A DNA stretch of 64,000 bases from Gammaproteobacteria bacterium (lineage in GTDB: Bacteria; Pseudomonadota; Gammaproteobacteria; Pseudomonadales; Azotimanducaceae): positions 89,561 through 153,560 of the forward strand of contig VXYL01000054.1 of the NCBI GenBank assembly GCA_009846005.1. The letters run 5' to 3'. Positions 1 to 64,000 of the stretch are shown here, piece by piece; the stretch's first letter is position 1; each line of letters starts with the position of its first letter. The notes below the pieces were generated by a model. The model saw only the letters and a list, made by a program, of their open reading frames with translations. It did not search any database and had not been told where the DNA came from. Made by a program: the position numbers and the translations under genes.

Positions 1-1228
1 CATTCCCGGCATTCCCAACGCCCACTCCCATGCCCATCAAAGGCTGCTGGCCGGCCTCGCCGAGTCGGGCGCGGGCCGCGGCGACTTCATGCGCTGGCGC
101 GAGTTGATGTACCGCGCCATCGGGAATTTCGACCCGGACTCCTTCGAGGCGGTGGCGGCGTTGGCGTACATGGAGATGCTGAAGGCCGGCTACACGTCGG
201 TCGCGGAGTTCCACTACCTGCACCACGATGTGGATGGGTCTTCCTATTCGCAGCCGGCCGAGATGGGGCTGCGCTGCCTTGCCGCCGCCCGGGACACCGG
301 CATCGCCGTGACGCTCTTGCCTGTCCTCTATGCCTATGGCGGCTTCGGCGCATGTCCCCCAGACCCGGGACAGTCCCGATTCGTCTGTGACGCGGACGGA
401 TACATGGACATTTTCGTTGCGCTTTGCGACGCAGGGGAGCGCGTGTCGGGGCAGGGGGTCGGTTTCGCGCCGCATTCCCTGCGTGCGGTCGACGAAGGCC
501 TGATCCGGGACGTGCTGACCGCGGTGCGGCAGATCGAACCGGCTGCGCCTGCGCACATCCACGTCGCCGAGCAGCGTTCGGAGGTGGAAGCCTGTCTCGC
601 CTGGTGCGGTGCGCGTCCCGTGCAGCGCCTACTGGACGAAGTGGACATCGATTCCCGGTGGAACCTCGTTCATGCAACCCATATGAACGAGTCCGAGCGC
701 GAAGCGCTAGCGGCCACGGGCGCGACGGTCGTGGTATGCCCCACCACGGAAGCCAACCTGGGTGATGGCGTGTTTGGCGCCCGCGAGTGGCTGGAACTCG
801 ACGGCTCGTTCGCGGTCGGTTCCGATAGTCAGATTTCGATATCGCCCGCCGATGAACTCCGTCTCCTCGAATACGCGCAAAGGCTCGTGGCCGAGTCTCG
901 GTTGGTGCTGTTGCCGTCAGGGGGCGGTTCGGTGGGACGATTCCTGCTGGATTGCGCATGGGCGGGCGGCGCCGCGAGCCTCGGACAGCCGTGTGGCACC
1001 CTGGCGGAAGGCGCGCGGGCCGACGTCATCGTGTTGGACGAGGAGCATCCGGCCCTGGTAACGCGATCCGAAGACGACCTTCTCGATGCGTGGGTTTTCT
1101 CCGGCGGCCCGGGTTGCGTTCGCCATGTGTTCGTCGGGGGTCGGCAAGTTGTGGACGATCATCGCCACGTCAACGAGACCTCGATCATCAACCGCTACCG
1201 CGACGTTGCGGAGTGTCTGCTGCAATGA
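1..1228 (+). CDS. hutF: Formimidoylglutamate deiminase HutF (5' end outside window)
   Basis: Amidohydrolase that converts N-formimidoyl-L-glutamate to N-formyl-L-glutamate plus ammonia, step four of the five-step histidine route. The reading frame is open from base 2, so the true start lies upstream of the window and the ORF-track start at base 89 is internal. The first residues read PGIPNAHSHAHQR, the amidohydrolase metal-binding HxH. Later HIHVAEQ, HATHMN and VGSDSQ supply the further His and Asp ligands, in the expected order. The stop overlaps the next start (ATGA), so translation with hutH is coupled. HutU and HutI are expected upstream. The family assignment is firm; only the N-terminus is missing. 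Confidence 0.93.
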   Translation, partial: IPGIPNAHSHAHQRLLAGLAESGAGRGDFMRWRELMYRAIGNFDPDSFEAVAALAYMEMLKAGYTSVAEFHYLHHDVDGSSYSQPAEMGLRCLAAARDTGIAVTLLPVLYAYGGFGACPPDPGQSRFVCDADGYMDIFVALCDAGERVSGQGVGFAPHSLRAVDEGLIRDVLTAVRQIEPAAPAHIHVAEQRSEVEACLAWCGARPVQRLLDEVDIDSRWNLVHATHMNESEREALAATGATVVVCPTTEANLGDGVFGAREWLELDGSFAVGSDSQISISPADELRLLEYAQRLVAESRLVLLPSGGGSVGRFLLDCAWAGGAASLGQPCGTLAEGARADVIVLDEEHPALVTRSEDDLLDAWVFSGGPGCVRHVFVGGRQVVDDHRHVNETSIINRYRDVAECLLQ

Positions 1229-2772
1229 GCGAAGCGAATCCAACGGTATCCATCGTACTGGGCAACGGCCCACTCGGCCTTGACGCGATGGGCGCCGCGT
1301 TGGATGGCCCAATCACGGTAACGCTTCATCCCGATGCGTCGGCGCGGACCCAAGCAGCACACAGCGTTTTGCTGAAAACCGTCGAGCAGGACGCCGCGGT
1401 CTACGGGGCCAACACCGGGTTCGGACGGCTTGCGTTGAGGCGCATTCCCGCCGAGGACCTGCGAACGCTGCAGCTCAATCTGGTGCGCTCCCACGCCGCA
1501 GGCGTCGGCGACCCCATACCGGATGGTGTGGTTCGGCTTGCCATTCTGCTGAAGCTGAACAGCCTGGCGGCGGGGCATTCGGGTGTGTCGAAAGAACTGC
1601 TGGACTTGATCGCGGGTTGCATCAACGAAGAGGTGCTGCCGGTGGTCCCTTCACAGGGCTCCGTTGGCGCTTCGGGCGATCTCGCGCCGCTGGCCCACAC
1701 GGCATTGGTGTATGTGGGACGCGGTGAAGCCCGATTCCGAGGCAGTGTCTTGCCGGGGGATGAGGCGTTGCGCGCCGCCGGTCTGGCGCCATTGGAACTC
1801 GGACCCAAGGAAGGACTGGATCTCATCAACGGCACGCAGATCTCCGTGGCCCAGGCGCTCACCGGACTGATCGATGCCCGGCGCAACCTGCAATCCGCCG
1901 TGGTGGTGGGCGCGTTGTCGACGGATGCGTTCCAGGCGACGGATGCCTATGCCGATCCGCGCCTCAACGCCCTCAAACCCCATCCCGGCCAGGTTGCCGT
2001 GGCGGCGGCACAGCGCGGGTTGTTGACGGGTAGCGCGATCCGTGCGTCGCACCGGGACTGCGATCGGGTCCAGGATCCGTATTCGTTTCGCTGCCAGCCC
2101 CAGGTCATGGGCGCATGCCTCGATCTTATCGACAACGCCGAGCAGACGTTGCTCCGGGAGGCCAACGCGATCACCGAGAACCCGTTGGTGTTCGGTGATG
2201 GCGCCGAGGTCGTATCCGGGGGTAATTTCCACGGCCAAGCCGTGGCGTTCGCCGCAGACATGCTGGCACTGGCCATTGCGGAGACCGGATCCCTATCGGA
2301 ACGCCGAACCGCCGCGCTCGTTACCGGGGAGTTGAGCAGCCTGCCCCCGTTCCTCATGCCGGATCCGGGTCTTCACTCCGGCTTCATGCTCGCCCACGTC
2401 ACGGCGGCTGCGTTGGCCAGCGAGAACAAGCAACTAGCCACGCCAGCCAGCGTCGACAGCATTCCCACGTCGGCGAACCAGGAGGACCACGTGAGCATGT
2501 CCGCGCACGGATCGCGACGTCTGGCTCGGATGAACGACAACGTTGCGGCCATCATCGCGATCGAGTGGCTGGCGGCCGCCACCGGGGTGGATCTGCTCCG
2601 TCCTCTGAACTCCTCGGCGAGCCTTGAGCAGGTTCTCGCGCTGCTGCGCGCAGAGGTCCCCAAACGAACGGCGGACCGGGAGTTCGCCCCCGACATCGCC
2701 GCCGCCCGGGAGCTTGTGGAAGCCGGCGTCCTTGCGGAGTTCGCGAGCGGATTGGCGTCTCGGAACCCGTGA
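1225..2772 (+). CDS. hutH: Histidine ammonia-lyase HutH
   Basis: Cytoplasmic lyase that deaminates L-histidine to trans-urocanate, the entry step of histidine catabolism. The 515-aa product matches the usual family length. The Ala-Ser-Gly triad that cyclises into the MIO electrophile is visible in GSVGASGDLAPLAH near residue 150, and the active-site segment YGANTGFG lies near residue 56. The ORF track opens this frame at 952, but the ATG at 1225 overlapping the hutF stop (ATGA) gives the canonical N-terminus; the extra residues upstream are hutF in another frame. The stop overlaps the GTG of hutG, so the three genes form one tightly coupled operon. Confidence 0.95.
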   Translation: MSEANPTVSIVLGNGPLGLDAMGAALDGPITVTLHPDASARTQAAHSVLLKTVEQDAAVYGANTGFGRLALRRIPAEDLRTLQLNLVRSHAAGVGDPIPDGVVRLAILLKLNSLAAGHSGVSKELLDLIAGCINEEVLPVVPSQGSVGASGDLAPLAHTALVYVGRGEARFRGSVLPGDEALRAAGLAPLELGPKEGLDLINGTQISVAQALTGLIDARRNLQSAVVVGALSTDAFQATDAYADPRLNALKPHPGQVAVAAAQRGLLTGSAIRASHRDCDRVQDPYSFRCQPQVMGACLDLIDNAEQTLLREANAITENPLVFGDGAEVVSGGNFHGQAVAFAADMLALAIAETGSLSERRTAALVTGELSSLPPFLMPDPGLHSGFMLAHVTAAALASENKQLATPASVDSIPTSANQEDHVSMSAHGSRRLARMNDNVAAIIAIEWLAAATGVDLLRPLNSSASLEQVLALLRAEVPKRTADREFAPDIAAARELVEAGVLAEFASGLASRNP

Positions 2773-3587
2773 CACCTGCTGACCTCTACGCCTGCGAGCG
2801 GGGGACCACCGCGCTGATTCTCTCCATACCCCATTCGGGACTGCTGCTCCCGGACGGCATGGCGGAGCGCCTGACGCCGGCTTCGAGGACGTTGCCGGAT
2901 ACCGACTGGCGGGTGGATGAACTCTACGACTTCGCGGCGGACTTGGGTGCCACCGTCCTGAGGGCGAACTACAGCCGCTACGTCGTGGACCTGAACCGGC
3001 CGCCCGACGGCGCATCCCTGTATCCCGGTCGCCCCGTTACCGGCATCTGTCCGTTGGAGTTGTTCAACGGCGAACCGATCTACCGAGGCGGGTGCGAACC
3101 CGACGCCCGCGAGATCGAGCGGCGACGGGTCACCTACTGGCAGCCGTTCCACGACCGGTTGGAGGCCGAGTTGGCAAGGGTAGGCGAACGCCTCGGACAC
3201 GCCATCCTCTACGACTGCCACTCCATCGCCCCGATCGTTCCCAGGCTGTTCGATGGCCGCCTTCCCGCGCTGAATCTCGGCACCAACCACGGTTTTAGTT
3301 GCGCTCACGCCATCCAGGATGTCGTCGTCGAACAGCTAGCGTCCAGCGGCTACGCCCATGCCGTCAACGGCCGCTTCATCGGCGGCTACATCACGCGCCA
3401 CTACGGCGAGCCTGAGCGGGGCCGGCACGTGCTGCAGATGGAGATTGCCCAGGATGCCTACATGGACGGGACGACACCCGAGTCCTACAACCCCCTGAAG
3501 GCCGTTGCGCTCAAGGCCAAACTGCGCCGCCTCCTCGGTTCGTTGACTGGTTTGGCGTCGAGCGAGGTGCTCGATCAAGTACACTGA
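2769..3587 (+). CDS. hutG: N-formylglutamate amidohydrolase HutG
   Basis: Hydrolyses N-formyl-L-glutamate to glutamate and formate, the last step of the HutF-type histidine pathway. The 272-aa protein carries the family signatures SIPHSG near the N-terminus, DTDWRVDELYDF, a DLNRPP segment and YDCHS. The start is GTG, overlapping the hutH stop (GTGA). Having HutF and this enzyme together shows the deiminase/amidohydrolase branch rather than the one-step formiminoglutamase branch. The operon appears to end here: the next gene starts 28 bases downstream on the same strand and encodes an unrelated membrane protein. Confidence 0.92.
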   Translation: MTPADLYACERGTTALILSIPHSGLLLPDGMAERLTPASRTLPDTDWRVDELYDFAADLGATVLRANYSRYVVDLNRPPDGASLYPGRPVTGICPLELFNGEPIYRGGCEPDAREIERRRVTYWQPFHDRLEAELARVGERLGHAILYDCHSIAPIVPRLFDGRLPALNLGTNHGFSCAHAIQDVVVEQLASSGYAHAVNGRFIGGYITRHYGEPERGRHVLQMEIAQDAYMDGTTPESYNPLKAVALKAKLRRLLGSLTGLASSEVLDQVH

Positions 3588-3615
3588 CCGGCCGCGAACG
3601 GATCCTGAGTAGGCG

Positions 3616-4674
3616 ATGGAGGAGCAAGACCCGGTCCCGACTCCGCGGATGCACTGGACCCGGCTCGTGCTGGGTCGGGGCCACCCGATCATCATCATTG
3701 GCGTGCTGGCCGCGGTTGGCGCTGCCATTTGCTGGTTCTCGCTCCAGAGAATCTCCTTGCTTACGCAAACGCCGACCCGTTACGAAATGGAATTGGAGGT
3801 CGCCACCGAGGGATGCGATGACCGCAGATTGGCGGTGTTCGGAGACATCGGCTCATTCGGTGCTTCGTACTTCGAATTCAGGTTCTTCGACGACGACGAC
3901 AGACCATTGTTCGTCGAAGGGTGCCGGGTGCGATCGATTCTTCTGCGAAGCAATCTAGATCTGCAGCCGGCGCGCTCTTGGGACGGCTCGCTGACGTTGG
4001 TCCGCGTAACGGGAATGGACCCGGATCTCCATATGGACCAAGCCAACGGGGAGGCGGGGCCTAGTCTGCCCCTAAATAGGGCGGAGACTTTCGGAGCTTC
4101 GATTGTCGGCAGCGACCTCAGTGTAATCAGTGGAGGCGACTCGACGGGGTCCGGACTTTCGTTTTTGAGGAGTGTCGACGAGGACATTCGACGCCGGGAT
4201 ACCGGACGAGCGCATATCCGCTATGAAGTCGCGTTCCATGAGAAGTGGCAGCCGATCCTCCTAACTTGGAGCTTTGAGATCCCTGAAAACGTAAGGACCT
4301 ATGTCAGTCTTCGGGGCCATCAGCGTTCTCCTCGATTGCCTGTGGGCCAAGATGGCCCGGCGGACGGCGGCCGGCCTGCGATGACATACGATGACCTGGA
4401 CATGTCCGTGTCCTTCAGGACGGACGAGGTGTTGCTCGTTCGGGGTCTGATGTCGGATTCGGGCGATGCCGTGAGCGTTTACGGCTATCTCCGGTTCGGC
4501 CTCGAGAATAGCGATGCGGAGAGTAAGCGGGAGAGCGGAAACGTCCGGTTCTCCGCGATCCTGGGCATCGGTATCGCGCTGATCGTCGAAGCCTTCGTGA
4601 TACTCCTTGCCCTTGGTGTCCGCGCGCTGGCGGCGAGGCTGGGTGTTGCCGGAAAGGCGGTTCCGGCGGACTGA
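3616..4674 (+). CDS. Two-TM membrane protein of unknown function
   Basis: I do not recognise this 352-aa protein. It has one hydrophobic segment near residues 22-42 (HPIIIIGVLAAVGAAICWF) and a second near 310-335 (ILGIGIALIVEAFVILLAL). Between them lies a soluble region of about 260 residues, rich in acidic residues and beta-prone, with two cysteines (EGCDD, EGCRV) that could pair. The topology suggests a periplasmic domain held by two helices. It follows hutG by 28 bases but has no obvious link to histidine use. Codon use resembles that of the neighbours, with a somewhat lower-GC central stretch. A real gene by length and composition; function unknown. Confidence 0.72.
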   Translation: MEEQDPVPTPRMHWTRLVLGRGHPIIIIGVLAAVGAAICWFSLQRISLLTQTPTRYEMELEVATEGCDDRRLAVFGDIGSFGASYFEFRFFDDDDRPLFVEGCRVRSILLRSNLDLQPARSWDGSLTLVRVTGMDPDLHMDQANGEAGPSLPLNRAETFGASIVGSDLSVISGGDSTGSGLSFLRSVDEDIRRRDTGRAHIRYEVAFHEKWQPILLTWSFEIPENVRTYVSLRGHQRSPRLPVGQDGPADGGRPAMTYDDLDMSVSFRTDEVLLVRGLMSDSGDAVSVYGYLRFGLENSDAESKRESGNVRFSAILGIGIALIVEAFVILLALGVRALAARLGVAGKAVPAD

Positions 4675-4746
4675 TTCTGACGCCGCCAAGCCCACGTTTC
4701 GGCCGGACCCCGGGTGTGCGGGAGTCCGGCCAATACGTGGCCTGAC

Positions 4747-5502
4747 TTAGGGCCGCGTCCCGTGGATGTCGTAGGGGAACATCGCGGGATCCGCGCCATG
4801 CGATGCAGCGAGACGGCGCATCCACTCCCTGTCGTCATCGACTCGGACGTCGTAAGAGGTGTCCTCGGTCGACGAGAGCCCTGTCAGGTAGCGCAAGGCA
4901 TCGACGGACGGCGGACTGCCCGCGAACAGGAGTACGGCCACTGCGACGAGGAAGTGTCGTTCGTCGACGGCGTCGCCGTGCAACTCGGCTTCGGCTCTTG
5001 CCAACTCCAGCAGTTCGCCCGTGTAGATTTCGTCCACCGACTCGAGGGGACACTCGGCGACCGGGTTGTCGTTGCGCCGCGCGCCACGCGCTCGTTCGCC
5101 TCTCGCCATCCATGCTTCGTGACGGTTGGCGCCGAACGTCACCTCGGCGTTCATGCCCAGAATCTCGACGGTGTCTTCCCGCACCTCCCGCGCGTCGAGC
5201 CCCAGCATCTCGAGCCATCCGGATACTGGCGGGCCGAGATCGAGGAAAGCAAGTGCGATGTGGAAATGGTCGCAGCGGGTGTCTCCGCGGTTCCGCGCCT
5301 CGGCCTCCGCCTTGGTGAGCAATGAGACGAGCCAAGGATGGCCCTCGACCCAATCCGGCCACAGGCCTGGTTGCAGTTGGTTGGTTGTGTTGGTCATTTC
5401 GTAGTCCTCGGTATGGAAGTACCGACGAGCCGACGAATAGGACTCACCCGTCTTGCGCATGCGTGCGCGTACCAGTCGTTTGAGGGAATTGCGCGCGGTC
5501 AT
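4747..5502 (-). CDS. Stand-alone Clp N-terminal-like (ClpR) repeat protein
   Basis: A 251-aa cytoplasmic protein. The N-terminus (SLKRLVRARMRKTGESYSSARR, about residues 6-27) matches a basic helix seen at the start of many small bacterial proteins. Two helical repeats follow: about 60-115 (LLTKAEAEARNRGD... DHFHIALAFLDL) and about 160-205 (ELLELARAEAELHGDAVDERHFLVAVAVLL). These resemble the paired repeats of the Clp/Hsp100 N-domain, which binds substrates or adaptors. No AAA+ module, Walker A or Walker B is present, so it is not a chaperone ATPase. The ATG at 5502 was preferred to the TTG at 5514. It is transcribed away from the hydrolase at 5707. The Clp-N assignment is by pattern and only moderately certain. 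Confidence 0.62.
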   Translation of the reverse strand: MTARNSLKRLVRARMRKTGESYSSARRYFHTEDYEMTNTTNQLQPGLWPDWVEGHPWLVSLLTKAEAEARNRGDTRCDHFHIALAFLDLGPPVSGWLEMLGLDAREVREDTVEILGMNAEVTFGANRHEAWMARGERARGARRNDNPVAECPLESVDEIYTGELLELARAEAELHGDAVDERHFLVAVAVLLFAGSPPSVDALRYLTGLSSTEDTSYDVRVDDDREWMRRLAASHGADPAMFPYDIHGTRP

Positions 5503-5530
5503 CGGTCTACCCAATCAGCCCCGGGTCCGA

Positions 5531-5622
5531 CTTCCCCAGCAAGCCCGCCAGGGCGGGTTTACGATGACGCTTCGAGGACACACGCCCCCTTTACCTCCTT
5601 TTACTCGGCCTTGCTGGGGAAG
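5531..5622. repeat. 13-bp perfect inverted repeat in a divergent intergenic region
   Basis: CTTCCCCAGCAAG at 5531-5543 reappears exactly inverted as CTTGCTGGGGAAG at 5610-5622. The 66-base spacer begins with a small hairpin (CCCGCC/GGGCGGG). The pair lies between divergent genes (starts at 5502 and 5707). It could be a paired operator or the remains of a small insertion. Confidence 0.6.
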
Positions 5623-5706
5623 GCCGGACGAGGTCAGGCGCGAAGCACGCTCGACCCGTACCATAGCAGACCTGATGAACTTCCGCGCCAGCGACTTCGG
5701 ACAAAG

Positions 5707-7284
5707 ATGACGACTTCCTACAACGGTATCGCGTTACCTGGCGAGTGGCCGCCTAGTGACATCGGCGTCGGCGACGATCCGTTGCCGGTTCCCTACCTGT
5801 CGAGTCCGCCGGCGGTCATTCCCGTGGATGTGGGCCGGCAGTTGTTCGTCGACGATTTCCTGATCGAGTCCACGACGCTAGAACGCGTCTACCACGCCGC
5901 CAAGGTCCACGACGCCGCGCCGGTGCTCTCGCCGGAGACCGAGTTGGAACTGAACCGCGGCCAATGCCCCGTCGCGGCGCCGTTCAACGACGGCGCCTGG
6001 TACGACCCGGCGGACGGCACCTTCAAGCTCTTCTACATGGCCGGTTGGTACGACGGCGCGGCAATGGCTATGAGCGACGACGGCATCAACTGGCGGCGCC
6101 CGAAACTAGACGCCGTCCCGGGCACGAATGCCGTGATCCCCCGCCCGCCGGATCATCTTCGAGACGGCGCGATGGTCTGGCTGGACCACGACGCCGCACC
6201 GGAAGAACGCTTCAAGATGTTCGTCTATTGGCGCTGGATCGGGCATCGCCAGGGCGGCAAGGTCTACACCTCGCCAGACGGTATTCGCTGGGCGGAACGC
6301 GGGATGACCTCGCCCAGCGGCGACAACACCACGTTTTTCTACAACCCGTTTCGGCGCAAGTTCGTGTTCAGCATCCGCCACAAATGGCAACGGCGCGCCC
6401 GGTCGTACCACGAACACGACGACTTTCTGCGCGTGTCCCCCTGGCGCGATGACGACCCCGTTCGTTGGGCTCGCACCGACCGCCTCGACCGGCCGGACCC
6501 GCTTGTCGGCATTGCGCCGCAACTCTACGACCTCAATGCCGTGGCCTACGAGAGTCTCATGCTCGGTGCGTTCGCGATCTTCCACGGGCCCGAGAACGAC
6601 CGCGCCGCCGAGTTGGGCCGCCCGAAAATCAACGACCTGCAGCTAGCCTACAGCCGCGACGGGTTCCATTGGCATCGGCCCCACCGGGAAGCCTTTATCG
6701 GCGCTAGCCGCCGGTGGGGAAGCTGGAACTACGGCTATATCCACGCGTCGGGCGGTGTCTGCCTAGTGGTTGGCGACGAACTGTGGTTCTACTACGGCGC
6801 GTTTTCCGGTCAGGGCTCCGTTTTCAAGCCCGGTGAATCTGGGGACTACCCCCACGACAACGCCATGTACGCCGGCGGCCACACGGGTCTTGCGACCCTG
6901 CGTCGCGACGGCTTCGCGTCCATGGAAACGGACGGGGAGGGCGAATTGGTGACGCGACCCCTCAAGTTTTCGGGCAAGTGTCTGTTCGTGAACATCGATG
7001 CGCCAGGCGGCGAACTGCGGGTCGAGGTGACCGATCAGCGCGGCAACGTCATCGAACCGTTTTCGCTCGCCAATTGCCGACCGGTGCGTGCCGACAGCAC
7101 GCGCGAACGCGTGGCGTGGAATGGCGGTGAATTGGCGACGTTGGCAGGCCGTGAGGTCCGGTTCCGTTTCCACCTGCGCCGCGGCAGGTTGTACGCGTTC
7201 TGGGTGAGTCCGTCGGATCGCGGCGTCAGCCGGGGTTTCGTCGCCGCCGGCGGCCCGGGCTTTTCGGGCCCGGTGGACGAGTGA
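5707..7284 (+). CDS. GH32/43-like five-bladed propeller glycoside hydrolase family protein
   Basis: A 525-aa protein with the layout of the GH32/43/68-like propeller proteins common in polysaccharide-degrading marine bacteria. It begins with QLFVDDFLIES. Repeated blades contain AWYDPADGTFKLFYMAGW, MAMSDDGINW, KVYTSPDGIRWAERG and LAYSRDGFHWHRP (Asp-Gly-x-x-Trp blade corners), and a C-terminal beta-sandwich follows. No signal peptide is seen from ATG 5707, so it is predicted to be cytoplasmic. The ORF track extends to 5338, but that part lies over the divergent gene, and ATG 5707 starts a typical N-terminus. It faces the GH29 fucosidase tail-to-tail. Substrate unknown; the exact GH family would need a profile search. 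Confidence 0.75.
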   Translation: MTTSYNGIALPGEWPPSDIGVGDDPLPVPYLSSPPAVIPVDVGRQLFVDDFLIESTTLERVYHAAKVHDAAPVLSPETELELNRGQCPVAAPFNDGAWYDPADGTFKLFYMAGWYDGAAMAMSDDGINWRRPKLDAVPGTNAVIPRPPDHLRDGAMVWLDHDAAPEERFKMFVYWRWIGHRQGGKVYTSPDGIRWAERGMTSPSGDNTTFFYNPFRRKFVFSIRHKWQRRARSYHEHDDFLRVSPWRDDDPVRWARTDRLDRPDPLVGIAPQLYDLNAVAYESLMLGAFAIFHGPENDRAAELGRPKINDLQLAYSRDGFHWHRPHREAFIGASRRWGSWNYGYIHASGGVCLVVGDELWFYYGAFSGQGSVFKPGESGDYPHDNAMYAGGHTGLATLRRDGFASMETDGEGELVTRPLKFSGKCLFVNIDAPGGELRVEVTDQRGNVIEPFSLANCRPVRADSTRERVAWNGGELATLAGREVRFRFHLRRGRLYAFWVSPSDRGVSRGFVAAGGPGFSGPVDE

Positions 7285-7348
7285 TTAGCGGACCGGCTTT
7301 GGGGGCGCTCGCATGGCCAAATCCATAACCCGTTGAATCGCTTGGCTC

Positions 7349-7427
7349 GTAGGGGCGACCCTTGTGGTCGCCCGCGCCGGGCATGCTGGCTTGCTGAACA
7401 ACGGGACGGGACAAGCCCGTCCCCTAC
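7349..7427. repeat. GTAGGGG palindrome pair (B forward, A reverse)
   Basis: A B-type unit at 7349-7378 (stem GGGCGACC, loop CTTGT, stem GGTCGCCC) faces an inverted A-type unit at 7402-7427 (stem GGGACGGG, loop CTTGT). It lies between the convergent 3' ends of the GH32-like and GH29 genes. Confidence 0.85.
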
Positions 7428-7457
7428 GGTCCGTGGCCCCGGTCGTGCTGTGGGGAG

Positions 7458-8903
7458 CTAGAAAGGGTCTTTTCTCTCGATCCGGTAGACGTAGGCCAAG
7501 TCGCAGGGCTTGTCCTTCGGCCTTTGGATCTCGAGGCCGTTCTCGCCGAGGCTCCACGTCAGTTGTTCGTCGGACCCCAACATGGTCACGGACTGGATCT
7601 CGCCTGCGTTCAATCGCCGCAGCGATTTGATGGTGGAAATCTCTTCGGGCCAGCCTAGGCAGGTGGCGTAGATGCAACTGTCGGTGCAGGTGAAACGGTA
7701 GTCCTCCGCCGTGTATTCCACCTCGTGGCGTTCGCTGAACATGCCGCTCTCGGTCATTTCCGTCGGACCCTCGCCGGACGCGACCCACGGCGTCGTGCCG
7801 TAGATCGCCTCGCCGTTGACCTTCAGCCAGTTCCCCATGGCAACGAGTCTCTCCTTGGCTTCGTCCGGAATAGTGCCGTCCGCCTTCGGCCCGACATTGA
7901 GGAGTAGGTAGCCGTTCTTGCTGACGTTGTCGACGAGGTTGTGTACCAATGCGCTCGCATTCTTGAAGCCCGCATCGGAGACGAACGACCAGGCCCCCTG
8001 GTCGTCGATTGACGTGTCCGTGATCCAGTCGTAGTAGGTGAGGCGGTCCATGCGACCGAGTTCGTAGTCGACCAGGGCGACGCCGGGGACAAGGTCATGG
8101 GTTTTGTAGGTGACGGCTAGCTCCGTTCCCCACTCCTGCTCCTTGTTGTAGTAGTCCGCCAGCATCTTCTTCTTGAAGTCCTCCTGCACGAAGTTCAATC
8201 CGAAGTCGAACCACATCAGATCGGGCCGGTAACTCTCGACAACCTCGTCGATCTTGGCGCGCCAGAAGTCGTGGAACTCCCGGCCCGGGCGGTCTTGTAG
8301 CAGCCACTCGCTGCGTCGGTCGTCCGCGCCGCCGCCCAGTCCATCGAGGTTGTGCATGGGCCCGTAGAGTCCGGCGAACTCGGGGTTGGACACATCGCAA
8401 TCACGCCGCCAGTGGGGAAAGAACCACCACTGCTCGAAGTGGTGGAAGGCGGTCATGAAGCGCAGTCCCTGGCCGCGGATCGCCTTTTCCAGTTCGCCGA
8501 CGACATCCCGCTTGGGCCCCATTCGCGCGGCGTTCCACTCGTTCACGGTGCTATCCCAGAGGGAGAACCCGTCGTGGTGCTCGGCGACCGGTCCCGCGAA
8601 TTTCGCCCCGGCCGACTTGAACAGCTCCGCCCATTCCTCGGCATCGAACTTCTCGGCGGTGAACCGGGGAATGAAGTCCTTGTAGCCGAACGCCGACGCG
8701 CCCCCGTAGGTCCGCTCGTGATGGTCGTATTGCGAGTTTCCGGGACGGTACATGTTGTGCGGATACCAGGTGCCGTTGGGTCCGCACGCAGGGACGCTGT
8801 AGATGCCCCAATGGGTGTAGATCCCGAACTTCGATTCGCGCAGCCACTGCGGCGTTCTGTGGTTCTTGAGCGATTGCCAGGTGGGTTCGTATTGCTTGTC
8901 CAT
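7458..8903 (-). CDS. Alpha-L-fucosidase (GH29)
   Basis: A 481-aa GH29 glycosidase that removes terminal alpha-L-fucose by a retaining mechanism. Family signatures are present in order: WLRESKFGIYTHWGIYSVP near the N-terminus, GAKFAGPVAEHHDGFSLWDS, and LMWFDFG near residue 230, whose Asp is the expected nucleophile. The stretch GYLLLNVGPKADGTIP is the usual end of the catalytic domain, and a small beta domain follows. No signal peptide is visible, so a cytoplasmic enzyme acting on imported fucosides is likely. A Shine-Dalgarno-like AAGAGG precedes the ATG. The gene lies 24 bases downstream of the Nramp-like carrier on the same strand, so the carrier may import its substrate (inference). Confidence 0.92.
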   Translation of the reverse strand: MDKQYEPTWQSLKNHRTPQWLRESKFGIYTHWGIYSVPACGPNGTWYPHNMYRPGNSQYDHHERTYGGASAFGYKDFIPRFTAEKFDAEEWAELFKSAGAKFAGPVAEHHDGFSLWDSTVNEWNAARMGPKRDVVGELEKAIRGQGLRFMTAFHHFEQWWFFPHWRRDCDVSNPEFAGLYGPMHNLDGLGGGADDRRSEWLLQDRPGREFHDFWRAKIDEVVESYRPDLMWFDFGLNFVQEDFKKKMLADYYNKEQEWGTELAVTYKTHDLVPGVALVDYELGRMDRLTYYDWITDTSIDDQGAWSFVSDAGFKNASALVHNLVDNVSKNGYLLLNVGPKADGTIPDEAKERLVAMGNWLKVNGEAIYGTTPWVASGEGPTEMTESGMFSERHEVEYTAEDYRFTCTDSCIYATCLGWPEEISTIKSLRRLNAGEIQSVTMLGSDEQLTWSLGENGLEIQRPKDKPCDLAYVYRIERKDPF

Positions 8904-8927
8904 GGGGTCCTCTTTTTCGAATGCAGG

Positions 8928-10394
8928 CTATGTCAGTACGTCGACGACCTTGGTGTAGATGGTGTAGCCGGCGAACGCGATGTACATGGCCGACGCGAGC
9001 ACCATGAACACGATGTTGATCCATCCGGGTCGCGCGGACTTCGGCAGCTTGGTGAGATTCATGTAGAGGATCATCGGCACGTAGACGGCCATCACGAATC
9101 CGCTCATGAGCGCGGCGATGAATAGGAAGTCGAGTCCGGCGATGTCGTACCGGCCGAAGAACCAGACGCTGAACACGCCGATGACCATGGTCGTCCCGAC
9201 GAGAACCAGGTACCACTGTTCGAGCTTCAGCCATCGTCCGAACTTGAAGTTCGTATGGAGAAGGTCGGCGAAGATGCGGCTGCCGCCATCCACCCCGCCA
9301 AGCTGGGTGCTGAACAGGGCCGCCATTCCCACGATGAGAAACAGGTACCGGCCGAAGGTCCCCATGCTCTGTTCGAGGATGGACGCGAGATCCCATACGA
9401 GGCTCGCGCGGTCGGGTACGAGGCCGATGGGATGCAGGACGGCTAGGGCGCCGAAGATGAACAGGAACATGGTGAAGCTGCCGAGCAGCCAGAAGAACAG
9501 CGTCTGATCGAGCACCACGTAGCGGAACCAGTCCTTGAAGCGGCGCCGGTTCTCGGGCGTTTCCGCGTAGAGGTAGCCGGTGTCCATCTCCTTGATCTCG
9601 TGCTTGTGGGCGGGACTCATGAGCGACGGCATGAGCGCGCCCATGCCGATGTTCTTCTCGCGGAGGTAGTAGGCGTAGTACAGGTTGCCGAGGCCGCCCG
9701 CCCCGGCGAAGACCACCGCGCCGAAGAAGCGGTTGAAGGTCAGTTGGTCGCGGACCGACCCGTCGTCGGCCAGGACGTCCACGGGGAAGTCCGGAAAGCT
9801 GAAGAAACTGATGAGACCGTTCCACATCTCCATGAATATCTCGACCGACCCGATCTCCCACACGACGTAGATGAGGCCGACGACGATGACGAGGATCAGA
9901 CCCATGATGCAGCGTTCCACGGCCGTGTAGATCACCTTGGGGCCGAACAGGATGGCGGCGACCAAGGCGAACACGATGGCGGTCCACAGCCACGGCGGAC
10001 TGTGGTGCCCCGGTCCGAAGATGAGGTCGCGCAGCGCGATGCCGGTCTCGCGCGCCCACCCGGGCAGGAACTTGCCCACGACGATGACGAACACGAACGC
10101 GTACACGGTGAGCTTGACGACCCGGGCCATGCCGGTGAAAGGACTTTCGCCGGTGACGATCGACCAGCGGCCGATCTCGATGTTGACCCATAGCTGAAGG
10201 AAGATGCCGATGGCCGCCGCCCAGAGTAGCTGCGCGCCGACCACGGAGGTGATCCAGGGCCACATGATCAGTTCGCCGGAACCGATGGCGAGACCGGCGA
10301 TCACGACGCCGGGCCCGATCATCTTCAGCATCGGCTTGTCGCGATCGGGTAGGTCCGCTTCCTTGAGAGGCTGGATCGGAATTTGCATGGGCAC
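8928..10394 (-). CDS. Nramp-family-like membrane transporter lacking canonical metal motifs
   Basis: A 488-aa polytopic protein with about 11-12 hydrophobic helices, starting with the Nramp-like GPGVVIAGLAIGSGELIMWP. In true Mn/Fe Nramp carriers the first helix holds a DPGN motif and helix 6 an MPH motif, which bind the metal. Here the first position reads AIGSGEL, and the helix-6 region (FAGAGGLGNLYYAYYL) has no MPH. The fold is recognisable but the metal site is not, so the substrate may not be a divalent metal. It lies directly upstream of the GH29 fucosidase on the same strand and diverges from the luciferase-like gene. Family confidence good; function open. Confidence 0.8.
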   Translation of the reverse strand: MPMQIPIQPLKEADLPDRDKPMLKMIGPGVVIAGLAIGSGELIMWPWITSVVGAQLLWAAAIGIFLQLWVNIEIGRWSIVTGESPFTGMARVVKLTVYAFVFVIVVGKFLPGWARETGIALRDLIFGPGHHSPPWLWTAIVFALVAAILFGPKVIYTAVERCIMGLILVIVVGLIYVVWEIGSVEIFMEMWNGLISFFSFPDFPVDVLADDGSVRDQLTFNRFFGAVVFAGAGGLGNLYYAYYLREKNIGMGALMPSLMSPAHKHEIKEMDTGYLYAETPENRRRFKDWFRYVVLDQTLFFWLLGSFTMFLFIFGALAVLHPIGLVPDRASLVWDLASILEQSMGTFGRYLFLIVGMAALFSTQLGGVDGGSRIFADLLHTNFKFGRWLKLEQWYLVLVGTTMVIGVFSVWFFGRYDIAGLDFLFIAALMSGFVMAVYVPMILYMNLTKLPKSARPGWINIVFMVLASAMYIAFAGYTIYTKVVDVLT

Positions 10395-10461
10395 GCCCCG
10401 GTTGCTTATTGGCGAACGGTGAAGCCTAGCAGCGGGTGTACGACAAATCTCTGGTGGATCC

Positions 10462-10491
10462 GTAGGGGCGACCCTTGCGGTCGCCCGCGCC
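10462..10491 (+). repeat. GTAGGGG palindrome, B type
   Basis: GTAGGGGCGACC-CTTGC-GGTCGCCC, with a one-base loop change. It sits between two divergently transcribed genes, so here it cannot be a shared 3' terminator. Confidence 0.8.
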
Positions 10492-10535
10492 GACGTGCCC
10501 AGGTGGTTCGTTGTGATCAGTTAGACTGCCGTGGA

Positions 10536-11555
10536 ATGGACGTTGGCCTGCTGACTTTCTGCGCCGCAAAGCCCGGCGAGTCCCAAGAGGAATGCTACGC
10601 CGCCACCTTCAACGAGATCGTCTGCGCGGACGAGATGGGTTGGGACACGGTGTGGACCGGCGGCGTCCCTCTACGAGGCAACGTTTCCCATCCGCTCTTC
10701 ATGGCCGCTGCCATCGCCGGCCGCACGCGGCGGATCAAGATCGGGACGGCCGTGCATCTCCCCCACCTAAGGACGCCCGGTGAACGATTCACCACCGATG
10801 TCCCGGAGGGTGCGTCCCGGATAGATCGAAGGGGACCGGCGGGTGAGGCGTATCGGTACGTCTTCGAGCACATGCCGCCGGCGGACCCCATCCAGGTCGC
10901 GGAACAGATCGCCATGATCGATCAGGTCAGCAATGGTCGTTTCATCTACGGCGCAGGTGGCAATACGATCGGCGACCAGCGGCGCCAAAGACATTTCCTG
11001 GAGTTCCTCGCCGTGATGAAGCAGGCGTGGACCGAGGAGGCGTTCTCGGGGTTCCAAGGCGAGTTCTACGACTATCCGGCGCTCCCGGAAGGTTCGGAGG
11101 TCCTGCCGAAGCCCGTCCAGAAGCCCCATCCGCCAATCCTGCTACCGCTGGACAGCCAGCAGAGTTTCGTGCCGATGGGCCGAGGGGGCTACCGCATCGC
11201 CATCGGCGGTGGTACGTCTCACAACGAGCGCGGAGACGCGGTGCTGAGGGAAGACGTCGGGCGCTACCGGCAGGCGTGGCGGAACGCAGGTCACCCGGGC
11301 GATCCGAAGGTCGTGATTCGCATATCGACCTACGTGGCCGCGACGCACGCGGAGGTCAACCGCGCCATGGGGCGCACCGACGGGAGTGATCTCACCGGAA
11401 CGCCGGAGCAGGTGATTGACCGAATTCACGAATTGCAGGAGGACTTCGGTGCGGACGAAATCATGTGCACGATGCTCGGACGCGCGCTCTCCCGCGACGA
11501 CATCCTGCGGAGTATTCGCCTCATGGCTGACAAGGTGATTCCCAGAGTCAGGTAG
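10536..11555 (+). CDS. Luciferase-like (LLM) flavin-dependent oxidoreductase
   Basis: A 339-aa protein of the bacterial luciferase-like monooxygenase superfamily, which uses reduced flavin (FMNH2 or F420) to oxidise an unknown substrate. Visible signatures are the TIM-barrel start MDVGLLTFCA, then IAGRTRRIKIGTAVHLP, ADPIQVAEQIAMIDQVSNGRFIYGAGG, and a C-terminal GTPEQVIDRIHELQEDFGADEIMC. The ATG at 10536 gives the standard N-terminus; the longer ORF at 10383 runs through the palindromic repeat. The TAG stop is the TAG of a truncated GTAGGGG repeat. Substrate cannot be inferred. It is divergent from the Nramp-like gene and otherwise isolated. Confidence 0.87.
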   Translation: MDVGLLTFCAAKPGESQEECYAATFNEIVCADEMGWDTVWTGGVPLRGNVSHPLFMAAAIAGRTRRIKIGTAVHLPHLRTPGERFTTDVPEGASRIDRRGPAGEAYRYVFEHMPPADPIQVAEQIAMIDQVSNGRFIYGAGGNTIGDQRRQRHFLEFLAVMKQAWTEEAFSGFQGEFYDYPALPEGSEVLPKPVQKPHPPILLPLDSQQSFVPMGRGGYRIAIGGGTSHNERGDAVLREDVGRYRQAWRNAGHPGDPKVVIRISTYVAATHAEVNRAMGRTDGSDLTGTPEQVIDRIHELQEDFGADEIMCTMLGRALSRDDILRSIRLMADKVIPRVR

Positions 11556-11565
11556 GGGACGGGCC
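11552..11565 (+). repeat. Truncated GTAGGGG repeat forming a stop codon
   Basis: GTAGGGGACGGGCC overlaps the last codons of the LLM gene, and its TAG at 11553-11555 is that gene's stop. Only the left arm of an A-type unit is present. Confidence 0.6.
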
Positions 11566-11650
11566 AAGGAGTCCGCGTCCTAGAGACTCATCCCAAGGTC
11601 AAGGCGTGGCTCGCCGGTGATCCCGATGCACCCTGTCGCCACTCGTCCAT

Positions 11651-14600
11651 CTATGGCTCGCGAGTCAGATACGAGACCGTTCGGCTATAGCAGATCAGAT
11701 CATCACCGAGCACAAGTACCCCATCACCGAATTCTCTGATTTCCGCTAGGTCATGTAGATCACATCCCCACTGCCGGTCACCAATCTGGCTAGTTGTGGC
11801 GATGGCGTAGACCCTGGCAGAGTCGGTTTCCACGTCACCCACCAGCAAACTCGATCCGTCTGCGCTCACGACGGAACGACCGCGTGGGAATTTCGCTACT
11901 TGATCAAAGGTGTCTGTCGAAAGAACCTGCCCGGATTCGAGGTAAATCCTCGATCCATCCGCGTTCAGGGCAAGACTGGAGGTGCCGTCTACGTCGCCGT
12001 GATCGTCCTCAAGAACGATGGGCAGGGTCGCCTGCGTCGCGTCGAGCTTGTACAGGGAGTTTGGCGAGAATCCCGCACCGACGTAAACGGCCGATTGATC
12101 GGGGCTGACGGCGAAAATCGGGCGTGCGCGAATTATGGTGTCGTCAGCAACTACGGTTGCAGCGTTGTCAAGGTCCCGGCGGACCTCGACGACATAGCCA
12201 AACCCGTTGCTGGAAGGGTTCGTCGAAGCTACGACACGATTGATCGAAACCTCGGCGACATCCCAGGTTCGATCATCGTCGAGCTCGACGGAGATATCGA
12301 CGTCCTCGGTGTCCCCGGTCGTGGTATCGAGCACGGCAATGTCACCAAGCCCATGCAGTGCAGCGTAGATCGTCTGCCCATCGCGACTGAGATCGATGCC
12401 GCGCGGTTGGCCGGATAGCGTGAAGTTCCGCGCGATCATCGCCGTATCCAGACTCACCTCCAATACCCCGTAGAGGCTGGGAACGGAAACGAATACTCGG
12501 TTGCCGGTCGCGTCGAGTACCATGTCGTGTCCGATGCCTCCAAGCTCCACGCGCATTGTGTCCGCACACTGATCGGCTTCCACTGAGACGCCTGAACCAG
12601 CAAGTTCATGGAGGTCGTCACATGTCACCCCGGGGTTGCCGGTGAGGTCAATCGAAGCCAGCGTGCCAATGCCAGAGAGCGCGGCGATGTCGGAAATACG
12701 GGCGTTCCTGATGGTCAACGAATGCAGCCATGCCAGCTCTGCAAGGGGCGACAGGTCGATAATCCCACTGTTGGACAGATCGAGGGTCTCCAGGTTGTGA
12801 AGGCGACCAATGCCGTCGAGGCCCAGTATTGTCTTTGGAGTAAGACTGCAATCCAGATTGGTGAGCTCCGCCGGTTGGGTGTACCCATAGGCCATCGCAG
12901 CGTCGATGACGCATTCCTCCAGGGCGAGATCCGGAAAGCGAAGTTCGGCAAAGGGATCTGGCGGCATGGACCTCGATACCACCGCATGCAGGCACGCGGT
13001 GTCGTCTTGCAGCAACATGAAGGACTCGTCATCACCGTAGGCAACGACCCGAGACGTTGTACCCCTGTCGCAACTGGTTGTATGCGAGTCGGTCCGTTCG
13101 AGCGTCGTGAAATCAAACGATTCGATGATTCCGTTCGAACCTGCGACAAACAGAGTATCGGTGAAATTGCTTGCAACCGAACGTCCTTCGGATACGCGCC
13201 CTTCCTCGATGAAGGACCCGGTCCGCAGCACCTGACCGTTGCCTAAGGCGATCCTGGTGCCCGCCGGATTAATAGTCAGGTTGTAGGTGCCACCAACGCT
13301 GCCATGATCGTCCTGCAACACGATCGATGCGTCTGGGTCTTGCAGACTCAACTTGTAGAGGGAGTTCGGCGAGAAGCCTTCACCAACGTACACGAACAGT
13401 TGGTCCGGAGATCGTGCCAATACAGGATGAGCCCGAATGATCTCGCCGCCGGCAACAGTTGAAGCGACGGGGCCTTGGTCAAGAAATACCTGCGCAATGT
13501 AGGCGAATCCGCCGGAATACGGGTTTGCCGACACGAACAGTCGGTCCGGCTCCCCTTCGACAACGTCATAGGTAGTAGGGTGGCCAGTGGATGCGCCTAA
13601 TGCGAACGAACGGACGGCTCGCTGCTCGATTTCTACGATGGCGACCGCATTGCTTCCATGCAGCGCGGCGAACAGTCGGGTTCCGTCGATGCTGACATCG
13701 ATGCCGTACGGTGTTCCCGGCATCAGCAGTCGATCGACGATGCGCAACTCTGCCAGGGAAATCACGGCTATCTCCTTTCGACCCGGGATAGACACGTAGA
13801 TCTGGTTGCGCGCCTCGTGGAGCGCCGCGTCGAATCCAATCGAGCCCAAGTCGAGGGCGACGTTGCCTTGGCAGGTGTCATCGGCAAGCAGATCCGTGCC
13901 TTCCATCAGCCGCTGCGCGAGCGCGTCGAGCTCCGCGCAGGGGAGTAGCGGGTTTCCGGATAAATCGAGGAACTGAAGATTCTCGAACTGTAACAACGGT
14001 TGCAGTGTAGTGAGTGAATTGCCAGTCAGGTTCAGCGACGTCAGCGCGCTGAAGATGTCGAGCCCATCGGCGTCCGAGACACCAGCGCATGTCAATGTCG
14101 TCAGTTCAATCACTTCAACGAGATTGCCGGAGGCAGCGGCGTCGGCGATACACTGTTGCAGCACCGGATCGCCAAGACTGACGTCGGCAATATGGGCGAA
14201 GGCCATGATGTGGATGTCGACCGAGTCCGAGCGCTTGACGCCGGATGTGAAGTCAACGTCAAGACGGATAGTTGCGGTCTGGTCGCTGTCGATAGCCGGC
14301 AACTGCACGCTCGGCTGAAACGTTTCGTCGCCTGTGATTGCGACATCGGGCCCCGCGGTCTGTACCCACGCAATGGAATCGACATCATCCGGAGCGCTCG
14401 CAGATCCATTCAGCGTGATCGTAGAGCGCTCGTGGGCTTCAATGTCCGGACCCGCCTCCACCTCGGGGCCGACGACCGACACGTCGAGCCATACACTCAT
14501 ATGGTGTCGGCGAAACTCGCCGGTTGTGCTGTGGGTCGTCAGGTGGGCATCGTGAAAACCGTTCGGCAGCGTCTCGATTTGCGCTCTATCGAAATCCAAG

Positions 14601-15760
14601 CGCACATGGGGCGCGCCATCGATCGATAACGTCGTTGCCGACAACCAGGCGCCGCTATCGAAATGGTAAACACGAACGTCGTAGTCGCCTAGCTGCAGCC
14701 GAGCACCGGTGCTGGTAGATACGGCCAGTTCTCGGAATATGGGACTCGCCAATGCCTTGTCGTCCACGAAGACGCGCAGACTATAGGTACCGAGCGACAG
14801 TGCCGGTAACTGCAGTAGGGCTCGGCCCGCGCTGTCGACCAAGACCCCGAGATTGTCTGGTGACAGCAGATCGTTGATCGAGGCGGCCGTTGGGCCTCCC
14901 GCGCGCCTTGCCTCAAAGGCTTGGCCAATGAACACGTTGAGAAACGACTCCTGGCTGGCCGCGAGCGGGTTGGGGTGAGAAATCGGCAGTTCGGGTTCCG
15001 TCGAAACATCATTGCTGATTGCATCGATGAATTCGCCGGTTGTTTGCGGAAACTCGACGAGACCCATCAAACCGCTGTTCAGTAGGGTCAACAGCATGCT
15101 CAGCGCGTCGTCATCATTGCCGGGCGCGGGCAGGTCTTGCAGATCGAAGAGCTCGACGAGCATGAAGTCGTCGGACAGTTCCAGCGAGAGGTCATCGAAT
15201 ACACCGCCGAGCACAAGCCGAACCAGGTCGGCAATGTCGGCATTGGCGCGATTCACGTTGGCCGTGTTCAGACTACCCAGCTTGTCGAGGCGCTTCGAGG
15301 CGAAATTCGACAGCATGCTGACTGACACGAACTGGTCATCGGTCGCGGTGGGAACCACGGCCTCTAGCGTCGCATCGAATTCGATGCTATCGCCCGGTTG
15401 ATAGGCGACAAGGCCGGCGCCACAGCCGCCAAGATAATCGCAAATCCAGGTTGACGCGGTATTGCCGGTCACGACAATACGCAACGGTCCGCTGTAGCTT
15501 CCCGGATAGCTGATGGGGCCGAAGTTCCCATCTTCCCGGGTCGTGCCGGACCCGAGCAAACCCGTTGTTCCAGTTACCTCTACGTCCGCGCCCGCGACCG
15601 GGCCGAGCATTGCGACGCCGCTGATGGACTTGGGTGGTAGCGGCGGCACAGTGGCTCCCGGCCCGCCACCGCCTCCACCGCCTCCGCCACATGCGGAAAC
15701 CAAGGCGGCGACGATCAGACCGACGAGCAATCGCACTGCGAGAGGCGGCATCAACGACAT
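11651..15760 (-). CDS. Large lipoprotein with duplicated leucine-rich and beta-propeller modules
   Basis: A 1369-aa predicted lipoprotein. A hydrophobic leader ends in LVSAC (lipobox) followed by a nine-glycine linker. The N-terminal third resembles beta-sandwich surface domains. Then one architecture appears twice: a short leucine-rich segment (LTSLNLTGNSLTTLQPL, about residue 570; LETLDLSNSGIIDLSPL, about 975) followed by a YVTN-type propeller (GSIGFDAALHEARNQIYVS; GGIGHDMVLDATGNRVFVS). The two propellers align closely over GIDVSIDGTRLFAALHG and GIDLSRDGQTIYAALHG, showing internal tandem duplication. It is probably outer-membrane or surface anchored; the role may be adhesion or binding, but no enzymatic motif is seen. 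Local GC is slightly lower than in the neighbours. Confidence 0.82.
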   Translation of the reverse strand: MSLMPPLAVRLLVGLIVAALVSACGGGGGGGGGPGATVPPLPPKSISGVAMLGPVAGADVEVTGTTGLLGSGTTREDGNFGPISYPGSYSGPLRIVVTGNTASTWICDYLGGCGAGLVAYQPGDSIEFDATLEAVVPTATDDQFVSVSMLSNFASKRLDKLGSLNTANVNRANADIADLVRLVLGGVFDDLSLELSDDFMLVELFDLQDLPAPGNDDDALSMLLTLLNSGLMGLVEFPQTTGEFIDAISNDVSTEPELPISHPNPLAASQESFLNVFIGQAFEARRAGGPTAASINDLLSPDNLGVLVDSAGRALLQLPALSLGTYSLRVFVDDKALASPIFRELAVSTSTGARLQLGDYDVRVYHFDSGAWLSATTLSIDGAPHVRLDFDRAQIETLPNGFHDAHLTTHSTTGEFRRHHMSVWLDVSVVGPEVEAGPDIEAHERSTITLNGSASAPDDVDSIAWVQTAGPDVAITGDETFQPSVQLPAIDSDQTATIRLDVDFTSGVKRSDSVDIHIMAFAHIADVSLGDPVLQQCIADAAASGNLVEVIELTTLTCAGVSDADGLDIFSALTSLNLTGNSLTTLQPLLQFENLQFLDLSGNPLLPCAELDALAQRLMEGTDLLADDTCQGNVALDLGSIGFDAALHEARNQIYVSIPGRKEIAVISLAELRIVDRLLMPGTPYGIDVSIDGTRLFAALHGSNAVAIVEIEQRAVRSFALGASTGHPTTYDVVEGEPDRLFVSANPYSGGFAYIAQVFLDQGPVASTVAGGEIIRAHPVLARSPDQLFVYVGEGFSPNSLYKLSLQDPDASIVLQDDHGSVGGTYNLTINPAGTRIALGNGQVLRTGSFIEEGRVSEGRSVASNFTDTLFVAGSNGIIESFDFTTLERTDSHTTSCDRGTTSRVVAYGDDESFMLLQDDTACLHAVVSRSMPPDPFAELRFPDLALEECVIDAAMAYGYTQPAELTNLDCSLTPKTILGLDGIGRLHNLETLDLSNSGIIDLSPLAELAWLHSLTIRNARISDIAALSGIGTLASIDLTGNPGVTCDDLHELAGSGVSVEADQCADTMRVELGGIGHDMVLDATGNRVFVSVPSLYGVLEVSLDTAMIARNFTLSGQPRGIDLSRDGQTIYAALHGLGDIAVLDTTTGDTEDVDISVELDDDRTWDVAEVSINRVVASTNPSSNGFGYVVEVRRDLDNAATVVADDTIIRARPIFAVSPDQSAVYVGAGFSPNSLYKLDATQATLPIVLEDDHGDVDGTSSLALNADGSRIYLESGQVLSTDTFDQVAKFPRGRSVVSADGSSLLVGDVETDSARVYAIATTSQIGDRQWGCDLHDLAEIREFGDGVLVLGDDLICYSRTVSYLTREP

Positions 15761-15811
15761 GCCAGATTCGGGAACATCAAACCAGCAATCTTACAGGTCG
15801 GGCCGGGTGCG

Positions 15812-15899
15812 GTAGGGGACGGGCTTGTCCCGCCCCGCGTTAGCGAACGACCCCTGCGGGCGACCGCGCGCCCTACGGGCGCGATAGGGTCGCCCCTAC
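15812..15899. repeat. Composite GTAGGGG palindrome (A, D hairpin, reverse B)
   Basis: An A-type unit starts at 15812 (one stem mismatch). A reversed B-type unit follows at 15858-15899, whose loop has been replaced by another hairpin (GCGCGCCC TAC GGGCGCG, 15866-15883). Read on the minus strand, its terminal GTAG supplies the TAG stop of the PQQ dehydrogenase. Confidence 0.75.
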
Positions 15900-18088
15900 G
15901 GCTCGCGCGCACCATCTTCCGTTGCGACACCGTCGAGCATGAAGTCGACAACCGCTTTGAGTTCCTCGTCCGTACACTCGTCGCAGAGGCCACGGGCGGG
16001 CATATACGGAGGCATTCCTTCGATCGTCCGAGCAACGACTTCCTCGGTCCCTTCGGTGAGCCGCAGTTGCCAGTCCCCGGCATGGCCCGGACGCGGAGCG
16101 CCTTCGACGGCTTCGTCGTGGCATCGAGCGCAAATCGCCGCGTAGATGTCGCCAGGCTCTCGAGAGGTCAGGGCCGAGCGGGGCGCATCGTCGTCGGTTG
16201 CTGCCTGGTCCGACTGCAGCGCAAGCGCCATCAGTCCCGTCTGGTTCCCCTGTCCCGTTGCAAATACGATGTATTGACGGTCGTCGGCCAGGTAGGTCAT
16301 GGGCGCGGCGTAGGAATACGGGATCGGTACCTTGTGGACGAATTCGCCAGTCTTCTTGTCGATGGCGTTCAGAAAGTTCCCGCCTCGGTCCGGGGCGATG
16401 AGAAACAGCAGCGACTTCGTCAGCATCGGAAAAGTCAGCGCGGGCATGCCGACCGGACCGGGATCCGGGGCACCGCGGTCAATCACGTACTGCCGCAATC
16501 CGTCGCCGTTCGGCACGACCCAATCGTAGTCGCCGGTGTTGAGATCGAGCGCGCTGACGCGGCCGTGGGGTGGCTTGGTCAGCGGCAACGGTCCGGGTCC
16601 TCCCACCGATGTCGGTCCGGTACGCCGATAGCGATGCTCCGTCTGCGGGTCGCCTTTCTCGAGCTTGACGAGGATGGCATGGGACTGGGACGGGATGTAG
16701 AGCCGCGAGGTCTCCGGGTCGAACGCCGCGCCCGACCATTCCCCGCCCCCGCCGTCGCCGGGCTGTTGGATCGTTCCCCTGAGACTGGGCGGCGTGTAAA
16801 GGGGCCCGTAGTCGAACTTCCCGACGACGGCGATCGCCTCGGCCCGTAGCGCTTCGGAATACTCGATGAGGTTGTCCAATGAAATGCCCTGGTGCTCGAA
16901 AGGCGCGGGTCGAGTCGGGAAGGGCTGGGTCGGCGATGTGCGCTCTCCCGGCACCCGGCTCTGGGGCACCGGCCGTTCCTCGACGGGCCAGACCGGCTCG
17001 CCGGTCACCCGGTCGAACACGAACAGGAACCCTTGCTTGGTCACCTGCGCCACCGCCTTGATGTCCCGACCGCCGACGGTGATGTCGACGAGATTCGGTG
17101 CGGCGGGCAGGTCGTAGTCCCAGAGCCCGTGGTGAACGGTTTGGAAATGCCAGACGAGTTTTCCCGTCGCCGCCTCCAAGCAGACCAGGCTTTCGCCAAA
17201 CAGGTTGTCGCCGGGGCGATGACCGCCGTACCAGTCGTTGGAAGGCGTCCCGAACGGCAGGTAGACGTAGCCGAGATCGGGATCACCGCTCATCAGCGTC
17301 CAGACGTTGACCGCGCCCCCCACCTTCCAGGACGCGTCAAGCCAGGTGTCGTGGCCCCTGGCGCCCGGTCGGGGTATGGCATGGAACGTCCAGCGCAGTT
17401 CGCCGGTGCGGACATCGAAAGCGCGTACATCGCCGGGCGGATAGTCGGTGAGTGGTCGTGACCACTCGTCGGCGATGACGGAGCCGACGATGGCGAGATC
17501 GCCCATCACCAGCGGCGGCGAAACCACGGCGTACATGTCGCGCCGGACCGGACGGCCGAGTCCCCGGGTTAGATCGATGCGCCCTCCGTTTCCGAACGCG
17601 GAGTCGGGTTGGCCGGTGTCGGCATCCAGCGACCAGAGGTAGGCGTCGTTTGTCGGCATAAGGATTCGGCGGCTGTCCCCGCTTGTCCAGTACGCGACGC
17701 CGCGGTGGTTGTAGCCGAGGTTCGGCGGTGTGCCGCGCTTCCAGGAACCCGTGTCGAACACCCAGCGTTGTCTCCCGGTCACTGCATCGATGGCGGCAAC
17801 ATGGCCGAGCGACGTGCTGACGAACAAGGTGTCCGCGATCTTGATGGGCGTGCTCTTGAAAGGACCCGGGAACTTGCCGAGGGCGTTATCCGGCGATTGC
17901 CACGTCCAGGCCACGCCCAGTTGGTCCACGTTCCCCGCGTGGATCTGCTCGAGGGGCGCGTACTTCGTCGACGCGGGGTCGTTGCCGTACGAGGGCCAGT
18001 CCGTATCGGCGGCGAACGCCGACGAACAGGCGAAGTAGGCGAAGTAGGCGATATAGAATCGTGCGAACGAAGCCATTCTTGACGCCAT
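15896..18088 (-). CDS. PQQ-dependent dehydrogenase with C-terminal cytochrome c domain
   Basis: A periplasmic quinoprotein of about 730 aa. A signal peptide (RFYIAYFAYFACSSAFA) precedes DWPSYGNDPASTKYAPL, the standard start of the glucose/quinate-type PQQ propeller. Repeated Trp-docking motifs follow (VTGRQRWVFDTG, VRTGELRWTFHAI, AATGKLVWHFQ, LNTGDYDWVVP). The C-terminus has one heme c site, CARCH, with GMPPYMPAR as a likely Met ligand. It oxidises an alcohol, sugar or polyol and passes electrons to the haem; the substrate is unknown. The ORF extends past 18088 into the GH4 gene, so I take ATG 18088 (alternative 18076). Its TAG stop lies inside a palindromic repeat. Confidence 0.88.
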   Translation of the reverse strand: MASRMASFARFYIAYFAYFACSSAFAADTDWPSYGNDPASTKYAPLEQIHAGNVDQLGVAWTWQSPDNALGKFPGPFKSTPIKIADTLFVSTSLGHVAAIDAVTGRQRWVFDTGSWKRGTPPNLGYNHRGVAYWTSGDSRRILMPTNDAYLWSLDADTGQPDSAFGNGGRIDLTRGLGRPVRRDMYAVVSPPLVMGDLAIVGSVIADEWSRPLTDYPPGDVRAFDVRTGELRWTFHAIPRPGARGHDTWLDASWKVGGAVNVWTLMSGDPDLGYVYLPFGTPSNDWYGGHRPGDNLFGESLVCLEAATGKLVWHFQTVHHGLWDYDLPAAPNLVDITVGGRDIKAVAQVTKQGFLFVFDRVTGEPVWPVEERPVPQSRVPGERTSPTQPFPTRPAPFEHQGISLDNLIEYSEALRAEAIAVVGKFDYGPLYTPPSLRGTIQQPGDGGGGEWSGAAFDPETSRLYIPSQSHAILVKLEKGDPQTEHRYRRTGPTSVGGPGPLPLTKPPHGRVSALDLNTGDYDWVVPNGDGLRQYVIDRGAPDPGPVGMPALTFPMLTKSLLFLIAPDRGGNFLNAIDKKTGEFVHKVPIPYSYAAPMTYLADDRQYIVFATGQGNQTGLMALALQSDQAATDDDAPRSALTSREPGDIYAAICARCHDEAVEGAPRPGHAGDWQLRLTEGTEEVVARTIEGMPPYMPARGLCDECTDEELKAVVDFMLDGVATEDGAREP

Positions 18089-19580
18089 GACATTGAAGAT
18101 CGCCATCGTCGGTGCTGGGAGCATCGGTTTCACGCGCCGACTGGTACGGGACATTCTCAGCGTGCCGGAATTCGCGGACACTCGTTTCGCGTTCCAGGAC
18201 ATCAGCGGGCGCAATCTCGACATGGTGGCTAGTCTATGCCGACGGGAGATCGAGGCGAACGGCATCGGCGCCACGATCGATGCGACGATGGCGCGGGAAC
18301 CGGCGCTCACCGGGGCGGACTACGTCATCAACACCGCACGCGTCGGCGGCCTCGAAGGATTCCGTACCGACGTGGAGATCCCCCTCAAGTACGGGGTGGA
18401 CCAGTGCGTTGGCGACACGATCTGCGCGGGTGGCTTGATGTACGGCCAGCGCACGGTCCCGATGATCGTGGAACTCGCCGGGCAGATCGAACGCTACTCC
18501 GGGGCGGGAACGACGCTCCTGAACTACGCCAATCCCATGGCCATGAACACCTGGGCCGCGCTCGATGCCTCGCCGGTCAACACCATCGGCCTGTGCCACG
18601 GCGTCCAGGGCGGACACCGTCTGCTCGCCCACCTCTTGGAACGCCACGTCAACGGCGGTCGCCCCACGGACGATCCCGGCTATCGCCGGGTTACCAAGGC
18701 CGACGTGGATATCGTCGCGGCGGGCATCAATCACCAGACCTGGTATTTGAAGGTGCTGTTCGACGGCAGGGACTGGGCCCGCGACCTGCTCGATCTGTTT
18801 GAGGCTGACGAGCAGATTCGCGACCGCGAGAAGGTCCGCATCGACATCATCCGGCGGTTCGGCTACTTCAGCACCGAGTCCAACGGGCACCTCTCGGAAT
18901 ACCTGCCCTGGTACCGCAAGCGCGCGGACGAGATTCCGGCCTGGATATCCACCGACACCTGGATCCACGGCGAAACCGCGGGCTATCTCAGGGTGTGCAC
19001 GGAGAATCGCAACTGGTTCGAGACCGACTTCGCGAAGAACCTGGAGGCGGAACCGGCAATGATCGATCCCGCGAGGCGCAGCGACGAACACGGTTCCTGG
19101 ATCATCGAGGCCATGGAAACCGGCCGCGTCTACCGGGGCCATTTCAATGTCCGTAACCGCGACGTCATTCCCAATCTGCCCGCCGACGCCATCGTCGAGG
19201 TGCCCGGCTTCGTCGACAGGAACGGACTCGCCATCCCGGTGGTCGGCGACCTGCCGCTCGGTGCCGCGGCCATCTGCAACAACTCGATCCAGGTGCAGCG
19301 CATGGCGACCCGGGCCGCCATGACCGGCGACGTGCAACTGCTCAAGCAGGCCATCCTGCTCGACCCCCTCGTCGGTGCCGTCTGCAACCCGCCCGAGGTG
19401 TGGCAGATGGTCGACGAGATGCTCGTCGCGCAGGCGCAATGGCTTCCTCAATACGCGCACGAGATTGAGGCTGCCCGCAAGCGGCTGGCCACCGGGCCGT
19501 CCCTGGCGCGTAATGCGAGCCACGGCGCGGTGCGCTTGAAGACCCGCACCGTCGAAGAGATGCGCGTAGCGGGCCGCTGA
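18087..19580 (+). CDS. GH4 family NAD-dependent glycosidase (alpha-galactosidase/alpha-glucosidase type)
   Basis: A 497-aa GH4 enzyme, which cleaves glycosides by an NAD- and Mn-dependent oxidation-elimination mechanism. The Rossmann motif is IAIVGAGSIGFT. The NYANPMAMNTWA segment, GLCHGVQG (metal-binding Cys) and AAGINHQTWYL (metal-binding His) are all intact. GH4 activities include alpha-galactosidase, alpha-glucosidase and alpha-galacturonidase, and the sequence alone does not decide. The start codon overlaps that of the PQQ dehydrogenase on the other strand, leaving no intergenic DNA, so both promoters would lie inside the opposite coding sequence. Cytoplasmic. Confidence 0.9.
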   Translation: MTLKIAIVGAGSIGFTRRLVRDILSVPEFADTRFAFQDISGRNLDMVASLCRREIEANGIGATIDATMAREPALTGADYVINTARVGGLEGFRTDVEIPLKYGVDQCVGDTICAGGLMYGQRTVPMIVELAGQIERYSGAGTTLLNYANPMAMNTWAALDASPVNTIGLCHGVQGGHRLLAHLLERHVNGGRPTDDPGYRRVTKADVDIVAAGINHQTWYLKVLFDGRDWARDLLDLFEADEQIRDREKVRIDIIRRFGYFSTESNGHLSEYLPWYRKRADEIPAWISTDTWIHGETAGYLRVCTENRNWFETDFAKNLEAEPAMIDPARRSDEHGSWIIEAMETGRVYRGHFNVRNRDVIPNLPADAIVEVPGFVDRNGLAIPVVGDLPLGAAAICNNSIQVQRMATRAAMTGDVQLLKQAILLDPLVGAVCNPPEVWQMVDEMLVAQAQWLPQYAHEIEAARKRLATGPSLARNASHGAVRLKTRTVEEMRVAGR

Positions 19581-19597
19581 CGGCGTTGAGCCGTCTC

Positions 19598-19623
19598 GTA
19601 GGGGACGGGCTTGTCCCGTCCCG
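19598..19623 (+). repeat. GTAGGGG palindrome, A type
   Basis: A perfect copy of GTAGGGGACGGGCTTGTCCCGTCCCG, 18 bases after the GH4 stop and upstream of the small membrane protein on the same strand. It could end or process the transcript. Confidence 0.85.
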
Positions 19624-19671
19624 GCCGGCCTGATCGGCTATAGTGCATCGACTCGGGTTGGTACGCACAGA

Positions 19672-19965
19672 ATGAGCGACACGGGATTCAAGAGCCGTGC
19701 ATCGGCCTTCGGTGCGCGGGTGTTCGTCGCCACGCTGATCTTCGCCGCGCCGATCCTGACCATCGGTGCGTTGGTCGTCATCGCGCTGAACGACACGCTC
19801 TGGCGGTTCTTCGCGGATTCGGTCGCCACCAACATCCTCGTTCCCTACGGATGGGCTCTCGGTGCCGCGCTGCTGGTCCTTTCCTTCGCGGCCTTGGTCG
19901 GCTACGTGGCGATGTTGATCGCAAGGTCGATGGCGCGAACCGGACGAGATTCCCCTCCAACCTAG
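19672..19965 (+). CDS. Small two-TM membrane protein upstream of the ABC exporter
   Basis: A 97-aa protein with two hydrophobic helices, about residues 17-40 (VFVATLIFAAPILTIGALVVIAL) and 58-82 (YGWALGAALLVLSFAALVGYVAML), and short charged tails. No family is recognised. It ends four bases before the ABC exporter gene, so it is probably co-transcribed. It could be an accessory subunit of the exporter (inference). Hydrophobic pattern and operon position support it as a real gene. Confidence 0.65.
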   Translation: MSDTGFKSRASAFGARVFVATLIFAAPILTIGALVVIALNDTLWRFFADSVATNILVPYGWALGAALLVLSFAALVGYVAMLIARSMARTGRDSPPT

Positions 19966-19969
19966 TTGT

Positions 19970-22480
19970 ATGCCGGACCCGCGCAAAAGCGCCGAAGAGG
20001 AGTACGCCGAAAGGCGCGCGTTGGCGCGGGCGCTGCCGATCATGGGCGACGGCCCCGTACCCGGGGATCGGGACCTGACCGTGGCTGACGACCGCGACAA
20101 CCTGGTCTCGATCGTCAAGCTGTTCCTGCGCTCGTGGCCCTACATCAAGCCGCAGTTCTTCGGTCACTGGATCTCCACCACGGGCGACACCAGCGACGGT
20201 TACTCCTACACGTACCTGCCGTTCTTGGTGAGTGCATTGGCTGCGGGGGGATTTCTCTATTGCGACGTTTTTCCGGCCAACTCCGAACGTCACGTTCTCT
20301 ATCCACTGGCGGTCTACGCCTGCGTCGCGGGCCTTGGGGTGTGGAGTTGGATCATCGCTTTCAGCGCCAACTCCAGGTTGCGCGTTGCCGCCACGGTCGG
20401 GGCGCTCCTGCTCGCCGCCTACGGCAACGTGGTCGTTGCTCCGGCTGCCATGCCGGAGTTCGCCGCCAGCAAGTGGATCGCGTGGGTGACGGGTGCCTGC
20501 GCGCTCGGCTGGCTGGTGCAGTGTCGATACGCCAACGGGCGGCTCGACGTGCGCGTTCGCGCCTCGACGCACCTGGTGTACTACTTCTTCATGGTCTACC
20601 TGCACAAGCTGATCAATCTGGCGGTCGGTCTCGTGCTCGCCGATCTGCTGTTCCAGTCGATTCTGCAGGCGGACCCGGTGATCCCCCTGCTGGCGGACGC
20701 CCTCGGCCGGGGCGAGCTGGCGCGGGGCATCCTGGAGGGAACGCTATCCGGCGAGGAGCAGTTCTTCTTCCAGTGGGTCTACGTCGGGATCAGCGTGACG
20801 TTGATCGTGGCCTTGACGCCGCTGCGCATCATGATCGGCGGCGGCGAGTACTCGTGGATCATGTCCGGCACCGGGGCCGGCTGGTACAGGATCTGGATCC
20901 TGCAGCGCATCAACCAGGATCTGCGCACGGCGCTCATTGAACGTTGGCACACACTGTCGCTCAGCTACCACAGCGATCACCGCACCGGCGACTCGATCTT
21001 CCGCATCTACCAGGACAGCGCCCAGGTGACGTCCGTGATCGACACGCTGCTCGGCATCGCGATGCTCATCTTCAGCTACGCAACTGCGATCTTCCTCTTG
21101 TCGCTCCTAAGTCCCTGGATCGGACTCATCATGCTGAGTGTCGTGGTGCCGACGCTGGCCTGGGCGAAGTGGGCCATGCCGCGCATGCGCACGAAAGCGC
21201 TGGCGGCGAGGGCGGCGACTTCCGACGTGACGTCCCGACTGCAGGAGTCGTTCAGCGCCATCCGGCTGATCAAGGCCTACGGGGCCGAGGACCGCATCCA
21301 GAAGCGGCTCGAAGAAGACTCGGTGATCCTGTTCAACACCGCCTACCGGGTCCGCGTCCTTATGGCGCTGGTCGGCATCATCACGTTCAGCATCGTCGCG
21401 GGGGCCATGCTCGCCAGCGAATACCTGGTCGCACGGTGGGCCTACCTGGAGGTGCCGACGTTCTCCGTCGAACTGATCGCGTTCGTGGGCTTGAGTTTCG
21501 TGATCTGGAATCTCACGGCCCATCAGTGGTCGCGGGACGAATTCCAGGGCGCAGCCGCCGGCGTACGCTGGGGCATGCAGAAATGGATGGCCGCCCAGGA
21601 CATCGCCATGGGCCTGAAGCGTGTGTTCGATATCCTGGACCTTGAGCCTGATGTCGTGGATGCCGAGGACGCCGTCCCACTGACCCGTTTCCAGCGGGAA
21701 GTGCGGTTCGACAACGTGACCTTCGCCTACGAGCCGGACCGCCCGGTGCTCGACGGCGCCAGTTTCGCCGCCGAAAGCGGCACCATCACCGCCATCGTCG
21801 GTCCCACGGGTTCCGGCAAGAGCACGCTGATGGGGCTCCTGCTGCGCCTCTACGATCCCGAGGCCGGGGCGGTGTCCATCGACGGCATCGACCTGCGCGG
21901 CTACACGGTGGCTTCGCTGCGCGGCAACATCGCCATCGCCCTGCAGGAAAACGTCCTGTTCGCAATGTCGGTCCGCGACAACATCCGCTACGTCGCCCCG
22001 GACGCGGACGAGGAGGAGGTCCGCGAGGCCATCCGCATCGCCTGCATGGAGGACTACGTGGACGCCCTGCCGGACGGTCTGGACACCGTCCTCGGCGACC
22101 GCGGCGGCCGCATCTCGACGGGCCAGCGCCAGCGACTGTCGATCGCCCGCGCCGTGGTGCGCAACACGCCCTTGCTGATCCTCGACGAACCCACGGCGGC
22201 GCTTGACGCGGCGACCGAGAACCGGGTCATGACGAATCTATCGGAGTGGGCCGCCGGCCGAACGGGCACCGGGGACGGGGCGGACAAGCGGGCCATCTTC
22301 CTCATCACCCACCGCATCTCCACGATTCGCCGTGCCGACAACATCCTCTATCTCGACGCCGGCCGCATCATCGAGAACGGCGACCACGACGCCTTGATGG
22401 CCCTCGAAGGCGGTCGCTACCGGGCCTTCGTCGAGGCGGAGTCGCATCTTTCCCGGGCGACGGAGGACGCAGGGTCGTGA
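19970..22480 (+). CDS. ABC exporter half-transporter A (permease plus ATPase, extended N-terminus)
   Basis: An 836-aa fused membrane/ATPase protein. Several hydrophobic helices span about residues 80-200 before the usual six-helix exporter domain, an unusually long membrane N-terminus. The ATPase domain has Walker A GPTGSGKST, Q-loop region IALQENVLF, a degenerate signature ISTGQRQRL (instead of LSGGQ), Walker B LLILDEP with the catalytic Glu, and switch His ITHRIS. The next gene starts within its stop codon (GTGA) and encodes a second half-transporter, so a heterodimeric exporter is expected. Cargo unknown; the oxygenase downstream hints at a small-molecule product. Confidence 0.88.
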   Translation: MPDPRKSAEEEYAERRALARALPIMGDGPVPGDRDLTVADDRDNLVSIVKLFLRSWPYIKPQFFGHWISTTGDTSDGYSYTYLPFLVSALAAGGFLYCDVFPANSERHVLYPLAVYACVAGLGVWSWIIAFSANSRLRVAATVGALLLAAYGNVVVAPAAMPEFAASKWIAWVTGACALGWLVQCRYANGRLDVRVRASTHLVYYFFMVYLHKLINLAVGLVLADLLFQSILQADPVIPLLADALGRGELARGILEGTLSGEEQFFFQWVYVGISVTLIVALTPLRIMIGGGEYSWIMSGTGAGWYRIWILQRINQDLRTALIERWHTLSLSYHSDHRTGDSIFRIYQDSAQVTSVIDTLLGIAMLIFSYATAIFLLSLLSPWIGLIMLSVVVPTLAWAKWAMPRMRTKALAARAATSDVTSRLQESFSAIRLIKAYGAEDRIQKRLEEDSVILFNTAYRVRVLMALVGIITFSIVAGAMLASEYLVARWAYLEVPTFSVELIAFVGLSFVIWNLTAHQWSRDEFQGAAAGVRWGMQKWMAAQDIAMGLKRVFDILDLEPDVVDAEDAVPLTRFQREVRFDNVTFAYEPDRPVLDGASFAAESGTITAIVGPTGSGKSTLMGLLLRLYDPEAGAVSIDGIDLRGYTVASLRGNIAIALQENVLFAMSVRDNIRYVAPDADEEEVREAIRIACMEDYVDALPDGLDTVLGDRGGRISTGQRQRLSIARAVVRNTPLLILDEPTAALDAATENRVMTNLSEWAAGRTGTGDGADKRAIFLITHRISTIRRADNILYLDAGRIIENGDHDALMALEGGRYRAFVEAESHLSRATEDAGS

Positions 22481-24504
22481 CGGACGTCGTAGCCCCCAAG
22501 TCTACGCTGCGCGACCGCGAGGCCGAACTCGACCGGCGCGCGAGCCTCATCGACACGGACACGGACTTGAGCTTCGGCGAGACGCTGGAGGTTGCGGCGC
22601 GCGGGATGTTCCTTGCCCGCCACTTCGCGGGCCGTTTCCTCCTCAAGCTCACGCTGATGTTCTTCGCCATCGCCGTGCCGTTGGTCATGCTCCCGTGGCC
22701 GATCAAGATGATCATCGATCACGTCGTGCTCGGCACACCCATCGAGGAAGCGACCGGCTATCCGCCCATCTGGCGCCCGTTCCTGGATGCGCTGGCCGGG
22801 TCCGGACCGCTCGAAGTGCTGCTGGCGGTCATGGCCGTTCTCGCGCTGTTCGTCCTCTTGATCGGTGGCTATTCCCAGGGCGACAACGCCCGGGACGAGA
22901 CGGAGGGGAACCTGGAGGAGGGCCACGACACGGCCACCAAGGTCGAGAACAGCCTGCACGGCGCGCACAGCTACGTCGGGGGGATCTACGGCTACATCGA
23001 CTTCAAGATCAACACGCGGCTCACGCAATCGGTGAACCACTACTTCCGGGCCCGGTTGTTCGAGCGGATCAAGGCCTTGCCGATGACGACCCTGGAGGAG
23101 CAGCGCATCGGCGACAGCGTCTACCGCGTCATGTACGACGCGCCGGCCATCAACCAGGGTTTCTACGGCACCTGGTATGCCATCGTCATGGCGATGGCCG
23201 TCATGTTCATGGCCATCGGCACCTTCATGAGCGCCTACCCCGACTCGCCGGGCTTCATCCTCCTCCTCGCCTGCGTGTTCCCGTGCATCTTTTTGCTCTC
23301 CGTGGGCTTCTCGCGCATGGCGCGACGACGCGCCCAGTCATCGCGAGCGGCGGGCGCTATTACCACCAGCACCATCGAGGAGGGCATGGACAACATCCTC
23401 GCGGTGCAGAGCCTGGGGGGCAACCGCAAGGAGAAGGAGCGGTTCGGCGACGATAGCGACGAGTCGTTCAAGCGCTACCGCGGCTATGTCTGGGTGGGCA
23501 TCACGGTGGGTCAGCTGGTCGAGATCGGCTACTACCTGATCGTCATGGGCTCTGTTGTGTACGCATCCACCCAAGTGATCAACGGCGTGATGTCGCCGGG
23601 TGACTACGGGGCGCTCCTGTTCTACTTCAAATGGATCCGGGGACCGGCTCGGAGCATGGGTCTGACGTGGGTGCACCTGCAGTACCACGCGGCGGGCATG
23701 CGGCGCGTGTTCGCCATCATCGACATGCCCGGCGAGGAGGATCTGGGCAGCAGGACGCTGCCTCGAATCGAGCGCGGCGTCGAGTTCCGCGACGTGGGCT
23801 TCGTCTATCCCGATGGTCGCCGGGCGCTTGCCGGAATCAACCTCGATGCGTCCATCGGCCAGATCCTCGCCATCGCGGGACCTACGGGTGCCGGGAAAAC
23901 AACGCTAGCGAGCCTCATCCCGCGCTACCGCATCGCTACCGAAGGCGAGGTGCTGATCGATGGCGTCAACGCCAACGACGCGACGCTCGAGAGCCTGCGC
24001 TCCCAGGTGACCTACGTGTTCCAGGAGACCCAGCTGTTCTCGGACTCCATCGCCGACAACATCCGTTTCGGCAAACCGGACGCCAGCGCGGAAGAGGTCG
24101 AACGCGTCGCGCGCATCGCCGGCGCCCACGACTTCATCGCCGCCTTGCCCGAAGGCTACGACACCCGGCTCGGCACCAGCATGAGCAAGCTCTCGGTCGG
24201 TCAGAAGCAACGCCTTGCGATCGCCCGGGGCCTATTGCGCGACTCGTGCATCCTGATCCTTGACGAACCGACCTCCGCTCTCGACCCGGAAACCGAGGAA
24301 TACCTCGTGCAGTCGCTAAAGGAGGCAGCCCGGGACCGGTTGGTGATCATCATCGCCCACCGCTTGTCCACCATCGCCTGCGCGGACAAGGTCGTGTTCC
24401 TCGAGGACGGTCGCCTGCGCGAGTCCGGCAGCCATGAAGAGCTGATGGCGTTGCCAGACGGTCACTACCGTCGTTTCGTCGAATTGCAGACCGTCGCGAC
24501 GTAG
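22477..24504 (+). CDS. ABC exporter half-transporter B (permease plus ATPase)
   Basis: A 675-aa half-transporter from GTG 22477, which overlaps the stop of the partner gene; the ORF-track start at 22246 is inside that gene. An exporter-type membrane domain is followed by an ATPase with Walker A GPTGAGKTT, signature LSVGQKQRL, Walker B CILILDEP and switch AHRLS. The conserved residues look catalytically competent in both halves. It forms the partner of the preceding gene; the tight overlap implies equal production. A CmcJ-type oxygenase follows 23 bases later with its own ribosome binding site. Confidence 0.88.
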   Translation: MTDVVAPKSTLRDREAELDRRASLIDTDTDLSFGETLEVAARGMFLARHFAGRFLLKLTLMFFAIAVPLVMLPWPIKMIIDHVVLGTPIEEATGYPPIWRPFLDALAGSGPLEVLLAVMAVLALFVLLIGGYSQGDNARDETEGNLEEGHDTATKVENSLHGAHSYVGGIYGYIDFKINTRLTQSVNHYFRARLFERIKALPMTTLEEQRIGDSVYRVMYDAPAINQGFYGTWYAIVMAMAVMFMAIGTFMSAYPDSPGFILLLACVFPCIFLLSVGFSRMARRRAQSSRAAGAITTSTIEEGMDNILAVQSLGGNRKEKERFGDDSDESFKRYRGYVWVGITVGQLVEIGYYLIVMGSVVYASTQVINGVMSPGDYGALLFYFKWIRGPARSMGLTWVHLQYHAAGMRRVFAIIDMPGEEDLGSRTLPRIERGVEFRDVGFVYPDGRRALAGINLDASIGQILAIAGPTGAGKTTLASLIPRYRIATEGEVLIDGVNANDATLESLRSQVTYVFQETQLFSDSIADNIRFGKPDASAEEVERVARIAGAHDFIAALPEGYDTRLGTSMSKLSVGQKQRLAIARGLLRDSCILILDEPTSALDPETEEYLVQSLKEAARDRLVIIIAHRLSTIACADKVVFLEDGRLRESGSHEELMALPDGHYRRFVELQTVAT

Positions 24505-24527
24505 CGGCGCTTCAGTAGAGGTTGATC

Positions 24528-25376
24528 ATGGATTTTCTGGGGGACCTGAACTTTGTCAATCCGGTCGGTCAGGCCGAGGGTAGCGACGGACAACGAAAGG
24601 CATTCGCCGCCGCGCGGCTTCGCAGACCGACCCTCATTCACGATGCGCGGGCTAGTGTGGGCTTGATGGAAGAACCCGTCGACTCCACCCGCCTGCTGGC
24701 GGACGGTGCGGGATTTCTGCTGGTCCATGCCCCGTCAGCGGTTGGCGACTGGACCGACATCAAGGAAGTGGCAGACGTCTACTACGAGGAAGCGCGGGCG
24801 CTGTTGGAGAAACTCCTTCCCTCGGCCGAGGTCACGCCGACCCGCAGCCACACCTACCGCAACGAGCGGATCAAGGAACACTATTGGGAGAACGGCGTTC
24901 AATACGGCCCGTGTGCGGCCGGGGTTCACAACGACTACGCCGACTTCGTCTCCGATGACGGCACGGTGGTCGAGAAGTTCACCGAGGTCCAAGGGATGCC
25001 CACGGACCGACGCGTGCTGGGCATCAACATCTGGCGTTCGGTGTCGCCGGAACCGCTGGCACGTTTCCCGCTGGCCGTGTGCGACCGCACCTCCATCGAT
25101 CGCGATGATCTCGAATACGATCTCAATCCCAACGCGAAGCCGCGACCGTTCAACGCGCACTACTGCAAGCCCAATGATGGCCAGCGTTGGAGCTACTACT
25201 CGGCCATGACCCGCGATGAGGCACTAGTGTTCACGACCTACGACTCGCATCCCGCGGATGGCGAGATCTTCTGCCCGACGCTCCATACGGCGGTGCCTAT
25301 GCCGGGATCGGAGGGTTTGCAGGAACGCCAAAGCGTCGAAGTTCGTTTCTTCCCGAACCTACCCCTGCCGGGGTGA
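24528..25376 (+). CDS. CmcJ/NvfI-like non-heme iron oxygenase
   Basis: A 282-aa protein resembling the CmcJ/NvfI/gibberellin-desaturase-like family of iron/2-oxoglutarate enzymes that modify secondary metabolites. Visible features are SHTYRNERIKEHYWENGVQYGP, VHNDYAD (candidate His-x-Asp ligand pair), the GINIWRSV core strand, RWSYYSAMTRDEALVFTTYDS, and a late HTAVPMPG providing a distal His. The ATG at 24528 has AGAGG six bases upstream; the TTG at 24522 opening the ORF is unlikely. Its place after an exporter pair suggests tailoring of an exported or detoxified small molecule (inference). Confidence 0.78.
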   Translation: MDFLGDLNFVNPVGQAEGSDGQRKAFAAARLRRPTLIHDARASVGLMEEPVDSTRLLADGAGFLLVHAPSAVGDWTDIKEVADVYYEEARALLEKLLPSAEVTPTRSHTYRNERIKEHYWENGVQYGPCAAGVHNDYADFVSDDGTVVEKFTEVQGMPTDRRVLGINIWRSVSPEPLARFPLAVCDRTSIDRDDLEYDLNPNAKPRPFNAHYCKPNDGQRWSYYSAMTRDEALVFTTYDSHPADGEIFCPTLHTAVPMPGSEGLQERQSVEVRFFPNLPLPG

Positions 25377-25388
25377 TCGACAGCGAAC

Positions 25389-25460
25389 GTAGGGGACGGG
25401 CTTGTCCCGTCCCGCACCGACCACCCCAACCGCGCGGGCGACCACAAGGGTCGCCCCTAC
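25389..25460. repeat. GTAGGGG palindrome pair (A forward, B reverse)
   Basis: A-type at 25389-25414 facing an inverted B-type at 25432-25460, both with intact stems and the constant CTTGT loop. Lies between convergent genes. Confidence 0.85.
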
Positions 25461-25510
25461 GAAACGTGGCACTCCGTTCCCGCCGAACCGCCGGTGTTGG
25501 GCGAAGCACC

Positions 25511-25536
25511 GTAGGGGACGGGCTTGTCCCGTCCCG
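25511..25536 (+). repeat. GTAGGGG palindrome, A type
   Basis: A perfect A-type copy 50 bases beyond the preceding pair, upstream of the 3' end of the enolase-superfamily gene. Confidence 0.85.
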
Positions 25537-25587
25537 TCGCGCCCGTTGGGCGTGATGTGGCGGCCGCCACGGCATTTCTTCCAAGTC

Positions 25588-26703
25588 TCAATCCGCACGC
25601 CAGCGGGTGATCGCCTCATCGTCGAACTCCATTCCGAGACCCGGTCGGTCTGACAGCGGGATGCGACCGTCCTCGATCTTGAGGCGCGTCTCGGGTGTCA
25701 CCAGGCGCTCGAAGTTGTAGATATCCTGCTCGAGCGCGAAGTACTCCACGGTGATGCTGTTGTGTGCCGCCGCCACGAGGTGGGCATGCACGTTCGCGTG
25801 CCAGTGCGGCGCCACCGGTAGATTGAACGATGCGGCCGTGTGGGCCACCTTCATCCATTCCGTAATCCCGCCGAGGACGCCGGCATCGGGTTGCAGGATG
25901 TCGGCCGCCTGCTGAGCGATAAGGTCGCGGAAATCCCAACGGGTCGCGTGGATCTCCCCCGTCGCCACCGGCATTTCAAGGGTGCGCGCGATCTCGGCGT
26001 GGCCGGCGATGTCATCGGGCGACAGCGGTTCCTCCAACCACCAGATGTCGCAGTCCTCGACCGCCCGTGCAAAGCGAATCGAATCGTGTGGCCAGCGCCA
26101 GGCGTTGTTGGCATCCAGCGCCAGGCGGCCCGTCGGGCCAATGGTCTCCCGTGCGGTGCGAACCCGCTCGACGTCGACGTCGAAGGCGGCACCGCCCACC
26201 TTGATCTTGAAGTCGGTGAAACCGAGCGGCTTGTACGAGAGGATTTCGTACCGGACGTTGTCGAGTGGGTCGCCGGGACGGTAGTAGCCCCCGGAGGCAT
26301 ATGCCGGCACCGAGTCGGTCCACCCGCCGAGAAGCTGATAGAGGGGCAGTCCGGCAACCTTGCCGAGCAGATCCCAGAGTGCGATATCGACTGCGGATAT
26401 GGCGCGCAGGGCGGCCCCCCGCCGCCCAGCCAACAGCACTTCCTGGTACATCGCGGCCCAATGACCGTCGATGAGTCTCGGATCCTGGCCCAGCAACGCC
26501 GGCCGGAACGCGTCCTGGACGAACTCGACGGTCGCCCGGCCGGCGACCGTTCCGGCGTAGGTGTACCCGATGCCGGTATGACCCGCGTCGGTGTCGACCC
26601 AGACGAGGATGTACTCCCGAGCCGCGAGTTGGCGCGTGGCGATGGCGGTGGGTTTCTCGACCGGCACACGGGCTACAACGGTACGAATGTCGGTAATGTT
26701 CAT
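25588..26703 (-). CDS. Mandelate racemase/muconate lactonizing (enolase superfamily) sugar-acid dehydratase-like enzyme
   Basis: A 371-aa enolase-superfamily enzyme. The catalytic layout is complete for the mandelate-racemase subgroup: KIKVG (Lys-x-Lys), LALDANNAW (metal Asp), WWLEEPL (metal Glu), VATGEIHATRW (metal Glu), LQPDAGVLGGITEW (Asp of the His-Asp dyad) and APHWHANVH (catalytic His). This subgroup mostly dehydrates acid sugars such as galactonate, fuconate, rhamnonate or galactarate; the substrate cannot be read from sequence. A strong GAGGAG ribosome site precedes the ATG. In context with fucosidase and GH4 genes, a role in sugar-acid catabolism is reasonable inference. Confidence 0.9.
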   Translation of the reverse strand: MNITDIRTVVARVPVEKPTAIATRQLAAREYILVWVDTDAGHTGIGYTYAGTVAGRATVEFVQDAFRPALLGQDPRLIDGHWAAMYQEVLLAGRRGAALRAISAVDIALWDLLGKVAGLPLYQLLGGWTDSVPAYASGGYYRPGDPLDNVRYEILSYKPLGFTDFKIKVGGAAFDVDVERVRTARETIGPTGRLALDANNAWRWPHDSIRFARAVEDCDIWWLEEPLSPDDIAGHAEIARTLEMPVATGEIHATRWDFRDLIAQQAADILQPDAGVLGGITEWMKVAHTAASFNLPVAPHWHANVHAHLVAAAHNSITVEYFALEQDIYNFERLVTPETRLKIEDGRIPLSDRPGLGMEFDDEAITRWRAD

Positions 26704-26743
26704 GTTGGCTCCTCGTCGGGCTGGGGCAGTTCGAATCGCCGTC

Positions 26744-26787
26744 GTAGGGGATGGGCTTGTCCCGTCCCGGCGCGCCCTGCGGGCGCG
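26744..26787 (+). repeat. GTAGGGG palindrome, A type, with D hairpin
   Basis: A-type unit with one G-T wobble in the stem (GATGGG). It is followed directly by GCGCGCCC TGC GGGCGCG, the same hairpin module found inside the composite copy at 15866. Confidence 0.8.
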
Positions 26788-26826
26788 ATCGAGAGTGCTG
26801 CTCTAGTGTCCCCGGATCGAACGGCG

Positions 26827-26852
26827 GTAGGGTACAGGCTTGCCTCGCCCCG
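26827..26852 (+). repeat. Decayed GTAGGGG palindrome
   Basis: GTAGGGTACAGGCTTGCCTCGCCCC aligns to the A type with several mismatches. Likely a degenerate copy, just upstream of the HTH/AbiEii promoter. Confidence 0.5.
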
Positions 26853-26894
26853 TTGCATTCGTGGTGCACACTAAACCGGCCATGTTTTCTCACT

Positions 26895-26900
26895 TATGAT
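26895..26900 (+). promoter_or_regulatory. Candidate -10 box and operator for the HTH/AbiEii pair
   Basis: TATGAT lies 11 bases before the GTG start of the HTH gene, within the AT-rich TTATGATAAAATTT. The core TTAT-G-ATAA is palindromic and could bind the HTH protein. The -35 is poor (TAAACC at 26872). With this spacing the mRNA would be nearly leaderless. Confidence 0.45.
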
Positions 26901-26911
26901 AAAATTTCGAC

Positions 26912-27388
26912 GTGATCGGGCTCCAAATCAGACAACTGCGGAAGCGTCGCCGAATGACGCTGCAGCAACTCGCGGGCAAAGCTGGCACGAGCGCGTCGGC
27001 TCTGCATCGGTACGAAACCGGCTGGGACCGTTTCGAGGTGGCCACGCTGCGGCGCATTGCCATGGCGCTGGGGGCGCAACTGGAAGTCCGCTTGGTTGCC
27101 TTGGAATCGCCGACACACGAAAAGCCTAGCGCCGCATCGCTCGTCAACGTGCTGCAGCCGCTTTTCTGGGACAAGCGCCTCGTGGCCGATGATCTCGCGT
27201 CCCACCCCGTGTGGGTGCTGTCTCGCGTGCTGGCGTTCGGCAACGCGGACCAGGTGCATGCCGCCAGGGCGTACTTCGGCGATGGCGCGATCCGCGATGC
27301 GATCGACCGACGCGGCATGGATGCCCGGACGCGTCGGTATTGGAATCTCGTGTTGGACGGCGACAATGCATCCCCGGGTACTCAGTAG
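26912..27388 (+). CDS. HTH (XRE-type) antitoxin-like regulator
   Basis: A 158-aa protein starting at GTG 26912. Residues 1-55 form a Cro/C1-type helix-turn-helix (IRQLRKRRRMTLQQLAGKAGTSASALHRYETG). The C-terminal half (LQPLFWDKRLVADDLASHPVWVLSRVLAFGNADQVHAARAYFG... RTRRYWNLVL) matches a small domain I associate with antitoxins next to AbiEii-type nucleotidyltransferases (DUF6922-like, from memory). The next gene overlaps it by 23 bases and encodes exactly that partner. It probably represses its own promoter. Toxin-antitoxin or phage-defence role inferred from this pairing. Confidence 0.8.
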   Translation: MIGLQIRQLRKRRRMTLQQLAGKAGTSASALHRYETGWDRFEVATLRRIAMALGAQLEVRLVALESPTHEKPSAASLVNVLQPLFWDKRLVADDLASHPVWVLSRVLAFGNADQVHAARAYFGDGAIRDAIDRRGMDARTRRYWNLVLDGDNASPGTQ

Positions 27389-27986
27389 GGCGGGTTGGTC
27401 AACCGTCCGGCAACTGGCTGCGGCGGGCATCACGGACGGCTGGACGCTCGCCGGCGGAACGGCGCTTGCCTTGCAGATCGGCCACCGCTACTCCGAGGAC
27501 CTGGACTTCTTCCGAACCGGATCCTTCGACGTGGGGCGCCTGCTGGCCCGAATTGCGGAGGTTGGCGAGGCACGCGTACTGAGCCGGACCGACGACACCT
27601 TGCATGTGCTGCTGGCGGGCTTGAGGATCAGTTTTTTCGAGGCAGAGGCACCGTTGCTGTTCCCGGGAAGCGAATACCGCGGGCTCTCCCTGGCGGACCC
27701 GCGGGACATCGCGGCGATGAAGGTCATTGCCATCGGTGGCCGAGGCAGCCGCAAGGACTTCATCGATCTCTATTGCCTGCTGAATGGCGGCATGAACCTG
27801 GCGGAGATCCTGTTACTCGTCGAGCAGCGTTTCGCGAACATCGACCACAACGCCTACCACCTGCAGAAGAGCCTGGTGTGGTTCGACGACGCCGAGGCGG
27901 AACCGATGCCGCACATGATCCGCGACATCGAATGGCCGTCGGTGCGGCGGGAAATCGAAGCTGCCGTCAAAGCCATGTCGGTGTGA
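27366..27986 (+). CDS. AbiEii-type nucleotidyltransferase (putative toxin)
   Basis: A 206-aa protein from ATG 27366, overlapping the HTH gene by 23 bases; the longer ORF from 27057 is read-through of the neighbour. The motif LAGGTALALQIGHRYSEDLDFF near residue 29 is the GGTxL...R.S.DLDF nucleotidyltransferase signature of the AbiEii/AbiGii family. AMKVIAIGGRGSRKDFIDLYCLL later is also typical. Characterised relatives transfer nucleotides to tRNA and block translation until neutralised by the partner. Here the toxin is encoded second and overlaps, which allows coupled translation. Activity itself is not shown. Confidence 0.85.
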   Translation: MHPRVLSRAGWSTVRQLAAAGITDGWTLAGGTALALQIGHRYSEDLDFFRTGSFDVGRLLARIAEVGEARVLSRTDDTLHVLLAGLRISFFEAEAPLLFPGSEYRGLSLADPRDIAAMKVIAIGGRGSRKDFIDLYCLLNGGMNLAEILLLVEQRFANIDHNAYHLQKSLVWFDDAEAEPMPHMIRDIEWPSVRREIEAAVKAMSV

Positions 27987-28022
27987 TCGTCGACCGCGGG
28001 CGACCGCAGGCGGAAGGAGCGG

Positions 28023-28871
28023 TTACGTGTACCCCGTGAGGCCAAGCAACTCTCGGATCTCCTCGTCGCCATCCGCGATTAGCTCGCGGGTCAGCCCGTC
28101 GTCAGGCGCCGGGCCGCCGTGGGGCGACTCCCGCAGCCAGCAAGGCGTGTAGGCCAGGATGAGCGCGCGACGCTTCCCCGCGCGTGGGGACAAAGCCCGG
28201 TGCCAGAGGTTCGAATGGATGATCACCATGCTGCCTGCCCGTAGGCGCAGCGTCTCTTCGCCGGGTACCGGTTCGTAGCACAGCGGAGGCGGCTCGCGGT
28301 CGAGCCAGTGGTGGGAACCGGGCACCAAAGAGAGGGCGCCGGTGTCATCGTTCAACTCGTCGAGATAGATCAGGCAGTCGATGGCGTGCGGTCGCGAGAA
28401 CCAAGGCGGCAGCGGGTTCGGGATCACCCGCAGATGTTGATGCCAAGGCGTGTCCTGAGGTTCCGCGCCGGGGAAGGATACCCGGGCCGACAAGCCGCGC
28501 AGTCGCACCAACGGACCCATCATGGCGCGTGCCACCGACAATGCTGGCGCCCAGGCGAGCAGGTCGTGGAACCGGGCGTCCTTGTCGAGCAGGTGGCGCA
28601 GGACGATGCCCCAGGAACGCGTGGGAAGTTCGTCGGGCCGGGCGTCCGGTGGTGGCCGGTGGGCAGGCCATTCCTTCTCCGTCAGCCGATCGAGTGCGCG
28701 GCGCAGCGACTCGAGCCGATCGCCGTTGATGGCGGCCTCACGGATGAGAAACCCGTCTCGACCGAGCGCCTCCAACTCGTCGGGCGTTGCGCAGACGGCC
28801 ACGTCGCGCTGCAGGGGTTTGCCGCCCATATGGTCCCTGAGCACGTGGTAGCTGATACGGTGAGTCGTCAT
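28023..28871 (-). CDS. Phytanoyl-CoA dioxygenase (PhyH) family protein with altered iron motif
   Basis: A 282-aa PhyH-like iron/2-oxoglutarate dioxygenase from ATG 28871 (the ORF-track start at 29108 lies upstream in non-coding DNA). The fold signatures are clear: LGRDGFLIRE, PWHQHLRVIPNPLPPWF, CLIYLDELNDDTGALSLVPGSHHW, and SMVIIHSNLWHRALSPRAGKRR with distal His and co-substrate Arg. The usual iron ligand pair His-x-Asp reads HQH here, so the Asp is replaced by His. This could alter or abolish iron oxidation chemistry. Substrate unknown. It diverges from the saccharopine-dehydrogenase-like gene. Confidence 0.85.
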   Translation of the reverse strand: MTTHRISYHVLRDHMGGKPLQRDVAVCATPDELEALGRDGFLIREAAINGDRLESLRRALDRLTEKEWPAHRPPPDARPDELPTRSWGIVLRHLLDKDARFHDLLAWAPALSVARAMMGPLVRLRGLSARVSFPGAEPQDTPWHQHLRVIPNPLPPWFSRPHAIDCLIYLDELNDDTGALSLVPGSHHWLDREPPPLCYEPVPGEETLRLRAGSMVIIHSNLWHRALSPRAGKRRALILAYTPCWLRESPHGGPAPDDGLTRELIADGDEEIRELLGLTGYT

Positions 28872-28957
28872 TGGGGCGCATCGTAGCACTCCGCTTTCGT
28901 GGTAACGGAGGCATGTGTCCGGCCAATGTTGCTGGCCCCCGTTGCAGACTTCATCTA

Positions 28958-29040
28958 CTCTCGGCGTCGAACTCACGCCGCTCGTCGGTATTGATGTTGT
29001 TAGCCATCTCATCGCGGCAAAATCGATCTCTCGGCGTCGA
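28958..29040. repeat. Two 13-bp direct repeats 70 bp apart
   Basis: CTCTCGGCGTCGA occurs at 28958-28970 and again at 29028-29040, 70 bases start to start. The second copy ends 36 bases before the saccharopine-dehydrogenase-like start. It may be a paired operator on one face of the helix. Confidence 0.5.
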
Positions 29041-29076
29041 GCGTGGGCGAACAAGCCTCGCGGGTAAGCGCAGATC

Positions 29077-30174
29077 ATGAGCCCCGTGGTCTTGGTCGGG
29101 GCCGGCAAGATCGGACAAACGATCTGCCACTTCCTGAACGAGTCCGGGAGCTACCGCGTCACCCTTGTGGATAGCGACCCGAAGCGATTGGACCACGCGC
29201 CCGACCATCCGGGGCTCGCCAAGCGGCGCATCGACGTCACCGACGTGGATGCACTGGCGCAGACGCTTGCCGACCACTTTGCGGTCATCAACGCCGGACC
29301 TTTCTTTCTCACCGAGGCCGTGGCCCGCGCCGCCGTCCGAAGCCGACTGCACTATCTCGATCTCACCGAGGACATCGCGAGTGCGCGCGCGGTTCGCGAA
29401 CTCGCCCGATGCGCCGACAAGGCCCTGATCCCGCAGTGTGGCCTCGCCCCGGGATTCGTCTCGGTCGTAGCGAACGACATCGCCGACCGTTTCGAGAGCC
29501 TCGATACCCTAAGCATGCGCGTCGGCGCGTTGCCGGAATATCCCACGAACTCGCTCAGCTACAACCTGACGTGGAGCACGGACGGGGTCATCAACGAGTA
29601 CTGCGAGCCGTGCAACGTGATCGTCAACGGCCAGGCCACCGAAGTGCAGCCGTTGGAGCACCTCGAGGAGTTTCACCTCGACGGGGTCGCCTACGAGTCC
29701 TTCAATACGTCGGGGGGGCTAGGAACCCTCGGCGACACGCTGCTCGGCAAGGTCAGGAATCTGAACTACCAGACCATCCGCTATCCCGGACACTGCGACA
29801 TCATGAAGGTTCTCCTGCACGACCTGCGCCTCGCCCACCGCCGGGAACTCTTGAAAGATGTCCTGGAGAACGCGGTGCCGACCACCGTGCAGGATGTCGT
29901 CCTGGTCTTCGTGACCGCCAGCGGCGCCAGAGACGGCTATTTCCTGCAGGAGTCCTACGCCAACAAGATATACAGTCGGACCGTCGGCGGCCGGCAATTG
30001 AGCGCCATTCAGATCACCACCGCCGCGAGCGTGTGCGCGACCCTGGATCTGCTTCGCGAGGGCAGGATTCCGGCGACCGGGGTTGTTCGCCAGGAGCAGA
30101 TTCGCCTCAAGGACTTTCTCGGCAACCGCTTCGGCAGGTATTTTCAGCAGGAAGCGCAGCGGAACCACACATGA
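29077..30174 (+). CDS. Saccharopine dehydrogenase-like NAD(P)-dependent oxidoreductase
   Basis: A 365-aa protein with an N-terminal Rossmann motif (VVLVGAGKIGQTICHFL) and the saccharopine-dehydrogenase/reductase layout (VINAGPFFLTEAVARAAV, HYLDLTED, CGLAPGFVSVVANDIA, and RYPGHCDIMKVLLHDL late). Enzymes of this type act on saccharopine or lysine-derived amino acids. It lies seven bases before an ALDH7-type aminoadipate-semialdehyde dehydrogenase, which makes a lysine-to-aminoadipate function likely: saccharopine cleavage giving glutamate and the semialdehyde, or direct lysine oxidation. No lysine-ketoglutarate reductase is in the window. The ATG at 29077 fits the Rossmann start. Confidence 0.87.
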   Translation: MSPVVLVGAGKIGQTICHFLNESGSYRVTLVDSDPKRLDHAPDHPGLAKRRIDVTDVDALAQTLADHFAVINAGPFFLTEAVARAAVRSRLHYLDLTEDIASARAVRELARCADKALIPQCGLAPGFVSVVANDIADRFESLDTLSMRVGALPEYPTNSLSYNLTWSTDGVINEYCEPCNVIVNGQATEVQPLEHLEEFHLDGVAYESFNTSGGLGTLGDTLLGKVRNLNYQTIRYPGHCDIMKVLLHDLRLAHRRELLKDVLENAVPTTVQDVVLVFVTASGARDGYFLQESYANKIYSRTVGGRQLSAIQITTAASVCATLDLLREGRIPATGVVRQEQIRLKDFLGNRFGRYFQQEAQRNHT

Positions 30175-30181
30175 GCATGTC

Positions 30182-31720
30182 ATGGGCGCATTGACCGACT
30201 TGGACGCGATCCTCACCGCCCTGTCCATGCCCGGGGCCGTTGCCCACGATGGATCCTTGGCCGTTTACTCGCCCATCGACGGCAACGCCATCGCGGGCGT
30301 GGCCACCGACGATTCCGAGTCCCTACGGCGCAAGGTGGAGGCGGCGGAGCGCGCGTATTCACAATGGCGCGGCGTGCCGGCCCCGCGGCGCGGCGAACTG
30401 ATTCGACTGTTCGGCGAGGAACTGCGCCGACACAAGGACGCGCTCGGCGCCCTCGTGACGCTCGAGACCGGCAAGATCCATGCGGAGGGTCTCGGCGAAG
30501 TCCAGGAGATGATCGACATCTGCGACTTCGCCGTCGGCTTGTCCCGCCAGCTCTACGGACTGACCATGCCTTCCGAACGCCCGGGTCACAGGATGGCCGA
30601 GCTTTGGCATCCGATGGGCGTCATCGGCGTGATATCGGCATTCAACTTCCCCGTGGCCGTGTGGTCCTGGAACACGGCCCTGGCATTGGTCTGCGGGAAC
30701 AGCGTCGTGTGGAAGCCCTCCGAAAAAACTCCGTTGTGCGCCCTGGCTTGCCAGGCGCTGTTCGAACGGGCTGCGGCAGCCATCGACGACGTGCCGCCCA
30801 AGCTCGTTCAGGTGGTTGTCGGCGATGCGGGAATCGGCGATGCGCTCGTCCGGAACCCTCACGTACCGGTTGTCAGCGCCACCGGAAGCACGCGCATGGG
30901 CCGCGCCGTGGCGCCGGTGGTCGCGGAGCGGTTCGGGCGCTGCATCCTGGAGCTTGGTGGCAACAACGGCATGATCGTGACGTCCTCCGCCGATTTGGAA
31001 CTCGCGGTACGCGCCATCCTGTTCTCGGCCGTCGGGACCGCCGGTCAGCGTTGCACCACCTTGCGCCGACTCATCGTCCACGAGCGCGTCCACGATGAGT
31101 TGATCGCATCGCTCCATAGCGCCTTTGACCAGGTGCGGGTGGGCAACCCGTTCGAGCCTGGTACGGTCGTGGGGCCGCTGATCGACGCATCGGCGTTCGA
31201 CGCGATGCAGCATGCCCTCGGCGTGTCGGGGGAGGCGGGGTTCGAGATCCAGGGTGGGCAACGTGTCGACGTGGCGGGCTGTAAGAATGGCCACTACGTG
31301 CAACCGGCAATCGTCTGCGCCGACGTCCAGAACGCCATCGTCAAGGCGGAGACGTTCGCGCCCATTCTCTACGTCATCCCCTACAGCGAGTTCGACGAGG
31401 CGTTGGCACTGCACAATGACGTGCCCCAGGGACTGTCGTCGTGCGTGTTTACCCGGAATCTCCTGGAGGCCGAGGAGTTTCTCTCGGCCGAAGGCAGCGA
31501 CTGCGGGATCGCCAACGTCAACATCGGCCCCAGCGGCGCGGAGATCGGCGGCGCGTTCGGCGGCGAAAAGGAAACCGGGGGCGGCCGCGAGTCCGGGTCC
31601 GATGCGTGGAAGGGATACATGCGGCGCTGCACCGCGACCGTCAACTACTCGTCGGACCTTCCACTCGCCCAAGGCATCGAATTCGGCACGGGAGGCGCCG
31701 GCGCAGGCCGGATGTCTTGA
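30182..31720 (+). CDS. ALDH7-type aldehyde dehydrogenase (aminoadipate-semialdehyde dehydrogenase)
   Basis: A 512-aa aldehyde dehydrogenase. VISAFNFPVAVWSWNTALALVCGNSVVWKPSEKTP is the cofactor region. The LELGGNNGMIV segment has the Asn-Asn typical of family 7, which oxidises 2-aminoadipate 6-semialdehyde to 2-aminoadipate. The catalytic Cys is in TAGQRCTTLRR, and FAPILYVIPY and EKETGGGRESGSDAWKGYMRR end the domain. ATG 30182 lies seven bases after the preceding stop; the track start at 30083 is inside that gene. With the saccharopine-dehydrogenase-like gene it forms a short lysine-degradation operon. Confidence 0.92.
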   Translation: MGALTDLDAILTALSMPGAVAHDGSLAVYSPIDGNAIAGVATDDSESLRRKVEAAERAYSQWRGVPAPRRGELIRLFGEELRRHKDALGALVTLETGKIHAEGLGEVQEMIDICDFAVGLSRQLYGLTMPSERPGHRMAELWHPMGVIGVISAFNFPVAVWSWNTALALVCGNSVVWKPSEKTPLCALACQALFERAAAAIDDVPPKLVQVVVGDAGIGDALVRNPHVPVVSATGSTRMGRAVAPVVAERFGRCILELGGNNGMIVTSSADLELAVRAILFSAVGTAGQRCTTLRRLIVHERVHDELIASLHSAFDQVRVGNPFEPGTVVGPLIDASAFDAMQHALGVSGEAGFEIQGGQRVDVAGCKNGHYVQPAIVCADVQNAIVKAETFAPILYVIPYSEFDEALALHNDVPQGLSSCVFTRNLLEAEEFLSAEGSDCGIANVNIGPSGAEIGGAFGGEKETGGGRESGSDAWKGYMRRCTATVNYSSDLPLAQGIEFGTGGAGAGRMS

Positions 31721-31736
31721 GCGTGCCGGTCGCCGT

Positions 31737-34700
31737 ATGAAGCGGCTCTACACCTTCGTCTGGTTGATTTTCCTTGCCCCTGGGTGTGGCGCGGGTGGCG
31801 GATCGGGCTCGCCGACCGTGGAGCCCGTGGGTCCGGTCGTCCCGCCGCCCGAACCCGTGGTATCCCCGTTGACCTTCGAACTGGACACGGCTACGTCGTT
31901 CTCCCGCTCATTTGGGAGCGACCCCGTCGGCGGATTCGTCCTCGAAGTAGATCCCGAACTGTTTGGCGGCGGCTTCGCAGCCGCCGACGTCGATGCCGAT
32001 GGCGATGTGGACTTCTACGTGGTCGGCGGCAACACCACGCCGAACCACTTCTACCGCAACCGGGGCGATGGCACGTTCGAGGAAATCGGTGCCGAACTGG
32101 GGCTGGACCTCGTGCATTGGGGCAGCGGTCCGGCATTCGGGGACATCGACGGCGACGGCGACCTCGATCTGTTCGTGGGCGCCGTCGTGGGCGATCCCCA
32201 CCACGTGTTGGAGAACCGCCTCGACGAATCCGGGGAATTCGTCGATGTGACCCACGAATCCGGTATCCGCCTCAGCACGCGCAACACCGTCTCCGCGACG
32301 TTCTTCGACTACGACCGGGACGGCTGGGTGGACCTGTTCCTCAGCCATTGGGGCAATCCCTACGAACCCGGCGAGAGTACGCAGACGGTATGGCGCAACA
32401 ACGGCGACGGCTCGTTCGCCGATACCAGCGTCGATTCGGGAATAGCCGCCGGCTTGGTGGAACGGGAAACCGACTGGTCCTTCACCCCCAACTTCAGTGA
32501 CGTCGATGGGGACGGAGACAGCGATCTACTCATGGCAGCGGACTTCCACGAGAGCAAGGTGTTCCACAACAACGACGACGGCACGTTCACCGATGCCACG
32601 GAGCGCCGGGTCATCCAGGACCAGGCCGGGATGGGCGCGGCGGTGGGCGACTACGACAACGACGGCGACATGGACTGGTTCGTCACCTCGATCTACGACC
32701 TGGACCTGTTGGACGGCGACTACCTCGGCAATTTCCTCTATCGGAACGACGACGGCGAGTTCGTGGACGCCACCGTTACTGCGGGCGTGCAGGATGGCGC
32801 CTGGGGGTGGGGGGCCTGTGCGGCGGACTTCGAGAACGACGGCAACCTGGACATTCTGCACGTCAACGGCTGGTATTTGGTTGACGGCAAGGACTACCGC
32901 CGCCGCCCCCTCCGATTCTTCTACAACACCGGGTCCAACATGGTGTTTCGGGAAATGGCCGGCCAGGTCGGTCTCACCGACGACTCCCAGGGACGCGGGG
33001 TGGCGTGTTTCGATTTCGACCGCGACGGCGACATCGACGTCTTGATCTCGAACAACGCCCCCACCAATGTCGTGCTGTACCGGAACGAGACGACGAACGA
33101 CAACCACTACCTCGCGATACGCCTCGAAGGGGCCGCCCCGAATCACCTGGGGGTGGGCTCCCGGATCACCGTCACCACCGCCGACGGTTCGCAGATTCGC
33201 GACCTCGGCGGGCGCAACAACTACGTTTCCCACGGTCCCTTCGAGGTCCACTTCGGGCTGGCGGAAGCGACCGAAGCCGATATCGACGTACGTTGGCCGG
33301 ATGGCACGACATCGACGATGGCCGACGTGTCGGCGAACCAGCTGCTGACGATTCGCCAGCCCGCGACGAACCTGCGCCTGGTGGTGCTTCAAGGCGGCGG
33401 CGACGGCGTCTACGACGAGGGCGACGTCATTCCAGTCCAAGCGGCAGAAGCTGCCGACGGCTACCACTTCTCGCACTGGTCCACGAACGGCGGGGGCGCC
33501 TTCGCGGATCCGTCTGCGGCCAATACGACGTTCACGATGCCGGGCATGACGGTCACCATCACCGCACACTACCTGCCGGGTGCGGCGCCGGGGGCGGAGG
33601 TTTCCGTGCCCAGGCGCTGGGTCGAGGTCCTGCTGCAGGCGATCCGCAACGACTATGCCCGGCCGACCGTGCATGCCCGCAACCTGTTCCATGTCTCGGC
33701 AGCCATGTACGACGTCTGGGCGGCGTACGACATCGACGACCCGTCCGCCAAGGCCGCGAGTCCGTGGCTCTACGGGCGGACACGCGCGGGCTCGCACTGC
33801 GAATCGGGCACGATCACCACCCCCGAGAGCGTCGATGAGGCGCGTGAGACCGCCTTAAGCTACGCGGTCTATCGTCTTATCCGACATCGCTTCGACGCTT
33901 CGCCGGGGGCGAGCGGGATCGTTCGCGATGCCAACGCCCTGATGGGCTACCTCGGCTACGACATCGACTACGCCGAGTCGGACGTCGAACTCGGTGGCGC
34001 GGCTCTCGGCAACCATATCGGCCAGTGCTATATCGATTTCGGTCTGGTCGATGGGGCGAACGAGGCGGACGACTACGCCAACATCGCCTACGAACCGGTC
34101 AATGCGGCCCTCGAACCGGAACTCCCCGGCAACCCCAACATCACCGACCTGAACCGATGGCAACCCCTTGCCCTCGTGGAATTCGTCGACCAGGCGGGGA
34201 ATCCGAGTGACTCGGAACCGGAGTTCCTAAGCCCCGAATGGGGGTCGGTGGTGCCCTTCGCCCTCAAGGACGAGGATCTGACCATCCAAACGCGGGACGG
34301 CTACGACTACTGGGTATACCACGACCCTGGGCCTCCGCCCATGATCGACGGCGAAGATGCCGATGAATACAAGTGGTCGCATTCCCTGGTTGCGGTCTGG
34401 TCGTCCCACCTTGACCCAACCGACGGCGTCACGATGGACATATCGCCCGCCAGCGTGGGTAATGTCACGACCTATCCGGCGGATTTCGATGGCCATCCCG
34501 ATTTCTACCGGCTCGTGGAAGGCGGCGACTCCGGAGCCGGCCACGCCGTCAATCCGGCGACGGGTGAACCCTACGAGCCGCAGGTCGTGCCGAGGGGCGA
34601 CTACGCCCGGGTACTCGCCGAGTTCTGGGCCGACGGACCCGACTCCGAGACGCCGCCGGGCCACTGGTTCGTGATCCTGAACGAGGTCAACGACCACCCG

Positions 34701-35456
34701 CTCATGCTGGAGCGTTTCCAGGGTGAAGACGCCCTCAATCTGCTCGAATACGACGTGAAGGCATACTTCATGCTCGGCGGTGCCATGCACGACGCTGCCA
34801 TCACGGCCTGGGGCATCAAGGGCTACTACGACTACGTCAGGCCCATCTCGTCGTTGCGTGCCATGGCGGACCGGGGGCAGAGCAGCGACCCGGACGGCGA
34901 GTCCTACCATGTCGACGGTATTCCGCTGCGTCCCGGCTACATCGAGCTGGTGGACGCGGGCGACGCCTTGGCTGGCGACGAGGACGAGCACGTCGGCAAG
35001 ATCAAGTTCCTGGCTTGGCTGGGGCCGGATGCGATCGACGATCCTGACGTGGACGTGGCGGGGGTCGACTGGATGCTTGCCGAGAACTGGTGGCCCTACC
35101 AGCGCCCCACGTTCGTGACGCCGCCCTTCGCCGGCTACGTCTCCGGGCACTCCACCTATTCCCGGGCGGCAGCGGAGGTCCTCACCGCTTTGACCGAGGA
35201 CGAGTTCTTCCCCGGCGGCATGAGCGACTTCGAGATCGAGGCGAACGAGTTCCTGGTGTTCGAGGACGGGCCGTCGGTGGACATGACGCTGCAGTGGGCA
35301 ACCTACCGCGACGCCTCGGACCAATGCAGCCTGTCGCGCATCTGGGGCGGCATCCATCCGCCCGCTGACGATATCGCGGGACGCCTGATCGGCATCGAGG
35401 TCGGTATCGACGCGTTCGAACTGGCGGAGCGGCACTTCGCCGGCGAGGCCGACTGA
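31737..35456 (+). CDS. FG-GAP/ASPIC-UnbV repeat protein fused to a vanadium-dependent haloperoxidase-like domain
   Basis: A 1239-aa predicted lipoprotein (leader LIFLAPGCGAGG). Residues about 60-430 are FG-GAP/VCBS calcium-type repeats (DVDADGDVDFY, DIDGDGDLDLF, DYDNDGDMDWF, DFDRDGDIDVL). An ASPIC/UnbV domain follows (GVGSRITVTTADGSQIRDL... VRWPDGT), then a short InlB-like repeat (YHFSHWSTNGGGAF). The last 600 residues resemble vanadium haloperoxidase/PAP2 enzymes (RNDYARPTVHARNLFHVSAAMYDVW, YVSGHSTYSRA, SRIWGGIHPPADDIAGR), with the catalytic His and vanadate-site residues present. ATG 31737 sets the start; the longer ORF overlaps ALDH7. Exported halogenation or phosphatase-like chemistry is inferred. 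The sulfatase start overlaps its stop. Confidence 0.87.
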   Translation: MKRLYTFVWLIFLAPGCGAGGGSGSPTVEPVGPVVPPPEPVVSPLTFELDTATSFSRSFGSDPVGGFVLEVDPELFGGGFAAADVDADGDVDFYVVGGNTTPNHFYRNRGDGTFEEIGAELGLDLVHWGSGPAFGDIDGDGDLDLFVGAVVGDPHHVLENRLDESGEFVDVTHESGIRLSTRNTVSATFFDYDRDGWVDLFLSHWGNPYEPGESTQTVWRNNGDGSFADTSVDSGIAAGLVERETDWSFTPNFSDVDGDGDSDLLMAADFHESKVFHNNDDGTFTDATERRVIQDQAGMGAAVGDYDNDGDMDWFVTSIYDLDLLDGDYLGNFLYRNDDGEFVDATVTAGVQDGAWGWGACAADFENDGNLDILHVNGWYLVDGKDYRRRPLRFFYNTGSNMVFREMAGQVGLTDDSQGRGVACFDFDRDGDIDVLISNNAPTNVVLYRNETTNDNHYLAIRLEGAAPNHLGVGSRITVTTADGSQIRDLGGRNNYVSHGPFEVHFGLAEATEADIDVRWPDGTTSTMADVSANQLLTIRQPATNLRLVVLQGGGDGVYDEGDVIPVQAAEAADGYHFSHWSTNGGGAFADPSAANTTFTMPGMTVTITAHYLPGAAPGAEVSVPRRWVEVLLQAIRNDYARPTVHARNLFHVSAAMYDVWAAYDIDDPSAKAASPWLYGRTRAGSHCESGTITTPESVDEARETALSYAVYRLIRHRFDASPGASGIVRDANALMGYLGYDIDYAESDVELGGAALGNHIGQCYIDFGLVDGANEADDYANIAYEPVNAALEPELPGNPNITDLNRWQPLALVEFVDQAGNPSDSEPEFLSPEWGSVVPFALKDEDLTIQTRDGYDYWVYHDPGPPPMIDGEDADEYKWSHSLVAVWSSHLDPTDGVTMDISPASVGNVTTYPADFDGHPDFYRLVEGGDSGAGHAVNPATGEPYEPQVVPRGDYARVLAEFWADGPDSETPPGHWFVILNEVNDHPLMLERFQGEDALNLLEYDVKAYFMLGGAMHDAAITAWGIKGYYDYVRPISSLRAMADRGQSSDPDGESYHVDGIPLRPGYIELVDAGDALAGDEDEHVGKIKFLAWLGPDAIDDPDVDVAGVDWMLAENWWPYQRPTFVTPPFAGYVSGHSTYSRAAAEVLTALTEDEFFPGGMSDFEIEANEFLVFEDGPSVDMTLQWATYRDASDQCSLSRIWGGIHPPADDIAGRLIGIEVGIDAFELAERHFAGEAD

Positions 35457-36883
35457 TGCCAACGAACATCCTGCTGATCCTGATCGACGACCTCGGTTGG
35501 ACGGACCTTGCCTGCTACGGCAGCGCCTTCTACGACACGCCGAATCTCGACCGCCTGGCCGGCGAGGGGATGCTCTTCACGGACGCGTACTCGTCCTGCC
35601 CGGTGTGTTCGCCCACCCGGGCCAGCATCATGAGCGGCAAGTACCCGGCGCGGGTGGGTGTGACCCAATACATCCCCGGTCACGCCATCGGCCGGTTGCA
35701 GGACGTTCCGTACTTCCACGGTCTGCCGATCAGCGAGTACAGCATTGCCCGCGCGTTGGGAGACGGCGGCTACCAGACCTGGCACGTGGGCAAGTGGCAC
35801 CTCGGTGGCGCCCGAACCACCCCGGAGCGGCACGGCTTCGACGTGAACATCGCCGGTCTCGGCTGGGGGATGCCCCAGCACGGTTATTTCAGTCCCTACG
35901 GCATGGCGAACCTAACCGACGGCGAAGAGGGCGAGTACCTGACCGACCGCCTGACCGACGAAGCAATCCGACTGATCGAAGCTCGGGACCCAAGCCGGCC
36001 GTTCTTCCTGAACCTCGCGCACTATGCGGTGCATATCCCCATCCAGCCGCCGCTGGGGCTCGTCGACAAGTACCGCCAACGGGCCGCCGACATGGGACTC
36101 GACAAGCAGGATGTCATCGTCGAAGGCGAACCCTTCGGTTGCGAGCACTTGCACGGCGAGCGGGTGTTGAGGCGCATCCGACAAAGCGACGCGGCCTATG
36201 CCGCCATGGTCGAGAATCTCGACGCGAACATTGGCCGGGTGCTCGTCTGCCTATCCGAGCAAGGCCTCTACGACAACACGCTCGTATTGTTCACCTCGGA
36301 CAACGGCGGACTCGCGACTTCGAACCGCCGCGAAGGCGTTCCCACCAGCAACGCGCCGCTCGCCGAGGGCAAAGGCTGGATGTACGAAGGCGGCACCCGT
36401 GTGTGCCAGATGGCACGCCTGCCCGGCATGATTGAACCGGGGAGCGTTTGCCGGGTTCCGGTGACCAGCACGGATCTGTATCCGACCTTCCTCGAGGCCG
36501 CTTGTTGCCCGCCGCGACCGGACCAGCACCGCGATGGCGTCAGCCTGTTGCCCCTGTTCCAGGGAGAGTCCACGCTCGCCAGGGACGCCATCTTCTGGCA
36601 CTACCCGCACTACGCCAACCAGGGCGGACGACCCGCCGGCGCGGTACGACGGGGCGACTGGAAGCTGATCCAGCACTTCGAGGACGACCGGCTGGAGCTC
36701 TTCAACCTCCGCGACGACGAGGGCGAGACGACGGACCTAGCAGCCACGCATGCGGGCATCGTTCAAGAACTGCACGGGCTGCTCTCGGCCTGGCAGCAGG
36801 AGATCGAAGCGCTGATCCCCGAGCCGAATCCGAACTACCGGCCAGCCCCCTTGGAACCGGGGATCGATCCGGCTGAGGTTTAG
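35456..36883 (+). CDS. Sulfatase (formylglycine-dependent, arylsulfatase-like)
   Basis: A 475-aa type I sulfatase. It starts with the metal-binding ILLILIDDLGW and has the maturation motif CSPTR (Cys-Ser-Pro-Thr-Arg, residue about 51), whose Cys must be oxidised to formylglycine. WHVGKWHLG and LFTSDNGG carry further active-site residues. No signal peptide is visible from the ATG that overlaps the preceding stop (TGATG), so it may be cytoplasmic unless it starts elsewhere. Translational coupling to the haloperoxidase fusion is unusual. Substrates could be sulfated sugars or sulfate esters. No sulfatase-modifying enzyme is in the window. Confidence 0.92.
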   Translation: MPTNILLILIDDLGWTDLACYGSAFYDTPNLDRLAGEGMLFTDAYSSCPVCSPTRASIMSGKYPARVGVTQYIPGHAIGRLQDVPYFHGLPISEYSIARALGDGGYQTWHVGKWHLGGARTTPERHGFDVNIAGLGWGMPQHGYFSPYGMANLTDGEEGEYLTDRLTDEAIRLIEARDPSRPFFLNLAHYAVHIPIQPPLGLVDKYRQRAADMGLDKQDVIVEGEPFGCEHLHGERVLRRIRQSDAAYAAMVENLDANIGRVLVCLSEQGLYDNTLVLFTSDNGGLATSNRREGVPTSNAPLAEGKGWMYEGGTRVCQMARLPGMIEPGSVCRVPVTSTDLYPTFLEAACCPPRPDQHRDGVSLLPLFQGESTLARDAIFWHYPHYANQGGRPAGAVRRGDWKLIQHFEDDRLELFNLRDDEGETTDLAATHAGIVQELHGLLSAWQQEIEALIPEPNPNYRPAPLEPGIDPAEV

Positions 36884-36915
36884 GAGCCGGACCGTCGACG
36901 TGCAAGGACACGGCC

Positions 36916-36990
36916 GTAGGGGACGGGCTTGTCCCGTCCCGATGCGTTGGCGACATGCGCAGCGCGGGCGGGGACAAGCCCCGCCCCTAC
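36916..36990. repeat. GTAGGGG palindrome pair (A forward, C reverse), copy 1
   Basis: A-type at 36916-36941, then GATGCGTTGGCGAC, then an inverted C-type unit (stem GGGCGGGG/CCCCGCCC) at 36962-36990. The first of two near-identical composites in one gap. Confidence 0.87.
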
Positions 36991-37020
36991 GGGTCTTCTG
37001 TATCGAGCCGGGCGTCCTGT

Positions 37021-37098
37021 GTAGGGGACGGGCTTGTCCCGTCCCGATGCGTTGGCGACGACGATGCCGGCGCGGGCGGGGACAAGCCCCGCCCCTAC
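37021..37098. repeat. GTAGGGG palindrome pair (A forward, C reverse), copy 2
   Basis: The same order and the same inner GATGCGTTGGCGAC as copy 1, with slightly different inner length. A tandem duplication of the whole composite. It lies between the convergent sulfatase and TonB receptor genes. Confidence 0.87.
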
Positions 37099-37153
37099 GG
37101 CGTACTGTCGAGGTTCGCGGGCCGACGGTTTCCCGACCGGCCCGCGAATGCGT

Positions 37154-39613
37154 CTACTGACCTAGGTCGTAGGAAACGCCGACACCGATGGTCCGGGGAC
37201 GGATCATCGTGAACACGCTGTACTGCTCGCGCCAGTCGATGCCAGGACGGTATGGCCAACCCGGGTAACCCGGATGCTGGAAGGTGATCGCCCGCTCGTC
37301 GAACAGGTTGTCGATGTTCATCCAAAGCTCGAGGGCATCGCGCCGCACGCCGACCGACAGGTCCGTCGTCATGTAGGACGGTACGGGGTTTTCGGTGTAG
37401 AAGTGCCCGTATCGTCGCGGTGCGTACCTGGCGGTGGCATTCACCCTGACCTCGCCGATCGGCATCATCCGGCTCCAGTCCGCCAAGAGGGAGATCTGTG
37501 CGCCCGTCCCGCTGCTCGAGCCGGGAAGCGGCAGGCCGACGTAGTCCTGACGCTGGTCCGCGAGGATCTCGGCGATCTTGTAGCCCACGTTGAGCTGCAG
37601 GTTCAGTTCGTCGTTGACCGCGTAGATGGCCATTCCCTCGAACCCGTCGATCCGCGACTCGCCGATATTGACGATCACCCGTCCGCGAATGCGGTAGAGA
37701 TCAAGTCGCTGGCTGGCTTGGAACACCGGTGATTGCATGTCGGTCCAGTCGACTCGGTACAGACTGCCGTTCAGCAGCAACCGGCCATCCATCCAGGTGC
37801 TCCGGATCCCTGCTTCGTAGTTCCGCACCGAGTCCGAGTCGTATGGAACCCGGTACCGTGTTTCGTTTCGTGTGGTGTTGTCGCAGGTGGTCTGGCCCCT
37901 CGGACACGCCTGGATGTTGTTCGTGCCGCCCGGTCGATACCCCGTGGCGACGAATGCGAACAACATGACGTCGTCCGTGTAGTGGTAGTCCACATTGAGC
38001 CGGTAGGTGCCGACATTCGCCCAATCGGACGTGTTGCCGGTCTCCGGATGGTGGTTGGGATTGCCCGCATCGAAGCAGCGGTCGTCCCTTATGCCCCGGT
38101 AGAAGTTGGTGCGCAGCTTGGAATAGCGGTAGCCGAACGACACCTTGAGCTGATCGGTGACGTTTAGCCCGAGTTCCGTATACGCGGCAAGTTCATCCTG
38201 ATTGTTGTACTGATAGCGGTTCGCGAGGACCGCGCCGTCGACAATCTCCTGGACGGTGAATGCATCGCACCGCGGAACGAAACTGCCCCAGCCGCCGCTC
38301 AGCGACGCGATGTACTCGGCATCGTTGGTGTCCCACCACGACCGACCTGCACGGCGGTGGTTGTTGTTCTCATACCAGGCGCCGGCGATCCACTCGAGGC
38401 GATCGCCTTCCTCGACGTTGGATATGGCGCGGACCTCGAACGTCTCGATTTTCCGTTCCGACGGTCCCTCGGAGGAGTGCCAGTAGGCGTAGCCGTTGGG
38501 GGTCAGTCCGCCGACGGTCAGGCCGGGGCACCCGCCGTCGGGCACGCACTCCCACAGCGCATTGCGGTAGAAGTGGCTGTGGTTGGTCATGTTCGCGCCG
38601 ATCAGCGACAAGGTGAAGGCATTGAGATCGACCTCGAACTTGAGGCTCTTGACGTCTTCCTCGGTATCCCCGGGCTCCCGCCACTGCCGTTTCGGATCCT
38701 CGGGATCGAAGGCCGTCAACTGCAGGGCGTGGACGTTGGTCTCCATCGACGGTGCCCACGTGGCCATCGGTTTGCCCACGTCGCCCACGACCGTGGTCTG
38801 ATTGATGAGCGACGCCTCCAAGGCCATGTTGTCGGTCAGGTCCCACCTCGCGCGGAGGCGGTAGCCGTCTGTCTCTTCCGTGTCGGCATCGTCTCGGGGC
38901 TGCACGCCGACGACGTCGATGAACCCGGGCAGATCGTAGCGGTACGCGGCCAAGCGGACGGCGAACGAATCCGACAGCGGAACGTTGACGTACCCTTCGA
39001 TCGAGTTGCCGGTGCCGCCGCCCGCAACCGTGTCAAGGGATGCGCTGATGTTCCCCGAGAACGCCGCCGGGTCCGGCTTGTTGCTGACGAAGCGCACCAG
39101 GCCCGCCATCGCGCTCTTGCCGAACAGGGTGCCCTGCGGTCCCTTGAGCACCTCCATGCGCTCGAGGTCGACCATCTTCAGCGGCGTGATGCCCGGGAAC
39201 AGCACGACGTCGTCGAGGTAGCTGGTGTTCGTCTGCTGACGCCAGATTTCCGCCCGGTGGTAGCCGCGACCGTTGTTGGACATGCTTCGGATGATGAGGA
39301 TGGATTCCGTCGGCACCGACTCGGCCATGTCGACACCCGGGATCGCGGCGGCGATGTCGGTCACCTCCCGAATGCCGCGGCTGTCGAGTTGCTCGCCGGT
39401 ATACGCAGTGATGGCGAGGCTCGAGTCCTGGAGGTTCACCTCGCGCTTCGAGGCCGTGACGACGACCTCCTCGATATAGCCGCCTTCGTCCTCGGCGGCG
39501 TCAGAGTCGTCCTCGGCGGCAGTTGCCGTCAAGGCAGTACCGGCCAGAAAGGCCAGCATAATGGCGGGGATTCCCGCCGCACGTAGTGGGTCGGTGACAG
39601 TTCTCAGTGTCAT
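37154..39613 (-). CDS. TonB-dependent outer membrane receptor
   Basis: An 819-aa TonB receptor. A signal peptide (IPAIMLAFLAGTALTATA) precedes a TonB box-like IEEVVVTASKRE. The plug domain includes ITAYTGEQLDSRGI, LERMEVLKGPQGTLFGKSAMAGLVRF. A long beta barrel follows and ends in an aromatic-rich region with a C-terminal GVGVSYDLGQ. It imports siderophores, vitamins or oligosaccharides across the outer membrane; no substrate-specific motif is clear, though nearby sulfatase and glycosidases make a glycan ligand possible. A strong AAGGAGAGG site precedes the ATG. No SusD partner is present. Confidence 0.93.
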   Translation of the reverse strand: MTLRTVTDPLRAAGIPAIMLAFLAGTALTATAAEDDSDAAEDEGGYIEEVVVTASKREVNLQDSSLAITAYTGEQLDSRGIREVTDIAAAIPGVDMAESVPTESILIIRSMSNNGRGYHRAEIWRQQTNTSYLDDVVLFPGITPLKMVDLERMEVLKGPQGTLFGKSAMAGLVRFVSNKPDPAAFSGNISASLDTVAGGGTGNSIEGYVNVPLSDSFAVRLAAYRYDLPGFIDVVGVQPRDDADTEETDGYRLRARWDLTDNMALEASLINQTTVVGDVGKPMATWAPSMETNVHALQLTAFDPEDPKRQWREPGDTEEDVKSLKFEVDLNAFTLSLIGANMTNHSHFYRNALWECVPDGGCPGLTVGGLTPNGYAYWHSSEGPSERKIETFEVRAISNVEEGDRLEWIAGAWYENNNHRRAGRSWWDTNDAEYIASLSGGWGSFVPRCDAFTVQEIVDGAVLANRYQYNNQDELAAYTELGLNVTDQLKVSFGYRYSKLRTNFYRGIRDDRCFDAGNPNHHPETGNTSDWANVGTYRLNVDYHYTDDVMLFAFVATGYRPGGTNNIQACPRGQTTCDNTTRNETRYRVPYDSDSVRNYEAGIRSTWMDGRLLLNGSLYRVDWTDMQSPVFQASQRLDLYRIRGRVIVNIGESRIDGFEGMAIYAVNDELNLQLNVGYKIAEILADQRQDYVGLPLPGSSSGTGAQISLLADWSRMMPIGEVRVNATARYAPRRYGHFYTENPVPSYMTTDLSVGVRRDALELWMNIDNLFDERAITFQHPGYPGWPYRPGIDWREQYSVFTMIRPRTIGVGVSYDLGQ

Positions 39614-39752
39614 GTTCCCCTCTCCTTACTCTTGGAATAGTTGTCGCTTAACTCTACTCCGAAGTCTCTGATGACGCCATCGGAGTTGGTGTTCCGACGG
39701 TCAACATCATCCGATCTCCACCTGAGACGGGCGGGAGACCGAAGCGTTGGTC

Positions 39753-39805
39753 GTAGGGTACGGACTTGTCCCGTCCCGCGGCATTCGCGGGCGCGTCGCC
39801 CCTAC
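39753..39805. repeat. Degenerate GTAGGGG palindrome pair forming a stop codon
   Basis: A degraded A-type at 39753-39778 and a shortened inverted B-type ending in CGCCCCTAC at 39805. On the minus strand the GTAG of the latter gives the TAG stop of the outer-membrane barrel gene. Confidence 0.7.
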
Positions 39806-40725
39806 AGGTCGAACCGGAGGCCCATCGCTAGCGTGTGGGTTCGGTGGTCGACCGCCGTTGCGTTGATCGGCACCCGGATTTCCCGCCGGGTTCCGTCCGC
39901 TCGGTACCGCACGATGCTGACGTCCGCCGCATCGGTCTCGATCTTTCCCATGTCGGTGTAGCGGTAGCTCAAGTCCAGGTGGACACTCTCGCGAACGGGT
40001 ACGGCGACCCCCGCTGTCAGGGTCCAAGTGAAAGTACCCCCCGTTCCGTCGGGGAGGGCGGTGAAGGGAATCTCGCCCTCCGGGCCCCGGCGCAGGTAAC
40101 CGGTCGGCTCGTCTGGATCGGGAAACTGCTGAACATAGGCGGTCACCCGGTAGCGGGTGACTCCCGCGCCGACCCCGAGGTACGGTCTCGCGGTCCGGCC
40201 CGAGCCGAGCGTCCAGCCCGGAAGATCGTAGAGTCCGGCCAGAACCAGTTGCCACGAATCCAGCGTTGCCTCGGACGGCTGGTGCTCCCCGCCATTACGG
40301 TAGTTGGTGTTGCCGCGCCAGTCGAATGCCCGGGGCGGGGCGACCTCCAATTGCATCCGAGGCCCGGATCGAAACCGGATGCCCGCCGCAAGGCGAAACT
40401 GCCAGCCGGTGTCGAACGCCCCGGCATCGAACAAGCCCTCGCCGCCGTACAGTGCGGCCTGTCCACCGTCGTCGCCGTCGACGAATCGGGCGCCCTCGGG
40501 TCGGACGATGGCCATGCCCATGCTGAGATAAGGCGCGTTCCTCGCGGCGGTCGACTCGATCGGGGGCGAGCCGACGGCAGACCCTGCAGGCTTGTCCGAG
40601 GCTGCGGCAGGCTCGCCGTGGACGACTAGACTCGATGCCAACACGAGGGCAGGCAGGGCCGTGACCAGCGGATATCCAGCCGTCAGCCCAGGGCAACGCG
40701 AACGACCGGACAAGATCTCGGACAT
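39802..40725 (-). CDS. Outer membrane beta-barrel protein (OmpW/porin-like)
   Basis: A 307-aa predicted outer-membrane protein. The ATG at 40725 gives a signal peptide (PLVTALPALVLASSLVVHGEPAAA); the longer ORF to 40953 overlaps the next gene. Alternating amphipathic strands follow (TGWQFRLAAGIRFRSGPRMQLEVAPP, PYLGVGAGVTRYRV, TFTWTLTAGVAVPV, HLDLSYRYTDMGKIETDAA). The C-terminus THTLAMGLRFDL has the terminal Phe-x-Leu pattern of barrel proteins. Eight strands fit its size and suggest an OmpW/OmpA-type barrel. Its stop codon comes from a palindromic repeat. Function otherwise unknown. Confidence 0.8.
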   Translation of the reverse strand: MSEILSGRSRCPGLTAGYPLVTALPALVLASSLVVHGEPAAASDKPAGSAVGSPPIESTAARNAPYLSMGMAIVRPEGARFVDGDDGGQAALYGGEGLFDAGAFDTGWQFRLAAGIRFRSGPRMQLEVAPPRAFDWRGNTNYRNGGEHQPSEATLDSWQLVLAGLYDLPGWTLGSGRTARPYLGVGAGVTRYRVTAYVQQFPDPDEPTGYLRRGPEGEIPFTALPDGTGGTFTWTLTAGVAVPVRESVHLDLSYRYTDMGKIETDAADVSIVRYRADGTRREIRVPINATAVDHRTHTLAMGLRFDL

Positions 40726-40732
40726 GCCCGGA

Positions 40733-41365
40733 CTATTCGCCCAGGTAGAACGCGGTCGTGCGATCAGCCGCTGCCTTGGCAACGTCCGTTGCCGCGCCAG
40801 CCGCCACCGCCGCCTGTCCCCATGCCTCGCCACTGCCTGCAATGAACGCCCGACCCCGGCGCGACGTGGCAAAGGCGACTTCGTCCAGCTTGGGCTCGCT
40901 CGGCCGGACGATATGGAAGGCCAGTCCGACGAGGCCCAACTCCCAACCGACACCGGTCGCGCCGGGGCCGTACTCGTCCCAGTGTGCCGACGGACGCGAG
41001 GTGTGCGTGAGCGTCAAGCGTCCGCCTTTGGCGCCATCGTTCGAAACACGAACCTCCACCCAGCTCACATCCCCGGCGAACTCCCAGGTAACGGCGAGGA
41101 ACGACGGCGGCTGGCAACCGGTGATCGTTCCGCCCGCGTTCCCCTCGAACTGGTAGCGACCGCCAAGTCGGAGTTCTCCCCCCACCGGCATGAACCAGCG
41201 CTGCAGCCGCTCTCGGTCGGTCACCGCTTTCCACAATTCCTCCGCCGGGGCTTCGAAGCGGCGTGACAACGTCACGGCATGGGCCAGATCGCCATCATGT
41301 TGCGGCGAGAAAACCCGACGCTCGACGGCTTCGAGATGTTCTGCTGCATCAAAGTCCAGTTCCAT
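40733..41365 (-). CDS. SRPBCC/AHSA1-like domain protein
   Basis: A 210-aa protein of the AHSA1-like part of the START/SRPBCC superfamily. HAVTLSRRFEAPAEELWKAVTDRERLQRWFMPVGGELRLGGRYQFEGNAGGTITGCQPP is a standard AHSA1 N-terminal sequence, followed by strands (FLAVTWEFAGDVSWVEVRV, GGRLTLTHTSR). These small cytoplasmic folds bind hydrophobic ligands or assist proteins; the ligand is unknown. ATG 41365 (MELDF) is preferred to the upstream in-frame start at 41425. The barrel gene starts eight bases downstream, so both may share a transcript. Confidence 0.87.
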   Translation of the reverse strand: MELDFDAAEHLEAVERRVFSPQHDGDLAHAVTLSRRFEAPAEELWKAVTDRERLQRWFMPVGGELRLGGRYQFEGNAGGTITGCQPPSFLAVTWEFAGDVSWVEVRVSNDGAKGGRLTLTHTSRPSAHWDEYGPGATGVGWELGLVGLAFHIVRPSEPKLDEVAFATSRRGRAFIAGSGEAWGQAAVAAGAATDVAKAAADRTTAFYLGE

Positions 41366-41790
41366 CCGCCAACCCCCCAGCGGCAATCCGTCACTCCGAC
41401 CCCGACGAACGTAGCAACTCGGCACGCCGAGACCTAGGAATCAGCGCAGCATTCTATGCGAGGTTGCACCGGGGCCGGGGACGGTCGTGCAGAGAAGACG
41501 GATCGCAGGGGACGGGCTTGTCCCGTCCCGTTGCCAGGGTGCCAGCGGCATAAGGCACGGGCAACCATCAAGGGTCCCGGCAATCTATTCAACGGATCGC
41601 GCGTTACCTGCGAGTTCCATCGGCTGAACGTGTCGCAGGTAGCGCCGTCGGCACTTGCGTCGGTGCTGGTCGGTTTGTTCCTGCTTTTCCCCCGTTAGGA
41701 CTCTCAACGGTTGAAGATCCTGGTGGCGTCGACGGCAATTCTCTAGACTCCGCGCCTTCCCTCGCAAGTGTGTGTGTTCAAGGAACTAGC
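41366..41790. other. Intergenic stretch, 425 bases
   Basis: It separates the divergent AHSA1-like gene and the serine hydrolase. It holds one perfect A-type palindrome (41505-41530). Short ORFs crossing it change frame with no family signature, so I see no gene. A promoter for each neighbour is expected here but no confident -35/-10 pair stood out. Confidence 0.6.
41505..41530 (+). repeat. GTAGGGG palindrome, A type (GCAG variant)
   Basis: GCAGGGGACGGGCTTGTCCCGTCCCG. It is the last copy seen in the window; none was found beyond 41.5 kb. Confidence 0.85.
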
Positions 41791-43059
41791 ATGTCCGCAC
41801 TCCCGCCTGGCGACGCTGCCGCGCTTGGCTTCGATCCGAAACGCCTAGACCAGATCGGCCCGGCGATGCAGGCGTACATCGACGATGAGCGCGTGCCCAA
41901 CCTGGTTACGCTCATCGCGCGGCGGGGCCAGGTCGTCCATCTCGAGGCGCGTGGGGTATTGAGCTTCGAGACGGGCAAGCCGGTGACCCCCGAGAGCCTC
42001 TTCCGCATGTTTTCGAATACCAAGCCGCTTGCGGGGGTCGCGACCTGCATACTCTACGAGCGCGGCCTCCTCACCCCGGACGACCCGGTGTCGGGATTCC
42101 TCCCGGAGTTCGGCGACAGCCGCGTACAAGTTCCCAACGCGCCCGGAATGACTGAACGCACCAAGCGCGGCATCACGGTGCGCGACTGCCTGACGAATAC
42201 CACGGGCATCCTGAATCCCGGCACGATGCCGGCGTTCTACCGCGAGCAGTATGCCGACGTGTTTGCGCGTCTGTACGACGGCGTCGACGCCTTGAAGACC
42301 CTTGGCTGGATGCGCCGCGACGACACGCCGACACTGTCGCCGCGCGAACGTGTGCGCGCGCTCGCCGAACTGCCGCTCATGGGGCAGCCCGGCGAGCACT
42401 TCGAGTATCACGTTGGCTACCCGGTGCTCACGGAGGTTATCGCGGCGGCATGCGGTCAGCCCGTCAACGAGTTCTTCCAGGAGAGCATCTTCGACCCGCT
42501 AGGCATGGATAGCACAGGTTTCTATGTGAAGGACGGTCTCGCCGAGCACTTCGGCGACAGCTACATCCCGCGGCACTCCGCCGACGCCGTCAAGCTCGAG
42601 GTGTTCGAACGCGGCGAGACCTCCGAGAAGGCTACCGGCTCGGGCGAGTTCTGCGTCGGGGGTTCCAGCGGCGGTATCGTGACCACGGTGGGCGACTATG
42701 CCCGGTTCGGCCAGATGCTCCTAAACGGCGGCGAACTGGACGGCGCCCGCATTCTCGGGCGCAAGACGGTGGACCTTATGGTCAGCAATCACACCGGCAA
42801 CATGCAGATCCCGATAACTGGCCCGGGCTTCCACTGGGGCCTAGGCGTCGCGACCTACCACGGCCGCGACCGCCCTGCACCGTTGATACGGTCCGTCGGC
42901 AGCTACGGTTGGGACGGTGCGGCCGGAACCACGTACTGGGCCGATCCGAGCGAGGAACTCCTGGGCGTTTGCCTGACGCAGGTGATGATGGCCGGCGCGA
43001 TGCCCAACAACGACTATCAGGAGACCTTTCAACGGTTGGCGTACCAGGCTCTCACATAA
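41791..43059 (+). CDS. Serine hydrolase of the beta-lactamase/esterase (class C-like) fold
   Basis: A 422-aa beta-lactamase-fold serine hydrolase. The nucleophile motif is SNTK (Ser-x-x-Lys) in LFRMFSNTKPLAG, near residue 77. EYHVGYPVLTEVI supplies a Tyr in the second-motif position, and the late GFHWGLGVATYHG lies near the third. Such proteins include esterases, D-amino peptidases and penicillin-binding-like enzymes. No signal peptide is visible, so it is predicted cytoplasmic. AAGGA lies upstream of ATG 41791. A second, secreted member of the same fold faces it tail-to-tail (43130-44368). Confidence 0.88.
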   Translation: MSALPPGDAAALGFDPKRLDQIGPAMQAYIDDERVPNLVTLIARRGQVVHLEARGVLSFETGKPVTPESLFRMFSNTKPLAGVATCILYERGLLTPDDPVSGFLPEFGDSRVQVPNAPGMTERTKRGITVRDCLTNTTGILNPGTMPAFYREQYADVFARLYDGVDALKTLGWMRRDDTPTLSPRERVRALAELPLMGQPGEHFEYHVGYPVLTEVIAAACGQPVNEFFQESIFDPLGMDSTGFYVKDGLAEHFGDSYIPRHSADAVKLEVFERGETSEKATGSGEFCVGGSSGGIVTTVGDYARFGQMLLNGGELDGARILGRKTVDLMVSNHTGNMQIPITGPGFHWGLGVATYHGRDRPAPLIRSVGSYGWDGAAGTTYWADPSEELLGVCLTQVMMAGAMPNNDYQETFQRLAYQALT

Positions 43060-43129
43060 AGCCTGCCTGCAGCACCCTCCACGGGTCGGAGCTCGATTGG
43101 CACGCGTACGCTCCGGCCATGGACCTTCG

Positions 43130-44368
43130 TCAGTCGATGATCGCTTGCCGCACCGCGTTTTCGAAGTCGTACTGCGCACCCGGATGGGGTTGTTGCAGCA
43201 TGAGGACGCCGGCGAGTTCCTCGGCGGGGTCCGTCCAGGAACGGGTGCCGAACGCGCCGCCCCAGCCGAATGCGCCCGCACTGCGCCGGCTGTCGGCGGC
43301 GACCGGGTCGAGCACGACGGCGACGGTATAGCCGAAGCCCTGTCCCCTCGCGGTCTGCGTAAAGCCGCGATACAGATTCCCCAGGTGGTTGCTTGCCATC
43401 CATTCGACCGAGCGCGATCCGAGTAGACGATGGCCGAAAAGCTCGCCGCCGTTCGCCAGCATCTGTTCGAAATGGAGATAGTCCCTGGCGGTGCTTGACA
43501 GGCCGTAGGAACCGGAGAAGTAGGTGGTGTCGCGACTCCAACGCGATATGTCGCGTCCTTGGATGACAACTCTTCGCGATGCCTTGGGCGGCGGCACGTT
43601 GTAGTGCGTGTCGGTCATATCCAGCGGGTCGAAGATCCGCGTCTGCACGAACTCGTCGTAGGGCGTGCCGGAGACGATCTCGATGATGCGGGCGACGACA
43701 TCGAGCCCGGTTCCGCCGCTGTAGGTCCAGCGCGAGCCGGGCTGGAAGTCCAGGACTGCGGCGCCAAGCGTGGGAATGTAGCTCGCCAACGTCACCCGCT
43801 CTGCCGGTCGCGACTGGGCTGTTCCCAGACCGCCGCTGGCCAAGCCGGACGTGTGCGTCAGCAGGTGCTTGATCGTGACTGGCGTTTCGGCGGGAACCAG
43901 CCGGTGTTGCGGCGGATTGCGACGATCGATACGAAACGGGCTGATGTCCTCGTCCGCCGGTTCCTTCAACACGGCGACCTGCATGTCGGCAAACTCGGGA
44001 ATGTACTTCGACACCGGATCGTTCGGACGAATCAGACCCTCCTCGATCATCATCATCGCCGCGACCCCGAGAATCGGCTTCGTGGAAGACATCATGATGA
44101 AGATCGCATCCTCCGACATGGGACGTCCGGCCTCCACGTCCATCATGCCGTGCGCCTTGAAATGAACCACCTTGCCGCGGCGGGCGACGGCCGTTACCGC
44201 ACCCTGGATGTTGCCGGCTTCGATGTGCCGCGTCATCGCGGCGTCGATCCGCAGCAGCCGTTCCGTCGACATGCCGACCGACTCGGGTTCGGCATCCGGA
44301 ATCTCCGCGCCGCAGACTGCGATCGCCGAAAAGGCAGAAAGGGCAGCAAGCCATGTTCTCATTCGCAT
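43130..44368 (-). CDS. Exported serine hydrolase of the beta-lactamase fold
   Basis: A 412-aa protein with a signal peptide (MRMRTWLAALSAFSAIAVCGA), so periplasmic or lipid-modified. The nucleophile motif is SSTK in FIMMSSTKPILGV near residue 87. TYSGGTGLDVVARI supplies the Tyr-x-Gly second motif, and the late GFGYTVAVVLDP and GAFGWGGAFGTRSW fit the third. It is similar in layout to the neighbour at 41791, and the two converge. GGGGGA precedes ATG 44368. Probably an esterase or carboxypeptidase-like enzyme; true beta-lactamase activity is not implied. Confidence 0.89.
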   Translation of the reverse strand: MRMRTWLAALSAFSAIAVCGAEIPDAEPESVGMSTERLLRIDAAMTRHIEAGNIQGAVTAVARRGKVVHFKAHGMMDVEAGRPMSEDAIFIMMSSTKPILGVAAMMMIEEGLIRPNDPVSKYIPEFADMQVAVLKEPADEDISPFRIDRRNPPQHRLVPAETPVTIKHLLTHTSGLASGGLGTAQSRPAERVTLASYIPTLGAAVLDFQPGSRWTYSGGTGLDVVARIIEIVSGTPYDEFVQTRIFDPLDMTDTHYNVPPPKASRRVVIQGRDISRWSRDTTYFSGSYGLSSTARDYLHFEQMLANGGELFGHRLLGSRSVEWMASNHLGNLYRGFTQTARGQGFGYTVAVVLDPVAADSRRSAGAFGWGGAFGTRSWTDPAEELAGVLMLQQPHPGAQYDFENAVRQAIID

Positions 44369-44650
44369 CGTAGATCCCCCGTCGACAGTGTCAGGATTCG
44401 GGGGCGGGAGCCCGTTGTCAACCACAATGGGCGTTACGGCCGCAGGAGGGACCACTCCCGGCGCGCTGCCCCGTGCGTCCGAAGTCGATGGAGGTCGTCC
44501 CGCAAGGCGCGGTCGCGCCTCATCGTCTATCCTGCGCCTTGAGTCACGCGTGCATCATGTCGGAATGACTTCGACTCTCCGCACGTATACCGGCGCCCAG
44601 CCTCGTCGGTCGCCGCTAGGGTCGCTGCAAAACGCCTGCCTCGGCACTGG

Positions 44651-45574
44651 CTATCTTTTGGCCGGCAACTGCACTCCCGAATCCTGCTCATACGCAGAGA
44701 CGAATTTCTGGGCGCGCGCGACTTTGGCCCGTTCGTCGTCCTTGTCGATGTAGCCGGGTACGACGCCTTGCTGGGTGAGAATCGCGAACCTTGGCGGGTT
44801 TCGATCAAGCGCTTCTTGCGGGATCCGGCCGATGAAGTCCTCCGTGGCCCGAAGGAGGGACCGCACCATGAGAAGATGGACGCTGACCCGCAGCCCTGGC
44901 GCCACGCGATCATAGGCACCGTGCCAGGTATTCCCGTGAAAAACCACGAGCGAGCCTGCCGGCGCATCGACCGGGACGGCCCGATCGTTGCCACCTTCGC
45001 CAATGGAGGTTTCCCTCCGGACCGGGTTGCGGCACCACTTGTGACTACTGGGTACGAACGCCGTGCTGCCGTTGTCTCGGTTGAAGTCCGTCAGCGCATA
45101 GATGCCCTTGCATACCAAGGCTTGCTTTGGCAACGGTGACGGCAGCTGTGTATCCGTGTGCAACCGAAACCGGGTGGTGCCTGGCCCCTTCATGAAGGAA
45201 GTCAGGGATGACAGCACCACGTCGTAGCCACATAGGTATGTCGCCAAAGCGAGCAGCACCGGGTTCATCAGCGACTCCTCGAACACGGGATCCTCAAGCA
45301 GCAACGCCTTCATCGTGTCGCCGACCGGCGAATCGATCTGGCTCTCCGGTCTGCCCCGGTCGAGATCGGGCCGTTTGCCGTTACGCCGCTCGGCGATATC
45401 AAGACATGCCTCGAGCATCCGTTCGGCGAGTCCATTGGGGCTTGCGATTTCCGGCGGGATGACGCAGTAGCCGCGGGCATCCAGATCCTTCGCGTAGCGC
45501 TGCAAGCCGAGATCGTTGATCTCGTCCCAAGGGCGACCAAAGCTGCTGTCCGACGCGGATGTGGTTTCTGCCAT
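44651..45574 (-). CDS. Phytanoyl-CoA dioxygenase (PhyH) family protein
   Basis: A 307-aa iron/2-oxoglutarate dioxygenase of the PhyH family with an intact ligand set: FRLHTDTQLPSP gives His-x-Asp, and LVVFHGNTWHGAYDR with LRVSVHLLMV gives the distal His and the co-substrate Arg. ALTDFNRDNGSTAFVPSSHKW is the standard core. GGAG precedes the ATG. It differs from the other PhyH gene at 28023, whose motif reads HxH. Substrate unknown; fatty acyl, small-molecule or halogenation chemistry are all known in the family. Confidence 0.9.
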   Translation of the reverse strand: MAETTSASDSSFGRPWDEINDLGLQRYAKDLDARGYCVIPPEIASPNGLAERMLEACLDIAERRNGKRPDLDRGRPESQIDSPVGDTMKALLLEDPVFEESLMNPVLLALATYLCGYDVVLSSLTSFMKGPGTTRFRLHTDTQLPSPLPKQALVCKGIYALTDFNRDNGSTAFVPSSHKWCRNPVRRETSIGEGGNDRAVPVDAPAGSLVVFHGNTWHGAYDRVAPGLRVSVHLLMVRSLLRATEDFIGRIPQEALDRNPPRFAILTQQGVVPGYIDKDDERAKVARAQKFVSAYEQDSGVQLPAKR

Positions 45575-45826
45575 TGGTGCTCCGCCGTGCCGATCAACCG
45601 AGCCTACGCAGGACTATGGCGAGCCGCAAATCGAGTGGCAGCTGCGGTTTCGCGGAAATTTGGTTGGCCAAAGCGCCGATCCGGGCTCTTGTCAACGGTC
45701 GGGTCGTTCCAACCGACAACAGTCGGACGACCGGATGGCACTGCGTGGTTGCCGATCGGTGGAAGGGCTTTCGCGCACCCAGACACCTACCAATCATCGC
45801 TGGGGACGCGACATAATTCTCGTGAG

Positions 45827-46335
45827 CGACATAAATAGTTGTCTAACGTCCAGGATTCGTCCCGATCCGCCTCAGCAGGCGTTGACACTGGCGTACCCCC
45901 AAGTTCGTGCCGTAGGACTCGCGCAAGTGTGACGCAAGGAGTTTGCCGTTCCAGGTGTCTCCACTTAGTCCGAAAGCGCTCGGCGGAGCGTCTAAATCGT
46001 GTCTTAGCTCTGTCCGCTTGTGCGCGTCCAGGGATGGAGGCCGGCCCGGTCGGCTCGAATCCCGGAGACCCGGCAGGCCCTGATCCTCAAGGGTATTGGC
46101 CCACCGGCGCAACGTGCGCGGATCCTCGCCGAAGAGGTCGGCAACCTGTGTCGGGCCAAGTCCGCTGGCCATGAGCAGCAGGCCGTGCAAGCGGTGTTCG
46201 TAGCGGGATGCCGCAGACCGCCTAACCTCCCGCCGCAGCATGTCCCGCAGCTTCATGCGCACGTCATCATGGCGTTGTTGTCGTCTCTCGTCCACCAAAC
46301 TAGCGTAGCACAAAAAGGATCAACAATTTAAGTCG
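45827..46335. mobile_element. Internally deleted IS630-like element (509 bp) with imperfect terminal inverted repeats
   Basis: Left end CGACATAAATAGTTG (45827-45841) and right end CAACAATTTAAGTCG (46321-46335) are inverted repeats matching at 13 of 15 positions. Between them lies only the HTH half of an IS630-type transposase. A full element would be about 1.1 kb, so the catalytic half appears lost. The left end is preceded by a partial copy of its own tip (GCGACATAA at 45808 and 45826). Confidence 0.65.
45843..46295 (-). pseudogene. IS630-type transposase N-terminal HTH remnant
   Basis: The frame encodes about 150 aa matching the helix-turn-helix and winged-helix half of IS630-family transposases (MASGLGPTQVADLFGEDPRTLRRWANTLEDQGLPGLRDSSRPGRPP, then TWNGKLLASHLRESYGTNLGVRQCQRLLRRIG). 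The DDE catalytic domain that should follow is missing: the frame stops at a TAG lying against the left terminal repeat. The start is uncertain (GTG 46295, TTG 46313 or ATG 46256; none has a good ribosome site). It may still bind the element ends as a DNA-binding fragment, but no transposition activity is expected. Confidence 0.75.
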
Positions 46336-46616
46336 TCATCGGCCGGTAGTGGCGTGTGGCGCAACCATGACTACTGCTTGGTAGTCGCTGGGTTTTCGGC
46401 GGTAGTCGTGGCGGGTGCGGCCTGGCAACCGCTCAAACACCAATCGCGGATGTTGTTCGCACTATGCGGCATGCGTACGGTTGCCCCGGTTTTCGCTGGG
46501 CCGGTGTCGATACTGCGGCCTGGCCCAACGGTGGCTGCTGGGGAGCGCATGTACGAACGGGTTGGATCGCCGCGGCGTCGGACGACGTGGGGCGCGCATG
46601 ACGAATTTGCCGGATC
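46336..46616. other. Intergenic stretch between IS remnant and peroxidase gene
   Basis: About 280 bases with no convincing ORF, repeat or hairpin. It probably carries the promoter of the peroxidase operon, but no clear -35/-10 pair was found. Confidence 0.5.
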
Positions 46617-47612
46617 ATGACCAGCCCGGGTACGCACTCGACGCTCGTGAACGGAGCCTACGTCGCTGTGGCGACGGCTGTCGTGTGTTTGTCGGTAGTG
46701 GGTCCCATGCTGGCCGCTGACAACGGGTCTGAACCCATCAAACCGATTCCGACGAACGGTCAATACGACGCCTCGAAGGTATCGCTCGGTCGGCTGCTGT
46801 TTCACGACCAACGACTGTCGAAGGACGACTCGGTGTCGTGCGCGAGCTGCCACGATCTGGCGTCGGGCGGCGACGATGGGCGCCGCGTGTCTTTCGGCGT
46901 CGATGATGCAGAGGGCACGATCAACGCGCCTACGGTGTTCAACGCCGGGTTCAACTTCAAGCAGTTCTGGGACGGCCGCGCCAACAGCTTGGAAGACCAG
47001 ATCGACGGTCCGGTGCAGTCGTCCGTCGAGATGGCAAGTCTCTGGCCGGATGTCGTCGCCAAGCTCTATCAGGAGGACACCTACCCGGCTCTTTTCGATG
47101 CGATCTACCCCGACGGCATCAACCGTGCGAACGTCAAGAACGCGTTGGCCGAGTTCATGCGCTCGCTGAATACGCCAAATAGTCGCTTTGATCGTTGGCT
47201 CCACGGCGACGAAAGCGCGCTCAACGACGAGGAGGCGCGGGGCTACGGTCTGTTTAAGTATTACGGCTGCGTGTCCTGCCATCAGGGTGCCGCCGTCGGC
47301 GGAAACATGTTCCAGGTGTTCGGCGTGCTCAATGAGTACTTCAAGCGACGCGGCAACATCACCGAAGCCGACATGGGGCGGTACAACGTCACCGGCAACG
47401 AAGCGGATATGCACGCGTTCAAGGTTCCGAGTCTGCGCATGGCGGCCCATACCGCCCCTTACCTTCACGACGGCAGCGCCGCCACGCTGCGCGATGCTGT
47501 CGACATCATGTTCGAATTCCAGCTGGGCAGAGAGGCGCCCGACGAGGACAAGGACGCAATCGTCGCCTTCATCAAGACACTCGCTGGGGAGTGGGAGGAG
47601 CAATGGCAATAA
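46617..47612 (+). CDS. Di-heme cytochrome c peroxidase (CcpA/MauG family)
   Basis: A 331-aa periplasmic di-heme protein. A signal segment (AYVAVATAVVCLSVVGPMLAA) precedes two heme c sites, CASCH (about residue 75) and CVSCH (about residue 220). FHDQRLSKDDSVSCASCH, RNAPTVFN-like INAPTVFNAGFNFKQFWDGRA, and HAFKVPSLRMAAHTAPYLHDG are family signatures. It may reduce hydrogen peroxide or, as in MauG relatives, carry out other oxidations. The next gene overlaps by 10 bases and encodes a kinase-like sensor, so peroxide or redox sensing is an attractive inference. Confidence 0.92.
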   Translation: MTSPGTHSTLVNGAYVAVATAVVCLSVVGPMLAADNGSEPIKPIPTNGQYDASKVSLGRLLFHDQRLSKDDSVSCASCHDLASGGDDGRRVSFGVDDAEGTINAPTVFNAGFNFKQFWDGRANSLEDQIDGPVQSSVEMASLWPDVVAKLYQEDTYPALFDAIYPDGINRANVKNALAEFMRSLNTPNSRFDRWLHGDESALNDEEARGYGLFKYYGCVSCHQGAAVGGNMFQVFGVLNEYFKRRGNITEADMGRYNVTGNEADMHAFKVPSLRMAAHTAPYLHDGSAATLRDAVDIMFEFQLGREAPDEDKDAIVAFIKTLAGEWEEQWQ

Positions 47613-49201
47613 CCTCGAGATCGATATTGGTCGGCATCGCCTTTTCAGTGGTGATCGTCTCTGCGAGCGCGGTTCTTTACGCGATGGCGCAGCAGAACGA
47701 CCCGCAGCCCTATCGCGGTTCAATCGCTCAGGTTCGTCAGGTCCAGCAGCTGGCTGCGGAATGGAGCGTCGAGACGGCCCGGGTGCGGTCGGACCCGTTG
47801 GCGGACTACGACGCCTTGGTCGCCTTCATCCCGCAGATGGAGACGTTGAAGAGCGGGTTGCTGGATACGATCCGCGGGATAGCCGACGTTCCGGATCGTC
47901 TTGCCAACGATGTGAGCGCCTACGCGAGCGCGATCGACGCCAAGGAGGAGCGCATCGAGCGCTTCAAGACCGCGAATTCCGTGGTCCGAAACTCGACGCG
48001 CTACCTGCCGCTGGCGGCGGCCAACATCGTCCAGAATGCCGAAGCGGATACGGATCTTGCGCGGGAGGTGGGGACAACGGCGAATGAGATCAACGACTAC
48101 CTGGCCGCTCCCACCGACGCGGCAAAGGGTCGACTCACCGCCGTGGTCGAGCGACTGGGTCAACGAGCCGAACGCCTCCCCAACGGGCTCGCCAACGCGG
48201 TGACCAACTTCACCTCCCACGCAAGGGTACTGCTTGATCGGCAAGGCCCGATGGACGAGATCTTCGAGCAGGCGACGTCGAGCGACATCTCCAACATGTC
48301 GGCTCGATTGATCACCGATCTCGGCACCGAGCTTGGACGTGTCGAGCAACGCAGCACCTGGTTCATGAACGGAATGCTCGGGGCTGCGGCGGCGTTGCTG
48401 CTGGTTTGGATCGCTGTCGCCGTGCTGCGCAAACCCGATGCGACCAAGGTTGTCCACCCCTCTGCCGGTGCCCGGCGCGGTGCCGTGGTCGCGACCGCGG
48501 CGCAGACCGCATCGGTCAGCGAGCGCGACGCCGTGGTAGCCGAGAAGCTGTTGATGACGCAACGGATCCTCTCGGGAGCGATCGGCGAGCGCATCGCCGC
48601 GGCATCCAGCGGCTTGGCCGCAAGCGCCGACGCGTTGCCGATCGAGAATGGCGCCGCCGACGACATGCGCCGGCAGGCGCGAGAAATCGCCGCACTGGCG
48701 GAGCGTCTGTCGTCGGTCAGCAACAAACAGGACGTGAGCTACGACCTGCTCGACATAAACGACTGCATCCCCGACATCATCGAAACCACCGGTGCGGAGG
48801 GCGTTGCGACGGTAACGACTGAGTCGGCGGATGTGCCTGAGGTCTTCGCGTCAAAGACCGAAATCTGCCTGATGTTGGAGAAGATCCTCGAGAACTCGGT
48901 TCAGGCGATCCAGGAAAAGGACTTTGGTGACGGCGACAACAAGGGCGAGATCCGAATCACCACGGACGGCGACGACGAGAAGGCGACCGTGACCGTGTTC
49001 GACAACGGCCACGGGATGACTGCCGACGTGCGCGCGCGGATGTTCGAGCCGTTCTACACGTCGAAGGATGATCGCGATGGCGTCGGTCTAACCACGACCC
49101 GCCATTTGGTGGAGAAATACGGAGGCACGGTCTCGGTCAGTTCGCATGTGGGCGGGGGAACGGTCACCCGCATCGAGTTGCCCGGGATGGTGGCGCGATG
49201 A
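47603..49201 (+). CDS. DAHL-domain histidine kinase-like ATPase without a recognisable H-box
   Basis: A 532-aa membrane protein. An N-terminal helix is followed by a long alpha-helical periplasmic region resembling the DAHL sensor domain (QVQQLAAEWSVETARVRSDPLADYDALV). A second helix (NGMLGAAAALLLVWIAVAVL) precedes a C-terminal GHKL ATPase with N-box ILENSVQAIQEKD, G1 DNGHGM, FEPFYTSK and G2 GVGLTTTRHLVEKYGG. The dimerisation region (about 320-370) lacks the usual His-Glu phospho-acceptor, so direct autophosphorylation is doubtful. It overlaps the peroxidase gene by 10 bases, and the next start lies in its stop (ATGA). GGGAGG lies upstream of ATG 47603. Confidence 0.82.
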   Translation: MAITSRSILVGIAFSVVIVSASAVLYAMAQQNDPQPYRGSIAQVRQVQQLAAEWSVETARVRSDPLADYDALVAFIPQMETLKSGLLDTIRGIADVPDRLANDVSAYASAIDAKEERIERFKTANSVVRNSTRYLPLAAANIVQNAEADTDLAREVGTTANEINDYLAAPTDAAKGRLTAVVERLGQRAERLPNGLANAVTNFTSHARVLLDRQGPMDEIFEQATSSDISNMSARLITDLGTELGRVEQRSTWFMNGMLGAAAALLLVWIAVAVLRKPDATKVVHPSAGARRGAVVATAAQTASVSERDAVVAEKLLMTQRILSGAIGERIAAASSGLAASADALPIENGAADDMRRQAREIAALAERLSSVSNKQDVSYDLLDINDCIPDIIETTGAEGVATVTTESADVPEVFASKTEICLMLEKILENSVQAIQEKDFGDGDNKGEIRITTDGDDEKATVTVFDNGHGMTADVRARMFEPFYTSKDDRDGVGLTTTRHLVEKYGGTVSVSSHVGGGTVTRIELPGMVAR

Positions 49202-50385
49202 ACTCGCGCCTACAGGAGAGGCGTAAGCTCGGCGGGCTGCGATGGTATGTACCGCTGCTCCTGATTCCAATCCCGGTGTTGATTTCCCTCGGAATGCGCG
49301 TCCAGGGAGCGGATGATGCGCCGTCGTCGGCGGACGCGCCGTGTTCCGCTTCCGAGATCGTTCACCGCGCCGTCCTTCTGCTTGACCTCCGCAAACCGGT
49401 GGATGAAGCCCACGCGTCGTTGCCCGGTCGTCTGCTTGACGACGTAACCATCGACCTTTACGCCGACACGGAGCTGGCCGTGTATTCGGTAAGCCCCTTC
49501 GCCGAGGCACCGCGTACGTTGCTCGGCCGCCTTTGCAAGCCGTACGACAACGGCGAACTCCTGGTGCAAGCCGCCAAGCATCAGCGCAACACGATCGGGG
49601 ACTGCGGCGACTTACCGGCCCAGATTCCGGCGGCGAGTCGTGCGGACGCCCGGCAGTTCTGCGAGCAGCGCAATGTGCTGCGGCGACGGATAGATGCGCT
49701 CGTCGCGCAGAGCGAAGGAAGCACAGCAACGAACGCGTATCTGGTTGAAGCGCTCGAGGAGACGACGCGAGACTTCGCAGACTCGTCGGTACCCACGTCG
49801 CTTTACGTGTTCTCGGATATGATGCAGCACGCCAAATGGTATTCGCACGTCGATGTGCAGCCCGACGCGTGGGAGTTCGAGACCTTCGTTGCCGCTCGCG
49901 GATCCCAGGGACCGGGCATCGAACCCCTTGCCCGACCGTCGACCGATTTGCCGGTCAAGATCTTCTACGTCGCCCGTGCGGGCACGACGGACAACCCCGA
50001 ACTACGGCGCCGGCACCAGGGGTTTTGGCAAACCTATTTCGAGAATGCTGACTTGCACTTCGACGATCAGCCCACCATGGCCGGGTACGCATCCAAGACG
50101 CTGATGGATATTCCGACGCCCATGGAACTTGCGGCCTACGAACGCGAGCAGCTCCGCTACCAGAGCGAACTCGTTGAAAAGGAGCGTGCCGAACTCGAAC
50201 GTACGCGCGTTGAGTTCGAGCAGGAGCGTGCGGATTTCGCGGAGCGCCAGGAACAGCTCGCGCAGTTGCAGCGTCGACTCGCCGAGGAACAGCGCGAACT
50301 CGCCGCAAAGCGACGCGAAGTCGAAGCGCAGGACCAGCTGAGCGAGACCCGCCGAGTTGGCGAGACTACCGACCAAGATGCTTGA
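49198..50385 (+). CDS. Membrane-anchored vWA-like protein with C-terminal coiled coil
   Basis: A 395-aa protein with a membrane helix (WYVPLLLIPIPVLISLGM) near the N-terminus. The middle resembles a vWA-like fold without a metal-site DxSxS (HRAVLLLDLRKPVDE, LYADTELAVYSVSPFAEAP, and later TSLYVFSDMMQHAKWYS). Residues about 300-375 are a highly charged coiled coil (EREQLRYQSELVEKERAELERTR). No family name can be given with confidence. The start overlaps the stop of the kinase-like gene (ATGA), so it is a stoichiometric partner in that operon. A scaffold or signal-transmitting role is inference. Confidence 0.72.
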   Translation: MNSRLQERRKLGGLRWYVPLLLIPIPVLISLGMRVQGADDAPSSADAPCSASEIVHRAVLLLDLRKPVDEAHASLPGRLLDDVTIDLYADTELAVYSVSPFAEAPRTLLGRLCKPYDNGELLVQAAKHQRNTIGDCGDLPAQIPAASRADARQFCEQRNVLRRRIDALVAQSEGSTATNAYLVEALEETTRDFADSSVPTSLYVFSDMMQHAKWYSHVDVQPDAWEFETFVAARGSQGPGIEPLARPSTDLPVKIFYVARAGTTDNPELRRRHQGFWQTYFENADLHFDDQPTMAGYASKTLMDIPTPMELAAYEREQLRYQSELVEKERAELERTRVEFEQERADFAERQEQLAQLQRRLAEEQRELAAKRREVEAQDQLSETRRVGETTDQDA

Positions 50386-50426
50386 AAACCGTGGTGAAGT
50401 CAGTTGTGCGGAAGCCGCGGCTGAAC

Positions 50427-50457
50427 CGGTTGGCGAATCGCTGACCAACGCCAACCG
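50427..50457. promoter_or_regulatory. 9-bp perfect hairpin between operon genes
   Basis: CGGTTGGCG (50427-50435) pairs exactly with CGCCAACCG (50449-50457) across a 13-base loop. No T-run follows, so a factor-independent terminator is unlikely. It may separate the helical-repeat gene from the upstream operon or serve as an operator. Confidence 0.5.
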
Positions 50458-50559
50458 ATTTGCCTGCGTACTGACAACGTGTGTAAGGACGAGAAGAACG
50501 CAACGATGATGTTAACAACGACGCCGTTTCGATCCGGTTCATTGGATTCCAAGAACAGC

Positions 50560-51546
50560 ATGCGCCTTACCCTCCGCTCACGAGTCGTGGTGACCGTGTT
50601 CGCGTTCTGCGTCGTGCTTGTCGGCACACCCGGCAATGCGGTGGAGGGAAGGAGTTGGGTGGAGATAATCACCGACTGGTTCGACGACGAGGACGTCGGG
50701 GCGACCCCCCGCCTCCTGTTCCGCGCAACCGAGAATCTCATTGCCGAGATCCGCATCCTGCGGGAGGAACTGGGGGTCGACGACTTTCAGGCCCAAGCGG
50801 GAACCGAAGAGTACCGCACCCCGGTTCACGTCTACGCCAAGACGCTGGAGGTGATGTCGAAGGTCTCCCGTGTGCAAAGGCGTCTCGGCATCGATGCTGT
50901 CGAAGTCGGTCATGTTCCCATCAAGAACGTCGGACCTAGAGATGTCTTGGACAACTTGGCGGCGATCTTGGCCGAGTTGCGCAAGATCAAGGCTCGGTGG
51001 GTCATCGAGCGTTCCATCGACGCGGCACCGTTCGTAGGCGGCATCACGCCGTCGACGCCGTCGATGATCTACAAGAATCTCGCCCATGCGTCTTTCCTGC
51101 TTGACGGCCTGGTCGGACGACCGCTTGCGCCGAACGACGTTTACGTGAACGCGCGGTGCCTTCTCGACGAGTTGGCGCTCATCGCGGCCAGGCTGGGTGC
51201 CCCTTTCACATTGGATGTTCCAAGTGTCGAAGGGAGAAAGTCACTCGAGGATGTCGCCCAGGTGGTTCGGCGGGCGAGTTACGAGATGGTCAACCTGCAA
51301 ACCCGACTAGGCATGGACGTGTCGAACGTGCCGAACCCGACGTTGGTTCGTTCAGACCCCTCCGAGGTCTACGACGCGACGAACATGCTGCTAGCGGAAA
51401 TGGGGCGGATCAAGCACCACTTGAATATCCACGCTACGCACCCGGTGCGACCGGAACCTCACGACAAGGTACCAACCGACGTATTCGCCCAGATTCTGCT
51501 CGTCATCGAGAACCTGAACACCATTTCGCGCTCGGCGAATTCGTAG
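50560..51546 (+). CDS. Exported helical-repeat protein of unknown function
   Basis: A 328-aa protein from ATG 50560 (in-frame starts at 50479 and 50506 lack the clear leader). A signal peptide (RSRVVVTVFAFCVVLVGTPGNAVEG) is followed by about seven diverged repeats. Each begins with a short Pro-x-x-Val/Leu turn and continues into an amphipathic helix ending in Leu-Gly-Val/Ile: TPRLLFRATENLIAEIRILREELGV, TPVHVYAKTLEVMSKVSRVQRRLGI, DPSEVYDATNMLLAEMGRIKHHLNI, VPTDVFAQILLVIENLNTI. No enzymatic motif is present. It looks like a periplasmic scaffold or binding protein. Unknown family; position suggests a role with the preceding kinase-like operon. Confidence 0.7.
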   Translation: MRLTLRSRVVVTVFAFCVVLVGTPGNAVEGRSWVEIITDWFDDEDVGATPRLLFRATENLIAEIRILREELGVDDFQAQAGTEEYRTPVHVYAKTLEVMSKVSRVQRRLGIDAVEVGHVPIKNVGPRDVLDNLAAILAELRKIKARWVIERSIDAAPFVGGITPSTPSMIYKNLAHASFLLDGLVGRPLAPNDVYVNARCLLDELALIAARLGAPFTLDVPSVEGRKSLEDVAQVVRRASYEMVNLQTRLGMDVSNVPNPTLVRSDPSEVYDATNMLLAEMGRIKHHLNIHATHPVRPEPHDKVPTDVFAQILLVIENLNTISRSANS

Positions 51547-51725
51547 ACCAAGCGCCGGAAGCCCCACCGTCCAATCCCAACACCGTCGCAGGCCTCCTCG
51601 GCTTCGACGGGTGGGTGCCGAGCCACCGGCTTCGAGTTCCGTTGTTCGGGCCGATGTGCGTCTGCGATCAATTTTGGGTGATCTCCAAGCCGGCGATGTG
51701 TGCGGCCGCGCGTGGCCAGGGCGCG

Positions 51726-51750
51726 AAAACCTTTAACCGTGCATTAAAAT
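51726..51750 (+). promoter_or_regulatory. Upstream box shared by the two MalT-like regulator genes
   Basis: AAAACCTTTAACCGTGCATTAAAA lies 58 bases before the first regulator start. A related sequence (AAAAAGCGTTTGACCCGTGAATTGA, 54684-54708) precedes the second. The shared core is CCGTG-N-ATT-N-A. It may be a common promoter or operator. Confidence 0.4.
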
Positions 51751-51807
51751 CAAGACCGCTGCCGTTGCCTGAAGTCGGCACACCGCGCATTCGAGCAGTC
51801 TGGGCGG

Positions 51808-54624
51808 ATGCAAGACGACACCGCTGGCCGAACTCGGTTTCCCGTGAGCAGTACATTCAATTTGCCGCGCGCTGACATTCAACAGATCTCTCGCCATCGG
51901 CGAGTCGAACACGATCCTAGCCGGCACCCGCCCTTGCTTGTGCGGCAGAAGGTCATGCTGCCCGACCCCGTCGACGGGTTCGTCGAGCGTTTCCCGCTCG
52001 AATCGCGCTGCGACCTCACGAAGTGGCGTGTAACGGCGCTCAACGCCCCGGGCGGGTTTGGCAAGACCACGTTGCTTGCCGAGGCTTGCCGCCGATTGCT
52101 GCGGCGCGGCCATGTGGTCGCGTGGCTGACCGTTGACGAGGACGACGGGCCCAACGGCCTCGCGACATACCTTTCGCTGGCGCTCGCGGAAGCGGGTGTC
52201 GAGATACTGGATTCGCGTCTGACGAGCCAGGATCTGCAACGCAGCGACTACCGAATCAACCTGCTTTTGCACAGTATCGAGATGCTGGGCGAGCGTTGCG
52301 TGCTTGCGCTCGACGATGTCCACCGGCTACGCAATCCCGAGACGATGGCGGTGCTCAACCGGCTCCTGCAGCACGCCCCGCCGAATCTCCACGTCGCCTT
52401 GGCGTTCAGGGGAATGCCTGCAGGTCTCGACGTGGCGACGGCCATCCTTCAGGGGCGGGGCATCAGCATCACGGCGGAGGAACTGCGTTTCGAGAAACCG
52501 GACATCGCGCGCTTCTTCGGGGCCAAGTTGTCCCGTGCCGAACTTTCCGATCTGACCGAGACGTCCCAGGGGTGGCCCATCGCGCTTTGCATCCACCGCA
52601 ACGTCAGAGATCAGCGTGCATCCCACGAATTGGCCCAAGAGATCACCTCGAATTGGATCGAGACACGGCTTTGGGGCGGATTGTCGAAGGAGGACCAGCA
52701 GTTCGTTCTGGATATCGGCTTGTTCGAGTGGATCGATCCGGAACTGGTCGACGCCGCACTTGGTGCCGGCTCCGCGCAACGCGTCCGATCGATCCCCGCG
52801 CTCGCCGGACTGCTGCGGTCCGTAGGCGGTGAGTCCGGATCCCTTTCGCTGCATCCCCTGATCAGGCAATACTGTGCGGCCAAGCGGCTCCGGGAAACCC
52901 CGGATCGCTACCGATCAATCCACGCGGCCATCGCCGATGGACTGGCGTCGCAAGGCCAAGTGCTAGCGGGAATGCGCCACGCGACGGAGGCGGGAGACCC
53001 GCGACAGGTCGGCCAGATCCTCATCGACGCCGGCGGATTCCGTGTCTGGCTGAGGCATGGACTGACTCGTCTGCGCCTTTCGAACGAGCTTCTGACCACC
53101 GAGGTGCTGGCGCTTTTCCCGCGCCTGGTTCTGGTGCGCTGCATGGAACTGACCATGCGTGGAGATTTCGAGGCGGCCATGTCGGCCTACTTCGACCTCG
53201 GTGCCCGCACGGAAGGGTTCACCCGGAACTGGGACGGCAGCGACGACCCGGATCTGTCGCTGGACCACCTGTGTTTCCGATGGGTGCTGGCAACCTGCGG
53301 TTGCTGGCCGATCAACACGCCGGATCATCGGGAGTTGCTGTCAGAAGTCCGCAGCCTAGCGGACAGCCGGGATGTCGGCCCCCTAGAGCGGGGCGCGGGG
53401 ATGTACGCGACCGGCAACGCGGCGAGTCACCAGGCGCGTTTCGACCAGGCGCTTGATTGGTTGCGACGTGCCCGAGCTGAGTTGGCCGGCGGTTCTTGGT
53501 ACTTGACGATGTACGTCGACCTGCAGTTGGGCAACATTGCCATGGTCCAAGGCCGTGTCGCCGAGGCGCGGGAAACCTATGCGAGAGCGCAACGCGCCGC
53601 CAAGGCAGACTTCTTCGAGGACGCGGGCCCTTCGGTGATTGCCGAGGTGCTCATGACGGAACTCAGTCTCGAGCGGAACAAGCCCGCCCCTCTTGCGCGA
53701 CGTTCGCACAAGGTGCCACTGCTCGCGAAGAGCGGGGCATGGTTGACCATCTATCTGCCCGCTTGCGAAGCCGCCATGGAACTCGTGAAGCAGGAGGACG
53801 GGCCCGACGAAGCCTTGCGCCAGCTCGATGAGCTCATCAACTTCGCCCGGACGACCTCGCTCGCCACGCTGGTGCGATGCTTGGCGGCCATGCGTGTGTC
53901 GCTGCTAGTCGCCGCCGGACGCGAGACCGAGGCGCAGCGCGTTTGGACGCGCGCCGGCTTCCCCTCCGAGGCGTCGGAAATCGTGGACGTCGACAACCAG
54001 ACCTGGCGCGAAATGGAGGCCATCTCCTGTGCCGGCGTTCGCCTCCTGACGGCCCAATCCCGACTCCACGATGCGCGCCGCCTCGCCGAGGCGCTGCTCG
54101 GAATCTCGCGGAAACGGCGTTTGCGGCGAACCGAGATGCGCGGCCTGGCGTTGGCGATGGTCCTTGAACAACGAGCCGGGAATGCTGCGGATGCGCGAAG
54201 GCACCTGCTGGACTACCTGCACATCTATGCCGAGACCGACTACGTCAGAGCGTTAATCGCCGATCGCCAAGTTGTGCTGGGCCTCTTGGACAGCTTGGCG
54301 AGTACTGAACTCGACGAGGAGGTTGGGATTCTGGCCGAAGCGGTACGCCGCGTGCTCGCCAACGAACCCAGCGAACGTACCACTGACGCGGCGCCGGTGC
54401 TGACGCCGCGCGAGTGCGACATCCTGCAGCGACTCGACACTTGCCGGGACAAGGAGATCGCCAGCGCCCTCGACCTAAGTGAGGACGGCGTGCGCTATCA
54501 CAACAAGAAGATCTTCAAGAAGCTCGGGGTGCGCAGCCGCTTGGAAGCTACCCAACGTGCCCGTTCGATGGGCATCCTGCCCATGGTGGGTGTCCCGGCC
54601 GGGGAGCCATCGACCGGCGCCTGA
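51808..54624 (+). CDS. MalT-like STAND ATPase / LuxR-type transcription regulator, copy 1
   Basis: A 938-aa regulator of the MalT/LAL type. An N-terminal NTPase has Walker A APGGFGKTT (residues 80-88) and Walker B CVLALDDV. Helical TPR-like repeats run from about 400 to 830. The C-terminal HTH is LuxR-type: LTPRECDILQRLDTCRDKEIASALDLSEDGVRYHNKKIFKKLGVRSRLEA. Such proteins typically switch state on ligand-dependent nucleotide binding and then activate promoters. No ligand can be named. It is the tandem paralog of the next gene, with the same order of domains and colinear similarity throughout. Confidence 0.9.
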   Translation: MQDDTAGRTRFPVSSTFNLPRADIQQISRHRRVEHDPSRHPPLLVRQKVMLPDPVDGFVERFPLESRCDLTKWRVTALNAPGGFGKTTLLAEACRRLLRRGHVVAWLTVDEDDGPNGLATYLSLALAEAGVEILDSRLTSQDLQRSDYRINLLLHSIEMLGERCVLALDDVHRLRNPETMAVLNRLLQHAPPNLHVALAFRGMPAGLDVATAILQGRGISITAEELRFEKPDIARFFGAKLSRAELSDLTETSQGWPIALCIHRNVRDQRASHELAQEITSNWIETRLWGGLSKEDQQFVLDIGLFEWIDPELVDAALGAGSAQRVRSIPALAGLLRSVGGESGSLSLHPLIRQYCAAKRLRETPDRYRSIHAAIADGLASQGQVLAGMRHATEAGDPRQVGQILIDAGGFRVWLRHGLTRLRLSNELLTTEVLALFPRLVLVRCMELTMRGDFEAAMSAYFDLGARTEGFTRNWDGSDDPDLSLDHLCFRWVLATCGCWPINTPDHRELLSEVRSLADSRDVGPLERGAGMYATGNAASHQARFDQALDWLRRARAELAGGSWYLTMYVDLQLGNIAMVQGRVAEARETYARAQRAAKADFFEDAGPSVIAEVLMTELSLERNKPAPLARRSHKVPLLAKSGAWLTIYLPACEAAMELVKQEDGPDEALRQLDELINFARTTSLATLVRCLAAMRVSLLVAAGRETEAQRVWTRAGFPSEASEIVDVDNQTWREMEAISCAGVRLLTAQSRLHDARRLAEALLGISRKRRLRRTEMRGLALAMVLEQRAGNAADARRHLLDYLHIYAETDYVRALIADRQVVLGLLDSLASTELDEEVGILAEAVRRVLANEPSERTTDAAPVLTPRECDILQRLDTCRDKEIASALDLSEDGVRYHNKKIFKKLGVRSRLEATQRARSMGILPMVGVPAGEPSTGA

Positions 54625-54692
54625 TCCGGGACGACCCGTTCGAGAGTCGCCGCGCATGCCGCCACGGCGGCTTACGCTACCGCAAAAAGCGT

Positions 54693-54722
54693 TTGACCCG
54701 TGAATTGACGGGCGCATATGGT
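54693..54722 (+). promoter_or_regulatory. Candidate sigma70-type promoter of regulator copy 2
   Basis: TTGACC (54693-54698), 18-base spacer, TATGGT (54717-54722). Transcription would begin near 54729, leaving almost no leader before ATG 54733 and favouring a downstream start for this gene. Confidence 0.45.
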
Positions 54723-54732
54723 TTTCCGCTGA

Positions 54733-57573
54733 ATGCCGAAAGGCATGCCCACCGGCACTGGCAGTCACGGGTCGGACGGGGTGACGGTTTCGTTAGTATG
54801 GACGTGTCGGTTGGGGAACACGGTGCAAGTCGCTCGAACCCGCTCGGCGCGGGGAGCGCGCCAGAGCGCGGGTGCCGGTCGCATCCACGCCGATCGACCG
54901 TGGCTGCTTCGCCGGAAGGTCATGCTTCCGGATCCGGTCGACGGATTCGTCAACCGGGCCGAGTTGGCGTCGCGATGCGACCTCCAGCAACAGCGACTGA
55001 CCGTCATCAAGGCACCTGGCGGGTTCGGGAAAACCACGCTCCTCGCTGACGCCTGCCACCGCCTGCGCGCCGCGCGCGACGTGGCGGCTTGGCTCACGGT
55101 CGACGAGGAAGACGATGCGGCGGCACTGGCGACGTATCTGCCCTTCGCCTTTGCCGAGGCCGGCCTCGACATCCTCGACTCGCGCGTGACCAGCCACGAC
55201 TTCGAGCGCGGCGACTACCGGATCAACCTGCTCCTGCATAGCATCGAAGTCCGCGCGTTCCGCTGCGTGTTGGCCATCGACGATGTAGACCGCCTGCGAA
55301 GTCCCGAGTCCTTAAACGTAGTCGATCAGCTCCTCCACCGCGGCCCGCCGAACCTGCACATCGCCATGACGTGTCGGGAACTGCCGCCGTTGCTCGATGT
55401 GGCGTCGCTGCTCCTTGACCGACGCGGGGTGGTGGTCTCGGACGAGGATCTGCGTTTCAAGAAACGCGAGATTGCACGTTTTTTCGACACGAAGCTGTCG
55501 AGGCGCGAACTCGACGAGCTGAATGAAGGCTCGCAGGGTTGGCCCATCGCACTATGCATCCACCGCGATGTGCGTGCCGGCGGCGGCCCCGTGGACATGA
55601 TGCAGGGCATCGCCTCGAATTGGATCGAGGCGCGGCTTTGGCGCGGCTTGGCCAGGGAAGAACAGGATCTCGTGCTCGATGTCGGGCTGTTCGAATGGAT
55701 CGATGGCGATCTTGTCGATGAGGTACTCGGTGCCGGTTCGACGCGTCGGATACAGGCGATTCCGGCGCTGTCGGGTCTGCTGCGGACGGCTGGCGGGTCC
55801 AAGGATGTGCTGACCCTGCAGCCACTCATCCGTCAATACTGTGCGGCCAAACGATCCCGGGAATCGCCGGAACGCTACCGAACGATTCATCGATCGATCG
55901 CCGATGCCCTTGCGCGCCGGGGCCGGGTTGTACCGGCAATGCGGCACGCGAGGGAGGCTGGGGATCTCCATCGGGTTGGCGAGATCCTCGAAGCGGCGGG
56001 TGGGCCGCGTTTTTGGCTGCGGCGCGGCATGGTCACGATGGCGGCGGCCAACGAACTCTTGACGAACGACATGCTCGAAGGGTTCCCGCGCCTCCAACTG
56101 CTACGCTGCATTTTGATGGTCTGGTCAGGAGAGCTCGTTGAGGCCAGAGCCACCTACGACGACCTGAACGCACGAACCGACGGTTTCACGCGGGACCGGG
56201 AGGGGGGCGACAACCGGGAACTCTACCTAGACAACGTGACCTACCGGTATCTGCTGTTGTCCTGCGGCTGCCAGCCCATTGGCACGCCTGAGGCGAGCGC
56301 ATTGGTTTCGGATATCAACGAGATGGCGGACCACCCGGATGTCGAACCCTTCGCGAAGGCCGTGGCGGAGTACGCCATGGGAGAGATCGAGACCACGCGG
56401 GGCAACTTCGAGGACGCCCTGCGCTGGACGACCCAGTCGCGTACGGTGATGGTGCGGCGATCCCGGTACATGGCCATGGTCGCGGACTTCCAGCTCGGCA
56501 TCATGGCCATGGTGCAGGGTCGCGTTGCCGACGCGGCGAAGGCATACAGCCGTTCCCAAAGAGCCTCGAAGAGCGATTTCCTGCAGGATGCGGGTCCCGC
56601 GGTCGTGGCCGAGGTGCTCGCCACCGAGTTGAACCTCGAGCGGAACCGAACGGCATCGCTTGCGCGTCGGTCCCACACCATGCCGACCCTGCTTGCCGCG
56701 AGCGGCGGCTGGCTGGATGTCTACATGGCGTCATCGGAAGTCGCCGTGGCGCTTGCGATCCGCGAGGGTGGGCCGGACGCGGCATTGGACGAACTCCAAG
56801 AGATGGTGTCGTTCGCCGCACGGACCGAACGACAGACATTGACGCGCGCGCTTGCGGGGATTCGCATATCGTTGCTGGTGACCGCCGGTCGCACCGAGGA
56901 AGCGCAGCGGCTTTGGGCCGACGCGAACCTGCCGCAAGGCACGGCGGCGGTCGTCGATCTCGAAACCCAGACTTGGCGCGAAATGGAGTCCATTGGATGC
57001 GCGGCTCTGCGTTTGCTCACGGCGGGCGAGGAGTTCGGCGCGGCGCGGGAATGCGCGGACGCGATGCTTGCGGCCTGTGCCGAAAGAGGGTTGAGGCGAT
57101 CACTGATGCGTTGCCGGGCGTTGGCGATGGTTCTCGAACACAGGGCCGGAAACCCGAACGCGGCCATCGCCCACCTTTCCGAGTACTTGAGGCTCTTCGC
57201 GGAGACGGACTATGCAAGGCCGATGGTTCAAGAACGGGAAGTCGGCCTCGCGGTTCTCGAAGATCTCGGTGAGGCACCCGGCGAAGCGGGTCTGCGCGAC
57301 GCCGCGGTAGCGCTCACGGCCATCCTCCAGGAACGGCCTCCCGTCCAAAGCGCGGTAGCCGTCCCGGCGTTGACGACGCGGGAACAGGAGATTCTCGAAC
57401 GTCTCGAGCATTGGCGCGACAAGGAGATTGCCGTCGCGCTCGACTTGAGCCAGGACGGGGTTCGCTACCACGTCAAGAAGATCTACCGGAAACTGGGCGT
57501 TCGCAGTCGGTTCGAGGCAACCCGTCGTGCCCGCGCCGAGGGTATCCTTACCGTATCGAGCGATGACCGCTAG
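54733..57573 (+). CDS. MalT-like STAND ATPase / LuxR-type transcription regulator, copy 2
   Basis: Up to 946 aa, closely paralogous to the preceding gene. Shared landmarks include KVMLPDPVDGFV, APGGFGKTTLL (Walker A), CVLAIDDVDRL (Walker B), QGWPIALCIHR, PLIRQYCAAKR and the LuxR HTH (REQEILERLEHWRDKEIAVALDLSQDGVRYHVKKIYRKLGVRSR). The N-terminal 30 residues are unlike copy 1 and may not be translated; GTG 54823, preceded by GGGGAA, is a plausible true start. Tandem duplication followed by divergence suggests two related signals or an interplay between the copies. Confidence 0.9.
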   Translation: MPKGMPTGTGSHGSDGVTVSLVWTCRLGNTVQVARTRSARGARQSAGAGRIHADRPWLLRRKVMLPDPVDGFVNRAELASRCDLQQQRLTVIKAPGGFGKTTLLADACHRLRAARDVAAWLTVDEEDDAAALATYLPFAFAEAGLDILDSRVTSHDFERGDYRINLLLHSIEVRAFRCVLAIDDVDRLRSPESLNVVDQLLHRGPPNLHIAMTCRELPPLLDVASLLLDRRGVVVSDEDLRFKKREIARFFDTKLSRRELDELNEGSQGWPIALCIHRDVRAGGGPVDMMQGIASNWIEARLWRGLAREEQDLVLDVGLFEWIDGDLVDEVLGAGSTRRIQAIPALSGLLRTAGGSKDVLTLQPLIRQYCAAKRSRESPERYRTIHRSIADALARRGRVVPAMRHAREAGDLHRVGEILEAAGGPRFWLRRGMVTMAAANELLTNDMLEGFPRLQLLRCILMVWSGELVEARATYDDLNARTDGFTRDREGGDNRELYLDNVTYRYLLLSCGCQPIGTPEASALVSDINEMADHPDVEPFAKAVAEYAMGEIETTRGNFEDALRWTTQSRTVMVRRSRYMAMVADFQLGIMAMVQGRVADAAKAYSRSQRASKSDFLQDAGPAVVAEVLATELNLERNRTASLARRSHTMPTLLAASGGWLDVYMASSEVAVALAIREGGPDAALDELQEMVSFAARTERQTLTRALAGIRISLLVTAGRTEEAQRLWADANLPQGTAAVVDLETQTWREMESIGCAALRLLTAGEEFGAARECADAMLAACAERGLRRSLMRCRALAMVLEHRAGNPNAAIAHLSEYLRLFAETDYARPMVQEREVGLAVLEDLGEAPGEAGLRDAAVALTAILQERPPVQSAVAVPALTTREQEILERLEHWRDKEIAVALDLSQDGVRYHVKKIYRKLGVRSRFEATRRARAEGILTVSSDDR

Positions 57574-57803
57574 CGGGTATGGTAGCGCTCTCGCAAGGGG
57601 AGTTGACAGCACGGCGACCGGCGTGGGTAGCACGTCGCGAACGCGGATGCTACGATTTGCGAACAAAATGTGACTGGCCGAGGCGGGAGCGAAAACACCG
57701 ACGGCGCGTTGTAAAGGGGAAGGACTGCGTGAGGTGGTGCCCGCAGGATGGGGTGGCCAACTAGGTCAATCCTCCTCGGCCGGATCAGACGGATAGGCGA
57801 ACA

Positions 57804-58268
57804 ATGCGGTTTTTCAAGCCAACTGAAGATGCCGAGCGCCCTGCGGAGGCGACCGAGAAACCGTTGAACGACAGCAGGACGGATCGGGAGGAAAACCAAG
57901 TGTCCAATGTGCAAGAGTCATTGTCGAAGGTGATGGATGTAGTTGACGGCGCCATCGGTGTCGCACTCGTCGACTTCGATGGGGGATTGACCCTAGGTAC
58001 CGCCGGGGGAGGCGAGGGACTTGACTTGGAGATGGCGGGTGCGGGAAATCTCGAGGTGGTGCGTGCCATGATGCGCGTGATGGATCAGCTCGGTCTGGAC
58101 GACGAGATTGAGGACATGCTTGTCACGCTGGGCGAGCAGTATCATCTGATTCGCCCGCTCGAACAGCACTCCTCGATGTTTCTGTACCTGGCTATCGACC
58201 GCAGCCAGGGGAATCTCGGTTTGTCTCGCCATCAACTCCGGGCGATCGAGGCTGAACTCGTGATTTAG
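57804..58268 (+). CDS. Roadblock/LC7-domain protein
   Basis: A 154-aa protein. Residues about 36-150 match the Roadblock/LC7 fold (SLSKVMDVVDGAIGVALVDFDGGLTLGTAGGG, then GLDDEIEDMLVTLGEQYHLIRPL, FLYLAIDRSQGNLGLSRHQLRAIEAEL). These small dimeric proteins usually regulate small GTPases such as MglA or act in motility and polarity. No GTPase gene lies in this window. The N-terminal 32 residues are charged and probably unstructured; GTG 57900 with GGGAGG upstream is a possible shorter start. It sits between the twin regulators and the ammonium transporter. Confidence 0.78.
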   Translation: MRFFKPTEDAERPAEATEKPLNDSRTDREENQVSNVQESLSKVMDVVDGAIGVALVDFDGGLTLGTAGGGEGLDLEMAGAGNLEVVRAMMRVMDQLGLDDEIEDMLVTLGEQYHLIRPLEQHSSMFLYLAIDRSQGNLGLSRHQLRAIEAELVI

Positions 58269-58272
58269 AAGT

Positions 58273-58328
58273 GCTCCCTCATGGGTCTCGGCTCGCCGCG
58301 ATTGTCGAGACCGTGAGCCGATGGGAGC
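58273..58328 (+). promoter_or_regulatory. Structured element upstream of the ammonium transporter with alternative stems
   Basis: Outer arms GCTCCC (58273-58278) and GGGAGC (58323-58328) enclose GGTCTCG (58284-58290) pairing with CGAGACC (58306-58312). A competing pair is CGGCTC (58289-58294) with GAGCCG (58315-58320). Mutually exclusive stems suit a switch, attenuator or protein site. Confidence 0.45.
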
Positions 58329-58419
58329 CAATTCAACGCCCTTGGGGCGTTATGTTTGTCGACGAGTCGGCGGCCATTACGCCGTACCGCCCACCGTCTA
58401 TCGTGATGGGGGTACCTCA

Positions 58420-59718
58420 ATGAACATCTGTGCCAGCCGGCGTTTCTCACGCCGGGCCGCCTTCGCTCTGATCGCCATCCTCTGCGCTCGCGCAGGGTAC
58501 GCGGAGGGTGCCGATTCCGGCGATAGCGGCTGGGTGATGATGTCGACGGCCTTGGTGCTATTCATGACCTTGCCCGGGCTGTCGTTGTTCTACGGCGGAA
58601 TGGTCCGGTCGGTCAGTGTTCTGTCGGTACTGATGCAGTGTTTGGCGATCGCCTGCCTTGTGACGATCCTGTGGCTCGTGGTGGGCTACAGCCTGGCATT
58701 CGGCGAAGGCAACCTGATAATCGGGGACCTCAGCAAGGTCCTGTTCCGGGGAATCTCGGAAGACACCTTGTACGGCTCGGTGCCGGAGATGAGCTTCGCG
58801 CTGTTCCAGCTCGGCTTTGCCATCATCACGCCGGCGCTCATCGTCGGCGGGTTCGCGGAACGGATGCGCTTCTCCTCGGTGCTGGTGTTCTCGGGCCTGT
58901 GGGTACTCCTGGTCTACGCGCCCATTGCGCACTGGGTGTGGGGCGGCGGCTGGCTTGCCGAGCTCGGTGCCATGGACTTCGCGGGCGGCACGGCAGTGCA
59001 CATCGCCGCCGGCACGGCGGCGGTGGTGGCCGCCGTCGTGGTGGGTCCCCGACGCGGCTTTCCGGACCAGGTCCAGCCACCCCACAACATGACGCTGACC
59101 GTGGCCGGTGCCGGCATGCTCTGGGTGGGATGGTTCGGCTTCAACGGCGGCAGCGCGCTGGCGGCTGGGGGGGACGCCGCCATGGCCGTGGCCGTCACCC
59201 ACATCGCCGCGGCCGCGGGGGCGTTCACCTGGATGCTGATCGAGTGGGTGCGCTACGGCAAGCCGAGCGCTCTTGGCACCGTGACCGGCATGGTTGCCGG
59301 GTTGGGAACCGTCACCGCCGCCTCGGGCTACATCGGGCCGGCCGGCGCGCTGGTCGTCGGCATCATTGCCGGGGCGGTCTGCTTCGTGGCCACCAACGTG
59401 ATGAATCTCAAGTTGAAGATCGACGACTCGCTGGACGTGTTCCCGGTCCACGCCGTGGGCGGCTGCATTGGGATGATGCTCACCGCCGTGTTCGCGAGCG
59501 ACGCCATCGGCATTCTAAGCGGCTCGGAGGATATCGCCATCGGCGAGCAGTTGCGCATCCAGGGTCTCGCCGTCATCGCCGTGCTGGCCTATACGGCTGC
59601 GGCAACGTGGATCATCCTCAAGATCACCGATCTCCTGATCGGCAACCGCGTCCCGGAGGACCAGGAGATCGACGGACTCGACATCGCCGAGCACAACGAA
59701 CGGGGCTACATTATCTGA
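58420..59718 (+). CDS. amt: Ammonium transporter Amt
   Basis: A 432-aa Amt/Mep channel with a signal segment and about eleven membrane helices. It transports ammonium across the inner membrane. The twin pore histidines are visible in DFAGGTAVHIAAG and DVFPVHAVGG, and the entry motif LFYGGMVR and FAERMRFSS are typical. The C-terminal tail is short (EDQEIDGLDIAEHNERGYII), with the conserved interaction site for GlnK-type regulators less clear. ATG 58420 starts the signal; the ORF opens at 58321 in non-coding DNA. No glnK gene is adjacent in this window, unlike the usual pairing. A structured element lies upstream. Confidence 0.93.
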   Translation: MNICASRRFSRRAAFALIAILCARAGYAEGADSGDSGWVMMSTALVLFMTLPGLSLFYGGMVRSVSVLSVLMQCLAIACLVTILWLVVGYSLAFGEGNLIIGDLSKVLFRGISEDTLYGSVPEMSFALFQLGFAIITPALIVGGFAERMRFSSVLVFSGLWVLLVYAPIAHWVWGGGWLAELGAMDFAGGTAVHIAAGTAAVVAAVVVGPRRGFPDQVQPPHNMTLTVAGAGMLWVGWFGFNGGSALAAGGDAAMAVAVTHIAAAAGAFTWMLIEWVRYGKPSALGTVTGMVAGLGTVTAASGYIGPAGALVVGIIAGAVCFVATNVMNLKLKIDDSLDVFPVHAVGGCIGMMLTAVFASDAIGILSGSEDIAIGEQLRIQGLAVIAVLAYTAAATWIILKITDLLIGNRVPEDQEIDGLDIAEHNERGYII

Positions 59719-60021
59719 TGGTCTGTTCACACGGAAAGTGTGTTGTCACGCGTGCGTGACAAGCGGCGGGGGTTCCCGCGAAGCCGGCCGTGGTTAACGC
59801 ATTCTAGGTTGCAAGGACGGAATCGGCCGGAGGATCCTGTCCCCGACGCCTGGCGCCGTAGTCCGGCTCGCGTGCGTATAGTCTATTAGCGCGCTTCTTC
59901 GACCGTGCGAACACGCGCCGGGTATGTGCGGTTCTCGGACGCCACATATGCGTTGCCCGGGATGCCCTCCTTGCCTGTTTGCCGACTCGCTCGGACGCGA
60001 AATGCCCACGACGATGCCCGA
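59719..60021. other. Intergenic stretch between amt and fatty acid hydroxylase
   Basis: 303 bases between convergent genes. It starts with two hairpins (see next entry). The remainder holds no convincing ORF or RNA. Confidence 0.55.
59728..59762. terminator. Twin hairpins after amt
   Basis: CACAC-GGAAA-GTGTG (59728-59742) is followed directly by TTGTCACG-CGTG-CGTGACAA (59743-59762). Located 10 bases after the amt stop, a good place for a terminator, though no T-run follows. Confidence 0.5.
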
Positions 60022-61011
60022 TCAAGGTGATCGACCTGTTCTCGCGAAGGGTCGAAGAATCCGACGCGCGGCCTTGTGGAAGGGGAGCAGGTAGAGGGCA
60101 GCAACCGTCTGGTACTCGGCGTCCTCGCCGCCGCCAAGGCCCAACTCGAGTGTCTCGCGTTCGACCGGTACGTAAAGCGTCCCCGCCATCCGGTCCCAGA
60201 ACGAAAACACTAGGCCGAAGTTCTTGTCGAGATGCGCGACGTCGCGGCTGTGATGGATCTGGTGCTGCGCCGGGCTCAGGACGAGCCGTGACAGCCAACC
60301 CGGATAGTGGAGCCAGACATGGCTGTGGCGGAGGTTGTAGCCGAACACGTAGAACAGGAACAGGGCGAGGTTCACGCCCCCGGCTAGGACCTCGCTGACG
60401 GGCCCGCCGAGCCCCCAGGAGAACGCCCCGGCGGTTGTGCCGATCGCAAACGAGGCACACAACCCTGCGACGACATCGTCGCAGGGGTGCATGCGGTAGA
60501 GCGTCAACGGCGTTAGAACCTGCGCGGAATGGTGCACCTTATGGAACTCCCAGAGTATGCCAAGCCGGTGCTGCAGGAAGTGGGCGATGTACACGCCGAG
60601 ATCGAACGCCACCATGACAACTAGCGTGTAGAGGAGCAACGTGGCCGGGCCGGGTGGTCCGGAATAGGCGACAGCGCCGAACAGGCCTTCGAGGGCGTCC
60701 TCGGTCCAGCGAGCCACGGTCGGTGCACCGACCAGCAGCGGCACGAGTCCGAAGGCGCGGATCAGGCGACCGACGACGTAGTACTTGTAGTCGACGATCG
60801 CCGACGGATGCAAATAGATCGTCTTCGGGCAAAGGTAGCGAAGGAAGGAGTGGTCCGCGCCGGCGACCGTTCTACGAATGGTCCGGTGGACGACGAATGC
60901 CATCACCATGGCGCCTAGCAGATAAAGCCAGTAGATCCGGGCCTCGGGCGAGAATGGATATGACATCTCGTAGAGGACGCGGTCGGGCAACTGCCGCAGC
61001 CAATCCATCAC
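60022..61011 (-). CDS. Fatty acid hydroxylase / sterol desaturase family membrane enzyme
   Basis: A 329-aa membrane di-iron enzyme of the fatty acid hydroxylase superfamily. It has several hydrophobic helices and the full set of His motifs: HFLQHR (HxxxH), HKVHHS (HxxHH), HSHVWLHYPGW and HQIHHS (HxxHH). These bind two irons used to hydroxylate or desaturate lipid chains. GTG 61011 followed at once by ATG 61008 gives the start; GGAGG lies upstream. Substrate unknown: fatty acid, sterol-like or carotenoid lipids are all possible. It faces amt tail-to-tail and lies downstream of the HTTM-DCC gene on the same strand. Confidence 0.9.
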   Translation of the reverse strand: MMDWLRQLPDRVLYEMSYPFSPEARIYWLYLLGAMVMAFVVHRTIRRTVAGADHSFLRYLCPKTIYLHPSAIVDYKYYVVGRLIRAFGLVPLLVGAPTVARWTEDALEGLFGAVAYSGPPGPATLLLYTLVVMVAFDLGVYIAHFLQHRLGILWEFHKVHHSAQVLTPLTLYRMHPCDDVVAGLCASFAIGTTAGAFSWGLGGPVSEVLAGGVNLALFLFYVFGYNLRHSHVWLHYPGWLSRLVLSPAQHQIHHSRDVAHLDKNFGLVFSFWDRMAGTLYVPVERETLELGLGGGEDAEYQTVAALYLLPFHKAARRILRPFARTGRSP

Positions 61012-61195
61012 TCGCGTACGGTCCTCCGGTAATCTGAATCGAACAAACCCGCGATGGGCGATGTCTGGATCGACGGACTCAGAACGCGTCTCCTGCGGGC
61101 CAATCCAGTGCGTGCAAGGCTACCGCACTCCTCGCAGGCATGCACGATCAGCGCCTGCAGGGTGACCTTCGAGGCTCGCAACTCCAGCAAACCGA

Positions 61196-63073
61196 TCAGA
61201 ATCCCCGCAAGACGCCATCGAGCTCTCGGACGCGGTGATCGACATCACTATGGAATGCCCTGACGGCGTCGTCGTCGACGGCATCGACACCATCGAATTC
61301 GTCACAACGCCAGCGTCCTCGCCGCTCGGCCTCGTAGGGTGCATCCGCCGTCGCGGCGACGCCTAGGTTGGGGCGGCTAAATTCCCAGACGTCCACCGCC
61401 GCCCAGTGGCCAGTGCGGCAGAAGTACCCGGCGACGCGTTCGAACTGGCCTTGCATCACGGATCGGGACGTTATCTTGCGCCATCGGTAACCCCCGTAGC
61501 GGTCCGCACCGTCGCGAGGCGGCGTCAGTGCGACGGGCTTGCCGGTCAGCAAGTTCCCTTGGCCACCGCCCCGTCGCAACGCCGGAATCGCCCACCACAC
61601 GTCTTGGTCGTAGGGTTGCGGGGCGAACATGTTCCAGTACTGCTGCACGTTGAGTGCTGCCGCCAGGGGCTGGACCAACGGTCGCAGATCGAGTTTCGCG
61701 AGAGTTGCGGGATGGGTCACTGCGTTCCAAGCGAGGACGACGACCAGAGCCGCCGCCGCCACGAAGCGCCCCGCCTCGCCGTGCAGGCCGCTGGAGTGTC
61801 GGTGCCCGAATACCATGCCGCCGAGGTGCCCGATGCCACCCCGGTTGCGGCCGATCCAACCGTAGACGACCTCGCCTGTCACTGCGCCCGGCAGGAACCG
61901 TGCCAGCCAAGGCCGCGGCGAGCGTTGCAAGACCAGGAGCACTGCCCCCCAACCGCGCTGGTAGCGGTCGGCGGGCGACGTGGCATCGGCACGGGAGCAC
62001 TCAGCGACCGACCAAGCGAAGTGCTTTGCAAGGTTGCGCGCTGCCACAGGATGGGATTGGGCTTCGCGCAAAACGGCATCGCGTTTGCCGCAGCAGGCCA
62101 GTAGGAGCCGGCAGGCGAACGCGCAAAAGCGGCAGTCCCGGTCGAAGAAAAGCACCAGCGACGCGCTGGTTGCCTGCCGCCGGGCGAGACCGGCGGCGAG
62201 TCGGTCGACGACGGGGACCGGCACCAGCGGCACCAGAGAGACCAGGGAGATCAGTGGGAAAAGCCCCACCTCAAGACTAAGGAAAATGGCGACCTCGAGA
62301 ATCACCAGCGCGGCAAGGCCGACGATGCGGCACCACAGGACGGGGATCAACGCCAACAGCGGCGCCAGGCACTCGAGCCAGAACACGAACAGCGTTAGTG
62401 GCTGGGCCAGCCAATCCCAGTGCCGCCACAGCCGCGCGAATTCCGTGGCGAACAACTCGAGATGCAACGCCATCGAGATGGCGGTGCCGTCGACGCACCA
62501 AGGCTCACCGATCTTCAGGATGCCCGACATGAACCAGACCAAGAGGACCTGAACGGCGAAGGCCACCGTTGCGGCGGAGCAGACATGAGGCGGCGGTGTT
62601 TCGGCGAACCATAGGCGGCTCAGCGAGAACCGCTGACCCAGCGGCAGGAACACTGCGAAGAATGTCATCACGATGAGCACCCTATCGCCACCCTGCAGGA
62701 ACAGCGGGTTGCGTGCGGCGACGGAGGCTAGGATCACGAACAGCACGAATGCCGCCAACCGGGACCGGATCCCGACTAGTAGAGCCAGGCTGGCGACGGT
62801 GCGCAGCACCTCCAGAGCCACCGGCAACAGCGGCCCGTCGGACAACCAGTAGACCGACCAAACCCAAGGGCTGTCCCACGCGCGGGAGTCGGCGGCGGAG
62901 ACCAAGGAGCTTGCGGAGTGAAACGCTCCCCAGTCGGCGACGCGGACGCATTGGTCGAACAGAATGGTCCCCGCAAGCAGTATCCGGAACACGCCCACGG
63001 CCCGGACATCGAACACGAAGGGCGACCTGCCAGCGACATGGACTCGGGACGGTCGTTCGAGTGCGGCAATCAT
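61196..63073 (-). CDS. HTTM membrane protein fused to a DCC1-like thiol oxidoreductase domain
   Basis: A 625-aa multi-pass membrane protein from ATG 63073. The N-terminal half matches the HTTM domain related to vitamin K-dependent carboxylases (VFRILLAGTILFDQCVRVADW, LVGIRSRLAAFVLFVILASVAARNP). The middle contains LVLFFDRDCRFCAFACRLLL, a DCC1-type thioredoxin-like motif with Cys-x-x-Cys, here with Arg replacing the usual Gly. A further hydrophobic segment and a soluble C-terminus (VQQYWNMFAPQPY) follow. The fusion suggests a membrane redox or modification function. It is not clear whether it carboxylates anything. Confidence 0.82.
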   Translation of the reverse strand: MIAALERPSRVHVAGRSPFVFDVRAVGVFRILLAGTILFDQCVRVADWGAFHSASSLVSAADSRAWDSPWVWSVYWLSDGPLLPVALEVLRTVASLALLVGIRSRLAAFVLFVILASVAARNPLFLQGGDRVLIVMTFFAVFLPLGQRFSLSRLWFAETPPPHVCSAATVAFAVQVLLVWFMSGILKIGEPWCVDGTAISMALHLELFATEFARLWRHWDWLAQPLTLFVFWLECLAPLLALIPVLWCRIVGLAALVILEVAIFLSLEVGLFPLISLVSLVPLVPVPVVDRLAAGLARRQATSASLVLFFDRDCRFCAFACRLLLACCGKRDAVLREAQSHPVAARNLAKHFAWSVAECSRADATSPADRYQRGWGAVLLVLQRSPRPWLARFLPGAVTGEVVYGWIGRNRGGIGHLGGMVFGHRHSSGLHGEAGRFVAAAALVVVLAWNAVTHPATLAKLDLRPLVQPLAAALNVQQYWNMFAPQPYDQDVWWAIPALRRGGGQGNLLTGKPVALTPPRDGADRYGGYRWRKITSRSVMQGQFERVAGYFCRTGHWAAVDVWEFSRPNLGVAATADAPYEAERRGRWRCDEFDGVDAVDDDAVRAFHSDVDHRVRELDGVLRGF

Positions 63074-63677
63074 CGGCACACGGGGTCTTGGGTGCCTTTG
63101 GCTTGTGGTGGTCCGGACCCAGTCCACGGACTGGTGCGCCGTCGGTGGAAACGCGTCGTACCGGCATCCGGTGGCCGGTTGGCGAGGCGGCGGATATGCG
63201 CGATTCGTGTTGGTACCACGCGCCGCATGCCTCTAATGGCTGGGAATGTACGCATCAGTTGAGTAACAGCCCCCGTCGTCGAGTAGTGTAGCAACAACAA
63301 CCCGAAGCCCGCTGACTCCTGGCACCGCCGTGGGAACCCGGTCGTAGCTTGGTCTTGGAAGTTCGAATCGGATCCAGGGATGCGTGCCTTGCAGAACAAC
63401 GGGAAATGGTGGTGCTGGCCATGATCCTGGCCGCTTTTCGCGGTAGCCTGCTAGTAGCTCGGAGCCCGACAACGTTCTGCCGGCGGGGCAATGCAACGGA
63501 ACCACGAGAGCGTCCGATGCACCGCAGAGAACCACAGTTCCCGTAACGGGACATTCCTGAGCTAGAAAGAAGGGGACATCCGGTAAATTGCTCTTACAAG
63601 ACCGGTACAAACGCTTGAAAAAAAGCGGCCTAGGGCATATGCTCCGAAGCCGGTCTCACCATTCGGGAGGGAGTCAT
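63074..63677. other. Intergenic stretch, about 600 bases
   Basis: It separates the divergent HTTM-DCC gene and the pilin gene. Overlapping short ORFs on both strands have no recognisable family and conflict with each other. The only signal I can support is the pilin promoter and ribosome site at its right end (63615-63673). Confidence 0.55.
63615..63643 (+). promoter_or_regulatory. Sigma70-type promoter of the pilin gene
   Basis: TTGAAA (63615-63620), a 17-base spacer, TATGCT (63638-63643). Transcription would start near 63650; GGGAGGGAG (63665-63673) lies just before ATG 63678. Confidence 0.62.
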
Positions 63678-64000
63678 ATGATTAGAGCAAAGGCATTCGC
63701 CGTCCGGGACGCTATGCGGCGCGTAGTAACCCGCGCCAGAGCGTTTATTGTTGTCAAACGGGCCGTGTCAACAGTCGAGTACGCGTTGATCGTGGTCGCC
63801 GTGGTCGCCGTCGTAGGGGCTGGCGCCGCGATGCTCGGCGGTGCGTTCGACGGCCTGTTCAAAACACTGGAAAGCGACATACAAGCCGCGAAAGCGGATG
63901 TCAAGACGCAAGGTGGCACCGGCGGGACGACCACCGGCGGGACGACCACCGGCGGGACGACCACCGGCGGGACGACCACCGGCGGGACGACCACCGGCGG
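63678..64000 (+). CDS. Flp/type IVb pilin-like protein with GGTTT repeat tail (3' end outside window)
   Basis: The ORF track omits it because it runs off the window. Residues 1-29 form a basic leader, then VSTVEYALIVVAVVAVVGAGAAM, with Glu-Tyr at positions five and six after the expected prepilin cleavage (A29/V30), as in Flp pilins. A short helix (FDGLFKTLESDIQAAKADVK) leads to a run of Gly-Gly-Thr-Thr-Thr repeats still in progress at the last base. A strong promoter and GGGAGG precede it. The leader is cleaved by a prepilin peptidase and the mature protein assembles in the inner membrane. The Thr-rich tail is unusual and could be glycosylated. Confidence 0.8.
   Translation, partial: MIRAKAFAVRDAMRRVVTRARAFIVVKRAVSTVEYALIVVAVVAVVGAGAAMLGGAFDGLFKTLESDIQAAKADVKTQGGTGGTTTGGTTTGGTTTGGTTTGGTTTG
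63921..64000 (+). repeat. 15-bp coding tandem repeat (GGCGGGACGACCACC)n
   Basis: Five complete, identical 15-base units from 63921 plus a partial sixth at the window edge. In frame with the pilin, each encodes Gly-Gly-Thr-Thr-Thr. Perfect identity suggests recent expansion, so length may vary between strains. Confidence 0.92.

What the first reader, a model, noticed from the sequence alone, without database searches (positions are those of the whole stretch)
46617..51546. Candidate undescribed redox-signalling module: di-heme peroxidase, kinase-like sensor, vWA-like/coiled-coil protein, helical-repeat protein
Three genes overlap (10 bases, then ATGA) and a fourth follows in the same direction. 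All are periplasmic or membrane proteins by signal or helix. A MauG-like peroxidase translationally coupled to a DAHL sensor and a vWA-like scaffold is not an arrangement I know. The peroxidase could generate or sense the signal, and the membrane proteins transmit it.
Basis: partly seen in the sequence, partly recalled or inferred. Interest (0 to 1): 0.68.

Follow-up and report, generated by a model that had tools for sequence, protein, structure and literature searches.

The report
Haem peroxidase paired with membrane sensor
Bacteria of many families keep one special kind of periplasmic haem peroxidase directly in front of a membrane sensor protein that carries a 'DAHL' domain, which suggests that the peroxidase is the detachable peroxide- or redox-sensing half of that sensor; the copy in this window is an odd version whose kinase half has lost its phosphate-accepting histidine.

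Summary
The four genes exist as described. Three are a conserved unit: a di-haem peroxidase (A), a DAHL-domain kinase-like protein (B) and a vWA-like membrane protein (C), found as A-B-C in about ten related loci. D is optional. In a survey of 299 genomes, 58 of 66 resolvable DAHL genes have a peroxidase immediately upstream, usually overlapping by 4 bases. The pair also occurs on Agrobacterium, Rhizobium and cyanobacterial plasmids. The paired peroxidases form one clade; all keep the Met haem ligand and all lack the distal His that blocks the peroxidatic haem of classical enzymes. DAHL proteins without a peroxidase neighbour have mostly lost a conserved DAHL residue set. Outputs differ (kinases, a diguanylate cyclase), so the peroxidase most likely belongs to the input side. 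In the window's subfamily B keeps its ATP-binding motifs but lacks the phosphoacceptor His, and in five relatives A-B sits inside a Tad-pilus gene cluster. Best reading: a peroxidase-gated periplasmic sensor, here with a non-canonical output. I found no description of this pairing in the literature I could search. Binding, peroxide response and output are inferred.

The parts
46617..47612 (+). A: periplasmic di-haem peroxidase of the DAHL-linked clade; two CXXCH (C75-H79, C218-H222), distal-pocket W118/Q128/E138, Met298 ligand, no distal His (V95)
   Evidence: Pfam CCP_MauG E 7e-57; clade and residues
47603..49201 (+). B: membrane sensor; TM - periplasmic DAHL - TM - degenerate DHp - HATPase_c; overlaps A by 10 bases
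   Evidence: Pfam DAHL E 3.5e-35, HATPase_c E 4e-19; alignment
47699..48364 (+). DAHL sensor domain of B (residues 33-254) with conserved residues D70, F121, K122, N130, S131, H206
48545..48607 (+). degenerate H-box region of B (about residues 315-335, RILSGAIGERIAAASSGL): no phosphoacceptor His
   Evidence: alignments and profile match to ZraS
48863..49183 (+). HATPase_c domain of B with N, G1 and G2 box residues kept (N431, D467-G469-G471, G493-G495)
49198..50385 (+). C: N-terminal TM, vWA-like periplasmic domain with conserved Cys, 85-residue C-terminal helix; ATGA overlap with B
   Evidence: alignments, AlphaFold pLDDT 84, Foldseek
50560..51546 (+). D: secreted all-helical repeat protein, optional neighbour, not core
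51808..54624 (+). E1: MalT-like STAND/LuxR regulator; its family adjoins B-C in most same-genus loci (candidate output, inferred)
54733..57573 (+). E2: second MalT-like STAND/LuxR regulator

Best explanation
A and B form one periplasmic redox sensor. A is a c-type di-haem peroxidase whose peroxidatic haem has no distal His and so should be open to H2O2 without prior reduction. It docks on the helical DAHL domain of the membrane protein B, and its catalytic or redox state changes the DAHL helices and, through the two TM helices, the cytoplasmic domain. In most DAHL proteins that domain is an ordinary (often hybrid) histidine kinase, sometimes followed by an HD-GYP response regulator, or a diguanylate cyclase. 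In the window's subfamily the phosphoacceptor His is gone, so B most likely acts as a nucleotide-binding pseudokinase that steers another protein (a partner kinase, C, or the neighbouring MalT-like regulators). In related bacteria the target is probably the Tad pilus, whose genes enclose A-B. Shown: the gene pairing, the peroxidase clade, the haem-ligand pattern, loss of DAHL residues without the peroxidase, loss of the His, the Tad context. Inferred: physical binding, response to peroxide, direction of signalling, output.
For: Pairing: 30/30 plus 28/36 resolvable DAHL genes have a CCP directly upstream, mostly overlapping by 4 bases, although genomes carry only about 1-6 CCP genes; 0 of 7 other kinase loci of the own genome have one. 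Clade: 65 linked CCPs are one group, 96/85 support, with no unlinked member inside; after adding 20 more unlinked genes the only one inside runs off its contig end. Haem: 0/69 linked rows have His at the distal position versus 41/70 unlinked, and 69/69 keep Met298. CCP and DAHL trees agree beyond species kinship: within-genome partner swaps reach the observed value in 3/2000. DAHL residues D70/N130/S131/H206 are kept in 45-48 of 51 linked proteins but in only 1-2 of 7 unlinked ones, and the motif is lost in two B relatives without A. Outputs vary: HATPase 38/40, HisKA 32/40, GGDEF in L174, RR-HD-GYP downstream. Pair also in A. vitis, R. sullae, Gloeocapsa. Tad operon context.
Against: No biochemical data; no complex model could be run. 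Eight DAHL genes lack an adjacent CCP and one of these (L164) keeps the residue set. Many surveyed genomes come from two families, so counts are not independent. Tight pairing alone does not fix direction: B could serve A. The link of the window's own A-B to the Tad locus (about 14 kb away) is loose. Whether B binds or hydrolyses ATP is untested.
Confidence: 0.6

Rival explanations
1. The peroxidase is the effector: the DAHL kinase is its local regulator and the two share an operon as a simple peroxide-detoxification unit.
For: Catalytic residues W118/Q128/E138 are kept, so A is probably an active peroxidase; translational coupling keeps both products together.
Against: DAHL proteins without the peroxidase have mostly lost a conserved set of periplasmic DAHL residues, which regulation of transcription alone would not predict; the pair persists with very different outputs; the peroxidases are a dedicated clade distinct from the other CCPs of the same genomes.
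Confidence: 0.2
2. DAHL binds a small molecule (as VirA-like kinases respond to host phenolics) and the peroxidase makes or destroys that ligand.
For: NCBIfam's best kinase match is the VirA-like model, below its cut-off; one pair is on an Agrobacterium vitis plasmid.
Against: The carriers are diverse, and co-evolution of the two trees is easier to explain by contact; no ligand pocket was tested.
Confidence: 0.13
3. A is a MauG-like maturase that oxidises residues of C or B, and the modified protein is the functional product.
For: Same superfamily; C has conserved Cys and Trp residues.
Against: A scores far below the MauG and MbnH cut-offs (152.7 vs 443.9; 166.9 vs 362.9), has Met rather than Tyr as ligand, and A-B occurs without C in all five Tad-linked loci.
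Confidence: 0.07

Closest known systems
Sensor kinases with a periplasmic partner protein: VirA-ChvE, LuxQ-LuxP, TorS-TorT (own knowledge)
   Same: a membrane sensor with a periplasmic input domain and a separately encoded periplasmic protein that supplies the signal
   Different: the partner here is a redox-active di-haem peroxidase, not a solute-binding protein, and is encoded directly upstream, translationally coupled
Bacterial cytochrome c peroxidases, Nitrosomonas europaea CCP (1iqc), and E. coli triheme YhjA
   Same: two CXXCH haems, His/Met electron-transfer haem, Trp/Gln/Glu pocket; the closest solved relative is 9qdt
   Different: the linked clade lacks the distal His in all members and is separate from these enzymes in the tree
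DivL and RetS of the histidine-kinase superfamily (own knowledge)
   Same: kinase-shaped proteins that act through another kinase; DivL lacks the phosphoacceptor His
   Different: no DAHL domain or peroxidase partner; the partner of B is unknown
PrrB/RegB control by electron flow through cbb3 oxidase, and yeast Orp1-Yap1 peroxidase relay (own knowledge)
   Same: a respiratory or peroxidase protein passes redox information to a regulator
   Different: unrelated proteins; no conserved haem peroxidase-sensor gene pair

Membership tests
DAHL-domain sensors (PF19443) | DAHL domain over the curated cut-off | tested here: met
   122.2 bits vs 38
DAHL-domain sensors (PF19443) | CCP gene directly upstream (regularity found here) | tested here: met
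   A overlaps B by 10 bases; 58/66 DAHL genes
Histidine kinases | HATPase_c with N, G1 and G2 boxes | tested here: met
Histidine kinases | phosphoacceptor His in the DHp H-box | tested here: not met
   no HisKA hit at E 0.1; no conserved His in the subfamily alignments; ZraS AHEI aligns with AERL; canonical H-box present in most other DAHL proteins
MauG (TIGR03791) | score over cut-off and Tyr ligand | tested here: not met
   152.7 vs 443.85 bits; Met298
MbnH (TIGR04039) | score over cut-off | tested here: not met
   166.9 vs 362.85 bits
Classical reductively activated bacterial CCP | two CXXCH haems and Met ligand | tested here: met
Classical reductively activated bacterial CCP | distal His on the peroxidatic haem loop | tested here: not met
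   V95 in A; 0/69 in the clade, 41/70 elsewhere; role of this His: PMC10094543
vWA domain proteins (C) | vWA fold | tested here: inconclusive
   most of the leading Foldseek hits are vWA/I domains (prob mostly above 0.8, TMt up to 0.52), but no E below 1e-3
vWA domain proteins (C) | MIDAS DxSxS | tested here: not met
   D63-L-R65-K66-P67 instead
Tad pilus locus | A-B inside a Tad operon | tested here: inconclusive
   true in L102, L104-L107; in the window's genome the Tad genes begin about 14 kb downstream

The most novel reading that the evidence does not exclude
An ancient, separate clade of c-type di-haem peroxidases, found in at least two phyla, works as the sensory subunit of DAHL membrane sensors. 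It reads periplasmic peroxide or electron supply and drives kinases or diguanylate cyclases; in one lineage the pair has been rebuilt around a pseudokinase to control Tad pili.
Probability: 0.45. Interest if true: 0.82.

Novelty: new variant of a known kind. Interest (0 to 1): 0.7.

Why it matters
DAHL (PF19443) is a sensor domain with no known signal that I could find; one paper in the searched library names it, as an alignment test case. The near-fixed pairing with one peroxidase clade gives it a concrete, testable input. It also gives a role to a large group of cytochrome c peroxidases (about 40 of roughly 150 CCP_MauG hits in a 120-genome sample, by my count) that would otherwise be annotated as detoxification enzymes. 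A haem enzyme serving as the detachable sensory half of a kinase would be a new way for bacteria to read oxidants. The Agrobacterium vitis and Gloeocapsa PCC 7428 copies make it testable in cultured strains.

Tried and rejected
D as a core member: rejected (next to the trio in only three genomes). A as a MauG or MbnH enzyme: rejected. B as a standard two-component kinase: rejected for lack of the His. A response regulator beside B: none found in the window or trio loci. Structure search with D: no usable match, best E 1.0. Sequence search of PDB with C: only weak matches, mainly in the coiled-coil part. Prior description: eight literature searches gave no paper on a CCP-DAHL pair; the CCP_MauG network paper PMC6405878 does not mention kinases. 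The host of the related metagenome bins (prefixes RHO, IRC, COS suggest sponges) could not be confirmed from PMC8163846.
Full report
WHAT IS THERE. A 46617-47612 is a secreted di-haem peroxidase, B 47603-49201 a two-TM protein with a periplasmic DAHL domain and a cytoplasmic HATPase_c, C 49198-50385 a one-TM protein, D (signal peptide from ATG 50560) a secreted protein ending at 51546. A and B overlap by 10 bases, B and C by ATGA. D lies 174 bases downstream. Two MalT-like STAND/LuxR regulators follow.

CONSERVATION OF THE UNIT. Searches of related genomes with B, C and D and gene calling around the hits show A-B-C in the same order in the loci of G011, G010, G003 (twice, one copy degraded), G021, G075 (B interrupted), G164, G179 and G197, besides the window. 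Two more genomes (L079, L080) have B-C without A. D stands beside the trio only in the window, G011 and G003:C44; elsewhere it accompanies a beta-barrel-like protein (Pfam Alginate_exp) or an ammonium transporter and a further protein. MalT-like regulators adjoin B-C in six of the seven same-genus loci, including the two that lack A.

THE WIDER RULE. A Pfam DAHL search over 299 genomes of the phylum gave 69 hits in 49 genomes. All 30 returned loci have a CCP gene directly upstream of DAHL. Of the other 39, 28 have it, 8 do not and 3 are at contig ends; so 58 of 66 resolvable cases. The overlap is most often 4 bases. Genomes carry about 1-6 CCP_MauG genes, so adjacency by chance should be well below one per cent (inference), and 0 of 7 other kinase loci in the window's genome have a CCP nearby. 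The positives fall in eleven family codes of this phylum, but two codes (f72, f80) are over-represented. Plasmid records give the pair in Agrobacterium vitis F2/5 (CCP WP_174113242.1, DAHL WP_174113243.1, then a response regulator), in Rhizobium sullae and, in another phylum, in Gloeocapsa sp. PCC 7428 (WP_015191243.1 / WP_015191242.1, 4-base overlap).

A DEDICATED PEROXIDASE CLADE. An IQ-TREE of 65 DAHL-linked and 50 other CCPs, including three PDB sequences, puts all linked ones on one side of a branch with 96/85 support. Adding 20 further unlinked genes left one inside the group (L292, G343), but that gene runs off its contig end, so its neighbour is unseen. The nearest relatives are 9qdt ('probable cytochrome c peroxidase') and two long proteins of 478-486 aa that may be triheme enzymes like YhjA (inference from length). 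In classical enzymes a distal His blocks the peroxidatic haem until reductive activation (PMC10094543). At that position 0 of 69 linked rows and 41 of 70 unlinked rows have His; all 69 linked rows keep the Met ligand of the electron-transfer haem (the window's A is counted twice there). Positions W143 and Q223 (just after the second CXXCH) are nearly fixed in the clade and rare outside it. Absence of the distal His is not unique to the clade: 9qdt also lacks it.

CO-EVOLUTION AND A CANDIDATE CONTACT SURFACE. Distances on the CCP and DAHL trees correlate (Spearman 0.67; the best of 999 full permutations reached 0.26). Swapping partners only among copies within the same genome, which controls for species kinship, reached the observed value in 3 of 2000 trials. 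DAHL domains share few fixed residues: in window B numbering D70, F121, K122, N130, S131, Y134, L135, P136 and H206. In DAHL proteins without an adjacent CCP most are gone (N130: 48/51 with CCP, 1/7 without; H206: 45/51 versus 1/7). Three of the seven are close relatives; L164 is the exception that keeps the set, though its genome gave no CCP match. B relatives L079 and L080, which lack A, have also lost the motif. This is the best evidence that the DAHL domain works with the peroxidase directly.

OUTPUTS. Of 40 DAHL proteins scanned, 38 have HATPase_c, 32 HisKA, 26 a receiver and 14 an Hpt domain. L174 is DAHL-GGDEF with a CCP upstream. Downstream genes include receiver-HD-GYP (L138, L145, L187, L188), receiver-HDOD (L181) and plain receivers (L146). 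A fixed upstream peroxidase with changing outputs argues that the peroxidase belongs to the input.

WHAT IS SPECIAL HERE. B and its relatives, including those in Alphaproteobacteria, keep the ATP-binding residues but have no conserved His in the DHp region; ZraS 'AHEI' aligns with 'AERL'. I take B to be a pseudokinase. C is predicted with good confidence (pLDDT 84) as a Rossmann-like domain with a long C-terminal helix; the leading PDB matches are mostly vWA/I domains, though none below E 1e-3, and the MIDAS motif is missing. C belongs to a family with many longer paralogues. D is all-helical with no known fold match.

TAD CONTEXT. In five metagenome bins labelled Immundisolibacterales, Defluviicoccus (two), Alphaproteobacteria and Gammaproteobacteria, A-B follows TadA, TadB and TadC (in four of them also a CpaE-like gene) on the same strand, and in three it is followed by a prepilin peptidase and CpaB/RcpC (L104, L105, L107). 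In the window's genome a Tad locus begins just past the right edge of the window, about 14 kb from C, and in G010 at a similar distance. This makes the Tad pilus a plausible target of this subfamily, not a proven one.

MECHANISM, WITH STATUS. (1) Peroxidase A and sensor B are a functional pair: strongly supported. (2) A reacts with H2O2 without pre-activation: inferred from the missing distal His. (3) A docks on DAHL through the conserved residues: inferred from their loss in unpaired DAHL proteins. (4) The signal crosses the membrane by helix movement: assumed by analogy with other helical sensors. (5) Here the output is phosphotransfer-free and goes through C, a partner kinase or the MalT-like regulators: speculative. 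(6) Control of Tad pili: suggested by gene context.

NOVELTY. Eight searches of the open-access library found no description of the pair, and DAHL appears only as an alignment benchmark. Subscription papers and preprints were not searchable, so prior notice cannot be excluded. The general kind, a kinase with a periplasmic partner, is known; a haem peroxidase in that role is, as far as I can tell, not.

Noticed in passing
window 63700-64000 and L274 (G000:C80:150000-167087): A Tad pilus locus (RcpC/CpaB, CpaE, TadA, TadB, TadC) begins just past the right edge of the window; C paralogues, D homologues, MalT-like regulators and ammonium transporters recur near Tad loci of related genomes.
   Followed up: partly
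window 45843-46313 (-): Truncated IS630-type transposase (NCBIfam 70 bits, cut-off 100) directly upstream of A.
   Followed up: no
L174:4634-5974 (-): DAHL fused to a GGDEF diguanylate cyclase with the CCP gene directly upstream and an MCP gene downstream.
   Followed up: partly
L163, L165, L166, L171, L148, L164, L173, L177: DAHL proteins without an adjacent peroxidase; all that could be checked but L164 lack most of the conserved DAHL residues; L164 and L173 lie behind a precorrin-methyltransferase-like gene (by eye).
   Followed up: partly
L087:10158-12221, L089:9330-11177, L085:2264-4144: Long paralogues of C carry an extra C-terminal domain that looks like TonB_C by eye; the one in L087 is followed by a kinase-PEGA-FGE protein.
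   Followed up: no
L077:10102-11790 (-): B of the trio in G075 is interrupted by a stop, although A and C are intact.
   Followed up: no
L073:7023-8246 (-), L088, L091: D homologues are followed by a beta-barrel-like protein (Pfam Alginate_exp), missing in the window.
   Followed up: no
window 58420-59718 (+): Ammonium transporter; its family recurs beside D homologues and Tad loci in relatives.
   Followed up: no
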